This document shows, in pieces, positions 1 to 42,179 of a DNA stretch of 42,179 nt. Under the pieces are notes generated by a model. The model was not told the DNA's origin and searched no databases. It saw nothing but the letters and a program-made list of their open reading frames with translations. The DNA comes from an uncultured Erysipelotrichaceae bacterium (lineage in GTDB: Bacteria > Bacillota_I > Bacilli_A > RFN20 > CAG-826). Location of the stretch: NCBI GenBank assembly GCA_900314585.1, contig OMVV01000006.1:1-42179 (forward strand). The letters are read 5' to 3'. Within the stretch, counting starts at the first letter, position 1; every line of letters starts with the position of its first letter. A program made the translations under genes and the position numbers.

Positions 1-600
1 TTCTGCTTCGGTACATCCTAAAATATGGGTTTCAATATTTTGTTTGATCGCACCCTCTTGAAGAAGTTTTGCAAATTCTTTTGCTTTTGATAGATATGGT
101 TCTTTCTTTTCAGGAACGCCTACAACTATCCTCGAAGGATAAAGATTATCATATAATGCCTTTCCTTCCCTTAGAAATTCAGGAGAGAAAAGAATCTTAT
201 CGTATTTATGTTCTTTTCTTGCGTTTAATGTATAACCAACCCCAACAGTGGATTTAACAATTATCCAAGCATTAGGATTAACTCTTTTAACTTGTTCAAT
301 AACCGAATCAACAGAAGATGTATCAAACTTGTTTGTCTTAGAATCATAGTTTGTTGGTGTGGCGATAATAACGAGATCAGATTGTTTATATGCGTTATCA
401 CCATCAAGAGTGGCTTCCAAATCTAAAGATTTGTTCGCGAGATAATCTTCAATTTCTTTATCAACGATTGGAGATTTTTTAGAGTTGATTAAATCAACCT
501 TCGCTTTAACGACGTCGACAGCGAAGACTTTGTGGTGTTGTGAGAGGATAATAGCGTTAGATAAACCAACGTACCCTGTTCCTGCTACTGAGATTTTCAT
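1..600 (-). CDS. ugd: UDP-glucose 6-dehydrogenase, N-terminal 200 residues (runs off window)
   Basis: The enzyme oxidises UDP-glucose to UDP-glucuronate with two NAD+, feeding capsule or exopolysaccharide synthesis in the cytoplasm. The minus-strand frame from the ATG at 600 is open to base 1. It begins MKISVAGTGYVGLSNAI, a Rossmann NAD-binding GxGYVG motif at residues 7-12, and later has KSTVGVGYT and FSPEFLREGKALYDN, hallmarks of this family. The C-terminal UDP-binding half lies outside the window. No Shine-Dalgarno sequence precedes the ATG; a TATAAT box ends six bases upstream, suggesting a leaderless mRNA. A broken second copy of its 5' end lies at 5400-5596. Family assignment is firm; pathway role is inferred. 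Confidence 0.93.
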   Translation of the reverse strand, partial: MKISVAGTGYVGLSNAIILSQHHKVFAVDVVKAKVDLINSKKSPIVDKEIEDYLANKSLDLEATLDGDNAYKQSDLVIIATPTNYDSKTNKFDTSSVDSVIEQVKRVNPNAWIIVKSTVGVGYTLNARKEHKYDKILFSPEFLREGKALYDNLYPSRIVVGVPEKKEPYLSKAKEFAKLLQEGAIKQNIETHILGCTEAE

Positions 601-606
601 AACGAT

Positions 607-636
607 ATTATATTAAAGATATAATGGATTTAACAA
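607..636 (-). promoter_or_regulatory. Promoter of ugd, probably leaderless
   Basis: On the minus strand a TTGTTA -35 (631-636) is followed by an 18-base spacer and a perfect TATAAT -10 (607-612). Only six bases separate the -10 from the ATG at 600, so transcription should begin at or next to the start codon. Confidence 0.6.
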
Positions 637-810
637 TAAATATATCAAAGAAATGTCTTTCGCTTACTGTATAAATACCAAAATTATTTTTGAAATAAAA
701 CTTTCCGGCCGAATAAATACCATTAGTGCATTTAACCACGAATACATAGGCATCCAAATATGGCGCTTATTAACTGTTTATCATCTAGTAATGCACAACA
801 AAAATACATG

Positions 811-1013
811 GTAAGCATCTTTAATAGTATTATTGAATTATCTTTTCACCAAACATCATCTAAATGGGGTGAGGTTTTTGGAGATTACACCTAGACAATG
901 CAATTGTTGATCATTTAGTTCATCACTCTTACATCATTAAGATAACAGGCCAATCTTATCGAATTAAAGGAAAACTGCTATATGATGAGGACGGTGATGA
1001 AGGAAGCCGATAA
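811..1013 (+). pseudogene. Remnant of IS21-family helper ATPase (IstB), C-terminal end
   Basis: A frame reading SIIELSFHQTSSKWGEVFGD (826-885) is followed, after a frameshift near 890, by LDNAIVDHLVHHSYIIKITG and QSYRIKGK up to a TAA at 1011-1013. This is the recognisable C-terminus of IstB, the AAA+ partner of IS21 transposases (WGEVFGD, then DRLLHHSH-like, then GxSYR). The Walker motifs and the transposase gene are absent, so it is a dead fragment. It lies between ugd and the KAP NTPase gene and marks old transposition in this accessory region. Confidence 0.75.
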
Positions 1014-1060
1014 ATACTGCATTTTCGTCCGATGAAAAATCACATTTTTTAATTAACAAT

Positions 1061-1228
1061 TACAAAAAGATAAATTTTGTTTATCAAATGATGGGTGATA
1101 GCAAATTTGGTAAATACTTAGGTGTGTTATTAACTGATCGAGCACCAGAATTTAATGACTATCACAGGATTGAATTTGATAATGAAATTTCTTCTGGTAA
1201 CCTTTCAACATTACCCCCCAATAAATAA
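1061..1228 (+). pseudogene. Remnant of an IS30-like transposase, internal fragment
   Basis: A short frame reads FVYQMMGDSKFGKYLGVLLT, then DRAPEFNDYHRIEFDNE, before diverging and stopping at 1226-1228. The LLTDRxPEF and IEFDNE strings resemble the second catalytic Asp region and the following stretch of IS30-type DDE transposases. Neither N-terminal HTH nor the rest of the catalytic core is present. It lies directly behind the IstB scrap, so two unrelated dead elements are juxtaposed. IS30 membership is by recognition of short motifs only. Confidence 0.55.
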
Positions 1229-1236
1229 ACTTATTA

Positions 1237-3813
1237 TTATAATGTTTCCGGTTTTTCAAAATATAACCACAAATTAACGGGGTCACCAGTATAACTGATT
1301 TCAGAACGTTGAAGGTCTCTGTCATTTATCAGCTGATAAACAAGCCTATTTATTATTTCATCTCCCTCAGAACTTATTGAAGCGGAATCCACCAATTGCT
1401 TAACTTCATCCAAGGTATAAAAGTTCTCAAGATTTTTCTTTTCTAAAGATAAAATATGAGGTTCCCTCTCGTTGGAGCTAGTCCCTTGCGCAATGAATTC
1501 GTTTAAAAAGCAATATATATTTGAGGAATCAATACAATTTAAAATATATTTCTTCAATTGCTCAAAATCGGTTTTGTCTCTAAGCCTCCACAAAATACCC
1601 CTTCTATAGTAATCGGCTTTGAAAACATTAATACTCCTGGTTATAACATGTTCAACCATTTCTTCCCACACTTCATTAATATGGGTCGATAAATCCTGGC
1701 CAGTTTGATTATATTTAATACTAGCGTCATTCCAATAACTAATTGCAGAAAGGAGGGTAATATATTCGATTTTGTTTCTGAACGAATTAATAAAATCAAC
1801 GGCTTCTTTTCCACCAATCTTAATCAATAACTTATCAATAATAATGGCTGCTCTAGTTTTGGCCGACAATGAAAAACCAATATAAGTATCATCGAATGCA
1901 TAGTATTTGCTTCTAAAGTAAGAAAGAATCCACATGAGTTGTTCTTTGATATTGATTGTATCGATAATATCTTCAATAATTTTAAACAACTCGACATGAT
2001 CGCCCGTTACGTAGGAATGCAATAAAATATTTAAAGAAGAATACATTTTTTCTTGGCTCTCAGTGGTAGAAAGGGCTGTTTCAACTTGGTTATATGCACC
2101 TAAAAAATCGGCATCTACATCCTTTATGTATTGTTCAAAGAATTTACCAGAATAAATCCTATGTTGCTTTGTGGCAAGACTTTCTTCGTTTGAGCTTAAA
2201 GAACCATATTCTGTTAACGATTGGGGAAACAATCTTTCAATAAGTTCTCTGTTTTTCCAAAAGCGAGCCCCATACTTAAAATTGTCGTTAATCAATTTGT
2301 TTCTTTTTTCAATTCTTTCCTTTTGATCAAAATAAAAATAATAGTCTCTCACATAATTTGTGTGAGCGGTAGCAAACATATCGGCATGTTCTAAAATAAA
2401 TGAATATAATTGATTATTAGATTCCTTAATAATATTGATAGCAAAGTAATCGATAAAATTAAGAGAGAAACTGTCATCTGAAATTTTGATAAATGCCTTA
2501 TTTAGAGAAAGAATTAAGGATCTAACATTATGTATGTTTTTCAACGATGCTTTCAAAATTTCATTATCATTATCACTAAGCTTTTCGAGGCTCAATTCTG
2601 GCTTATATTTGTTTAAATAATTACTAAGAGCAGTGTGGGCAACTTTATAAATCTTATTTGGAGATGGTTCATCAATAAACACTTTAACATCAACTATTTT
2701 ATCTAAATAATTGCAAGGATAAGTATCGTTAATAATTCTTTCAACGTATTCTTCGTCATAAAGACAAACGAAAGTGATGTTATTGATATCTAAAATATCA
2801 CCCACAGCTTTGTAGACATAGCGCATTTCTTCCTTTGTGAGTCTATCGATATTGTCTATCACAAAAATAATGTGCTTATTGTTAGCCACAAGATATTCGT
2901 TGATAACATTGATAATAGTTTTATCATTTTGATTCGCTGTTATGGCTTTAGTAAAATTCAAGCGGGAATCGCTCAAGAAAATGCCGACATAGCGAATAAT
3001 GGCAGAATTGATAACGCTATCATTAACACCTATATCCAAAGATTCGTAAATTTGGTTTATTAAACCAACAAGAAATGCTCTTTCGTCAGAGTACTTCCAA
3101 GCACTAAATGAATCACAAATTATAATTGACTTATCTTCCTTTTCTTTAATTCTTTTCAAAGCATTGTTGAGATATGTGGTTTTACCAATTCCCCATCTCC
3201 CAATTATGCCAACAACCACTTTGCCATTGGCGTTACGCTTCAAAAGAGCGCTATATATCTCGTTAACTATTGCTTTTCGATTAAACAAATCTAGATTTAT
3301 GGCTTCATCACATATTATTGCATCGTTGATACTAGTCGGAAGATTGTTATTAACAAAATCTATTAAATGGTATGTACAATAGTTTGATTGAATTATTTTT
3401 CTAGTATAAAAGAGCCTAAAAATAGATAAGCAAAGAAAACATGTAGCTAGTGAAAAAGCAACAATCGAAGGTATCCATTTTATTTTTACTGCCACGTTAT
3501 TAAATAAAAAGGAAATATCTGGAATACAAATAACACCATAGATAAGAAATACAAAAATCAAAGAAAAGAAATGGACATCTACAACATTTCTCCCTTTGCT
3601 GAGGAAATTCCTAATAGGATGAACATAGTAGAAATACATAGCAGTGGCAATCAAGAAAGCAACGATGGTAAGCGCAAGCCAAAGCCAATGATTAATTAAC
3701 TCGAATAAAGCACCAATTCCAATCAAAACAGCAATAATAACAACCGATAGAGCAACAATGCTGCCGAGTGGTTTAAAAACTAAAATATTCCTTTTGCTTT
3801 TTGAATTATCCAT
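1237..3813 (-). CDS. Membrane-anchored KAP-family P-loop NTPase (putative defence protein)
   Basis: 858 residues. Four hydrophobic segments (about 10-37, 42-63, 80-97, 112-135) precede a P-loop NTPase domain with Walker A GRWGIGKTT (about 204-212) and Walker B HIIFVIDNIDRL (about 313-324). This arrangement matches KAP NTPases, whose members include PifA of plasmid F, which excludes phage T7. The C-terminal 500 residues are helical and unrecognised and could be a sensor or effector. It lies alone on the minus strand, back to back with a nuclease-like gene at 4168, in a region of dead IS elements. No Shine-Dalgarno is seen; a TATAAA box ends seven bases before the ATG. KAP assignment is good; an antiphage role is inference. 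Confidence 0.82.
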   Translation of the reverse strand: MDNSKSKRNILVFKPLGSIVALSVVIIAVLIGIGALFELINHWLWLALTIVAFLIATAMYFYYVHPIRNFLSKGRNVVDVHFFSLIFVFLIYGVICIPDISFLFNNVAVKIKWIPSIVAFSLATCFLCLSIFRLFYTRKIIQSNYCTYHLIDFVNNNLPTSINDAIICDEAINLDLFNRKAIVNEIYSALLKRNANGKVVVGIIGRWGIGKTTYLNNALKRIKEKEDKSIIICDSFSAWKYSDERAFLVGLINQIYESLDIGVNDSVINSAIIRYVGIFLSDSRLNFTKAITANQNDKTIINVINEYLVANNKHIIFVIDNIDRLTKEEMRYVYKAVGDILDINNITFVCLYDEEYVERIINDTYPCNYLDKIVDVKVFIDEPSPNKIYKVAHTALSNYLNKYKPELSLEKLSDNDNEILKASLKNIHNVRSLILSLNKAFIKISDDSFSLNFIDYFAINIIKESNNQLYSFILEHADMFATAHTNYVRDYYFYFDQKERIEKRNKLINDNFKYGARFWKNRELIERLFPQSLTEYGSLSSNEESLATKQHRIYSGKFFEQYIKDVDADFLGAYNQVETALSTTESQEKMYSSLNILLHSYVTGDHVELFKIIEDIIDTINIKEQLMWILSYFRSKYYAFDDTYIGFSLSAKTRAAIIIDKLLIKIGGKEAVDFINSFRNKIEYITLLSAISYWNDASIKYNQTGQDLSTHINEVWEEMVEHVITRSINVFKADYYRRGILWRLRDKTDFEQLKKYILNCIDSSNIYCFLNEFIAQGTSSNEREPHILSLEKKNLENFYTLDEVKQLVDSASISSEGDEIINRLVYQLINDRDLQRSEISYTGDPVNLWLYFEKPETL

Positions 3814-3820
3814 ATTTTAT

Positions 3821-3846
3821 TTTATAGTATTATTTGCCATTGCAAA
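3821..3846 (-). promoter_or_regulatory. Start region of the KAP gene: leaderless -10 box and small palindrome
   Basis: On the minus strand TATAAA (3821-3826) ends seven bases before the KAP ATG at 3813. Just upstream, TTTGC-CATT-GCAAA (3833-3846) is a perfect five-base inverted repeat placed where a regulator could block RNA polymerase. No convincing -35 was found. Confidence 0.4.
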
Positions 3847-3879
3847 CTTCAATTAAAAACGCAAAGTTGTCTTTAACGT

Positions 3880-3935
3880 ACTGTAACAATCCCTATTTAT
3901 TTTTTGCTACAAATTATTCCGACTGTAACAATCCC
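3880..3935. repeat. Two 14-base direct repeats between the KAP and nuclease-like genes
   Basis: ACTGTAACAATCCC occurs at 3880-3893 and again at 3922-3935, exactly 42 bases apart (about four helical turns). CCCAACTTT at 3933-3941 is also matched by an inverted copy AAAGTTGGG at 4081-4089. The rest of the 354-base gap (3814-4167) shows no gene. The spacing would suit binding of a shared regulator to one DNA face, which is speculative. Confidence 0.5.
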
Positions 3936-4152
3936 AACTTTTTAGCTATTTCAAATGGTTCCAGTGGGCTCAGTCCAATATCGCAATTATTCTACAAAAT
4001 TCTGTGTAATACTACTAGGTGATAAAATGTGCTAGCAGCTTTTGAAATCACGCACCTTAACTACGAATAACGAACTATACAAAGTTGGGCTGCCAGTTTT
4101 AAATCCAACAAGGAAAAACTAAACTTTATACTCAATTTGGAATATTGATTAG

Positions 4153-4161
4153 TGCTAAAAT
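4153..4161 (+). promoter_or_regulatory. Extended -10 promoter of the nuclease-like gene, leaderless
   Basis: TG-C-TAAAAT (4153-4161) forms an extended -10 element ending six bases before the ATG at 4168. No -35 of quality and no Shine-Dalgarno sequence is present. Confidence 0.45.
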
Positions 4162-4167
4162 AAATTA

Positions 4168-5025
4168 ATGGCAAACAAACATAAAGATTGGGAACAATAC
4201 GAGAGTGTGGTAAAAAGAGTTTTGCGATCACCACAATTGTCGTTCGAAATTGAGCCTAATCTTTTTATTAACTTTTCTAATTCAAATACATCAAAGAAAA
4301 AGGTGTTTGGAGCAAGTGTTGATGGTGATCCAATAAAGCACCAGATTGATGTCCAGCTATTTTCAAAAGCTCATCCTGCAATTCTATACGGAGAGTGCAA
4401 ATTTCATAAGAATCCAGTAGAAAAAAGCGAAATATCTGCATTTATTAAAGTTATTGAAAACATACAAGAATATGAATCTGCTGGGAAAGCAAGAAAAATA
4501 ATACCTGTATTTGTAAGTAACTCAGATTTTCAATACGGAGCAAAACAAATGCTTGATTACTATGATTTTTATTATTTTAAGTTTTCGTTAAGACAGGCAC
4601 CTGTTTTTAAGCAACAAGACATAATCATAGTTTCATATTTCTCTAATGGAAAGTGGCATAAATACGACAAGAGTGTGCACTTCTACAATTCTAGAAGCGG
4701 AACATCTGAAAACTTAGAATTATACATTAATGGGTTTTGGTCATATCGCCTTAAAGAATCAAATAAATGGTTTATTCAAAGTGAATGTATTAAGAATTGC
4801 GAATATATAATTAGTGCTAGCGACCCTAAAGAAAGTATTGCTCCGTTTATAGATAATGAAATACAAGTTAACGAAAAAGTGACTAAAATAATCTTTAAAT
4901 ATAAACACAGAAAAAGACCCACTAAAATTGAAAATCCCGAGATTGGAGAATTATATACAGGAAAACATTATGTTGTGTATAAGAATTTGCAAATCGTTGA
5001 ATTCAAAGATCAACATGAGTTTTAG
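4168..5025 (+). CDS. PD-(D/E)XK (Mrr-like) nuclease-domain protein
   Basis: 285 residues. Residues 8-20 (WEQYESVVKRVL) resemble the first helix of restriction-endonuclease-like folds. A strand ending in D61 (HQIDVQLF) and the E-C-K motif GECKF (E76, K78), followed by a helix (about 85-100), form a D-x14-ExK nuclease signature as in Mrr_cat-type enzymes. These residues would bind Mg2+ and cut DNA. The C-terminal 150 residues are unrecognised, with many aromatic residues. The gene is divergent from the KAP NTPase, 354 bases away, and its 3' end touches a truncated glycosyltransferase, suggesting the pair arrived together. Nuclease fold is well supported; substrate and partner are unknown. Confidence 0.75.
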   Translation: MANKHKDWEQYESVVKRVLRSPQLSFEIEPNLFINFSNSNTSKKKVFGASVDGDPIKHQIDVQLFSKAHPAILYGECKFHKNPVEKSEISAFIKVIENIQEYESAGKARKIIPVFVSNSDFQYGAKQMLDYYDFYYFKFSLRQAPVFKQQDIIIVSYFSNGKWHKYDKSVHFYNSRSGTSENLELYINGFWSYRLKESNKWFIQSECIKNCEYIISASDPKESIAPFIDNEIQVNEKVTKIIFKYKHRKRPTKIENPEIGELYTGKHYVVYKNLQIVEFKDQHEF

Positions 5026-5395
5026 TGCGCTTACTATATAAAGCATATCTAAATACATATATCCAACTCTTCAACCAATTAAATCCTTGTGATTCATGAT
5101 ATACACGATACATGGATTTAACTAATTTAGATTTATTAGAGTTCTTACTATTAGAGTGAATAACATAAGTCGCTAAAACATTATGATTGCCTTTAGCCAC
5201 TATTTCTCTTTTTAATATTGTTAACCAGAAGATATAGTCTTCATGACGGTTATATGTTTCATCAAAATATAAATCACCTATAACGCTTCTATCATACATA
5301 GTGGTTAAACAAGATAAAGGATTACCTTTTAAAGCTTTTTTGTAATCAGTTTCATCAGGTACATAGAAATCAGTACATGTATGTTCTGCTTGTCT
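5003..5395 (-). pseudogene. Glycosyltransferase family 2 fragment, truncated at both ends
   Basis: The minus-strand frame reads AEHTCTDFYVPDETDYKKAL, then KGNPLSCLTTMYDRSVIGDL and YFDETYNRHEDYIFWLTILK, the middle and C-terminal half of a GT-A glycosyltransferase (the ED-W region). It continues to a stop at 5003 inside the converging nuclease-like gene. The N-terminal nucleotide-binding part is missing and is replaced upstream by a ugd fragment, so no functional enzyme can be made. It is a scar of the polysaccharide locus that ugd belongs to. The Met at 5299 is only an internal residue of the old protein. Confidence 0.75.
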
Positions 5396-5399
5396 TCAA

Positions 5400-5596
5400 T
5401 ATCCTGCTAGCAGTTAGATCTAATTTCTTAGTCGCTAAATATTCTTCAATCTCTTTATCAACAATTGGAGATTTTTAGAGTTGATCAAATCAACCTTCGC
5501 TTTAACGACGTCAACAGCGAATACTTTATGATGTTGTGAGAGGATAATAGCGTTAGATAAACCAACGTAACCTGTGTCTGCTACTGAGATTTTCAT
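5400..5596 (-). pseudogene. Broken second copy of the ugd 5' end
   Basis: From the ATG at 5596 the minus strand closely parallels the first ~200 bases of the ugd gene at 1-600 (start, Rossmann motif, EIE-YLA region). A one-base loss in a T run near 5475 (five T here, six in the intact copy) shifts the frame, and similarity stops near 5400-5410, where it joins the glycosyltransferase fragment. Sequence upstream of the ATG is not shared. It is therefore a direct partial duplication flanking the 601-5400 cassette. Confidence 0.85.
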
Positions 5597-5754
5597 AAGA
5601 ACTTTCCTATAAACATAAATTTTATTGTTAACATAATTTACTTATCCACACCAGTGTGTAATATACATTAGCAAACGTCACAAGAAATATAAAAGCAGAG
5701 GTGATTTTAATCGCGTTTAAGTAATGGTTGAAATTGTTATAATAATTAAAAACT

Positions 5755-7488
5755 TCAATGTTGTTTTTCGTATTTTACAAATTTTTTAATTATATAATTA
5801 TTATTCAAAATAATATTCATTGTAACGTCCGCTTGGGAAACCGTTTTGTCTATTTCATCAATTTTTAGAATATCCATATTGTTTTTGTATTTTCGCTTTT
5901 CGGTTGATACCAAAAAGAAGGTGTGTCTTAAATCGTTCTTTTCTTTTAGTTTAGCAAAAACACTATATGCGATTTCACCTCGCCCGCTATCACGATCTAT
6001 TCTTTGATCTAGCATATTAAAAAATAAGTCAATCGATAAAACCAGATAATTTCTCAAGCGATAAAACTGTAACGATTTGAAAGCGCTCAATTTGCTTTCG
6101 TGGACATATTCGTTTCTCAACATATATATTCTAGTAATATCGATTGATACTCTTTGCTCAATTGCATCATAATACTTTTTGAGATTGCTTATTGTTTGTA
6201 CTTTATTTTTTGCTTTTAAAAGCTCTCTTTTGTAAAACAAAGATTTTGCATTTTGAGCAAGTTTCTCAACTTCACAAAATGGCTTTTCGACAAAATCTTC
6301 AGCCAGCATTTCCTTTCTTCCAAATGCATTCTTAAGGATAAATGTCAGTTTATTGATAATAATTTTCGACGAGATAAAAGATGGTAATAACATTTTAACT
6401 GCTTTATACCCAGATGTTGTCTCGTTTAATGAATATAATGACTCTAAAGCGATCCAAGAATCGACATACGAAGAAGAATTGATCGAATCGTTATTTTTTT
6501 CAGAATAGCCAATTATATTTAATATTTTATGATATAAATTTCTATCTAACTCATAAAGTTTGTTCAAATTATTAATACTATTATTCATAAACTTGGCATA
6601 CGGATTAACTCCTTTATACTTATTTATTTCGGAAAACGGCAAATAAACCTCTTTAATCTTTAAAAGATGCTTGCAGCCAATATCAATCAAAATATTTTCT
6701 TCAAAATCGTAATCGATTTCAGAGCGTGTGTAGAGTTTTATTGTGTTGAAGATTGAATCTATTCGAATCATGTGCGACGTTATTACACGGTAGTAATCAA
6801 TCGAACCGTTTTCATAAATGTGAAGATAATGAATTCCTTTGTTCGAAATAATTTCTTGATTATTCTGCTTAAAAACATCTTTGTTTATTGACTTATAATT
6901 CTTTACTGGAAGATATATGTCGTAAGAAATGGTGATTCTACTAACGAAAAATTCTAGAAACGACTCAAATGTTTTGAAATTACCGCTTTCGTACCATTCT
7001 ATAGTTTTATGAATAAACCTAATATCTATATCACGAGCTAGACACTCATTTAAAAACAGCTCTATCAAAACATCTAAATATTCGTAATCCAGTATAGTTG
7101 ATTGACTCAAAGCTGATAATTCGTCCTTTATTTTATGAAAATATTTATGCGCCAGTTGGCCACGTAAATGCACCAAAGTTGTAATGGTGTCTTTTTTATC
7201 GAATGATTTTCCTTCAGACATCTCTTTTAAAAGTAGCAATAATTGAGAGAAAGATAATGAGTCTATGCTTTTGAGTATCTTGTCATTTTCTAAAAATTTA
7301 TAAAACCACTTAGACAGTTCCAAAACATAATTGTTTTTGATATTTTCCTCAAGCTGATTCTCTAAAGCGATTTTTAATTCATTAATACAATATGTAAAGC
7401 AATCGTTACTAGGCATACAAAAATAACAACCTTCTATGTCTGTATCACATCGCAGTTTTGTAAAAAAATACTGTTCGAATTCTGTCAT
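5755..7488 (-). CDS. HEPN-domain protein with Cys-rich N-terminus (putative RNase/defence)
   Basis: 577 residues, soluble. The C-terminal third has DSWIALESLY (about 343-352) and RNEYVHES with R458-x4-H463, the catalytic pattern of HEPN ribonucleases; the layout resembles the Apea-type HEPN group found in defence contexts. The N-terminus carries clustered cysteines (C14, C21, C24, C30, C34), which might bind a metal. The middle is unrecognised. The start is fixed by AAGGAGG nine bases before the ATG. The gene follows a DNA glycosylase by 48 bases on the same strand and may be cotranscribed. HEPN call is moderate to good; RNA cleavage and antiphage action are inferred. Confidence 0.7.
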   Translation of the reverse strand: MTEFEQYFFTKLRCDTDIEGCYFCMPSNDCFTYCINELKIALENQLEENIKNNYVLELSKWFYKFLENDKILKSIDSLSFSQLLLLLKEMSEGKSFDKKDTITTLVHLRGQLAHKYFHKIKDELSALSQSTILDYEYLDVLIELFLNECLARDIDIRFIHKTIEWYESGNFKTFESFLEFFVSRITISYDIYLPVKNYKSINKDVFKQNNQEIISNKGIHYLHIYENGSIDYYRVITSHMIRIDSIFNTIKLYTRSEIDYDFEENILIDIGCKHLLKIKEVYLPFSEINKYKGVNPYAKFMNNSINNLNKLYELDRNLYHKILNIIGYSEKNNDSINSSSYVDSWIALESLYSLNETTSGYKAVKMLLPSFISSKIIINKLTFILKNAFGRKEMLAEDFVEKPFCEVEKLAQNAKSLFYKRELLKAKNKVQTISNLKKYYDAIEQRVSIDITRIYMLRNEYVHESKLSAFKSLQFYRLRNYLVLSIDLFFNMLDQRIDRDSGRGEIAYSVFAKLKEKNDLRHTFFLVSTEKRKYKNNMDILKIDEIDKTVSQADVTMNIILNNNYIIKKFVKYEKQH

Positions 7489-7536
7489 GGTATATCCTCC
7501 TTATCATTCAGTAAAAATAAGCACAACAAAATGACA

Positions 7537-8118
7537 TTATTTTTGTTCAGAATAATTATATTCTAAAAGAGAATAGACTCTTTTTCTACTTTTGTTTGAG
7601 AGTTTATAAACAAGCATTGAGTCAATTTTAAAGAAAATCTTAATTAGAATTATATATTCATCCACTAAATCATCAACACTCATCTTCGCATTCGCTGGTG
7701 AGGTTGATGGAAGATATATAACCGGAATATTAACTTTATCTAAAAGATACTTATCAAAAAGTGATGCAGCTTTCTTACCAGTTATGCCAATCACTTTGAT
7801 GTTTGGATATCTTTTCAAAATGCGAACAATATCAACTGGAATAACATTCTTAATTGATGCGTCTTCACTGCTATGAATATCGCATTCCTCCACCACATCA
7901 TATAAAGCGATCTTATGTTTGATTAAAAACTGTTTTCTTTCTTCTATTGAAGAAGGGGCGGGTTCATCAAATAACTTCGCTAAGACAGGAAAGAAACGAT
8001 TTTGTTTATGCGAATAATAAAAACCATATTCCCTAGACTTAATACTTGGAAATGAACCGAGAATCAATATCTTTGAATCATCATGAATGAATATTTCTAA
8101 TTGATGAGTTAAATGCAT
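7537..8118 (-). CDS. Hypoxanthine (deoxyinosine)-DNA glycosylase, UDG superfamily
   Basis: About 193 residues from the ATG at 8118. This small enzyme family removes deaminated bases such as hypoxanthine from DNA, starting base-excision repair. The sequence has ILILGSFPSIKSREYGFYYS and KQNRFFPVLAKLF near the N-terminus and LPSTSPANA near the C-terminus, matching the UDG-family motifs of this group. A longer frame from a TTG at 8157 exists, but it would read through a terminator-like hairpin (8128-8147), so the ATG is preferred although its Shine-Dalgarno is poor. It lies between the tRNA cluster and the HEPN gene. Family is firm; preferred base is from family knowledge. Confidence 0.85.
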   Translation of the reverse strand: MHLTHQLEIFIHDDSKILILGSFPSIKSREYGFYYSHKQNRFFPVLAKLFDEPAPSSIEERKQFLIKHKIALYDVVEECDIHSSEDASIKNVIPVDIVRILKRYPNIKVIGITGKKAASLFDKYLLDKVNIPVIYLPSTSPANAKMSVDDLVDEYIILIKIFFKIDSMLVYKLSNKSRKRVYSLLEYNYSEQK

Positions 8119-8127
8119 AAGTTTTAT

Positions 8128-8147
8128 AAAAGCATCCCTAAGGATGC
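8128..8147 (-). terminator. Short intrinsic terminator after the tRNA cluster
   Basis: On the minus strand GCATCC-TTAG-GGATGC (six-base-pair stem) is followed by TTTTAT. It sits between tRNA-Leu and the glycosylase ATG at 8118, so it could end tRNA transcription or attenuate the glycosylase gene. Confidence 0.5.
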
Positions 8148-8179
8148 GATCTATCAAGAATGGGGGAAATTCAACAAAC

Positions 8180-8264
8180 TGGTGGAGATAACAGGACTTG
8201 AACCTGCACGGATTGCTCCACTAGATCCTAAGTCTAGCGCGTCTGCCAGTTTCGCCATATCTCC
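8180..8264 (-). tRNA. tRNA-Leu (anticodon TAG)
   Basis: An 85-base gene with acceptor stem GGAGATA/TATCTCC, encoded CCA end, a long variable arm as expected for Leu, T-loop GGTTCAAGTCC and anticodon loop CTTAGGA. It reads CUN codons. Confidence 0.95.
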
Positions 8265-8269
8265 ATAAA

Positions 8270-8345
8270 TGGTGCCTTCAGACGGACTTGAACCATCAAC
8301 CTACCGCTTACAAGGCGGTTGCTCTGCCAATTGAGCTATGAAGGC
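8270..8345 (-). tRNA. tRNA-Thr (anticodon TGT)
   Basis: A 76-base gene with acceptor stem GCCTTCA/TGAAGGC, D-loop TAGCTCAATTGGCAGAGCA, anticodon loop CTTGTAA, T-loop GGTTCAAGTCC and encoded CCA. It is five bases from tRNA-Leu and from tRNA-Val, so the three are one transcript. Confidence 0.95.
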
Positions 8346-8350
8346 ATCAC

Positions 8351-8426
8351 TGGTGGGCGCTACAAGGTTCGAACTTGTGACCTCTTCCGTGTGAAGGAAA
8401 CGCTCTCCCAACTGAGCTAAGTGCCC
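8351..8426 (-). tRNA. tRNA-Val (anticodon CAC)
   Basis: A 76-base gene with GGGCACT/AGCGCCC acceptor stem (one A-C mismatch at pair 5), D-loop TAGCTCAGTTGGGAGAGCG, anticodon loop TTCACAC, T-loop AGTTCGAACCT and encoded CCA. The CAC anticodon reads only GUG, so a TAC isoacceptor should exist elsewhere in the genome. Confidence 0.9.
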
Positions 8427-8472
8427 ATAAAGGCAAACAACTTAGTTGTTGTATGTTTCCCCCTAATAAAAC

Positions 8473-8486
8473 TGCCCTTAAGGGCA
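8473..8486 (-). terminator. Hairpin between tRNA-Ile and tRNA-Val
   Basis: TGCCC-TTAA-GGGCA is a perfect 14-base palindrome followed on the minus strand by GTTTTATT. It may act as a weak terminator or an RNA-processing signal between tRNA-Ile and the downstream tRNAs. Confidence 0.4.
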
Positions 8487-8499
8487 AATTTTAATCAAA

Positions 8500-8576
<77 letters not shown>

Positions 8577-8640
8577 GTTTTGCGATTTAACGCTACATAA
8601 ATATACAATATCAAAATATTGATTTCAATAAATAAATAAG

Positions 8641-8667
8641 AAAAAAGGATCCCACATAGTGAGATCC
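8641..8667 (-). terminator. Intrinsic terminator of the rplM-rpsI operon
   Basis: On the minus strand GGATCTCA-CTATG-TGGGATCC (eight pairs, one G-U) is followed by TTTTTTC, 17 bases beyond the rpsI stop codon. Confidence 0.85.
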
Positions 8668-8683
8668 AATTTTTCCCAATGAA

Positions 8684-9076
8684 TTAACGTTTGGAGAATT
8701 GTGGTGCGCGACGAGCAGCTTTAAGACCGTATTTCTTACGTTCTTTAGCGCGGCTATCACGTTTGACAAGACCATTTGCCTTTAAGACATGACGGTCTTC
8801 ACCGGCTTCAAGAAGAGCACGGGCAATACCTAAACGGATTGCACCAGCTTGTCCTGAGAAGCCACCACCTTTTACAAAGGCTTCCACATCATATTTTGAT
8901 GCGCTAGCGGTAACTTCGAGTGGTTGAGATAAATCCATAACAAGGGTTGCATAAGGCATATAATCCTTAACATCTCTACCGTTAACGGTAATTTTACCTT
9001 TACCAGCAGTGACATAGACACGAGCGATAGATGATTTACGTCTACCAGTACCGTAATATTTTTTTACTTCTGCCAT
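8684..9076 (-). CDS. rpsI: 30S ribosomal protein S9
   Basis: 130 residues from the ATG at 9076. S9 sits in the head of the 30S subunit, and its C-terminal tail reaches the P-site tRNA. The protein begins [20 protein letters not shown] and ends with the basic [16 protein letters not shown] tail, including the universal SKR terminus. The start is set by AGGAG eight bases upstream; a longer frame to 9100 lacks support. It follows rplM by 11 bases, the universal L13-S9 operon. Confidence 0.98.
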
Positions 9077-9087
9077 AGCTAATCTCC

Positions 9088-9531
9088 TTATTTCTTCCAC
9101 ACGAGAACTTCAGGTTTCTGAGCTTCGTGTTTATGTTCTGATCCACGATAGACGAAGAGTTTCTTTATCATTTGGCGACCTAAAGGTCCCTTTGGTAACA
9201 TACCCCAGACTGAACGTGTGACCATTTCTTCCGGATAGTTTTCAATCATTTCACCAGCAGTTCTGGTGCGAAGACCACCGTTATAGCCGGAAACATTGTA
9301 ATATTTCTTATTTTTAAGCTTATTAGCACCAGAAAGAGCAACTTTTTCCGCGTTAATGATAATGATGAAGTCACCACAATCGACATTTGGAGTGTAGATT
9401 GGTTTATCCTTACCCATTAACTTAACTGCGACAAATGAGGCTAATCTTCCGTATGGGATGTTTGTAGCATCAATGACATACCATTTACGAACGATTTTTT
9501 CTGGTTTTGCGATCGTTGTTTGACGTTGCAT
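9088..9531 (-). CDS. rplM: 50S ribosomal protein L13
   Basis: 147 residues, typical length. L13 is an early-assembly 50S protein. It shows [40 protein letters not shown] and [20 protein letters not shown], all hallmark L13 segments. AAGGAGG lies eight bases before the ATG. It is first in the rplM-rpsI operon behind a near-consensus promoter and a structured-looking leader. In most Bacilli truA lies immediately upstream; here yebC and an AbiE pair intervene. Confidence 0.98.
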
Positions 9532-9590
9532 TTTGTTTCCTCCTTACTCAAGCAATAATCTTACCGGGACTATTTCTTTTTCATTGTGCG
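9532..9590 (-). ncRNA. Candidate L13 leader (5' UTR of rplM)
   Basis: The ~58-base leader predicted from the promoter contains GCACAATGAAAA and AGTCCCGGTAAG before the Shine-Dalgarno. A ribosomal-protein leader (L13 leader, an Rfam family) occurs at this position in many Firmicutes. The position and sequence style fit, but no covariance test was possible. Confidence 0.4.
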
Positions 9591-9596
9591 AGATAG

Positions 9597-9625
9597 ATTA
9601 TATCTATATTAACTTGCTAAGTCAA
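9597..9625 (-). promoter_or_regulatory. Near-consensus promoter of rplM-rpsI
   Basis: TTGACT (9620-9625), a 17-base spacer and TATAAT (9597-9602) form a near-ideal sigma-A promoter, as expected for a ribosomal operon. Confidence 0.88.
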
Positions 9626-9691
9626 AACAAATTTCAAACAAGAAATTTAAAAGGCAAAAATAATGTTTTGTTTTTCAAATAGAAGTGAAAA

Positions 9692-10597
9692 TCAAAGATT
9701 ATTATCTTTAAGGAACGAAGCAATCTTTAATATAGATGGGACACATTCATCATATTTGATGTGATCATATAAAAGAGGGAAAGTTCTCAAATTATAGTCT
9801 GATAAATATGTTTTCTCTTCGATGAGTTCATTTAACAGAGTTGATAACGACTTTTCTCCTAACACTGAATAACATGTTTCAAGAGTAACCCGATATTCTT
9901 TAACTTTATAAAATAAATCTAACAAATCTTTGTTAAGTTCAACTTGTTTTAATAACTGATGTAGATCATAGATGTGTCTTGATTGTCGGTCTAACTTTCG
10001 TGAGATATGGTAATCACAAATTGCAAAGACTTTGTCCACGAGAGTTCTTTCTTTAGTGATTGTCTTGGTCACAAATGGTTCAAGCTGATATTTTTCCACT
10101 AAATCAAGACGGCCTATCTTTGATAGATATTTACCGATGATCGTTTGGGCGCTTTTTTCTTCAACAGGAAAAGCAGGTGTTTGGGTGGCCCACTCCACAA
10201 TGACAAAGTTTGAAGAATTATTCCAACTTGATTGATATGGACATATATAACGGTTGAACACTCTGCGACTTCTAATGTTTTCAGCGTTTTGAACTGATAG
10301 TGATGCAGCCGCTATTGAATCAAAGAAATCTTGTTTGATTTGGCGACGTTGACCAACCGTAATATGTTCAAGAGCATATGAAATATCAATATCTTCAGAA
10401 AAACGATTTATGATTCGTTGGCAAACACTTAAAGAGGTGCCGCCTTTAAAAACAAAGTTTGGATTTCTGCTAATCAATTCTCTTAGAATTGTCAAAGCAT
10501 AAAAATCTTTTTCGATATATGCTTCATTTATTTCGGTTTGGTCAGCAATAGTTCTAATGATATCGTTGAACAATTGTTTATCATCCGATAAGAGCAT
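9692..10597 (-). CDS. AbiEii/AbiGii-type nucleotidyltransferase toxin
   Basis: 301 residues. AbiEii toxins are polymerase-beta-like nucleotidyltransferases that act on RNA (some modify tRNA acceptor ends) to stop growth upon phage infection. The sequence has FKGGTSLSVCQ (G52-S55) and FSEDIDISY (S67-D71), the GG[TS]-x-SEDID active-site signature of the family, plus a later conserved K-T-I-T-K-E-R-T segment. A GGGGGT element nine bases before the ATG supports the start. It overlaps the antitoxin gene by 17 bases, giving translational coupling. Active-site residues appear intact. The target RNA is unknown. Confidence 0.92.
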   Translation of the reverse strand: MLLSDDKQLFNDIIRTIADQTEINEAYIEKDFYALTILRELISRNPNFVFKGGTSLSVCQRIINRFSEDIDISYALEHITVGQRRQIKQDFFDSIAAASLSVQNAENIRSRRVFNRYICPYQSSWNNSSNFVIVEWATQTPAFPVEEKSAQTIIGKYLSKIGRLDLVEKYQLEPFVTKTITKERTLVDKVFAICDYHISRKLDRQSRHIYDLHQLLKQVELNKDLLDLFYKVKEYRVTLETCYSVLGEKSLSTLLNELIEEKTYLSDYNLRTFPLLYDHIKYDECVPSILKIASFLKDNNL

Positions 10598-11219
10598 CTA
10601 AAATACCCCCTTCCACTACTTTCTTAATGGTTTTAGGGCCATAGTATTTAATATATTTTGTGAATGAGGCGTCTGATATTCCGTTCTTTTTCGCATAATC
10701 AACGATTATGTCTTTCTTTTCTTTTACTTCATCAAGAGATAAGAAATGAAACATATCAAAGAATTGAAGATCCTTCCAATTAGTAAAATCAATAGGGATT
10801 CGACCTTTGCGAATAATCGCCATAGAATTGCCAGAAACGAAATATCTTTTCTTAGAACTTGTTTTATTCGTAGTAATTTCAGGCATCGCTGGAACTTGTT
10901 CAGATAAACCAATCATATTTAAGAAGGTCATTCCAGAGTAATAGCCATCAATAAAAAGTTCTCTTGTTTCTGAAGAAATGCAATCTGGATACATAAACTT
11001 GTTTTCAACAATTTTTCTAAAGGTAATGCCACTACCAAAATCTTTGTTACTTTTAAGATAGTAGATACCGCTGGACTTTCTTTCTAAATCACCACGCTTA
11101 GTCGCACGATAAAACTCTTCCCTAATCGCAGTCTTAGATTTACGACCAATTCGTACATCTTTTATGAAGATAGGGGTGTCATAACCATAGATATTAGATA
11201 AATACGATACGATATCCAT
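10581..11219 (-). CDS. AbiEi-type antitoxin / transcriptional autoregulator
   Basis: 212 residues from the ATG at 11219. The protein resembles the DUF6088/AbiEi group: an N-terminal winged-helix-like part (RKSKTAIREEFYRATKRGDL and the following ERKSSGIYYL) and a C-terminal antitoxin-like part. AbiEi neutralises AbiEii and represses its own promoter. An alternative TTG start at 11234 would lie within the -10 box, so it is rejected. A strong promoter places the transcript start at or next to the ATG. The pair lies between yebC and rplM, inside an otherwise conserved ribosomal neighbourhood. Confidence 0.85.
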   Translation of the reverse strand: MDIVSYLSNIYGYDTPIFIKDVRIGRKSKTAIREEFYRATKRGDLERKSSGIYYLKSNKDFGSGITFRKIVENKFMYPDCISSETRELFIDGYYSGMTFLNMIGLSEQVPAMPEITTNKTSSKKRYFVSGNSMAIIRKGRIPIDFTNWKDLQFFDMFHFLSLDEVKEKKDIIVDYAKKNGISDASFTKYIKYYGPKTIKKVVEGGILDALIG

Positions 11220-11225
11220 AACTAA

Positions 11226-11254
11226 AGTATACAAAAAGTGCTATCGTGAGTCAA
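11226..11254 (-). promoter_or_regulatory. Strong leaderless promoter of the AbiE pair
   Basis: TTGACT (11249-11254), a 17-base spacer and TATACT (11226-11231); the -10 ends six bases before the ATG at 11219, and no Shine-Dalgarno fits between them. Confidence 0.8.
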
Positions 11255-11273
11255 TTTTTATAATAAAAATATG

Positions 11274-11290
11274 TTATACCAAAGGTATAA
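11274..11290. promoter_or_regulatory. Inverted repeat upstream of abiE, possible operator
   Basis: TTATACC-AAA-GGTATAA is a perfect seven-base inverted repeat 20 bases upstream of the -35 box. AbiEi proteins bind inverted repeats in their own promoters, so this is a plausible operator, although it is farther upstream than usual. Confidence 0.4.
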
Positions 11291-11336
11291 TAATATAACA
11301 AATCAATATCATAACAACGTATTCTGAAAAATTGAA

Positions 11337-11360
11337 AAGAAAAAAGGAAGCATAGCTTCC
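11337..11360 (-). terminator. Intrinsic terminator of yebC
   Basis: GGAAGC-TAT-GCTTCC followed by TTTTTTCTTTTC on the minus strand, 23 bases past the yebC stop. Confidence 0.88.
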
Positions 11361-11383
11361 TCTTATCTAATTTATTAGTTTAA

Positions 11384-12088
11384 TTATAACTCAACGTTGT
11401 GAGCGACATTTTGAACGTCTTCAAGTTCATCAAGGGCATCCACTAAATCTTGGAACTTTTGTTTATCTTCATCCGAAAGGGTGACATATTCATTTGGTTC
11501 CATTCTAATTTCGGCTTCTTCAAACTCAGTGATGCCAAGTCCTGCGAGAACTTCTTTGGCTTTTTCAAATGCATCTGGAGCAACATAGACATAAATGGTG
11601 TCTTCATCGAGTTCAACTTCTTGAACATCAACATCACCTAAGATGAGGGCTTCTTCAACTTCATCACGGTTGGTGCCTTTAAAGGCAAGGATACCAAGCT
11701 GGGTGAAATTATAGATAACTGAACCAAGGTGTCCACCTTTACGAACGATTTGGGTGCGGACTTCCACTAAAGCGCGGTTTGGGTTATCAGTAAGGGTGTC
11801 AACAATTAACAAAGAATTACCTGGGCCAAAAGCTTCATATCTTCCTTCAACGTAAGCGACAGCATCGCCACCTTGAGCTTTCTTAATCGCACGATCAAAA
11901 ACATCTCTTGGAACAGATTTTCCACGATATTTTTCATAAACCGCTCTTAAAGCAAGGTTGGTCTTTGGATCTGGTGATCCTTGTTTCGCTGCCATATATG
12001 CTTCTTTAGAAGCACGAGCATATAAAGCTGATTTGATTTTGCCAGTGCGGGCCATCGCGGCCGCTCTAACTTCATGATGTCTACCCAT
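11384..12088 (-). CDS. YebC/PmpR-family protein (ribosome-associated factor/regulator)
   Basis: 234 residues, typical for YebC (TACO1-like) proteins, known first as transcriptional regulators and more recently linked to relief of ribosome stalling at proline runs. Family segments include ASKEAYMAAKQGSPDPKTNL, VPRDVFDRAIKKAQGGD, YEAFGPGNSLLIVDTLTDN and GGHLGSVIYNF. The C-terminus is acidic. AAGGAG precedes the ATG. It has its own promoter (12115-12143) and terminator, so it is a single-gene unit. Bacilli can have two paralogues (YrbC- and YeeI-like); which one this is cannot be settled here. Confidence 0.92.
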   Translation of the reverse strand: MGRHHEVRAAAMARTGKIKSALYARASKEAYMAAKQGSPDPKTNLALRAVYEKYRGKSVPRDVFDRAIKKAQGGDAVAYVEGRYEAFGPGNSLLIVDTLTDNPNRALVEVRTQIVRKGGHLGSVIYNFTQLGILAFKGTNRDEVEEALILGDVDVQEVELDEDTIYVYVAPDAFEKAKEVLAGLGITEFEEAEIRMEPNEYVTLSDEDKQKFQDLVDALDELEDVQNVAHNVEL

Positions 12089-12114
12089 AAGTAATACTCC
12101 TTAAAACGTTTAAT

Positions 12115-12143
12115 ATTATAATCACTCTTATTATATAAGGCAA
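12115..12143 (-). promoter_or_regulatory. Promoter of yebC
   Basis: TTGCCT (12138-12143), a 17-base spacer and a perfect TATAAT (12115-12120), with a ~20-base leader containing AAGGAG. Confidence 0.72.
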
Positions 12144-12149
12144 TTTTAT

Positions 12150-12878
12150 TTAATAGGTCAGTTCCATTAAATATAGTCCACAAGCAGGAGCCTTATATGG
12201 AACGATTTTACGATGTGTTTCCACTAAATATATTTTTAGTTCCATAACCGACATTTTGCCTAAACCAATTTCAATTAGGCAACCAACAATCATCCTCATC
12301 ATATATCTCATAAAACCACTTCCGACGAAGCTGATGCGAATGACATCCCCTTCAGTGGTCAATGATGCTTCATATATCTTTCTAACATAGTTAGAATCAT
12401 CTTCGAGTTTCGAGGTAAAGTTTTTAAAACAATGCTCCCCCACTAACGCATCCAAAGCTTCTTTGATTTTGTTTAAATCTAACTTTCTTTGGAATTGATA
12501 GACAAGATCTCTTTCAAATGGATTATATTCACCAGTATTGATCAAATAGTCATATCTTTTTGACTTAACTGAGTATCTAGCGTGAAAGTCTTCTCTTTTT
12601 TCTACTATATTTATCACGCGCATGTCGCTCGGGAGAAGCGAGTTGACTGAATAAGTAAACTTATCTAAATCAAGTTTCTTAATCGTGTCGAAGTGAAATG
12701 TTTGTCCTAATGCGTGCACACCTGCATCTGTACGACCAGAGGCATAGACCTTTGTTGGGGTGTTCAAAATTCTTGATAACACCTTTTCTACTTCCGCTTG
12801 AATGGTGACTTCATCTTTTTGAATTTGCCATCCAGCGTAATTAGTGCCGACATATTCAATGATTGCTAAATATCTCAT
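12150..12878 (-). CDS. truA: tRNA pseudouridine(38-40) synthase TruA
   Basis: 242 residues. TruA converts U38-U40 in the anticodon arm of tRNAs to pseudouridine. The catalytic aspartate D51 lies in ASGRTDAGVHALGQ, and GSGFMRYMMRMIVGCLIEIG is the conserved C-terminal segment. The ATG overlaps the ecfT stop by four bases (ATGA), so translation is coupled. It is last in the long run that begins at 19667. Confidence 0.97.
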   Translation of the reverse strand: MRYLAIIEYVGTNYAGWQIQKDEVTIQAEVEKVLSRILNTPTKVYASGRTDAGVHALGQTFHFDTIKKLDLDKFTYSVNSLLPSDMRVINIVEKREDFHARYSVKSKRYDYLINTGEYNPFERDLVYQFQRKLDLNKIKEALDALVGEHCFKNFTSKLEDDSNYVRKIYEASLTTEGDVIRISFVGSGFMRYMMRMIVGCLIEIGLGKMSVMELKIYLVETHRKIVPYKAPACGLYLMELTY

Positions 12879-13801
12879 TTTTTTGTCCTACTTTCAAATA
12901 ATCCAAGTAATAAACAATATATCAATATTCCTAACCAAATCACGATAAATAATGGAAGGAATGACGGGGTGAGTAATGTATAACCTAAAGTAGCAACAAC
13001 GATGGTTCCTGCCATTAGACCACCACAGAGTAAAAACGCGAAAAGATCTGAGAAATGAAAGGATAATTTGCGATATCTGGTTCTTTTTTGCTTTGGATCA
13101 TAACCCCTTGCTTCCATCGCATCAGCGAGTTGTTCGCTGCGTTCAAATGCCGAAATAAATAGTGGAATAATTAACGAAATAATCGCTTTAAACCTGGATG
13201 AGATTTTGCCATGTTTAAAGTCAACACCTCTAGAAGACTGCGCTTTCATGATTCGTTCAACTTCACCTAGGATAGTTGGAATAAAGCGTAATGCAATTGA
13301 AATTGTCATCGCCACTTCGTGGGCAGGGAATTTGATAATCTTAAGTGGAGTTAGATACCACTCCAAAGCATATGTAAGTTCGAGTGGTTTAGTGGTCGCG
13401 GTTAAAATCATCGATAAAGAAATCATTAACACTAAGCGAAGAATGATTTTAAGTGATTGTAGAATTGCATCCCAATATATATTGAATGAACCGATTGAAA
13501 ACGCCACTGCTGTCGCTCCAACTGGCGGAACAAGACAGTTGATGATTAGTAAAAAGATAATCATAAACCACAATACTCGAAGTGATTTAAACAAAGATTT
13601 AAATGAAATATGGGAAATAAGAATTAACACAATTGTGAATAAAGCGAGTAAACCACCGATGATAAAAGTTAATTCCCAGGTTGAATAAGAAATAAAGATC
13701 GCAACCATTAAAGCGATAAGACAGAAAATCTTATTTCTCGCGTCCATCCTATGAAGGAAGGAATTATAAGGAACATATTTACCTAACGTAATGCTGCTCA
13801 T
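12875..13801 (-). CDS. ecfT: ECF transporter transmembrane subunit EcfT
   Basis: 308 residues. EcfT couples the two ATPases to interchangeable vitamin-binding S components. It has about six hydrophobic segments and the EcfT signature regions, including MKAQSSRGVDF (about 196-206) and DAMEARGYDP (about 238-247), the two Arg-containing coupling motifs (ARG-like) that contact EcfA. It overlaps ecfA2 by one base and truA by four. It serves FolT in this operon and probably other S components elsewhere. Confidence 0.95.
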   Translation of the reverse strand: MSSITLGKYVPYNSFLHRMDARNKIFCLIALMVAIFISYSTWELTFIIGGLLALFTIVLILISHISFKSLFKSLRVLWFMIIFLLIINCLVPPVGATAVAFSIGSFNIYWDAILQSLKIILRLVLMISLSMILTATTKPLELTYALEWYLTPLKIIKFPAHEVAMTISIALRFIPTILGEVERIMKAQSSRGVDFKHGKISSRFKAIISLIIPLFISAFERSEQLADAMEARGYDPKQKRTRYRKLSFHFSDLFAFLLCGGLMAGTIVVATLGYTLLTPSFLPLFIVIWLGILIYCLLLGLFESRTKK

Positions 13802-14655
13802 TATTTCTTCCTCGCTTTAGCGATCTCATTAACAAGAGTATCAATATCTTTGATATTGGCTACATCAAGTTTTAAGCCATTATCTAAACACGTCTTGATA
13901 ACTTTTTGGATCATTGGGGTTTCTAAAGAATATTGTTCAACGTCTTCCTTAAATAGCTCTGCAGGTGAAGAGGCTTCAACAACCTTGCCGTTATGCATCA
14001 CCACCACATCAGTTGCATATTCATAAACAATATTGATGTCATGGGTAACTAAAATAATCGTTGTGCCATCTTTATTAAGATTCTTAATCAAATTAAGAAG
14101 TTCTCTTGTTCCTCGAGGATCTAGTCCGGCAGTTGGCTCATCAAGCACTAAAATATCTGGTTTAAGTGCGAGAACACCCGCAATAGCGACTCTTCGTTTT
14201 TCTCCACCTGATAAATCGAATGGCGATTTTTGATAAAAACTTTCATCAAGTCCAAGTTGATTTAAGGCATCATGCGCAATCTTAAGAGCGTCTTCTTTTT
14301 TTGCTCCAAAATTTAAAGGTCCAAAAGCAACATCAGATTCGACAGTTTCTTCAAATAATTGATTCTCACTAAATTGGAACACCAAACCCACTTTTCGTCG
14401 CAAATCTCGGATTTTTTTCCTCATTTTGCGGTTTCCTTTCGTGTTGATATATTCACCAACAAGGACTTCACCACTACTTGGAATTAATAGTCCGTTTAGG
14501 TGTTGAATAAGCGTGGATTTACCACATCCAGTTTGACCTACTAAACAGGTAAATGAACCCTCTTTAATTTCGAGACTCACTCCATTAAGAGCTTCGTGCT
14601 CAAAAGGAGTATTGGGAGAATATGTGTAAAATACTTGGTTAAACTTTATTGACAT
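13801..14655 (-). CDS. ecfA2: ECF transporter ATP-binding subunit EcfA2
   Basis: 284 residues. ATPase of the ECF vitamin importer. Walker A GQTGCGKST (40-48), signature LSGGEKRR, Walker B with ILVLDEPTAGLDP, and switch H in LVTHD. The Q-loop region reads VGLVFQFSENQLFEETV. It overlaps ecfA1 by ten bases. Named A2 by position, second in the A1-A2-T order normal in Bacilli. Confidence 0.96.
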   Translation of the reverse strand: MSIKFNQVFYTYSPNTPFEHEALNGVSLEIKEGSFTCLVGQTGCGKSTLIQHLNGLLIPSSGEVLVGEYINTKGNRKMRKKIRDLRRKVGLVFQFSENQLFEETVESDVAFGPLNFGAKKEDALKIAHDALNQLGLDESFYQKSPFDLSGGEKRRVAIAGVLALKPDILVLDEPTAGLDPRGTRELLNLIKNLNKDGTTIILVTHDINIVYEYATDVVVMHNGKVVEASSPAELFKEDVEQYSLETPMIQKVIKTCLDNGLKLDVANIKDIDTLVNEIAKARKK

Positions 14656-15461
14656 ATCTTCCCAACAATCCTTTCTAATGAATCATCTTCATTAACATTG
14701 ATACCTTTTTCTTTTAATAAAGAAACAAATTTGGTTTTGAAAGGTAAATCTAAGCCAATTTCAATTAGTTTATCTTGATGAGAAAGAACTTCCTTTGGTG
14801 AACCTTGTAAAACGATTCGTCCATCATTTAAGGCGATGATTTCATCGCTTGCGAAAGCTTCTTCAAGATCGTGAGTGATTGATATCAAAGTGAGATTAGG
14901 ATTATCTTTTCTCATCTTTTCGATTGTTTCTCTGATCTCACGTTTGCCTTTTGGATCGAGCATTGAAGTGGCTTCATCAAAGATAACAATGTCCGGTTTC
15001 ATCGCTAAAACGCCAGCAATTGCGACTCTTTGCTTTTGTCCACCTGAAAGATTTTCTGGTTCTTTATCAAGATAATCGAGCATATTGACCTTTGATGCAT
15101 ATTCATCAATGATCGGATCCATATCTTCTTGTTTAACTTGACGATTTTCTAAACCGAAAGCAATATCGTCTCTAACCGTTGAACCAATAAATTGGTTATC
15201 TGGATTTTGAAAAACAATTCCAATATGTGAACGAATCTCTCGCACGCTCTTTCTTGAAAGTTCAAGATTGAACGCTTTGATGGATCCACTCTTATGAGGC
15301 AATAAGCCAATTAATAATTTCGCGATTGTTGATTTGCCTGAACCATTATGACCAATAATCGAAATATACTTACCAGCAGGAATGTCAAAAGAAACGTCAT
15401 TAATGACGTTATCTTTTCCATCATAACTGTAGACTAAGTTTCTAACTTCGATTAAGTTCAT
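14646..15461 (-). CDS. ecfA1: ECF transporter ATP-binding subunit EcfA1
   Basis: 271 residues. Partner ATPase to EcfA2. Walker A GHNGSGKST (37-45), Q-loop GIVFQNPDNQFIGSTV, signature LSGGQKQR, Walker B region DIVIFDEATSMLDPKGKRE and switch His in SITHD. Note EATSMLDP where many ABC proteins have EPTxGLDP; this is normal for EcfA1. It starts three bases after the dCMP deaminase stop. Confidence 0.96.
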   Translation of the reverse strand: MNLIEVRNLVYSYDGKDNVINDVSFDIPAGKYISIIGHNGSGKSTIAKLLIGLLPHKSGSIKAFNLELSRKSVREIRSHIGIVFQNPDNQFIGSTVRDDIAFGLENRQVKQEDMDPIIDEYASKVNMLDYLDKEPENLSGGQKQRVAIAGVLAMKPDIVIFDEATSMLDPKGKREIRETIEKMRKDNPNLTLISITHDLEEAFASDEIIALNDGRIVLQGSPKEVLSHQDKLIEIGLDLPFKTKFVSLLKEKGINVNEDDSLERIVGKICQ

Positions 15462-15464
15462 TGT

Positions 15465-15941
15465 TTATTTGAAATCGAATGAAATAATACGACCTTCGTA
15501 TTTACGAGTTTTAATACCTGCTAAAAATAACATCTTCGCTGATGCTTGAGTTTCAGTGGTATTAGCATACTTATTGTCTAAATAGACAACTTCTTTGATT
15601 CCTTTTTGAATGATTGCCTTAGCACATTCATTACAAGGGAATAATGTGACATATAATGTGCAACCTTTTAAAGCTGCTCCATCACGAGTGTTTAAAATCG
15701 CATTGAATTCAGCGTGACAAACATAAAGATATTTTGAATCGAGGCCTTCACCTTTGTTCCAGCTTAATTCATTTTCGTCACAGCCAATTGGCATGCCATT
15801 ATAGCCATTTGAAACGATTTTGTGGTCTGCATCAACGATGCACGCACCAACTTTTGTATTGGGATCTTTTGAACGTTGGCTACTTAAAACAGCCATGCTC
15901 ATGAAATATTCATCCCAAGAGATATTTTTTGCTTTTTCCAT
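15465..15941 (-). CDS. dCMP deaminase (zinc-dependent)
   Basis: 158 residues from the ATG at 15941, with GGAG eight bases upstream; the longer frame to 15983 is not supported. The enzyme deaminates dCMP to dUMP, the substrate of thymidylate synthase. Zinc ligands are in CHAEFN (H76, catalytic E78) and PCNEC (C103, C106). It resembles the DCTD/phage-T4 type more than ComEB of Bacillus. It lies between folT and ecfA1; dUMP methylation consumes folate, which links it functionally to its neighbours. Confidence 0.92.
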   Translation of the reverse strand: MEKAKNISWDEYFMSMAVLSSQRSKDPNTKVGACIVDADHKIVSNGYNGMPIGCDENELSWNKGEGLDSKYLYVCHAEFNAILNTRDGAALKGCTLYVTLFPCNECAKAIIQKGIKEVVYLDNKYANTTETQASAKMLFLAGIKTRKYEGRIISFDFK

Positions 15942-16017
15942 GTTTATTCTCCAAAACGCGTTAATTGTATCACAATAACGCAAGAGGTTAAATATATATT
16001 AAAAGAGCGCAATATAA

Positions 16018-16773
16018 CTAAAATGCGTTCGGTTTGATTTTCTGCAATAAAAGCAATAATCCTTCCACCACAAAAGTGTTGAGAGGAACATCGATAAAGA
16101 AGACGATTGCTTGGGCGAAAAAGATAATCCAATAATTAACTTCAAAGGTAATTGTTTTCACAAACGAGTTGAGGATTAGCATCAACAAAAATTCACTCAA
16201 CAAACAGATAAAAGCAATCTTGTATGGAGAGTAAATTTCACCATATTTTTTGACGTAATATCGGTTGATAAAGAAGAGAGAAATAATCGTGCCAACAAGA
16301 AGGGCAAAAGCGATCGAAACAATAATCCATTTATGATAAATTTCGAAGTTATAATTCTCTAAAATTAACGATGAGAAAAAGATGAAATAAACCAGTGCTG
16401 CAAATATCAAAATCGCTGCAATAATCGTACAAATCAGCGGAATTCGATAGTTTTTGACTCGCTTAAAAATGATATAAATTAGCCATGGAAAAACACCTAA
16501 AAGCCCATACACCAAAGTGAACAAAGGATTGATTCCATAACCAAGAGCATTTGGGAATAAAACTATCCCTAAAATATCTGAACCTGCACCGACAATCGCT
16601 CCATAAAACGGACCAAGTAAAATTGATGAAAAAATAATAAGGGCCGGACCAAGTGAAATACGCACCCAAGGGATGAGCGGGAAGTTCTGAAGAGGGGTAA
16701 CCCTAGTCAAAATAATTGTTAAAGCCAATAACAAAGCAGATAGGGTTATTTTTTGAACCTGAGATATTTTCAT
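16018..16773 (-). CDS. folT: Folate-type ECF transporter substrate-binding subunit
   Basis: 251 residues with about six membrane segments. The N-terminus has WVRISLGPALIIFSSILLGP and FYGAIVGAGSDILGIVLFP, the layout of folate-family S components (R-I-x-LGP and G-x-x-SD). FolT binds folate outside the cell and passes it to EcfA1-A2-T, encoded just downstream. Its ATG overlaps the folC stop (ATGA), and FolC polyglutamylates the imported folate, which is strong context for folate specificity. The binding pocket itself cannot be judged here. Confidence 0.85.
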   Translation of the reverse strand: MKISQVQKITLSALLLALTIILTRVTPLQNFPLIPWVRISLGPALIIFSSILLGPFYGAIVGAGSDILGIVLFPNALGYGINPLFTLVYGLLGVFPWLIYIIFKRVKNYRIPLICTIIAAILIFAALVYFIFFSSLILENYNFEIYHKWIIVSIAFALLVGTIISLFFINRYYVKKYGEIYSPYKIAFICLLSEFLLMLILNSFVKTITFEVNYWIIFFAQAIVFFIDVPLNTFVVEGLLLLLQKIKPNAF

Positions 16774-17984
16774 TTTGATAATTGTCTTTTAACTAGACCA
16801 GCAAAATAAAGGGAACCGGTGATCAGAATCAAATCATCCGGATATGTTTCGCGTAGTTCTTTTATCTTGGTAAGATAGTCATTCTCGAACTTATATGTCG
16901 ACAAGAATAAGAAATACTCGTCTTCCTTCTTAGCGCGTTTATGATCAAATGTCGTAATTGTGATATCGGTGGATACGGTATCTAAGATATTTAACATTTG
17001 AGAGAAGTTTTTATCTCTAAATGAAGCGAAGATTACATGAATTGGAACAGTTATGTTCGCTTTAAGCGATTTCGCTAAATTTTCCATTGCTTCTGGGTTA
17101 TGCGCTCCATCGATTAAGATATGTTCATTTATAAATTCATATCGACATGGTAAAGTAGCTTCTTTTAATCCTTGTTTGATTATCTCGTCACTAACTTGGA
17201 ATGTATCGTTAAGAAGTTTAACGGCATCAATCGCTAATGCAGCATTCTTAACTTGATACAAAACGGGAACTGATAATCGAACATCTTTTAAGGTTTGGGA
17301 ATTAAAACAAGCAACTCCATCTTGAATTTGTTCATTAAAACAATCTGAAACAGTGTATACAGTTGCGTTAAGTTTCTTGGCAGTTTCTCTAATCGCATAA
17401 AGAGCGAATTCATCCATTTTCCCCGTCAAAACTCGACCATTTCTCTTAATTATGCCTGCTTTATTATAGGCGATTTCGGATGTTGTTCCGCCTAAATATG
17501 AGGTGTGTTCAAGGGAAATAGAAGTGATGATTGAAAGTAGGGGTTCAATGATATTTGTCGCATCAATATATCCGCCCATTCCAACTTCAATGATTGCTAA
17601 ATCAACTTTCGCTTCTTTAAAGAATTCAAATGCGATGATTGTTTGCATTTCAAAAGATGATAATTGATACTTCTCAAATTTATCTTTAAGAGAATTAAAC
17701 TTCGCTAGATATGTATCAAAGTCGATGGTTTTACCATCGATAGTGACCATTTCAGTTACATCATCTAAATATGGAGAAGTATATAAACCAACCTTTAAAC
17801 CATATTTCTTGTAAATGTTCATTAGATAAAAAGCGGTGGAGCCTTTTCCGTTTGTGCCAGTGATATGAATTGAAGGAAGATTAAATTCAAATTTTGTGTC
17901 TAATAAAAACTTGTCGTATTTGCTACGTTCATAAGTTGAGTAGTTATGATCAACAAAATATTGTTCAAGCTCTTCTTTATTCAT
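16770..17984 (-). CDS. folC: Folylpolyglutamate synthase / dihydrofolate synthase-type ligase
   Basis: 404 residues from the ATG at 17984, which overlaps the smpB stop. It adds glutamate to folate (and perhaps to dihydropteroate), trapping it in the cell. The Mur-ligase-like ATP site is SIHITGTNGKGSTAFYLMN, and the domain later has EVGMGGYIDATNII and EHTSYLGGT, family hallmarks. The C-terminal domain includes ILIDGAHNPEAM. The next gene is folT, so the organism may depend on imported folate; whether it also makes folate cannot be told from this window. Confidence 0.95.
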   Translation of the reverse strand: MNKEELEQYFVDHNYSTYERSKYDKFLLDTKFEFNLPSIHITGTNGKGSTAFYLMNIYKKYGLKVGLYTSPYLDDVTEMVTIDGKTIDFDTYLAKFNSLKDKFEKYQLSSFEMQTIIAFEFFKEAKVDLAIIEVGMGGYIDATNIIEPLLSIITSISLEHTSYLGGTTSEIAYNKAGIIKRNGRVLTGKMDEFALYAIRETAKKLNATVYTVSDCFNEQIQDGVACFNSQTLKDVRLSVPVLYQVKNAALAIDAVKLLNDTFQVSDEIIKQGLKEATLPCRYEFINEHILIDGAHNPEAMENLAKSLKANITVPIHVIFASFRDKNFSQMLNILDTVSTDITITTFDHKRAKKEDEYFLFLSTYKFENDYLTKIKELRETYPDDLILITGSLYFAGLVKRQLSK

Positions 17985-18444
17985 CAAATCTACCTATGGA
18001 TTTTTTGGCTTTTGCCATCATTCTTTCATCATCGCGACGTTTGATGGTTTCACGTTTATCGTAAAGTTTCTTACCTTTACCAAGCGCGATCTCGACTTTG
18101 AGTTTGCCTTTTTTAAGATAAAGTTTGGTTGGAACAATTGTCATCGCTTGTTCAGCGGCTTTTTGTTCCATCTTTTGAATCTCTTTTTTATGTAATAAAA
18201 GTTTTCTAGTTCTATTTGGATCGTGATTAAAGATATTGCCTTGTTCATAAGGCGCGATATGCATGTTAAGGATATAGGCTTCTCCATTACGGATAACGAT
18301 ATAGGAATCTGCTAAGGAGGCACCAGTTTTACGAACTGATTTAATTTCTGATCCTTTAAGCTCAATGCCACATTCTAAAAAAGCTTCAAGGAAATAGTTG
18401 AAGCGGGCTTTGGAATTATTAACAATGACCTTAATTGAATCCAT
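17977..18444 (-). CDS. smpB: SsrA-binding protein SmpB
   Basis: 155 residues. SmpB escorts tmRNA to stalled ribosomes for trans-translation. It shows the OB-fold sequences NSKARFNYFLEAFLECGIEL, GSEIKSVRKTGASLADSYI and the basic C-tail KGKKLYDKRETIKRRD that enters the mRNA channel. It follows the zinc-ribbon protein by two bases and overlaps folC. No tmRNA gene was seen in the window. Confidence 0.97.
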   Translation of the reverse strand: MDSIKVIVNNSKARFNYFLEAFLECGIELKGSEIKSVRKTGASLADSYIVIRNGEAYILNMHIAPYEQGNIFNHDPNRTRKLLLHKKEIQKMEQKAAEQAMTIVPTKLYLKKGKLKVEIALGKGKKLYDKRETIKRRDDERMMAKAKKSIGRFDE

Positions 18445-18446
18445 AA

Positions 18447-19667
18447 TTATTTAATCGTTGTTCTTTCTTCTAAAGAAGCTCTCCTATTCGCGCGGTTATA
18501 AATATTGAAGGTGGTGACTGTAACACCCATCAATAAAATTGATAAGAGGAATAAAACCGTTGGAGTGAGTATAATCGTCACACAATTACCATCTACGAAT
18601 AAATCTTGGTATAAAAAGAATTGAACAAGTGATGATACAAAATAGATACTCGCTAAAATGGATAAAGCGATTGAAGACATATAGAATGTAATTCTAAACT
18701 TCTTGAAACGGTTCATTCCTTCAAAGTATGAAGAGATGAAGAATGTTCCAATAAAGTAGATTGAAATAAGAATCGCTAAACCAAGTAATAAGTTGACTGA
18801 ATCAAAAACGTACGCGGATATAAATGTGCCACTACCTGCGTTCGTACTTATAAGCGAAGTCATGTATGCGAAATGAAACACAAAACCTTGGAATGAGTCT
18901 TCGATCTTAATAAATGGAATCGTGTAGCATGAAAGCATTCCAATGAAAATAAATAAGCTTAATCCAAGGATTATTCTTGCAATAAAGATTGAGATTTGTC
19001 CTTTTTTGAAATGTAAGAAACAGTCAAATCCGATGCAGATACATAAATGAGTTAATGCAAGAGAATTGATTGAAGAAATATATGATGTTACAAAGTAATT
19101 TGTTGTGTTGGGAGAAAAAGCATAAAGTAATGCGACAGTGAATGAGTTCGCTAAAACAGCCATTATAAGAAACTTATAAATCGATGATAAGTTCTCTCGA
19201 TTTTTAATCTTCTTGGATGTCTTAACCACTCCAATTACAGAAACGGCAAAAACAAATAAGGCGTTAAATGCGATTATAAACACATCAATTTGACTTAAAG
19301 CGTGTCTGCAATCACTAAACGCTCCTGGTTCAAAGTAGAAGTAGGAAGTGAAAATTGTTACATCATTAACCGGGCAGAAGAAAATTGTCATCGAAAGCAT
19401 GATGAATAAGAAAAGTGAAACGTAAACCGAAACCAAATTAAAAACATTCGCGATTTGTTTTCGCTTTGGAGACATAACTCTTTCGTAAGCAAGATGAGCT
19501 TCCTTCTTATGAGGAATTTGTTTGCCACAATGAGGGCAAGTATCAGCGTCGTTATCGATATACTCCCCGCATTTTGGGCAAGGGATCTTCTCGTCTAAAC
19601 GACTTCCGCACTTAATGCAAAAGCTAGCTTCATCAAGATTTTCGAATCCACATTTCTTACAAATCAT
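18447..19667 (-). CDS. Membrane protein with two N-terminal zinc ribbons, unknown function
   Basis: 406 residues. Two CxxC...CxxC zinc ribbons fill the N-terminus (CKKCGFENLDEASFCIKCG at 3-21; CPKCGEY...CPHCG at about 30-48), then a short linker and about eight hydrophobic segments to the C-terminus. Such zinc-ribbon-plus-membrane proteins are common and uncharacterised in Firmicutes. It opens the run of genes that includes smpB and folC, so it may be cotranscribed with them. AAGGTAG lies nine bases upstream of the ATG. A perfect palindrome (19705-19720) lies in the divergent gap. I do not recognise a specific function. Confidence 0.75.
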   Translation of the reverse strand: MICKKCGFENLDEASFCIKCGSRLDEKIPCPKCGEYIDNDADTCPHCGKQIPHKKEAHLAYERVMSPKRKQIANVFNLVSVYVSLFLFIMLSMTIFFCPVNDVTIFTSYFYFEPGAFSDCRHALSQIDVFIIAFNALFVFAVSVIGVVKTSKKIKNRENLSSIYKFLIMAVLANSFTVALLYAFSPNTTNYFVTSYISSINSLALTHLCICIGFDCFLHFKKGQISIFIARIILGLSLFIFIGMLSCYTIPFIKIEDSFQGFVFHFAYMTSLISTNAGSGTFISAYVFDSVNLLLGLAILISIYFIGTFFISSYFEGMNRFKKFRITFYMSSIALSILASIYFVSSLVQFFLYQDLFVDGNCVTIILTPTVLFLLSILLMGVTVTTFNIYNRANRRASLEERTTIK

Positions 19668-19704
19668 TTCAAATCTACCTTATCTAGCAGCATACTTTGT
19701 CTGC

Positions 19705-19720
19705 CATAATTTAAATTATG
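19705..19720. promoter_or_regulatory. Perfect 16-base palindrome between divergent genes
   Basis: CATAATTTAAATTATG is a perfect palindrome between the zinc-ribbon gene (start 19667, minus) and the gene at 19798 (plus). It has the size and symmetry of a dimeric repressor site. AT-rich palindromes do arise by chance. Confidence 0.4.
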
Positions 19721-19797
19721 CTAAAAGAAAGTAATAAAAACAATTAAGAAAAATTTTGTAGAAGAATATTTGTAAGTGAATTAATATATTAATTGTC

Positions 19798-20817
19798 ATG
19801 GAAATTAAGCAAGTAATAATTTCACAAAAAGAATCATCACAGAAGTATATTTTTAACAATAAAATAAACCTGGTTACCTCAACTTGGTTGAGTGATGAAC
19901 TTTTAAAAGGCGTTAACAATTTAGCCGACACTCAATATGTTTTGGAAAGTAGTGGTGGCATCTCCATCGCTGATGTATTCCAAATCAAAATCAATGTCGT
20001 TGAAACTGGTGTTCTTTTCGTTAACTTCCCAAAAGAAGCTTTATCTGAAGAAAACAAACTAAAACTCCTTGAAGAAATTAGCTCGCTTAAAGATAACGTT
20101 GAACCAACCCTCGAATCGCAAAAGAGTAAAATCGCTCGAGCAATCGGTATTGTCGCTAAATATAATCCAATCTATGTTTGCTTTCATAACCGTGGTGATT
20201 TCTTATTCACAAAATCGATCTTTGAAGAGATTACAAAAGACATTGAAATTGACTTCCCAATTTTAGTGCTTCTTGCCTCGCTAAATTTCGTTGAGCCAGC
20301 ACCTCAAAATAAGAAGAAAAAATTTGTTCATAACAAACCACAAAAATCACCAAAACAACCGAGAACTACCGGGAAATTGACTGATAAGCTTGCTTTATTT
20401 AAGTCCCTTGATTTTGTCTTTTTTGGAGTGTTTTCAATGTTCATTTCTTTCGGTTTAATCTTATCAATTTTTGAGGTTAAAAATGGTGAAGGAATAGCTG
20501 TATTTTTATTCATCTTAACCTTCATCTTTATTGCCACACTTTACTACGCAATATTTAGAGCATCACGCGAGAACGAAAACTACTCGTATCGACTAGACAC
20601 AATATGGGTGCCTGCAACGTATATTTTTTTAGGCATTGCATTAGGCACAGTTATCGCGTGGCTAGTCTCATCTAATGTAATTACTCTTAAAGAGGATGTC
20701 GAAATATCTTATCCACTTTTATATGGATTATGTGTCCCAGGAACATTAGTGATCGCTATCGCTGGATTATATTCACCGATCCTCATTGAAAAAACCATTA
20801 AGAAGAATAAGAAATAA
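19798..20817 (+). CDS. Unknown membrane protein with a degenerate ABC-ATPase-like N-terminus
   Basis: 339 residues. The soluble N-terminal ~180 residues lack Walker A, yet a segment reading ESQKSKIARAIGIVAKYNP followed by IYVCF resembles the stretch after an ABC signature motif (QKQRvalARAL..P.i.lLDEP), with the catalytic residues missing. A basic linker (KKKKF, QKSPKQPR) leads to four hydrophobic segments (about 200-335). It overlaps the glycosyltransferase gene at 20817 by one base, so the two are coupled. A TATATT box ends seven bases before the ATG with no Shine-Dalgarno. The ABC kinship is tentative. Confidence 0.65.
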   Translation: MEIKQVIISQKESSQKYIFNNKINLVTSTWLSDELLKGVNNLADTQYVLESSGGISIADVFQIKINVVETGVLFVNFPKEALSEENKLKLLEEISSLKDNVEPTLESQKSKIARAIGIVAKYNPIYVCFHNRGDFLFTKSIFEEITKDIEIDFPILVLLASLNFVEPAPQNKKKKFVHNKPQKSPKQPRTTGKLTDKLALFKSLDFVFFGVFSMFISFGLILSIFEVKNGEGIAVFLFILTFIFIATLYYAIFRASRENENYSYRLDTIWVPATYIFLGIALGTVIAWLVSSNVITLKEDVEISYPLLYGLCVPGTLVIAIAGLYSPILIEKTIKKNKK

Positions 20818-21524
20818 TGAAATTATCAATCATCATTCCTTGCTATAACGAAGCTAAGGATTTAAAAGAAAAAGTAGAACAAGTTAAGCAAAAGCTTAAT
20901 ACTTTAACCATTGAATCTGAACTTATCCTTGTTAATGATGGTTCAAAAGACAACACTCAAGAAGTAATTAACTCCATAGATGGCATTGTTCATTCTGGTT
21001 ATGAAGTTAATCGTGGCAAGGGTGGTGCGGTTAAGCAAGGTATCTTAAACGCAACTGGTGATTATATCCTTTTCATGGACGCTGATTTATCTACCGATTT
21101 AAAAGCGTTCGATGAAGTCATTCCTTTACTTGGAAAAGAGAAATTTATCATTGGTTCAAGACATCACAAAGAATCTGTTATTCCTGTAAAACAACCGGCA
21201 AAACGCCGCTTTATTGGCTGGTGCTGCCGTAAAATTGTTAACCATAGATTCCACTTCCATTACTCAGATACACAATGCGGATTTAAATGTATTGAAAAGT
21301 CTTTAGCGGATAAAATCGCAACCCTTCAAATTGTTAACGGCTTTGCCTTTGATGTTGAGTATTTATATATCGCTAAACTATTAGGAGTGAAGGTATATGA
21401 GATTCCAGTCACTTGGAGAGATGATCGAGGATCAACAGTCTCACCTCTAAAGAGTTCAATCAAATTCTTCAAAGATATAAAAGTTATTAAGAAGAACAAA
21501 AAGAATTATCTATCTGCTAAATAA
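20817..21524 (+). CDS. Family 2 glycosyltransferase, polyprenyl-phosphate type
   Basis: 235 residues. It starts MKLSIIIPCYNEAKDLKEKV and has LVNDGSKDNTQEVI (DxSxD-like), VNRGKGGAVKQGI, LFMDADLSTD (DAD metal site) and DTQCGFKCI, the set found in dolichyl/undecaprenyl-phosphate glucosyl- or mannosyltransferases (ALG5/DPM1-like). It should transfer a sugar from a nucleotide sugar to a lipid phosphate at the inner membrane face. There is no C-terminal membrane domain; the coupled membrane protein just upstream could anchor it. The sugar and acceptor are inferred from the family. Confidence 0.88.
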   Translation: MKLSIIIPCYNEAKDLKEKVEQVKQKLNTLTIESELILVNDGSKDNTQEVINSIDGIVHSGYEVNRGKGGAVKQGILNATGDYILFMDADLSTDLKAFDEVIPLLGKEKFIIGSRHHKESVIPVKQPAKRRFIGWCCRKIVNHRFHFHYSDTQCGFKCIEKSLADKIATLQIVNGFAFDVEYLYIAKLLGVKVYEIPVTWRDDRGSTVSPLKSSIKFFKDIKVIKKNKKNYLSAK

Positions 21525-21535
21525 GCGAAAGAAAA

Positions 21536-21562
21536 AGGCTCATAAGAGCCTTCCTTTTTTGT
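21536..21562. terminator. Bidirectional intrinsic terminator between convergent genes
   Basis: AAGGCTC-ATAA-GAGCCTT with CCTTTTTTG on the plus strand and TTTTCTTTC on the minus strand serves the glycosyltransferase at 20817 and the minus-strand gene ending at 21572. Confidence 0.87.
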
Positions 21563-21571
21563 TTTGACCAA

Positions 21572-23128
21572 TTATGGTAAGGCAATCGCACGCTTATATT
21601 TCAATGATAACTTTCCGTTTTCACCTAATCTGCTATCAGAAATCTTGATTGATTTTTCGCCATCAGGAACTCCAGGAATATCTTTAAGTTCGAAGGCGGT
21701 TTGATAGTCAGTTAAGCTTTCGGTGATCATTGGTTCGAAGTTGATTGTGAACTTGTTGAGAGACTTATCATATTTGAATGTGTCATCTTTCAAAGCATCT
21801 TTGTTATCGCCGACACCTTCATCGAGGAATTCTTTAACAACTTTGGTAAAGCTTTCTGGTGCAATTTTTGTTCCGTAATAGATATTGTCGATAATTAAAT
21901 CGGCGGCAAACTTGTTATCTTCTGGAACAACATGAGTTTGAACAATCGCGCGAGTTTCAAGTCCATTTAGATTGAAACCGACGGTAAAGTTCATAAATGA
22001 AGTACCGTTTTCGGTATAAATATCTGAATAGAAGCTATCAACAACAGAATAGGCAATTTCATCCTGATAATGGAAATGGAATTGTTTACCAACAATGCTT
22101 GTTGATTCAAGAATCATATCGATTTCAGCTTCGCTTATTGAGGCGACTTCGATTGGTTCACCAGTACTAACAATAAATTCTGCTGGAGTATGTCCGCCTG
22201 AAATACGACCTTTAATCTTATCGGAAATAGCATTATCGGCATTGCCATAGCCTCTTAGTGTTGCGAATTGATTATCAGCGGATTTTTTAACTTCATCTTC
22301 TGATTTGCCATTCGCATATTGATATTGAAGATTTTCAACGATTAAGTCGATGGCTGCGCGTTTGTCTTTGTAGCCAACATAGTGGGCTCCATCAATCGCA
22401 CCATCAGAGATGGAATCGTTCTTCACTAATGGTTCAAGATTTGCGCGACCATAAAGGCCTTTATCAAAGCCAAATTCGAAGTCCATAGCTTCAAGCGCGC
22501 CTGTAATAAGATCATCACCATTCGCACCGCCGCTCATCTTCTTAGATAAGTCGTTTCTCATATCGGCTTTCTTATAAACAATTTGATGATTATCATGATC
22601 AACTGTAACTGTTAAACCGGCATCAGAGAAAGCTGTTTCAAGTGAAACGTTCTTAAGAACGCCGGTCGCGTTGATAATACCAGTAAATGGCATATGACCA
22701 ACCTTAATCGCATTAAGATGGAAGATATACGCATCACCTGAATCTTCAAGTGTTGAATCAAGAATTAATCTTGTCTTAATGAAACGAATATCCGCTTCAA
22801 CATAGAATGTGTAGTGTTCATCTTTGATTTCGACATAGAAACCTTTGACGTAACTACCAACTCTTGGATCTTCTTGAATATTTTTAGTTGCTTGATAAAG
22901 AACTTGGTTCAAACAATCTTCATCAAAGACATAATCAATTTGTTTTGTTTCTTCAATATTATCGAATGCTCTGACAAGTTGACGATTTAGGAGTTTTTCC
23001 GTTGTTAAATTTTCATCAGGTTGATACTTGGAAGTTCCTAAATCCATGAATGTTAAATATAAACCAACGCCCGCGATCACGAGTGTGCCTGTGATAGCGA
23101 CTGGAATAATCCATGCTAATTTACCCAT
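21572..23128 (-). CDS. Membrane-anchored extracytoplasmic protein, unknown function
   Basis: 518 residues with a single N-terminal membrane segment (about 3-27), then a long outside domain rich in beta-strand patterns. Two halves appear related in layout: each alternates V/I-x-V-x-strand blocks with acidic loops, as in YpmS-like (DUF2140-type) lipid-binding-like proteins, but I cannot assign it to that family with confidence. GGGGGT lies six bases before the ATG. It is probably a single-gene unit between the terminator at 21536 and the inverted repeat at 23168. Confidence 0.7.
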   Translation of the reverse strand: MGKLAWIIPVAITGTLVIAGVGLYLTFMDLGTSKYQPDENLTTEKLLNRQLVRAFDNIEETKQIDYVFDEDCLNQVLYQATKNIQEDPRVGSYVKGFYVEIKDEHYTFYVEADIRFIKTRLILDSTLEDSGDAYIFHLNAIKVGHMPFTGIINATGVLKNVSLETAFSDAGLTVTVDHDNHQIVYKKADMRNDLSKKMSGGANGDDLITGALEAMDFEFGFDKGLYGRANLEPLVKNDSISDGAIDGAHYVGYKDKRAAIDLIVENLQYQYANGKSEDEVKKSADNQFATLRGYGNADNAISDKIKGRISGGHTPAEFIVSTGEPIEVASISEAEIDMILESTSIVGKQFHFHYQDEIAYSVVDSFYSDIYTENGTSFMNFTVGFNLNGLETRAIVQTHVVPEDNKFAADLIIDNIYYGTKIAPESFTKVVKEFLDEGVGDNKDALKDDTFKYDKSLNKFTINFEPMITESLTDYQTAFELKDIPGVPDGEKSIKISDSRLGENGKLSLKYKRAIALP

Positions 23129-23167
23129 ATTTTACCCCCTTCAATAAAATACGTCGCCCATAAATAA

Positions 23168-23203
23168 AATTAGGGCTAATAACAAAAATCTACCCTAATT
23201 ATA
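23168..23203 (-). promoter_or_regulatory. -10 box overlapping an inverted repeat upstream of the 21572-23128 gene
   Basis: On the minus strand TATAAT (23198-23203) runs into AATTAGGG, matched by CCCTAATT 17 bases later (an 8-base inverted repeat, 23168-23200). In the transcript this could fold into a hairpin in the 5' UTR; on DNA it could be an operator. A -35 was not found. Confidence 0.4.
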
Positions 23204-23230
23204 ACATGATGAAACACTATTTTATAGTGC

Positions 23231-24247
23231 TCACTTTTTCGCGTGATAGTTATCTAAAACACGTTGATAAGCACCCTTAAGTTCTTTACCGACAACTTCA
23301 AGAGATCTTTCGTTAACAAGTTTCATTCCATTTTCTTTAATTTTCGAATTATCAGAAGAGATGATTTTCTTAATTTTCTCGACAAATTCCGCATTATTTT
23401 TAGCTTTGTAACAATCACGGCCATCTTCTAACCAGTCTTTATAAACACCGATATCACGGACTAAAGTGACACAGTGAGAAGCAAGCGATTCTAAGACAAC
23501 GATACCTTCAGTTTCTTCATATGATGGGAAGAATAAGCATTCAGCGTAATGATAGGCTCCACGGATAATCTTGTTATCGATATATCCTGGCATCAAAACG
23601 TTTTCAGGACGATGTTTAATTGCTTTTAAGACATTATGTTGAGTTAAGATTTTCGCTAACGCACCAAACCAAATAAATTTGATGTCTGGGAATGATTTAG
23701 CGACTTCAAAGAAGTCCTTTAAGCCTTTGCGGTTAAATGGGAAACCAACACCAATGATAACCTTTTCGTTTTCTTTGATTTTGAAGAATTCTTTGAAGGC
23801 ATCAACATCTTCTTTTTTATATTCATAAAGTTTTGGATCGATGCCATTTGAAATAAATTCAACTGAGGTCCCTAAATTGTATGAATCGATTAATTCTTTG
23901 GAATATGCGCTTGGAGTAATGATGTGATCAGCATGGGAATAAAACCATTTGAGATTTGGATTAAACCAAAGCGACATCAATTTCCAACCTCTAAAAGAAT
24001 TTCTAAAGTCTTCAACGGTGGAGTGACCGTGAACGATAACTGGCACGCCTTTTCTTTTAAGTTTCTTAACAAGATGTTTTGCTTTCGGGAAATAAGTATT
24101 AATATGGGCAATATCAAAACTTTCCTTTGGATCAAGAGTGTATTCCACTCCGTTAGAGGTTAAAGCCTGGATTTGATGTTTTAAAGCTCTTCCGATCCCA
24201 GAAGTTTTGATTTTATCTTGGCTTTCAAAATATAAAAGTACTTTCAT
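23231..24247 (-). CDS. GT4-type glycosyltransferase, probably glycolipid synthesis
   Basis: 338 residues from the ATG at 24247, one base after the cardiolipin synthase stop. It is a GT-B retaining enzyme: N-terminal HINTYFPKAKHLVKK and VPVIVHGHSTVEDF, then IGVGFPFNRKGLKDF, and PSYEETEGIVVLESLA with the E-x7-E motif of family 4. It resembles 1,2-diacylglycerol 3-alpha-glucosyltransferases of Firmicutes and mollicutes, and coupling to cls fits membrane-lipid synthesis. The exact sugar and acceptor are inferred. A longer start at 24265 lies inside cls and is not needed. Confidence 0.88.
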   Translation of the reverse strand: MKVLLYFESQDKIKTSGIGRALKHQIQALTSNGVEYTLDPKESFDIAHINTYFPKAKHLVKKLKRKGVPVIVHGHSTVEDFRNSFRGWKLMSLWFNPNLKWFYSHADHIITPSAYSKELIDSYNLGTSVEFISNGIDPKLYEYKKEDVDAFKEFFKIKENEKVIIGVGFPFNRKGLKDFFEVAKSFPDIKFIWFGALAKILTQHNVLKAIKHRPENVLMPGYIDNKIIRGAYHYAECLFFPSYEETEGIVVLESLASHCVTLVRDIGVYKDWLEDGRDCYKAKNNAEFVEKIKKIISSDNSKIKENGMKLVNERSLEVVGKELKGAYQRVLDNYHAKK

Positions 24248-24248
24248 A

Positions 24249-25820
24249 CTAAAGTAATGCGACAAATGGCTTAATTAATGCACAGATAAAGATAATGAAC
24301 TTGGACATTGTAAATGATTGAGGAATTTCAACTGATTCAATCATCATATTATCAAAGTCATCACGAATATCTTTGATACATGGTGCATCATAGATGATTG
24401 CTCCACATTCAAAGTGATGAACTAAAGAACGATAATCGCAGTTAATTGTGCCAACGAACGCTAACTTATCATCCGCGAGTAAGGTTTTCATATGGTTAAA
24501 ACCTGGACGATAGCTCATCACATGAACACCGGCTTTCATTAAGCTTTGGAAGTAAGTCTCAGCCATATGATAGACGAGTTTCTTGTCAGGAATTCCTGGT
24601 AAGAATAAATGGACATCAACTTTGTTTAAAGCAGCTCTTCTTATTGCATAAAGGAGCGATTCAGAAGGAATGAAATAAGGTGATGAAATGTATAGTGATT
24701 TCTTCGCAGACTCAATCACATTGATAAGGGTTTCTTCGCCAACTCTTTCTTTAAAGTATGGAGCAGGTCCGTGGCCAAATGGGAAGATGACACCTTTGTC
24801 TTTATATTTCGGATATTGATAATCTAAGAATTGAGCGTGGTTAGATGTATGACGATCACATAAGTCAAAGTTAGTGAGGAATAATTGAATTAAGTTATTG
24901 ATTGCGCTACCTTCAATTTTAATCATCGTATCTTTCCAATAACCAAACGGAGAATCGATGTTTGCATATTCATCCGCAAGGTTCATTCCACCGGTGTAGC
25001 CAACATTGTGGTCAATAACAGCAATTTTGCGGTGATCACGGTTATTATAAACACCAGAAATGAACGGTTTGAATTTGTTGTATTTGAATGCTTTTATGCC
25101 GTTTTTGCGGAGAATTTTGGCTTCATTGCCATTCAGAACACCAACGGAACCAAGGTCATCGTAAAGGACTCTAACATCAACACCTTTCGCAGCTTTTTCA
25201 AGCAAAATTTTACGGACTTGTTGATACTCTTCACCATCACCAATAATGAAGAATTCAAGGAAGATAAATTCCTTTGCTTTTTTAAGTTCTTCAATAAAGT
25301 CAGGGAAGAAAGTTTCACCATTTTTAAAGTATGTAATTTTGTTATTCTCGTGAGGGCAAAGAATCGTGTTGTTATTTAAAAAATCAAATGGCTTATGAAA
25401 ATCACCGGCTGCATCAGTAGGCGCACCATTAACAAAGTATTTCGCACCAACACCATCGGATGAATTAAGTAATCTCGCATCCTTCTTCTTTAATGATCTA
25501 CGGCTGAAGATTGCGTAAATGATAAAGCCAACGAATGGAAGAATAAGAAGGATAATAATCCATGGAATTTTAAATTCCGCATCCATTTGTCGATAGATGA
25601 CTCTAAAGAACGCGATGATTGAAAGAATGAATAATAGGAATATGACCAAGTCATCAAGGAAAGCAAAGACGACTAAAGCTGGATATTTGTCCAGTAGTTC
25701 TTGGTTGTTACCAATGAGTTGACCTGCAACAAGTAAGCCAATAATTACAGCAAATTCGACCAGTAAAATAAAAATGACCAACATGGTCCTGTTAAACAGT
25801 TTACGAATAAGTTTTTTCAT
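24249..25820 (-). CDS. cls: Cardiolipin synthase (phospholipase D superfamily)
   Basis: 523 residues. It condenses two phosphatidylglycerols into cardiolipin and glycerol. Two HKD motifs are intact: DHRKIAVID (H263, K265, D270) and NHMKTLLAD (H443, K445, D450). Membrane segments lie at about 10-35, 47-75 and 86-106, with another hydrophobic stretch at the C-terminus (502-523), unusual for the family. The gene is coupled to the GT4 gene, so cardiolipin and glycolipid synthesis are linked. Its promoter implies a leaderless mRNA. Confidence 0.95.
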   Translation of the reverse strand: MKKLIRKLFNRTMLVIFILLVEFAVIIGLLVAGQLIGNNQELLDKYPALVVFAFLDDLVIFLLFILSIIAFFRVIYRQMDAEFKIPWIIILLILPFVGFIIYAIFSRRSLKKKDARLLNSSDGVGAKYFVNGAPTDAAGDFHKPFDFLNNNTILCPHENNKITYFKNGETFFPDFIEELKKAKEFIFLEFFIIGDGEEYQQVRKILLEKAAKGVDVRVLYDDLGSVGVLNGNEAKILRKNGIKAFKYNKFKPFISGVYNNRDHRKIAVIDHNVGYTGGMNLADEYANIDSPFGYWKDTMIKIEGSAINNLIQLFLTNFDLCDRHTSNHAQFLDYQYPKYKDKGVIFPFGHGPAPYFKERVGEETLINVIESAKKSLYISSPYFIPSESLLYAIRRAALNKVDVHLFLPGIPDKKLVYHMAETYFQSLMKAGVHVMSYRPGFNHMKTLLADDKLAFVGTINCDYRSLVHHFECGAIIYDAPCIKDIRDDFDNMMIESVEIPQSFTMSKFIIFICALIKPFVALL

Positions 25821-25826
25821 GTAATA

Positions 25827-25854
25827 AGGATAACATTTTTTAATAAAATTTCAA
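25827..25854 (-). promoter_or_regulatory. Leaderless promoter of cls
   Basis: TTGAAA (25849-25854), a 16-base spacer and TATCCT (25827-25832); six bases remain to the ATG at 25820 and there is no Shine-Dalgarno. Confidence 0.6.
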
Positions 25855-25920
25855 TTTTAATAAATCGACCTATCAATATCGTTACTTAGGCAATATAATC
25901 TAATACGGAAGGAGTCATTT

Positions 25921-26445
25921 ATGAAAAAAGAAAGTGTTATTAAAATCCTTGAAGCATGTGTCCTTTTGATCGTTGGCGTTTTATTCTGCGTCTCTTTGGC
26001 GGTTGGCACTGAAGTTTTATCAATCATCATCGGTGCTTCACTTATCGCTGCAGGAACAGTCATCATTATCTTATCTCTTATCAAAGATAAAAGTGTTCTT
26101 ACTCCGATATCATTAGGTGGACTTTTAGCTCTCAGTTTAGGTATCTTCTTTATCGTCGCAAATGCGATTGGCTTTATCTTTAGCTATGTTCCATATCTAC
26201 TATTAGTAGCAGGTTCGGCAATCTTTATCGATGCGTTCCTCTCTTACTTTGTTAAGAAAGAAAAAGTATTAGCAGTCTTCATCATCAAACTCATTATTGG
26301 TGCTGGACTTATCACTGTTGGAGCATTACTAATCACAGTTGCTGACTTCAAAGAATATGTTGCATTAATTGTTGGCATTGCGCTTATCATTATTGCTATA
26401 AGCAACATTGTCTTAGAATTCTACAAAGCTAAAAAAGCTGACTAA
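25921..26445 (+). CDS. Small polytopic membrane protein (DUF308/HdeD-like)
   Basis: 174 residues, almost wholly six hydrophobic helices in three pairs, with G-rich segments (LIVGVLFCVS, SIIIGASLIAAGTVI, LIIGAGLITVGALLI) as in HdeD/DUF308 proteins. The start is secured by GGAAGGAG eight bases before the ATG, and TATAAT at 25894-25899 is a likely -10. The gene is followed by its own terminator. Function unknown; HdeD of E. coli is acid-stress related, which need not transfer. Confidence 0.75.
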   Translation: MKKESVIKILEACVLLIVGVLFCVSLAVGTEVLSIIIGASLIAAGTVIIILSLIKDKSVLTPISLGGLLALSLGIFFIVANAIGFIFSYVPYLLLVAGSAIFIDAFLSYFVKKEKVLAVFIIKLIIGAGLITVGALLITVADFKEYVALIVGIALIIIAISNIVLEFYKAKKAD

Positions 26446-26452
26446 TAAAAGT

Positions 26453-26490
26453 AAGACCGGACTAGATGGGAATAGATTCGGTCTTTTTTT
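26453..26490 (+). terminator. Intrinsic terminator after the DUF308-like gene
   Basis: AAGACCG ... CGGTCTT (seven pairs, 18-19-base loop) followed by TTTTT. Confidence 0.75.
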
Positions 26491-26494
26491 ATGC

Positions 26495-26523
26495 TTAAAA
26501 ACTATTCTCAAAATAGTTATAAT
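26495..26523 (+). promoter_or_regulatory. Leaderless promoter of the gene at 26531
   Basis: TTAAAA (26495-26500), a 17-base spacer and TATAAT (26518-26523), ending seven bases before the ATG at 26531. The spacer contains AACTATT-CTCA-AAATAGTT, a short inverted repeat that could be an operator. Confidence 0.6.
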
Positions 26524-26530
26524 AACTGAT

Positions 26531-27736
26531 ATGGAAGAAGCAATTGGAAAACCAAAACGCCTCAAATTACGTGAAAGAACATTAGAAAACGATATCAAAT
26601 ATCGTGGACCATTATCATATCGCCACCTAAGAATTATCGCTTGGGTGTGTATGATTTTCACCCAAATCGGAATGGTCGTTAATTTCAATATTAAACTATT
26701 CCCATCAAGCGTTGATCAATTAGGATGGTTAAAGGATTTATGTTCTTTCTTTTCATCATTCCCATTGCCTTTATTCTTACTCGCTAACTTTACGATGATA
26801 TTTACTCAGAAGGGCGGCAAGGGCTGGCGAAGTCTTCTTATCTTCTATGGTGGTATGGCGGCCCTATTATATGTTCTTGGCAACTTTGTTGTCATGCACT
26901 ATGGCTTTGGACTTGTTGACGCAGTTGTCGATATGTCATTTATAGATAAAGCTAAGTTATTCGGATTTATAATGATCAATTCCGGAAACCTTGGTTTGGT
27001 CTTTAACATCTTTATTGATTTATTCTTATGCACTTTGTTGTTCTTCTTTATGAATTACAACCCAAAAAGGATCAAAAAAGAGCACATCATTTACTTCCGT
27101 TTATTAACCATTCTTCCAATTGCATATGAAATAACTTCAATTGTATTGAAATACTTTGCAATCAGCGGAGCGATTGATATCCCATCGTTTGTTTTCTTCC
27201 TTTTAACAAGTAAACCACCATTTATGTTTGTCGCGTTTGTTGCTTTGGTATTCGCTCTAAAGATTGAAGAACGCCGCAATCTCAAACGTCACGAGAATTT
27301 AGAATTCACAAAGGAACATCGAAAAACAAATGCTCACTCATTTAGATTTTCAATCATCATCGCGGTCGTCTTTACTATTGTTGGTTTCTTAGATTTATTC
27401 GCCAATTTATTCACGATTGTTGTCATTATCGCCTCAAATGTAAACGATCCATCTCAAGTCGAAGGATTACTTGAAATATCTCAATATATCACAAATCGTA
27501 TGGGCTTTGGTCAATCAACTACACTTCTTATCGTTGCCCCACTAGTCTTGCTATTTTCATATACGAGAACTCACAAGAATCCAAAGATCGATACCTTTAT
27601 CCCAATTGTTGCGGTTGGATTAATCATCTTCTTATACATTGAAGGTATATATCAAATTATTGTTATGAACGTCTCAGCATTAGTTCAAAAAATTAAAGAT
27701 TTCTTACAAGAGATGTTCCCAACAACACCAGAATAA
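26531..27736 (+). CDS. Polytopic membrane protein, unknown function
   Basis: 401 residues with about nine hydrophobic segments and a basic N-terminal tail (GKPKRLKLRERTLENDIKYR). The first helices follow RHLRIIAWVCMIFTQIG, a layout reminiscent of TraX/acyltransferase-like membrane families, but no catalytic motif is visible. No Shine-Dalgarno precedes the ATG. It is a one-gene unit between terminators at 26453 and 27735. I do not recognise it. Confidence 0.7.
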   Translation: MEEAIGKPKRLKLRERTLENDIKYRGPLSYRHLRIIAWVCMIFTQIGMVVNFNIKLFPSSVDQLGWLKDLCSFFSSFPLPLFLLANFTMIFTQKGGKGWRSLLIFYGGMAALLYVLGNFVVMHYGFGLVDAVVDMSFIDKAKLFGFIMINSGNLGLVFNIFIDLFLCTLLFFFMNYNPKRIKKEHIIYFRLLTILPIAYEITSIVLKYFAISGAIDIPSFVFFLLTSKPPFMFVAFVALVFALKIEERRNLKRHENLEFTKEHRKTNAHSFRFSIIIAVVFTIVGFLDLFANLFTIVVIIASNVNDPSQVEGLLEISQYITNRMGFGQSTTLLIVAPLVLLFSYTRTHKNPKIDTFIPIVAVGLIIFLYIEGIYQIIVMNVSALVQKIKDFLQEMFPTTPE

Positions 27737-27765
27737 AAAATGCTTGGCAGGTCCAAGCTTTTTTT
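27735..27765. terminator. Bidirectional intrinsic terminator
   Basis: GCTTGG-CAGGT-CCAAGC flanked by an A run on the left and TTTTTTT on the right; it serves the plus gene ending at 27736 and the minus gene ending at 27799. Confidence 0.85.
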
Positions 27766-27798
27766 CTAAAAATCATCAGCAATTCTCGAATAAACTGC

Positions 27799-28389
27799 TT
27801 ATTTGAAGTTCTTTAATAAACGATTTAATTCGTTGATTTGTGAGGCTGAATATTTACTCGCTTTAGTCGCGGTTTCTAACGTTGCGATCAATTGATTTTC
27901 CTTAACGGCATTTTTACAAGCAACATAAAGTAAATCAGCTTTTGGAAAGATAACGAAATGATTAACTTCAACCTTACTTAATAAGTTGGCGGCAAGATAA
28001 TCTGCTTTACGTTGAGTTTTGATCATTGGGTTAGGAAATGACTTGCTATCACCCACTAATCTCCAAGTAGGTTCGTTAGAATCACCAAGGAGTTTTCCGG
28101 CTTGGTTAGAGAATTCAACGACAAACAATCCGCCCCTTGATAAGAATAAGATTTGAATTGATTGTTTCTTTTGTTTTAATGCAAAGCGAGTGTAGACCGC
28201 TCCGCCATATTTAGAAGTGATTTCACGTAGCTTAATTGCTAATGAATCAATTGCTTGTTTATCTTCAGCGCTTTCTTTTGGGCGGAATTCACGAATCATT
28301 AAGATTGCTAAAACAACTCCAACAGCAACACCAACGACAATAACCGGAACCCAAATGACCCATGAATTACTTTTAAGAAAATCTACCAT
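27799..28389 (-). CDS. NERD-like membrane protein with altered nuclease motif
   Basis: 196 residues from the ATG at 28389. One N-terminal membrane segment (about 8-32), then a domain reading GGLFVVEFSNQAGKLLGD, W near 110 and FPNPMIKTQRKADYLAANL, the order seen in NERD (nuclease-related) domains: E-x-K, then NP and Q. Here the expected Lys after the Glu is Ser (VEFSN), so catalysis is doubtful. The start is preferred because a good promoter (28397-28425) ends seven bases before it; the longer frame from 28425 begins inside the promoter. Function unknown. Confidence 0.68.
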   Translation of the reverse strand: MVDFLKSNSWVIWVPVIVVGVAVGVVLAILMIREFRPKESAEDKQAIDSLAIKLREITSKYGGAVYTRFALKQKKQSIQILFLSRGGLFVVEFSNQAGKLLGDSNEPTWRLVGDSKSFPNPMIKTQRKADYLAANLLSKVEVNHFVIFPKADLLYVACKNAVKENQLIATLETATKASKYSASQINELNRLLKNFK

Positions 28390-28396
28390 ACTATGT

Positions 28397-28425
28397 ATTC
28401 TACTTTCTTTAAAGAAAATTAACAA
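28397..28425 (-). promoter_or_regulatory. Leaderless promoter of the NERD-like gene
   Basis: TTGTTA (28420-28425), a 17-base spacer with the palindrome CTTTAAAG, and TAGAAT (28397-28402), ending seven bases before the ATG at 28389; no Shine-Dalgarno. Confidence 0.65.
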
Positions 28426-29394
28426 TTATTCGTTTTGATATTTGTCTTCTTTATATTTCCAAAGTGGCGCATATCTTGAAATATGATCCAAATAGAATTT
28501 ATATTCAGGATATTTGCTTGAAGAAACGCTTTCACCAAAATTAGAAGATCCCAAGAATAGAAGGAATAAGACCATTGAACCAACAAGTGTCCAATGGAAG
28601 AAACCATAGCTTGCCACTCCAGCACCTAAGACAAAGAAATAAATAACAAACCAGAACATTTGTTCCGAGAAATAATTTGGATGAGCAGATCTCGCCCATA
28701 AACCAACCGTATTGAAACCTTTGTTGTATGGTTCAGGAAGTTCTTCAAGTTTCATTCCTTTATTTAAGAGTTCATACTTCTTAGTTTGGAAATCCATTTG
28801 TTGTTCATCAGAAACAGTTTCTAAAAGAAGGAAAGCTGTTGCTAAACCAGTCGCAACAAAATCCCACACGCCGATAGCGGCGTCAGAAGACATAACTGCC
28901 ACTGAAGGAAGGCAAATTGCTAAAACCAAAGCATTTTGGTAAATGGAAATGAAGAATAAATCAAACATTGCCCAAGCAAACTTATTCGATAAATATTTAT
29001 TTTGTCTAAGAATTTGCCAGCGATAATCTTCTTCGCCAGCCCAGAACTTGAGTTGATATGCACCTTTTCTGGCAAAATTCCATGTAAGGCGAACGCCCCA
29101 CAATGTGACTAAGATCGCAATGATCAAAGATCTAAAGTTAAATCCAGACATTACAGCAACAACCCAGGTATAAGCAATTGGTAAAATCGACCAAAGTTTA
29201 TCCATCTGTGAGTTATTGCGGGTAATTTCACCGACAACAAAGCAATAAAGCATGCTTGCGCCGCAGATAATTCCAAGGATTAATAAAGTATGTTTTTGAG
29301 TGTCATTTAAAGTGAATCCACCAAGAACAAAACCTAAAACTGCACCGGTGATTGCAAATAAAGCAATCAAAATAGTCATAATACGCCTTCTCAT
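28426..29394 (-). CDS. DUF1295-family membrane protein (steroid 5-alpha-reductase-like)
   Basis: 322 residues, about eight to nine membrane helices. Family marks are TLWGVRLTWNFARKGAY, SDEQQMDFQTKKYEL and NTVGLWARSAHPNYFSEQMF, as in DUF1295 proteins related to isoprenylcysteine methyltransferases and 5-alpha reductases. These bacterial proteins are poorly characterised; some act on membrane lipids. AGAGGG lies seven bases before the ATG. The stop lies next to the promoter of the NERD-like gene. Confidence 0.87.
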   Translation of the reverse strand: MRRRIMTILIALFAITGAVLGFVLGGFTLNDTQKHTLLILGIICGASMLYCFVVGEITRNNSQMDKLWSILPIAYTWVVAVMSGFNFRSLIIAILVTLWGVRLTWNFARKGAYQLKFWAGEEDYRWQILRQNKYLSNKFAWAMFDLFFISIYQNALVLAICLPSVAVMSSDAAIGVWDFVATGLATAFLLLETVSDEQQMDFQTKKYELLNKGMKLEELPEPYNKGFNTVGLWARSAHPNYFSEQMFWFVIYFFVLGAGVASYGFFHWTLVGSMVLFLLFLGSSNFGESVSSSKYPEYKFYLDHISRYAPLWKYKEDKYQNE

Positions 29395-29519
29395 ATTAGC
29401 CCTCTTTCAATCAAATGTATTTCTATTATCCTTGAATTATTTTCTTAAATAAAGAAAAAGTTTTTATTCTTTTAGACTCTATCCGAATTATAAAAAATAT
29501 TTTTTATTTGAGACATAGT

Positions 29520-29528
29520 TGCTAAAAT
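29520..29528 (+). promoter_or_regulatory. Extended -10 promoter of the PlsC-like gene
   Basis: TG-C-TAAAAT (29520-29528), ending nine bases before the ATG at 29538; only a few 5' UTR bases are possible and no Shine-Dalgarno is present. The element is nearly identical to the one at 4153-4161. Confidence 0.45.
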
Positions 29529-29537
29529 AAATCTATC

Positions 29538-30707
29538 ATGTCTAAGAAGATTCGCATTCATGATCGCTTCATTATTCGCTTCATCGGTGGCCTTTTTCTT
29601 ATCTTGAAAGGTTTTCGAGTGAAAGATAGATATAAAGCAGCGAAAGGTGAAAAGATTGTTGTCTTATCAAATCACACGACCGACTTTGACCCAATGTTTG
29701 TTCGAAAATGTACGAACCGTTTTTGTTACACTTTAGCGACCGACAACATTCTCTCTTCAAGAATTGGACGATTCTTCCTACCCAGGTTAGGAGCAATACC
29801 AAAACGAAAAGGCGTAACTGACATCAATTCAGTTAAAACAATGATGTCGATCGCTTCTAAAGGCGGCTCAATCACCATTTTCCCTGAAGGTAATCGTTCA
29901 TATTGCTTATCTCAATATTATTTAAGTGAAGATTTAGCGGCCCTACTAAAAAAGTTCCAATCCACAATTGTGATTTTTAATATCATCGGCGGATTTGGTA
30001 ACTATCCTCGTTTTAGCAAAAAGCGTAGAAAAGGACCTTTATACTCAAAACTTAGAAAAGTCTTAAAATACGAGGAATATAAAGATATGCCAAACGAGGA
30101 ATTAAACAGGATTATCGCGACAAATCTCGAATATTTTGACTTAGAAAGACAATATAAATACAAATCAAAAAGAAAAGCCGAATATCTTGAAAGAATGTTC
30201 TTTGTGTGCCCAAAATGTGGGGCAATCTCATCTCTTCATTCAAAGGGAAATATTCTCAAATGTGATAAATGCGGACTCGAAGTTAAATATAACGAAGATT
30301 TGACTTTATCTAGCTCTGATCCAGCTTTCAAGTTTAAAGAATTAAGCGAATGGTACTTCTATCAAAAAGATTTTGTGAAGAATATGAGTATTGGTGATGA
30401 AGTGATATTTACTGATGAAGATGTTACCTTATCGACAGTCAATCCTTATGTCCTTAGTAAAGATCTCGCGAAAGGAAAAATGACTTTAACTAAAGACACC
30501 TTACAGATTGGTGAATATAAGATTGATATTAGAGATATCTTAATTGCCTCGCCTGTTTCAGGACGAAAACTTATCTTCACGATTGAGAAAGATAATTATC
30601 GAATTAAAGGCAATATGCGCTTTAACGCGTTAAAATATGTGTTAATGTTTAACAAACTCGATACGAAGATGAAATTAGAAAAGCGAGATAACTACTATAC
30701 TTTATGA
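29538..30707 (+). CDS. PlsC-like lysophospholipid acyltransferase with zinc ribbon
   Basis: 389 residues. The N-terminal domain has the acyltransferase motif NHTTDFDP (H46-x4-D51) and FPEGNRSY (115-122), as in 1-acylglycerol-3-phosphate acyltransferases. A zinc ribbon follows (CPKCG at 224-228, CDKCG at 242-246), then a ~140-residue C-terminal domain that is not part of ordinary PlsC (about 240 residues), possibly a PH-like or beta domain. The fusion suggests regulated or protein-coupled lipid acylation. It overlaps the GltS-like gene by four bases. Acyltransferase assignment is strong; the acceptor is unknown. Confidence 0.85.
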   Translation: MSKKIRIHDRFIIRFIGGLFLILKGFRVKDRYKAAKGEKIVVLSNHTTDFDPMFVRKCTNRFCYTLATDNILSSRIGRFFLPRLGAIPKRKGVTDINSVKTMMSIASKGGSITIFPEGNRSYCLSQYYLSEDLAALLKKFQSTIVIFNIIGGFGNYPRFSKKRRKGPLYSKLRKVLKYEEYKDMPNEELNRIIATNLEYFDLERQYKYKSKRKAEYLERMFFVCPKCGAISSLHSKGNILKCDKCGLEVKYNEDLTLSSSDPAFKFKELSEWYFYQKDFVKNMSIGDEVIFTDEDVTLSTVNPYVLSKDLAKGKMTLTKDTLQIGEYKIDIRDILIASPVSGRKLIFTIEKDNYRIKGNMRFNALKYVLMFNKLDTKMKLEKRDNYYTL

Positions 30708-32095
30708 ACAACTGGACTTTTGACTTAACTGCTTTTGATGATGTTTGGAAAATCATTCTCCAAATAACTCTTTTATTAGCATTCCTTCTTTTTGGAAATA
30801 TCCTTAGAAGACTTATTCCATTTCTTAGAAAAGCATTTATTCCTAGCGCTCTTCTAGGAGGAATGCTTCTTTTTGGAGTGAACCTTCTATTTAAATTATT
30901 GGGTATCCAACTTGTTGATATGCGCATTATGCAAATCATCACCTATCACATGTTAGCGGTAGGCTTTATCGCATCCACGATTAAAATCATCGACAACAAA
31001 AAGAAAGTACCAGTCAAAGAATCGATTCAAAATGGCGCGATCACTGGTGGAACATATATGCTTCAAGCGGTTGCAGGTATTGCGGTGAGCTTAATTTTCT
31101 ACTACGTCACTACAACATTCTTCTATGATGCTGGTGTTCTTCTTCCTTTAGGATTTGGTCAAGGACCAGGTAATGCGCTTACGTGGGATATAACTTTCAG
31201 CAATATGGAAGGAAGTGGCTTCACTGGTAATGGTTCAGTTGGTTTAACAATTGCATCCGTTGGTTTCTTAGTGGCCTCAATCGTTGGCATCATCTATATG
31301 AACATATACGCGAGAAAAGGCCAAATTGTTCATAAAGAAGAAATCAAACTTAACGATGTCTCTAAATTTGAAGTTGAAAATGAAATCAAAGATTCAGATT
31401 CAGTTGATAAGATGTCCATCCAAGTAGCGGTGGTGTTCGTTTGCTTTGCTCTTTCATTCTTAATCATGTTCTTCTTCGCGAAGTTAAGTGATTGGACTGG
31501 AATTAAACTATTTAATTCGGTTGCATGGGGCTTTAACTTCATTTGGGGTGTTATTGCCGCTTCGCTTGCGAAGGTGGTCATCAAATTCTTAGAAAAGAAA
31601 AAGATCATGCATCATCGCTATATCAATAACTATCAGATGGACCGTATCAGCGGCTTTGCCTTTGACTTAATGATTATCGCTGGTGTCGCCGCGATCGACG
31701 TCGAAGTTGTTGGCAACTATATTTGGTTCATCCTCATCTTATGTGCGGTAGGCACAATCATCACTTGGATATATGTAAGACTGATGACCAGACACTGCTT
31801 CAAAGATTATCAACATGAAGCGTTCCTTGTTAACTACGGCACTTTAACTGGTACAGCCAGTAACGGTATGATCTTTCTTAGGGAAGTTGATCCAAATAAT
31901 GACACGCCTATGTCAAATGTATTCGTCTTATCTCAACTTCCAGCGATGGTGTTCGTCGCTCCGCTATTATTGTTACTTGAATTATCTGCAACTTCTTTAA
32001 ATGGTTGCTTTATTGCGATGGGTATATTTGGAGTCTTATTTGTGTTATACACTCTCTTTATTATCTTCTCGCCAAAGATATTCAAAAAGAAATAA
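30704..32095 (+). CDS. GltS-like sodium/glutamate symporter (ESS family)
   Basis: 463 residues, about ten to eleven membrane helices with a central cytoplasmic loop (about 205-240). LLPLGFGQGPGNALTWDI and the second-half YGTLTGTASNGMIFLREVD correspond to the pseudo-symmetric substrate and sodium loops of Na+/glutamate carriers. Length is a little above the ~400 of GltS. The ATG overlaps the acyltransferase stop (ATGA), so they are coupled, an unexpected partner. Substrate is inferred from the family. Confidence 0.83.
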   Translation: MNNWTFDLTAFDDVWKIILQITLLLAFLLFGNILRRLIPFLRKAFIPSALLGGMLLFGVNLLFKLLGIQLVDMRIMQIITYHMLAVGFIASTIKIIDNKKKVPVKESIQNGAITGGTYMLQAVAGIAVSLIFYYVTTTFFYDAGVLLPLGFGQGPGNALTWDITFSNMEGSGFTGNGSVGLTIASVGFLVASIVGIIYMNIYARKGQIVHKEEIKLNDVSKFEVENEIKDSDSVDKMSIQVAVVFVCFALSFLIMFFFAKLSDWTGIKLFNSVAWGFNFIWGVIAASLAKVVIKFLEKKKIMHHRYINNYQMDRISGFAFDLMIIAGVAAIDVEVVGNYIWFILILCAVGTIITWIYVRLMTRHCFKDYQHEAFLVNYGTLTGTASNGMIFLREVDPNNDTPMSNVFVLSQLPAMVFVAPLLLLLELSATSLNGCFIAMGIFGVLFVLYTLFIIFSPKIFKKK

Positions 32096-32110
32096 GGTTT
32101 CTAGAAGAAA

Positions 32111-32140
32111 GCACCTCATTGAGGTGCCTATTTTATTTTT
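32111..32140 (+). terminator. Intrinsic terminator after the GltS-like gene
   Basis: GCACCTC-ATT-GAGGTGC followed by CTATTTTATTTTT. It reaches into the 3' end of the convergent nitroreductase gene. Confidence 0.8.
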
Positions 32141-32654
32141 GGAAATATCTGTTATCTTTTATAACCTTTGGAGCGGGGTTAAATTTATTTGGATAACCGA
32201 GGATAACATGACCCACGCCAATATAATCATCAAAGTTGAGCCCAGTGAAGGATAATAATTCTTGCCCTTCTTTGCTTCTAATTTCTTCTTCGGCACGATG
32301 GATCCAGCAACTTGCTAAACCTTGGTTGGTGGCCTCTAAAAGCATGTTTTCGATACTAGCGCAGCCATCATGCATTGATAAGCCATCTTTGTTTGCGACA
32401 ACAAGGATAATTACAGGCGCACCATAGAACGGATCCATTCCTTCAGGGAAACGACCTCCTGCAACATCACGGTTGATTTTCATCAATTGATCTCTGGTCT
32501 TTTTATCTTTGATAACAATAATAACTGATGTTTGGCGGTTCATTCCTGATGGAGCGGCTAAACCCGCTTTTACGATTTCATCAATTTTACTTTGTTCAAC
32601 TGCTTTACTTGAAAAGTCACGACAGGCTCTTCGATTCTTAATGGCGTCTAACAT
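32133..32654 (-). CDS. Nitroreductase-family FMN oxidoreductase
   Basis: 173 residues, typical small nitroreductase. It begins MLDAIKNRRACRDFSSKAVE (R-R-x-x-R FMN contact region) and has AAPSGMNRQ and GLASCWIHRAE, FMN-binding segments. It would reduce nitro- or quinone-type compounds with NAD(P)H; the real substrate is unknown. AAGGAG precedes the ATG. It lies 20 bases downstream of the HTH-nucleotidyltransferase gene and may be cotranscribed with it. Confidence 0.92.
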   Translation of the reverse strand: MLDAIKNRRACRDFSSKAVEQSKIDEIVKAGLAAPSGMNRQTSVIIVIKDKKTRDQLMKINRDVAGGRFPEGMDPFYGAPVIILVVANKDGLSMHDGCASIENMLLEATNQGLASCWIHRAEEEIRSKEGQELLSFTGLNFDDYIGVGHVILGYPNKFNPAPKVIKDNRYFQK

Positions 32655-32674
32655 ATTTGTTCTCCTTTTTATAA

Positions 32675-33142
32675 CTATAACAATCTTTTGCCATCTTTTA
32701 ATATTTCGATAGCTATTGGATTATCATTTTCTAAATCAATTAAACGTAACAAATCTATTTTCTTATGAAGAGCAACTCTTATTTCTTCAACTAGATTAAA
32801 GAACTTCATACCAGTTAAAGAAGTGTCCACTAAAAGGTCGACATCACTATTTTCTTTTGGATTTCCCTTTGCATAACTACCAAATAAATAACAAAGCGAA
32901 ATCTGGTGTTTTTCAAGAATTGGTACCAAAGTGTTTTTGATGAATTCTATCGATAAAACTCCATTATTTTCATCTATTTTGGTCTTTTCTAATAAATCTG
33001 AAACAATCTTCTGATATTTGTATGAAGATGAATAATGTTCACACTCTTCATAGCGAATATAAGTGCGGTAGGGAATACCAATTACTTTAGCGGCGTCTTT
33101 CTGGGTCAAACCATTTTGTTTACGAATCTCTTTTAAGTTCAT
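32675..33142 (-). CDS. HTH-MNT fusion: minimal nucleotidyltransferase with N-terminal XRE-like HTH
   Basis: 155 residues. Residues 2-32 (LKEIRKQNGLTQKDAAKVIG and following) form an XRE-type helix-turn-helix; residues 80-105 carry LFGSYAKGNPKENSDVDLLV, the GSx10DxD motif of minimal nucleotidyltransferases (G88, S89, D100, D102). MNT proteins are antitoxins of HEPN toxins, which they AMPylate. No HEPN partner is adjacent, so this is an orphan or acts elsewhere; the HEPN gene at 5755 is far away. Repeats in the upstream gap suggest autoregulation. Confidence 0.87.
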   Translation of the reverse strand: MNLKEIRKQNGLTQKDAAKVIGIPYRTYIRYEECEHYSSSYKYQKIVSDLLEKTKIDENNGVLSIEFIKNTLVPILEKHQISLCYLFGSYAKGNPKENSDVDLLVDTSLTGMKFFNLVEEIRVALHKKIDLLRLIDLENDNPIAIEILKDGKRLL

Positions 33143-33181
33143 AAGAATATGATTTCCCTTTTGGCAAGTTTTGTCAACATA

Positions 33182-33229
33182 GGATTTGCCATTTTGGTAA
33201 TTTTAGCAATTATTAGATTTGCCACTTTG
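33182..33229. repeat. Direct repeats upstream of the HTH-MNT gene, possible operators
   Basis: GGATTTGCCATTTTG (33182-33196) and AGATTTGCCACTTTG (33215-33229) are 33 bases apart, with a further TTGGCAAGTTTTG-like site near 33161. They precede the HTH-MNT start at 33142 and could bind its HTH domain. Confidence 0.45.
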
Positions 33230-33303
33230 ATTTAAAAATGATAATTCGTTTAATAACACCTCCTACCAATAAATACTCATGTTGAGAGGCATTTTGTTAA
33301 AAA

Positions 33304-33344
33304 TTTTTAAAAATAAAGTAAAAGCGAGCCCAGTTGAGCCCGCT
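33304..33344 (-). terminator. Intrinsic terminator of the repeat lipoprotein
   Basis: On the minus strand AGCGGGCT-CAACTG-GGCTCGCT (eight pairs, two G-U) is followed by TTTTACTTTATTTTT, about 20 bases after the stop at 33365. Confidence 0.75.
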
Positions 33345-33364
33345 ATTAAAATAATTAATGCTTA

Positions 33365-36300
33365 TTAATTTGGAGAAGTTATATTAACGATGTAATATTC
33401 TCCTAATGTGTATGCTGAGCTAATAATTTGAACTATTGATCCATCATTAAAATAGAAATTAGTATCAAAAACGCCTGTTCCTTCATGATCAAAATTTTGA
33501 TGATTTCTTAATAATGTCATGTATTCATTCATTGAAACTACTCCAAGAACATTGAAACTCAGTGATTCTGCCTCTTCATTAACAAGTGAGAAAACTTGTT
33601 CATCACCATAGACAGTTGGGAACGCCACTAAAGAAGAGTGCTCAGATACATCATATTCAGTTAAAGAGGCCACGAAGTTTGACCAGGTTTGATAATGATA
33701 ATCAACAATTTCAAAAGACACTCTAATGATGTCGCCATTACTAATTAAAACACTTTGATATGAAGTTTGATATTGGTCAAGATATTTGACTAATTTTCCT
33801 TCCATATCAACATAGCCACTTTCGTAAAGATAATTACGATAATCTTCCACTTCTTGAGTGTGTTCACTAGTGGTAATAAAATCAAATCTTCTTCCAAGTT
33901 CAACGTTATAAACAGCATACGATGGTGATGGTGAATTAAAGTAAGTTGTGAAAGCAAATGCATCTAATAAATCATGGTAGTTATTGCTGTCATAGTTATA
34001 GGCATCAGTTGAAGAAAGAAGTTGACCGTAGTCATAAAATTCATAACGAACCGTATCAATTCTATCTTCTAAGTGGACGTAATATAACTTACCATCAATA
34101 ATCTTGCTTAATGAGCTAAAATCACCAACAAAACCCGCTTCAATTAATGCATTGCGATATGAAAGGTCGCGTCCTTCAACTTCAAAAACCATCGAAGTTG
34201 GACTACCAACAAGTCTAGCGACAATATCATCATCTTTATCAAACATTAGATCTGGGAAATGAGCCATGAAGTCGATTACTTCACTTTCGCTTGTAACTGG
34301 GTAAGAGTTATAAGATTGAAAGTCTTCATACTCATCACTACCAAATGAAATAATGAGGCTATATATATCACTTCCTTGATAGGTTGGATAATCAGGAATA
34401 TATAGTTGAATACTTCGATTGTTATCTTTATCGATGTATTTATTAAGGAGTCTTGAATAGGTATAAGATCCGGTGGCGGTGATTTTTGCTAGGAGAACTT
34501 CGTAGACATGGTTGACCTCTTCTAAAGTGCCAATAAAGCCTTGGCTAACAAAATGATTTGGAAGTTGATCTTCTTCATCTAAATAGAAGACATCTTTGCT
34601 TGGAGCACCCCAATTATCCATTCTTTGATTAAATTTTGTGTAATCATATAGCTCTTCCATATGCCTATTACCAACATATAGCATGACACCTTCGTCAATT
34701 ACTTTTATGAACACATAATTGTTATTCTCATTTTCAAAATAATATAAATTGAAATCGGAATAGTATTGGCCTGTAATTTCACAAGCAGAAGCAAGTTGAT
34801 CGATAAATTCGCTTCCGGCGTTAAGAACAAAGAATTTGTTTTCATAACCTCGGTATACATATGAAGGAAGCGTGCTGATATTTTCTTTTAAGCTTGTAAT
34901 AGTCTCATTACTAAAATAGCCCTGATTTGACCAATTATCTAAAACATCAGCAAAGCTACTATATTGAATGAATTGAGATTCATTATTTGTGAATGAATAA
35001 CTTATTATGTAAGAATTTGGAACTGGTCCTGGATTTATCTCTACTTGAATATAAGAGTCATAAATATCGACGCACTTGCGATAAACGTTAGAAACATCCA
35101 TTTCATAACCATGCGATTCAAGGTCTGATTTAAATAAGAGGATATCGTCCTCGTCAAAATTAAAGACAATAGAGGTTGAAGGGGTTGAACAATTGTAATA
35201 TGAATCATCACCGCCAGCGAAAGTGACGATAGAAGATGCATAATTTGGAATATTTAGACTTGTGGCGATGTCAAGGGCGGTTGGTGGCACTAATGATTTG
35301 GCGAATTCAGTTAAGATGAGAGTAACCCTCTGTGGGCCAGTGAAGAAAATTTGATAATGAAGCAAACCATCAATTGAATATGATCCATAGAAATTAGCTG
35401 GATTAAATAACGCTAAATAATCATTCAAATCCGCTTCAGTAAATGTTTGACCGTCTTTGATGATTGCGTTGATGGTGACTTGCTTATCTAATCCACCAGT
35501 TGTTGAACATTCAAATGCTTCAATCTTACTTGAAACTAAGGTTGGGAATAGTGATGAATGTTCCTCTCTTAAATTCTCATTTAAAAATTCAGCTGGCCAC
35601 GTCTCTGTGCGGACGATAAAACTATATTCATCGCTATAGGAAATATCAACCCATCTAAACATGGATAAATTTTGATATTGAACAACAAACGAATGAACTT
35701 TATCGCCAACTTGTTTTTGGTAAAGATAATACGCATCTGATGAGGAAGAAGATAAAGTAAAACCTGATGAAATCAAATCGCTTTCAAAATATGATCTTCC
35801 TTCAAGAGGGACAAATTGATTTATTCCAAAATAAGAATATGGAGCAATAGTGAACGCACCATTACCAGCTTTAGTTAAAGAAGAAACTGCATTATTGGTT
35901 TTGCTATTAATTAAAGCGATTTCTTCTGATGTATAAACACCTTCATTCTCCCCAACAGGAATTTCGGGAATATTCGCATGATCGTTATAAACCGACATAT
36001 TCGAAATATAAATTGGATCAGATTGAACCTTAATATGGATGAAGAAATAACGATAATTCTTTAAAGAAGGCATTTCACTTTGTGAGAAGGCTATTGTGCG
36101 TTCACCATAAACATCTGTAAAGTTACTATAACCACTAACAAAGGAATATAAATCCGAATATTTCGCCCCTAAAATGTCATTGATAAATAATTCGTTATAG
36201 GATAGGAACGAGGATATAGTTGCTCTAGAAGAGACAGCTTGCATCGTATATGAAGCATTATCGATACCTTCGATTGGTGTAATGTTATAAAAGAAAGCTT

Positions 36301-36898
36301 CATCTTCGATACAAAAACGGTTTTCAATAAATGTTACTCCTTGCATAATGAAATTAATTGATCCCTGGCTACTAACGGCAGAAGCGCTATAGTTATTCGT
36401 ACCAACCATGATGACGCTAGTTGGATCAAAGACATATTGTTGTGGGCGTTTAACTCGAACAGTACATTCAGCGTACTTAGTTGCATCATATGTTGATGTT
36501 GCGCGAATTGTCGCATAGCCAGAACCTGTTCCGATTACAATACCGGCGCTTGTTACATGCGCGATATGATCGTTAGTCGTGGTGTATGTAACAGACTTAG
36601 GTGCGTTATTTTTAACTTCAACACTCGCAACTAAAACAGCAGTTTTATCATCATCATTTAAATTGATTTCAATAAAATCTTTGTTTAATGAAACAGAAAC
36701 AACTTCAGGTTGATTCCCTTGTGAAGTTGAGCTTGAACTGCCTGAAGTTGGACCCACTCCATCGGTGGAAGGACCCACTCCGCTTGTCGCAGGACCTTGA
36801 GTTGGACCAATTGGACCAGTTGGGTTTTGTTCGCCTGAACCTCCACAGGAAGTCATGATTAAAGCAAGTAATGGAATAATAAATATCGTCTTTTTCAT
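33365..36898 (-). CDS. Large surface lipoprotein with Big2-like domain and ~7 divergent repeats
   Basis: 1177 residues. Signal peptide with lipobox LIMTSC (acylated C18), then a Gly/Pro/Ser/Thr linker (about 20-62) and a bacterial Ig-like (Big2-type) domain (about 65-150: VSLNKDFIEINLNDDDKTAV, YTTTNDHIAHVTSAGIVIGT). After a ~200-residue region come about seven divergent copies of a module (cores near 361-410, 571-636, 686-742, 797-851, 902-956, 998-1065, 1112-1172) sharing L-x3-GF/GY, an aromatic-Lys strand and a V-x-V/I strand. AAAGGAG precedes the ATG. It is extracellular and probably adhesive or polymer binding; function unknown. Confidence 0.78.
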   Translation of the reverse strand: MKKTIFIIPLLALIMTSCGGSGEQNPTGPIGPTQGPATSGVGPSTDGVGPTSGSSSSTSQGNQPEVVSVSLNKDFIEINLNDDDKTAVLVASVEVKNNAPKSVTYTTTNDHIAHVTSAGIVIGTGSGYATIRATSTYDATKYAECTVRVKRPQQYVFDPTSVIMVGTNNYSASAVSSQGSINFIMQGVTFIENRFCIEDEAFFYNITPIEGIDNASYTMQAVSSRATISSFLSYNELFINDILGAKYSDLYSFVSGYSNFTDVYGERTIAFSQSEMPSLKNYRYFFIHIKVQSDPIYISNMSVYNDHANIPEIPVGENEGVYTSEEIALINSKTNNAVSSLTKAGNGAFTIAPYSYFGINQFVPLEGRSYFESDLISSGFTLSSSSSDAYYLYQKQVGDKVHSFVVQYQNLSMFRWVDISYSDEYSFIVRTETWPAEFLNENLREEHSSLFPTLVSSKIEAFECSTTGGLDKQVTINAIIKDGQTFTEADLNDYLALFNPANFYGSYSIDGLLHYQIFFTGPQRVTLILTEFAKSLVPPTALDIATSLNIPNYASSIVTFAGGDDSYYNCSTPSTSIVFNFDEDDILLFKSDLESHGYEMDVSNVYRKCVDIYDSYIQVEINPGPVPNSYIISYSFTNNESQFIQYSSFADVLDNWSNQGYFSNETITSLKENISTLPSYVYRGYENKFFVLNAGSEFIDQLASACEITGQYYSDFNLYYFENENNNYVFIKVIDEGVMLYVGNRHMEELYDYTKFNQRMDNWGAPSKDVFYLDEEDQLPNHFVSQGFIGTLEEVNHVYEVLLAKITATGSYTYSRLLNKYIDKDNNRSIQLYIPDYPTYQGSDIYSLIISFGSDEYEDFQSYNSYPVTSESEVIDFMAHFPDLMFDKDDDIVARLVGSPTSMVFEVEGRDLSYRNALIEAGFVGDFSSLSKIIDGKLYYVHLEDRIDTVRYEFYDYGQLLSSTDAYNYDSNNYHDLLDAFAFTTYFNSPSPSYAVYNVELGRRFDFITTSEHTQEVEDYRNYLYESGYVDMEGKLVKYLDQYQTSYQSVLISNGDIIRVSFEIVDYHYQTWSNFVASLTEYDVSEHSSLVAFPTVYGDEQVFSLVNEEAESLSFNVLGVVSMNEYMTLLRNHQNFDHEGTGVFDTNFYFNDGSIVQIISSAYTLGEYYIVNITSPN

Positions 36899-36952
36899 AT
36901 CCTTTGATCTCCTTTAGGACTTGTTAACCCATTGTATTACATATACACACGA

Positions 36953-36992
36953 AGAAAAAGAAAAAAACCTCCTAACAATGTTGATAGGAGGT
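36953..36992 (-). terminator. Strong intrinsic terminator of the metallophosphoesterase operon
   Basis: On the minus strand AACCTCCTA and TAGGAGGTT form a nine-base-pair stem (10-base loop) followed by TTTTTTCTTTTTCT, between the 37014 stop and the lipoprotein start. Confidence 0.9.
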
Positions 36993-37013
36993 TATTTTGG
37001 AAATATTTCTTGC

Positions 37014-38006
37014 TTATTTTTTACGGATCAAAATGCCTTTGATAGTGGCGACAATCGCGACGATAAGTGGGCTAACAACTGCAAGAAGAGTTGCAATGTT
37101 AACACTAGCGGCAAAAGCGATTGGGAACATACCAAAGCCGGCATTTGATGGAGCGTCCATACTTGTTGATAAGCTAACAACATAAAGAATCACTCCTAGA
37201 AGAGCGAAGCATAAACCCACTAAAGCAAGTGGAAGTAAAACTTCTTTCTTCCTTTCCTCTTTGAGTTCGTTGTAATAAAATTCCCACACTCCAATAAAGA
37301 TTGGAGAAAGAAGATAACAAAGGATAACAGCGATCCCAAAGAAGGCATATCCATGAGCGAAGTCATAGATGAAGATAGAATAAAGTCCTCCCGCTAAACC
37401 AAATAAAGCAAAGAGTAACCAGAAGGTAAGAAAGGTGCAATAAGCGCCTCTAGCTTTTTTGACGAGTTCACCTCTAGCAGGAACAACGTACTTGTAGTTA
37501 TCTTTGAATTTCTTTAAATAGATGAGAACGAACACTCCTAAAAGGATGAAGATAACTGATAAAAGGAGTGTATCTAAAGGATAAATTGGGGTTGGTGATC
37601 CTTCAACGATGGAAAGGAACTTGCCAACAATTAGCCCGACGATAACATAGATGATATTGACACCACCAAAAGAGATGATAGCGATTGCATCCTTAAATAA
37701 GGATTTGTGCCATCTTTCATCACTTACGTGTCGATATGTCGCATGTAAAAGTAAAAGGGTCCATAAGCTCATAAAGAAGACAAGGATAAGTGGAAGAATT
37801 CTTAATAAGTCTTTAATGGCGACATCAGGTGAAGCTGAGACGATGCTTCCCATCACATCGACAAAGCCATAAAGCATATTCATGAAAGTGAAGGCTGAAA
37901 TAACGAAGAAGATAGTGACAAGGATCGAAGTCACAAGTGATTGTTTTCTTTCTTTATCTTTGAAGGTTGATGGGATGAAGTTTGATTTATCAAAATACTT
38001 TTTCAT
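37014..38006 (-). CDS. Polytopic membrane protein, unknown function
   Basis: 330 residues, about eight hydrophobic segments, with basic stretches between (RHVSDERWHKSLFKD; YYNELKEERKKEV). The ATG lies two bases after the metallophosphoesterase stop, so they are one operon ending at the terminator 36953. It may support or anchor the lipoprotein enzyme; no family was recognised. Confidence 0.72.
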   Translation of the reverse strand: MKKYFDKSNFIPSTFKDKERKQSLVTSILVTIFFVISAFTFMNMLYGFVDVMGSIVSASPDVAIKDLLRILPLILVFFMSLWTLLLLHATYRHVSDERWHKSLFKDAIAIISFGGVNIIYVIVGLIVGKFLSIVEGSPTPIYPLDTLLLSVIFILLGVFVLIYLKKFKDNYKYVVPARGELVKKARGAYCTFLTFWLLFALFGLAGGLYSIFIYDFAHGYAFFGIAVILCYLLSPIFIGVWEFYYNELKEERKKEVLLPLALVGLCFALLGVILYVVSLSTSMDAPSNAGFGMFPIAFAASVNIATLLAVVSPLIVAIVATIKGILIRKK

Positions 38007-38007
38007 A

Positions 38008-39150
38008 TTAATATTTCACCCACGCCACAAAGTCATTTGCGGTCCTTTCATTGAAATATAAGTGTTCGAGTTCAAAGCTTGCTTCATCTTTGATGGTGAC
38101 TAACGCTGCTCCGATTAAATCGAAGTTTTCGTTGATACCGACTGAAGCTAAGCCTTCTTTAATGGCCTCACTAGAATCATTGACGTCGATATGCGCGTAA
38201 TATAGTTCTGGTCCAGTTTTAACACCTAAACCGATCGTGACGCCTTCATAGTCGACCGTCCAGTCAACATTATGGGCGTGACCCATAAACGCGGCTTTTA
38301 GATTGTGCTTACGACCTTCGGCGATGAAGTTAGATGCATATTCAGCATTGCCGTTATCGGCAAAGCCTTCAAGTTTGAAGAATTTGTTTTTATATGTTGC
38401 TCCATCGACGTGGATCTTGTTATAGGCTTCAAGGTTATCTTGTTGAGGAATGTGATAGTAAGCGATAACTGGTACTTCTTCACCAACTTTCGCGTGCTCT
38501 TTCACCCACCAATCAACTTGATCAGCGCGGATATAATCATAATCTCTAAATGGTGAAACTGCTGTTTCAGAGAATGAGGCTCCGCTATCGAGGTTAGCGA
38601 GTTGCCACTTGGTTGGAGAAGTTTTTTCTCCATCAGTTGTGAGGTTGATAACAAAGTTACTTCTTCCATAAAGGTTATCGTCCTCTTCAACATAGATTGA
38701 ATGTGGAGCTTTTTTAAATTGGTTAGCTAACCAGTTTGGGTTATATAAGCCATGTCGATCATGGTTACCCCAAATGGAAGCATATTTGAAACCATAAAGG
38801 TTTGCTTGCTCTTCAAAGAATTCGATGAATGAATTAACGTGATAATTATTTGCGAGCATAAATTGATCGCCTGTGACTTCTACTAGGTCGATCTTTGCAT
38901 TCTCGCCTTGGCTCTCCTTAATATGAGCGTCAATTTGCTTAAATAGTTTAGTGAGATAGATTTTCGACGCCATAGTGGACGTAGTGTAGCTCCAATGGAT
39001 ATCAGTTAACTGAACAACATTGAAGTTATCATGGAACTGCATCGATACGACATAATCATCCAAATGCTCTTTGTAATCTTTTACCCCGCTACAGGAAGTG
39101 AGGGCAAAAGACATTAATAAAGGAACAATTATTAATCTTTTTTTGTTCAT
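38008..39150 (-). CDS. Calcineurin-like metallophosphoesterase lipoprotein
   Basis: 380 residues. Signal peptide with lipobox ALTSC (C20). The two-metal site is complete: LTDIHW (D50, H52), TGDQ (D95), GNHD (N129, H130), YYHIP (H233) and GHAHN (H291, H293). Such outer-face enzymes cleave phosphoesters such as nucleotides or phospholipid head groups; the substrate is unknown. AAAGGCGG lies eight bases before the ATG, and a promoter (39175-39203) precedes it. The following gene encodes a membrane protein. Confidence 0.92.
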   Translation of the reverse strand: MNKKRLIIVPLLMSFALTSCSGVKDYKEHLDDYVVSMQFHDNFNVVQLTDIHWSYTTSTMASKIYLTKLFKQIDAHIKESQGENAKIDLVEVTGDQFMLANNYHVNSFIEFFEEQANLYGFKYASIWGNHDRHGLYNPNWLANQFKKAPHSIYVEEDDNLYGRSNFVINLTTDGEKTSPTKWQLANLDSGASFSETAVSPFRDYDYIRADQVDWWVKEHAKVGEEVPVIAYYHIPQQDNLEAYNKIHVDGATYKNKFFKLEGFADNGNAEYASNFIAEGRKHNLKAAFMGHAHNVDWTVDYEGVTIGLGVKTGPELYYAHIDVNDSSEAIKEGLASVGINENFDLIGAALVTIKDEASFELEHLYFNERTANDFVAWVKY

Positions 39151-39174
39151 TTTTTGTCCGCCTTTCGCTTTATT

Positions 39175-39203
39175 AGTATAGCCGATACATTCACGTAAGT
39201 GAA
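39175..39203 (-). promoter_or_regulatory. Promoter of the metallophosphoesterase operon
   Basis: TTCACT (39198-39203), a 17-base spacer and TATACT (39175-39180), with a short leader bearing the Shine-Dalgarno. Confidence 0.6.
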
Positions 39204-39204
39204 A

Positions 39205-39230
39205 GAAAATAAAAAGAGGTGGGTGCCTCT
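39205..39230 (-). terminator. Intrinsic terminator after the small membrane gene
   Basis: On the minus strand AGAGG-CACCCA-CCTCT followed by TTTTATTTTC, 15 bases after the second-frame stop at 39245. Confidence 0.65.
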
Positions 39231-39244
39231 AAGAATGTTCCGTA

Positions 39245-39504
39245 TCAATCATCTAAAGCGTCATACATATTGAGTTCATCAATTGAATAACCGCTTTTTA
39301 ATGAAGGAAATGCCTGATAAGTTTTATAAAAGCAAAAATAATTCCAACAGTCGAAATAAAGACAACAGGGACGCCAATAGCAGTAGCTAAAAGCTGGTCT
39401 TTCAAATTACCGAGTTCTCGAAAAATAGGAAGCAAGGAAAAAATAGCCTCGAAAACGGCTAAGAATGTGCGACCAATAATTTCAATAAACTGTAAGAATG
39501 CCAC
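39245..39504 (-). pseudogene. Small membrane protein gene with a one-base frameshift
   Basis: The start is a GTG at 39504 with a perfect AGGAGG eight bases upstream; the reading frame from 39585 merely translates that site (LGGS). The protein (67 residues to the stop at 39298) begins VAFLQFIEIIGRTFLAVF and has two hydrophobic segments. Just before its stop, at a run of four A (TATAAAAC), the -1 frame continues as KTYQAFPSLKSGYSIDELNM and YDALDD to a TGA at 39245, directly before a terminator. One missing base, or a -1 frameshift event, would join them into about 86 residues. The style suggests a small phage or mobile-element protein; the family was not identified. Confidence 0.55.
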
Positions 39505-39650
39505 TAGGGAGCCTCCTAAAAAATTGTTTAAGATATACAAGTATACCTTTAATTCAATCATATTGATTGTAAACTGATTCTGCAATTAAATAATTGTGCA
39601 TTTTGTGCACAAAACGAAAGTACTTGAAAACTTTAACAATCCAGAAAAAT

Positions 39651-40856
39651 TCATACTATGTTGTTTTTGTACTCACTGTCATCAAAATGGTTTTCATAAT
39701 TAAACTCATTTAGATGGTCTTTCAATTCAACAATCCTTAATCTGTTTTGCGAGTCTAATGCACTAAGCAAATTTGTATGCAACTCTCTAGCGGCTGCATA
39801 ACTATAAATCAAATTATAGACAGAATTCCTAACGTCGTTTTCTATAATTGTTCTTTTGCTCTCATCATAAACGGAAAAAACGTATATAAAACAACTCGTG
39901 TTCGTCGGATCACTAATTCGAATTTTGTCAAAAGCGGAAAAGAAGTGCATAAAATCGTATTCGCACAATGAATGGCCAAAAACAACAATATTTTTGAAGT
40001 CTACCAAACCTTTGGTGTCTGTTTTGTGCATATTGTCTAAAATGTGACGATGAGTTTTTGTGAAAATAAAACGAGGATCAGTGTGTTTGAAAACGGAATT
40101 AACTCCAAAAATTGGGTTATTATAATTTCCATTAATCATGTTCGTCTTACTATCATATTCACCGATTCCAATCTCATCATAATTAAAAATATCAATCGAG
40201 ATAATTTTTTCAAAATTACAAATAGTGCCCAATGTTCTCTTGGCACATTCTAAATATCTCTTATTAATTATTCCGTATTCAATGTGGTGTCTATCAATAT
40301 TTTTGCGTTGATTAAAAATAAATCTTCCAAATACGCTCTCGAATTTAAATAATTCTTTTAAAAGAAAATCATAATACTCGCGCTCATCTTTAAATGGCTT
40401 TTTATCTCTTAAGAGATATATTATCCCAGCCATTAAATCTTCATTATGGCCGTTATCAGCAACTTTCGATTGGTACTTATAGATAGAAAAAACCCTTGGC
40501 CAAGATAACAAAGCACCCTCAACTCCAACAAGAGAGTCTTGCATCAAAGACTCGACATCGCACCAATTATAATCCATAGAATCGGAACGTTGTTTTCTTG
40601 ATAGAGCAAAAAAGAAATCCCACAAATTACATTTTTTAAAATCAGTTTTCTTTAATGATGTATTATCAAAAAACGAGCACCCTTGTTCGGTAAGTTTAAA
40701 ATATTTATCAATTAGGCTTATTAAAAAATCGTATTTTTGCTTATATTTTTGATGATAATTCTTGTAGGAACAGTGCAATTTGCAATGCAAATCGAACCCA
40801 TTTCCTAAAATAAGGTTTACACTATCAAGAGATTTAATAAATTTAAAATTATCCAT
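39651..40856 (-). CDS. AbiH-family phage abortive-infection protein
   Basis: 401 residues. The N-terminus has LILGNGFDLHCKLHCSYKNY (GNGFD at 18-22) and the C-terminal third VVFGHSLCEYDFMHFF, the two hallmark segments of AbiH, with a WCDVESLM segment between. AbiH from Lactococcus blocks certain phages by an unknown mechanism; the GNGFD and GHS motifs suggest a nucleotide-binding or hydrolase fold. A TATAAT box lies about 30 bases before the ATG with no clear Shine-Dalgarno. It is a single gene near an IS3 element, in keeping with mobile defence genes. Confidence 0.9.
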   Translation of the reverse strand: MDNFKFIKSLDSVNLILGNGFDLHCKLHCSYKNYHQKYKQKYDFLISLIDKYFKLTEQGCSFFDNTSLKKTDFKKCNLWDFFFALSRKQRSDSMDYNWCDVESLMQDSLVGVEGALLSWPRVFSIYKYQSKVADNGHNEDLMAGIIYLLRDKKPFKDEREYYDFLLKELFKFESVFGRFIFNQRKNIDRHHIEYGIINKRYLECAKRTLGTICNFEKIISIDIFNYDEIGIGEYDSKTNMINGNYNNPIFGVNSVFKHTDPRFIFTKTHRHILDNMHKTDTKGLVDFKNIVVFGHSLCEYDFMHFFSAFDKIRISDPTNTSCFIYVFSVYDESKRTIIENDVRNSVYNLIYSYAAARELHTNLLSALDSQNRLRIVELKDHLNEFNYENHFDDSEYKNNIV

Positions 40857-40976
40857 ATTCTTGCTTTTAAATAATCTATTGAAAAGATTATATCATTTTG
40901 AATTATGGATTAATAAATTAAAAGTTCCCGTCTTTGATTTTTCCACTGAATTCTTTGCTAGGTTCATACTCTTAAC

Positions 40977-41366
40977 CTATTTCTTATTAATCGGCTTTTT
41001 CGAAAGGATAACTGAAGAACCTTTCTTATGCGTATGAGTTACATTCTTGAATCCAAGTGTTTCAAACACTATTTCACGGGTTTTAGAATCAGCTTCAATT
41101 CGACGATATCCACACTGATGATCAATACACCAAATATATGCTTCATTGTGGTGGATACTACATCTTAATGTTCCACCACAACTTGGGCATTTGTCTTTGA
41201 TATCAAAGAAGCCAAATTTCTTTGGATCTTTATTCGTGTATTCATACCAATACTTAAGATGGTTATTTAGTTTTTCTTTAACCGATTCACCTTCATATAC
41301 TGGAATACACACTGAAGTGCCATTAGGCATAACAAGGGTGAATCTATATGTTAGTTTCTTATCCAT
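40977..41366 (-). CDS. Small zinc-ribbon protein, unknown function
   Basis: 129 residues. A zinc ribbon spans CPSCGG (C60, C63) and WCIDHQCGY (C80, C85), preceded by a YRFTLVMPNG-type beta-rich segment. GGAGG precedes the ATG. It lies in a run with two further tiny genes upstream on the same strand, all probably one transcript. Not recognised. Confidence 0.7.
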   Translation of the reverse strand: MDKKLTYRFTLVMPNGTSVCIPVYEGESVKEKLNNHLKYWYEYTNKDPKKFGFFDIKDKCPSCGGTLRCSIHHNEAYIWCIDHQCGYRRIEADSKTREIVFETLGFKNVTHTHKKGSSVILSKKPINKK

Positions 41367-41393
41367 ATTTGTTTTCCTCCATTAATTCATTGA

Positions 41394-41552
41394 CTACGCC
41401 CAATCTGCGAGAAGTTCATCCAAGGGGCGAGACATAGTTAAATATTTTTCATATTCTTTGGGATTCTTATCTATCGAGGATATGATTGCTTTTGCTTCCT
41501 TCTTATCCTTGAGAGTTTCTGAAACTTTCCTCTTTAGCTCAGTTATGTTCAT
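41394..41552 (-). CDS. Very small protein, unknown function
   Basis: 52 residues from the ATG at 41552 (MNITELKRKVSETLKDKKEA...). It is highly charged and helical, with a DELLADWA C-terminus, of antitoxin-like size. A start at 41579 would overlap the upstream gene by 13 bases; the 41552 start has GAAGAAAG nine bases upstream. Reality of the gene is suggested by operon position only. Confidence 0.5.
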   Translation of the reverse strand: MNITELKRKVSETLKDKKEAKAIISSIDKNPKEYEKYLTMSRPLDELLADWA

Positions 41553-41566
41553 AGATACATCTTTCT

Positions 41567-41824
41567 TCAACATATACATTCGTGATAATCAATGAATTCT
41601 TGAACCGAAAAGAAGTGTTTCCAGTTATGATTCTTCATCAAATCTTTCGCGGTGATCACCCCAAGATAACCAATCGCCCCATCTTTTCTGATCCCCACTA
41701 AAGCGAAATCATCATAATCATCAATGACCGAAACAAACAGTTCTTTTTGACTGACATAGTTGATGAGTTGTTCTCGTTCCTTTTTGTTATTCGTGTCTAT
41801 GACACATTCAATTATTTTTGACAT
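41567..41824 (-). CDS. Small protein, unknown function
   Basis: 85 residues. A perfect AAGGAGG lies about ten bases before the ATG, so it is likely expressed. The protein reads as alternating strands and helices (CVIDTNNKKEREQLINYVSQ ... FALVGIRKDGAIGYLGVITA). It is first in the small minus-strand run 41824-40977, next to an IS3 end. No family was recognised. Confidence 0.65.
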   Translation of the reverse strand: MSKIIECVIDTNNKKEREQLINYVSQKELFVSVIDDYDDFALVGIRKDGAIGYLGVITAKDLMKNHNWKHFFSVQEFIDYHECIC

Positions 41825-41880
41825 CTTTTATTTCCTCCTTATGTCAACGCCATAAAGAGAAAAAAAGCTCCCATCGTTAT

Positions 41881-42179
41881 TGAAGTGAACCCCAAAATGG
41901 ACACACTTCAAAAAAGGCTCAAAAGACAGGAATCAATTAAGGTTCCTGTTTTTTAGTCTTGTTGAGTTATAAAACGCAATCCATTCCTCTACCAGTTGAA
42001 TGTAATGCTCTAAAGATGTGATATTATTATTGTACAAAGTCTCCTTTTTAAGGATTCCGTGCCAACTCTCCATTGGAGAATCGTCAATAGGTGTACCCTT
42101 TCGGCTCATTGAAATAGATATACCTTTAGAAGCACAGATGGCTTTGTATTCATTGGATGTGTATTGGAAACCCTGGTCA
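41881..42179 (-). mobile_element. IS3-family insertion sequence, one end (continues past window)
   Basis: The element ends at TGAAGTGAACCCC (41881; the exact tip could be the TGAACCCC at 41885), an IS3-like terminal sequence beginning with TG, followed by CAAAATGGACACACTTC. The transposase C-terminus lies inside. The other end is outside the window. Confidence 0.8.
41933..42178 (-). CDS. IS3-family transposase OrfB, C-terminal part (runs off window)
   Basis: 82 codons, open to the window edge. It reads DQGFQYTSNEYKAICASKGI, then SISMSRKGTPIDDSPMESWH and GILKKETLY, the second catalytic Asp and the DDE Glu region (M-E-S-W) of rve-type IS3 transposases, ending FYNSTRLKNRN. It has the usual catalytic D and E, so the element could be active if its other half is intact. 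Confidence 0.92.
   Translation of the reverse strand, partial: DQGFQYTSNEYKAICASKGISISMSRKGTPIDDSPMESWHGILKKETLYNNNITSLEHYIQLVEEWIAFYNSTRLKNRNLN

Follow-up and report, generated by a model that had tools for sequence, protein, structure and literature searches.

The window analysed here is a 42,179-nucleotide stretch of contig OMVV01000006.1 (assembly GCA_900314585.1) from an uncultured Erysipelotrichaceae bacterium. On its minus strand it carries, in this order, truA, yebC, the antitoxin and toxin genes of an AbiE pair (AbiEi and AbiEii), rplM and rpsI, followed by four tRNA genes. The pair is flanked by a terminator-like hairpin of yebC (11364-11342) and by the rplM promoter (9625-9597). 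The features referred to below are as follows, in the direction of transcription, "the branch" being the group of related antitoxins described further on:

12150..12878, minus strand: truA, an open reading frame and upstream core gene whose orthologue stands 5' of yebC in 28 of 29 resolved relatives.
11384..12088, minus strand: yebC (YebC/PmpR family; PF01709/PF20772, NF009044), the native gene between truA and rplM.
11342..11364, minus strand: intrinsic-terminator-like hairpin directly 3' of yebC (10 pairs and a T tail), left edge of the slot that holds the pair.
11285..11299, minus strand: direct repeat 1 of the predicted operator (GTTATATTATTATAC), taken from the branch alignment and weak in the window alone.
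11274..11290, minus strand: perfect palindrome TTATACC-TTT-GGTATAA of the predicted operator, centred at about -63, at a matching place in most branch members.
11250..11264, minus strand: second direct repeat of the predicted operator, which extends into the -35 box, taken from the branch alignment.
11249..11254, minus strand: -35 box TTGACT from the promoter scan, kept as TTGAC/TTTAC in the branch.
11226..11231, minus strand: -10 box TATACT, its last base 7 nt before the A of the ATG, from the promoter scan and branch conservation.
10581..11219, minus strand: AbiEi antitoxin, 212 aa, with a predicted leaderless ATG at 11219 (PADLOC AbiEi, 1.9e-46).
10606..10613, minus strand: Shine-Dalgarno-like GAAGGGGG for the toxin, within the antitoxin gene.
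9692..10597, minus strand: AbiEii toxin, a predicted nucleotidyltransferase of 301 aa overlapping the antitoxin gene (PF08843).
9597..9625, minus strand: rplM promoter TTGACT-17-TATAAT, which matches the consensus at 11 of 12 positions and marks the right edge of the slot.
9088..9531, minus strand: rplM (L13), found by the RplM search in 77 of 96 genomes.
8684..9100, minus strand: rpsI (S9), an open reading frame also present in the stretches of relatives.

The two genes are regarded as an AbiE pair by sequence and fold because of their family matches, their predicted structures and the intact motifs I and II of the toxin. AbiEii matches the Pfam model PF08843 at 1.7e-21 (77.7 bits against a cut-off of 22.5) and the PADLOC AbiEii model at 1.1e-69; its predicted structure (pLDDT 94) matches MenT3 and MenT4 with E values of 6e-6 to 4e-5, and its profile gave four matches among solved structures, the best being AbiGII 9hlo_B at 2e-9. 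For AbiEi, no Pfam or NCBIfam model matches, and no solved structure matched the antitoxin sequence profile at E up to 0.01. Its predicted structure (mean pLDDT 93) has as best PDB match the AbiEi of Streptococcus agalactiae, 6y8q (Z 7.5, 172 residues, rmsd 4.6), with a Foldseek E of only 1.3e-3 and a Z below 8 that the tool itself describes as middling; against 1zel (Rv2827c of Mycobacterium tuberculosis) the values were Z 6.7, 190 residues and rmsd 5.9, and both alignments cover nearly the whole protein. The PADLOC match and the model agree with the combination by which AbiEi proteins are recognised, an N-terminal winged helix and a C-terminal antitoxicity domain encoded directly 5' of the toxin. 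No viral relative of the antitoxin was confirmed by tblastn against viral_contigs.

A family-level search of 224 genomes revealed a branch of antitoxins 41-62% identical to that of the window, the nearest members reaching 62% for the antitoxin and 67% for the toxin. In a tree of 57 antitoxins, which does not include the orphan regulators discussed below, 18 form one side of a branch with a support of 99/100, within which five relatives belonging to two other genera cluster with the window pair (six rows, support 100/99); a second tree adds 14 orphans and omits L041 and many of the distant rows. The 18 branch loci are the window, L210-L225 and L033, and counts over them overstate independence because the members share ancestry, with L033, L223 and L225 being near copies.

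The preliminary description of this locus had pointed to a strong promoter with 17 bases between its boxes and to a leaderless antitoxin start. The boxes are as described (TTGACT at 11254-11249, a 17-nt spacer and TATACT at 11231-11226) and conservation indicates that they are real; "strong" does not hold for the window alone, where the promoter scan returned 12 sites against 12.9 in shuffled DNA. It is conservation in relatives that lifts both this promoter and the palindrome above chance. The ATG at 11219 falls where the +1 position is expected, 7 nt past the last base of the -10 box. The predicted leaderless start is likewise supported by the relatives, as the -10 spacing and the missing Shine-Dalgarno are kept in all 18 branch loci: the box lies 6 nt from the start in 16 of them, 7 nt in L218 and 8 nt in L224, the start codon is ATG in 16 and GTG in two, and no Shine-Dalgarno precedes any of the 18 starts. 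Leaderless genes have been defined in the literature by a -10 box whose first T lies about 12 bp before the start codon and by the lack of a Shine-Dalgarno (PMC3160421, as far as the available text shows). The window antitoxin has both properties, the first T of TATACT lying 12 nt before the A of the ATG, and this spacing is kept within 2 nt in 18/18 branch loci. An alternative TTG start at 11234 was rejected, as it lies inside the promoter (in the -10 region) and relatives align from the methionine at 11219. The leaderless start is a prediction from geometry.

This geometry is rare in the DNA of the family. Of the 461 ORFs of at least 150 aa in 557 kb of family DNA, it occurs in 25: the 17 branch antitoxins of that set, without exception, and only 8 of the remaining 444. 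A -10 box at 4-8 nt is absent from all 42 more distant AbiEi genes to which a start was assigned (antitoxins with E up to 1e-40), and a Shine-Dalgarno-like word is present in 35 of them; this count omits L102 (a duplicate of L033), L045 and L126 (truncated), leaves aside L116 and L127, whose starts could not be assigned, and includes L173, whose assigned TTG start is probably wrong. The less related L226 and L227 of the same family have ordinary leaders. L041, without a Shine-Dalgarno and with a -10-like box that stops 10 nt short of the start, was labelled leadered in the tree and may be misplaced.

An ordinary leader would require transcription to begin further upstream, for example at TTGTTA-16-TATTAT (11317-11290) or by read-through from yebC, with the 11254/11226 promoter being a chance match. 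Such an upstream site, matching 9 of 12 positions, does exist, promoter-like sites are no commoner here than in shuffled DNA, and the more distant AbiEi genes do have leaders. This explanation nevertheless appears improbable to us, given that the pair of boxes and its distance to the start are kept in 18/18 branch loci though their surroundings diverge, that no Shine-Dalgarno stands before the ATG and that a terminator-like hairpin separates yebC from the antitoxin gene.

The leaderless layout also extends beyond the branch. In the same GTDB family, 14 of 28 loci examined are orphan AbiEi-like genes with the -10 box exactly 6 nt before the start (L203, L204, L209, L281, L282, L284-L286, L288-L291, L293 and L294); no toxin was detected near these 14 genes, their common promoter is TTTTTACC...TATA(A/T)T, and in the tree that includes them they form a group of their own, apart from the pair branch. 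A strict promoter-to-ATG pattern gave 97 listed matches in 220 family genomes versus about 27 in the reversed control (summed by hand). Among 31 of these 97 that were inspected, 23 have an ORF of at least 60 aa, about 11 of which look by eye like XRE- or ArsR-type regulators. In this family the strict geometry marks many XRE-/ArsR-like regulators (L310, L311, L313, L317, L328, L330-L333, L335 and L336), and its two matches in the window's own genome are, by eye, an XRE-like and an ArsR-like gene.

Upstream of the promoter, the inverted repeat that had been noted at 11274-11290 is indeed perfect (TTATACC-AAA-GGTATAA in forward reading). In the branch alignment it belongs to a shared upstream layout, GTYAYA...TTATAC, GTATAA and then GTYAYAAAATTKAC running into the -35 box, the TTATACC/GGTATAA of the palindrome being the TTATAC/GTATAA part of this layout. 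The direct repeats are alike at p 0.002 to about 0.02 in L221, L223, L211, L225, L033 and L220; in the window the value is p 0.54, and in most branch members the direct repeat did not pass the shuffle test. Taken together, the repeats would constitute a conserved predicted operator for negative autoregulation by AbiEi.

Taken by itself, the palindrome could be a chance or unrelated site that AbiEi does not bind, and a palindrome as good arises in 10.7% of shuffled copies of the stretch (p 0.107, for the window alone). We think this unlikely in view of the branch: in 16/18 loci (near copies included) the best inverted repeat found in the stretch has its centre between -61 and -70, and the arms change together in several members, to ATATAC/GTATAT in L217 and L218, to TTATAG/CTATAA in L219 and to a 12-bp arm in L222, with variable spacers.

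In an alignment of 12 toxins, the motif I and II residues G52, G53, R65, D69 and D71 do not vary, and 15 residues separate G53 from D69, the same as in the published spacing. Compared with the published motif III, KLxAaxxR, K189 and A192 are present and the R position is occupied by Y196; the published motif IV, +DxxD, corresponds to RHIYD. Since Y196, H208 and D211 are also invariant in the 12 toxins, this deviation looks like a subfamily difference and not a loss. The activity of the toxin is not guaranteed, as V58 stands at a near-invariant position of motif I, next to the serine, where most relatives have K. In our own alignment this K would correspond to K79 beside S78 of MenT3 (residues from the available part of PMC11375011). 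V58 is not simple decay, because four relatives with open toxin frames have it too (L212, L214, L215 and L216), and may change regulation without abolishing enzyme activity.

Sites resembling the purine-rich Shine-Dalgarno of the toxin are found inside the end of the antitoxin gene, before the toxin start, in most branch members, and the two genes overlap by 14-20 nt wherever a toxin was found in the branch. In L213 and L225 the antitoxin and its upstream region are kept and no toxin was detected on the stretch fetched. In L225 (2477-3797, reverse-complement coordinates) an orphan antitoxin with the conserved upstream region is followed, by eye, by a transposase-like ORF in the place of the toxin.

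These two toxin-less loci, together with V58, could be taken to mean that the pair has been domesticated, AbiEi acting mainly as a repressor beside an inactive or weak toxin. We give this reading little weight: the reading frame of the toxin is uninterrupted, motifs I and II retain their invariant residues, and V58 is shared by four relatives whose toxin frames are open too.

The chromosomal site was surveyed by an RplM search in 96 near genomes, 77 of them positive, and stretches were fetched from 40 of these. Both yebC and rplM were on the stretch, yebC being upstream of rplM, in 29 of the 40, and truA too in 28 of these 29. The preliminary description had held that yebC, like the AbiE pair, interrupts the order of truA and rplM. 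For yebC this has to be abandoned: truA, yebC and rplM follow one another in that order in 28/29 readable relatives, so yebC is the family's normal neighbour and not an intruder, and its insertion was ruled out. For the AbiE pair, insertion is upheld: AbiE was found in 0/9 readable intervals of the genus (from 12 other members with rplM) and in 0/29 family-level intervals between yebC and rplM, the opposite of every relative carrying the same pair here, and an empty site, which the description had recommended seeking in sister genomes, exists in G012, where the interval is bare (198 bp).

The interval is unusually variable. The yebC-rplM gap is bare (140-202 bp) in 7/29 stretches and exceeds 400 bp, reaching up to 5560 bp, in the other 22, compared with gaps above 400 bp in 0/28 between ecfT and truA, 9/28 between truA and yebC and 0/40 between rplM and rpsI. 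The 22 filled intervals hold varied genes, other toxin-antitoxin modules included, as judged from ORFs above 60 aa with Pfam run on selected proteins: a HipA/HTH pair in G013, a PIN-domain and RelB pair in G014, DUF4160, DUF2442 and RelB-like genes in G044, an ATPase with DUF4143 in G036, a PCC-domain gene in five genus members by similar sequence (one of the five tested in Pfam), and, identified by eye, lipoproteins, transporters and other genes. In the 7 genus members whose junctions were inspected, a hairpin followed by a T run lies 3' of yebC (by eye) and a TTGACT-type promoter with a conserved leader lies 5' of rplM. Insertions would be tolerated in the slot because transcription of the core genes is shielded on either side. 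The window scan detected no terminator 3' of the toxin, so abiE transcripts may run into rplM.

The junctions themselves yielded neither a target-site duplication nor a mobile gene; a transposon or integrase was sought there and rejected, direct repeats in 9500-11450 being only weak two-copy matches. ARAGORN found no tRNA in the 16 fetched branch stretches. On the stretches fetched, truA, yebC, rplM and rpsI are absent from the vicinity of every other branch member, the neighbourhoods of these members are unrelated, and genomes G203 and G194 hold two copies each; scattered sites, double copies and toxin-less members fit horizontal movement. That the pair is instead ancestral at this site and was lost from the other genomes of the genus is highly improbable, for although its identities to the nearest relatives lie within the range of core proteins (in G044, 66% for YebC and 71% for RplM), AbiE is missing from all nine genus and 29 family intervals, the other branch members have unrelated neighbourhoods and two genomes carry double copies.

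Some observations concern the genes around the site. A DNA-deoxyinosine glycosylase-like gene lies at 7537-8157, near the AbiE pair, beside a 577-aa ORF (5755-7488) that has no Pfam, NCBIfam or PADLOC match. A glycosylase copy 66% identical to it stands directly 5' of the AbiE pair of the nearest relative (L212, G213), and a glycosylase match was obtained in only 7/24 genomes of the genus; the glycosylase-like gene and the pair may travel together. In the rplM leader (9531-9602, minus strand), a GTCCCGGTAAGA-like core is kept in most of 40 relatives inspected, and in 13 selected sequences paired changes occur at 4/5 predicted pairs of a short stem. A known RNA leader was rejected, there being no Rfam match at E up to 1 apart from one unrelated weak match on the opposite strand; the element may be an undescribed L13 leader.

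We consider it likely that this is a horizontally moving, autorepressed type IV AbiE pair in which the antitoxin mRNA is leaderless and the toxin is started from an internal Shine-Dalgarno. Horizontal transfer would have brought the pair into the chromosome, at a permissive site delimited by the terminator of yebC and the promoter of rplM. AbiEi, a winged-helix protein, would bind the predicted operator, which comprises a direct repeat, the palindrome and a second direct repeat over the -35 box, and would repress the promoter of its own gene. Transcription would start on the A of the antitoxin ATG, so that the mRNA has no leader before the antitoxin, and the toxin would be started on the same mRNA from the Shine-Dalgarno inside the antitoxin gene. 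By analogy with its MenT relatives, AbiEii probably adds nucleotides to tRNA and thereby stops translation, and AbiEi, as in the MenA and S. agalactiae systems, would both repress the operon and counter AbiEii. Toxicity, like any phage defence, is presumptive here.

Since leaderless starts use 70S ribosomes, antitoxin and toxin may be translated by different routes from one mRNA. Leaderless start codons have been described as being used by 70S ribosomes and as responding to initiation factors and to MazF cleavage (available part of PMC6431027). One could go further and regard the two modes of translation as a built-in safety setting of this AbiE branch, and the leaderless layout of other DNA-binding regulators as a general design for self-repressed genes, a speculation that we hold to be doubtful. 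Under it, the leaderless antitoxin would be started by 70S ribosomes without Shine-Dalgarno contact, and the toxin would need its Shine-Dalgarno; the antitoxin would be favoured when the anti-Shine-Dalgarno end is damaged or the initiation factors change, and the toxin during recovery or by the supply of 30S subunits.

The yebC-rplM slot clearly exemplifies a small landing place in the chromosome, delimited by a terminator and the promoter of a ribosomal-protein gene, where the toxin-antitoxin modules differ from one relative to the next. For AbiE, a defence and toxin-antitoxin family of wide occurrence, the control region that has been studied best possesses a leader and inverted operators; a whole branch with a predicted leaderless antitoxin, a Shine-Dalgarno-dependent toxin and a different operator would provide a testable case for the effect of translation mode on the antitoxin-to-toxin ratio.

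Leaderless genes as such have already been published for Firmicutes (56/209 genomes, 4.2% of genes; PMC3160421), streptococci (8.6-9% of genes; PMC6431027) and M. tuberculosis, where leaderless mRNAs predominate in toxin-antitoxin pairs (32/37 with a primary TSS; PMC3898074), as given in the accessible portions of these papers. M. tuberculosis is an actinobacterium with about a quarter of its genes leaderless (PMC3898074), unlike the AT-rich Bacillota-like lineage studied here, in which few ORFs have the geometry (8/444 outside the branch). No paper describing a leaderless AbiE antitoxin came up in the literature search, which consisted mostly of records without full texts; in the three texts naming both "leaderless" and "AbiEi", PMC7319586 among them, "leaderless" occurs in reference lists only.

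The closest point of reference is the AbiE system of S. agalactiae V/R 2603, as described in the available part of PMC3985639, with which the present pair shares an antitoxin-toxin bicistron with a short overlap, a promoter spacing of 17 bp, a winged-helix antitoxin and a polymerase-beta-type toxin. AbiEi autorepression is established there, the +1 position lies 26 bp upstream of the ATG with a ribosome-binding site, and the operator TGTTGCTTTTA-N27-TAAAAGCAACA consists of two inverted 23-bp sites on either side of the promoter, one overlapping the -35 box and one located after +1. The present locus differs from it in its predicted leaderless start, compared with the 26-bp leader and RBS, and in having two direct repeats and a palindrome, all upstream of or touching the -35 box, which agrees with the preliminary description of the operator as untypical. 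By eye, the S. agalactiae half-site TGTTGCTTTTATACC resembles GTTAC...TTATAC of the branch (PMC3985639).

The predicted AbiEii model is like MenT3 and MenT1 in fold and in motifs I and II, and unlike them in sequence, with identities as low as 10-16%. The ends of tRNAs are lengthened by MenT toxins. Phosphorylation of a toxin of this group at a serine of motif I is promoted by a MenA antitoxin (available part of PMC11375011). In the Rv2827c-Rv2826c pair (MenA4-MenT4) of M. tuberculosis, according to the available part of PMC7319586, autorepression by Rv2827c is established. That pair shares with the present one a COG5340-type antitoxin, self-repressing there and predicted to be so here, and several repeats extending upstream of the promoter; it differs in having four tandem 23-bp repeats arranged in two inverted pairs and a larger antitoxin.
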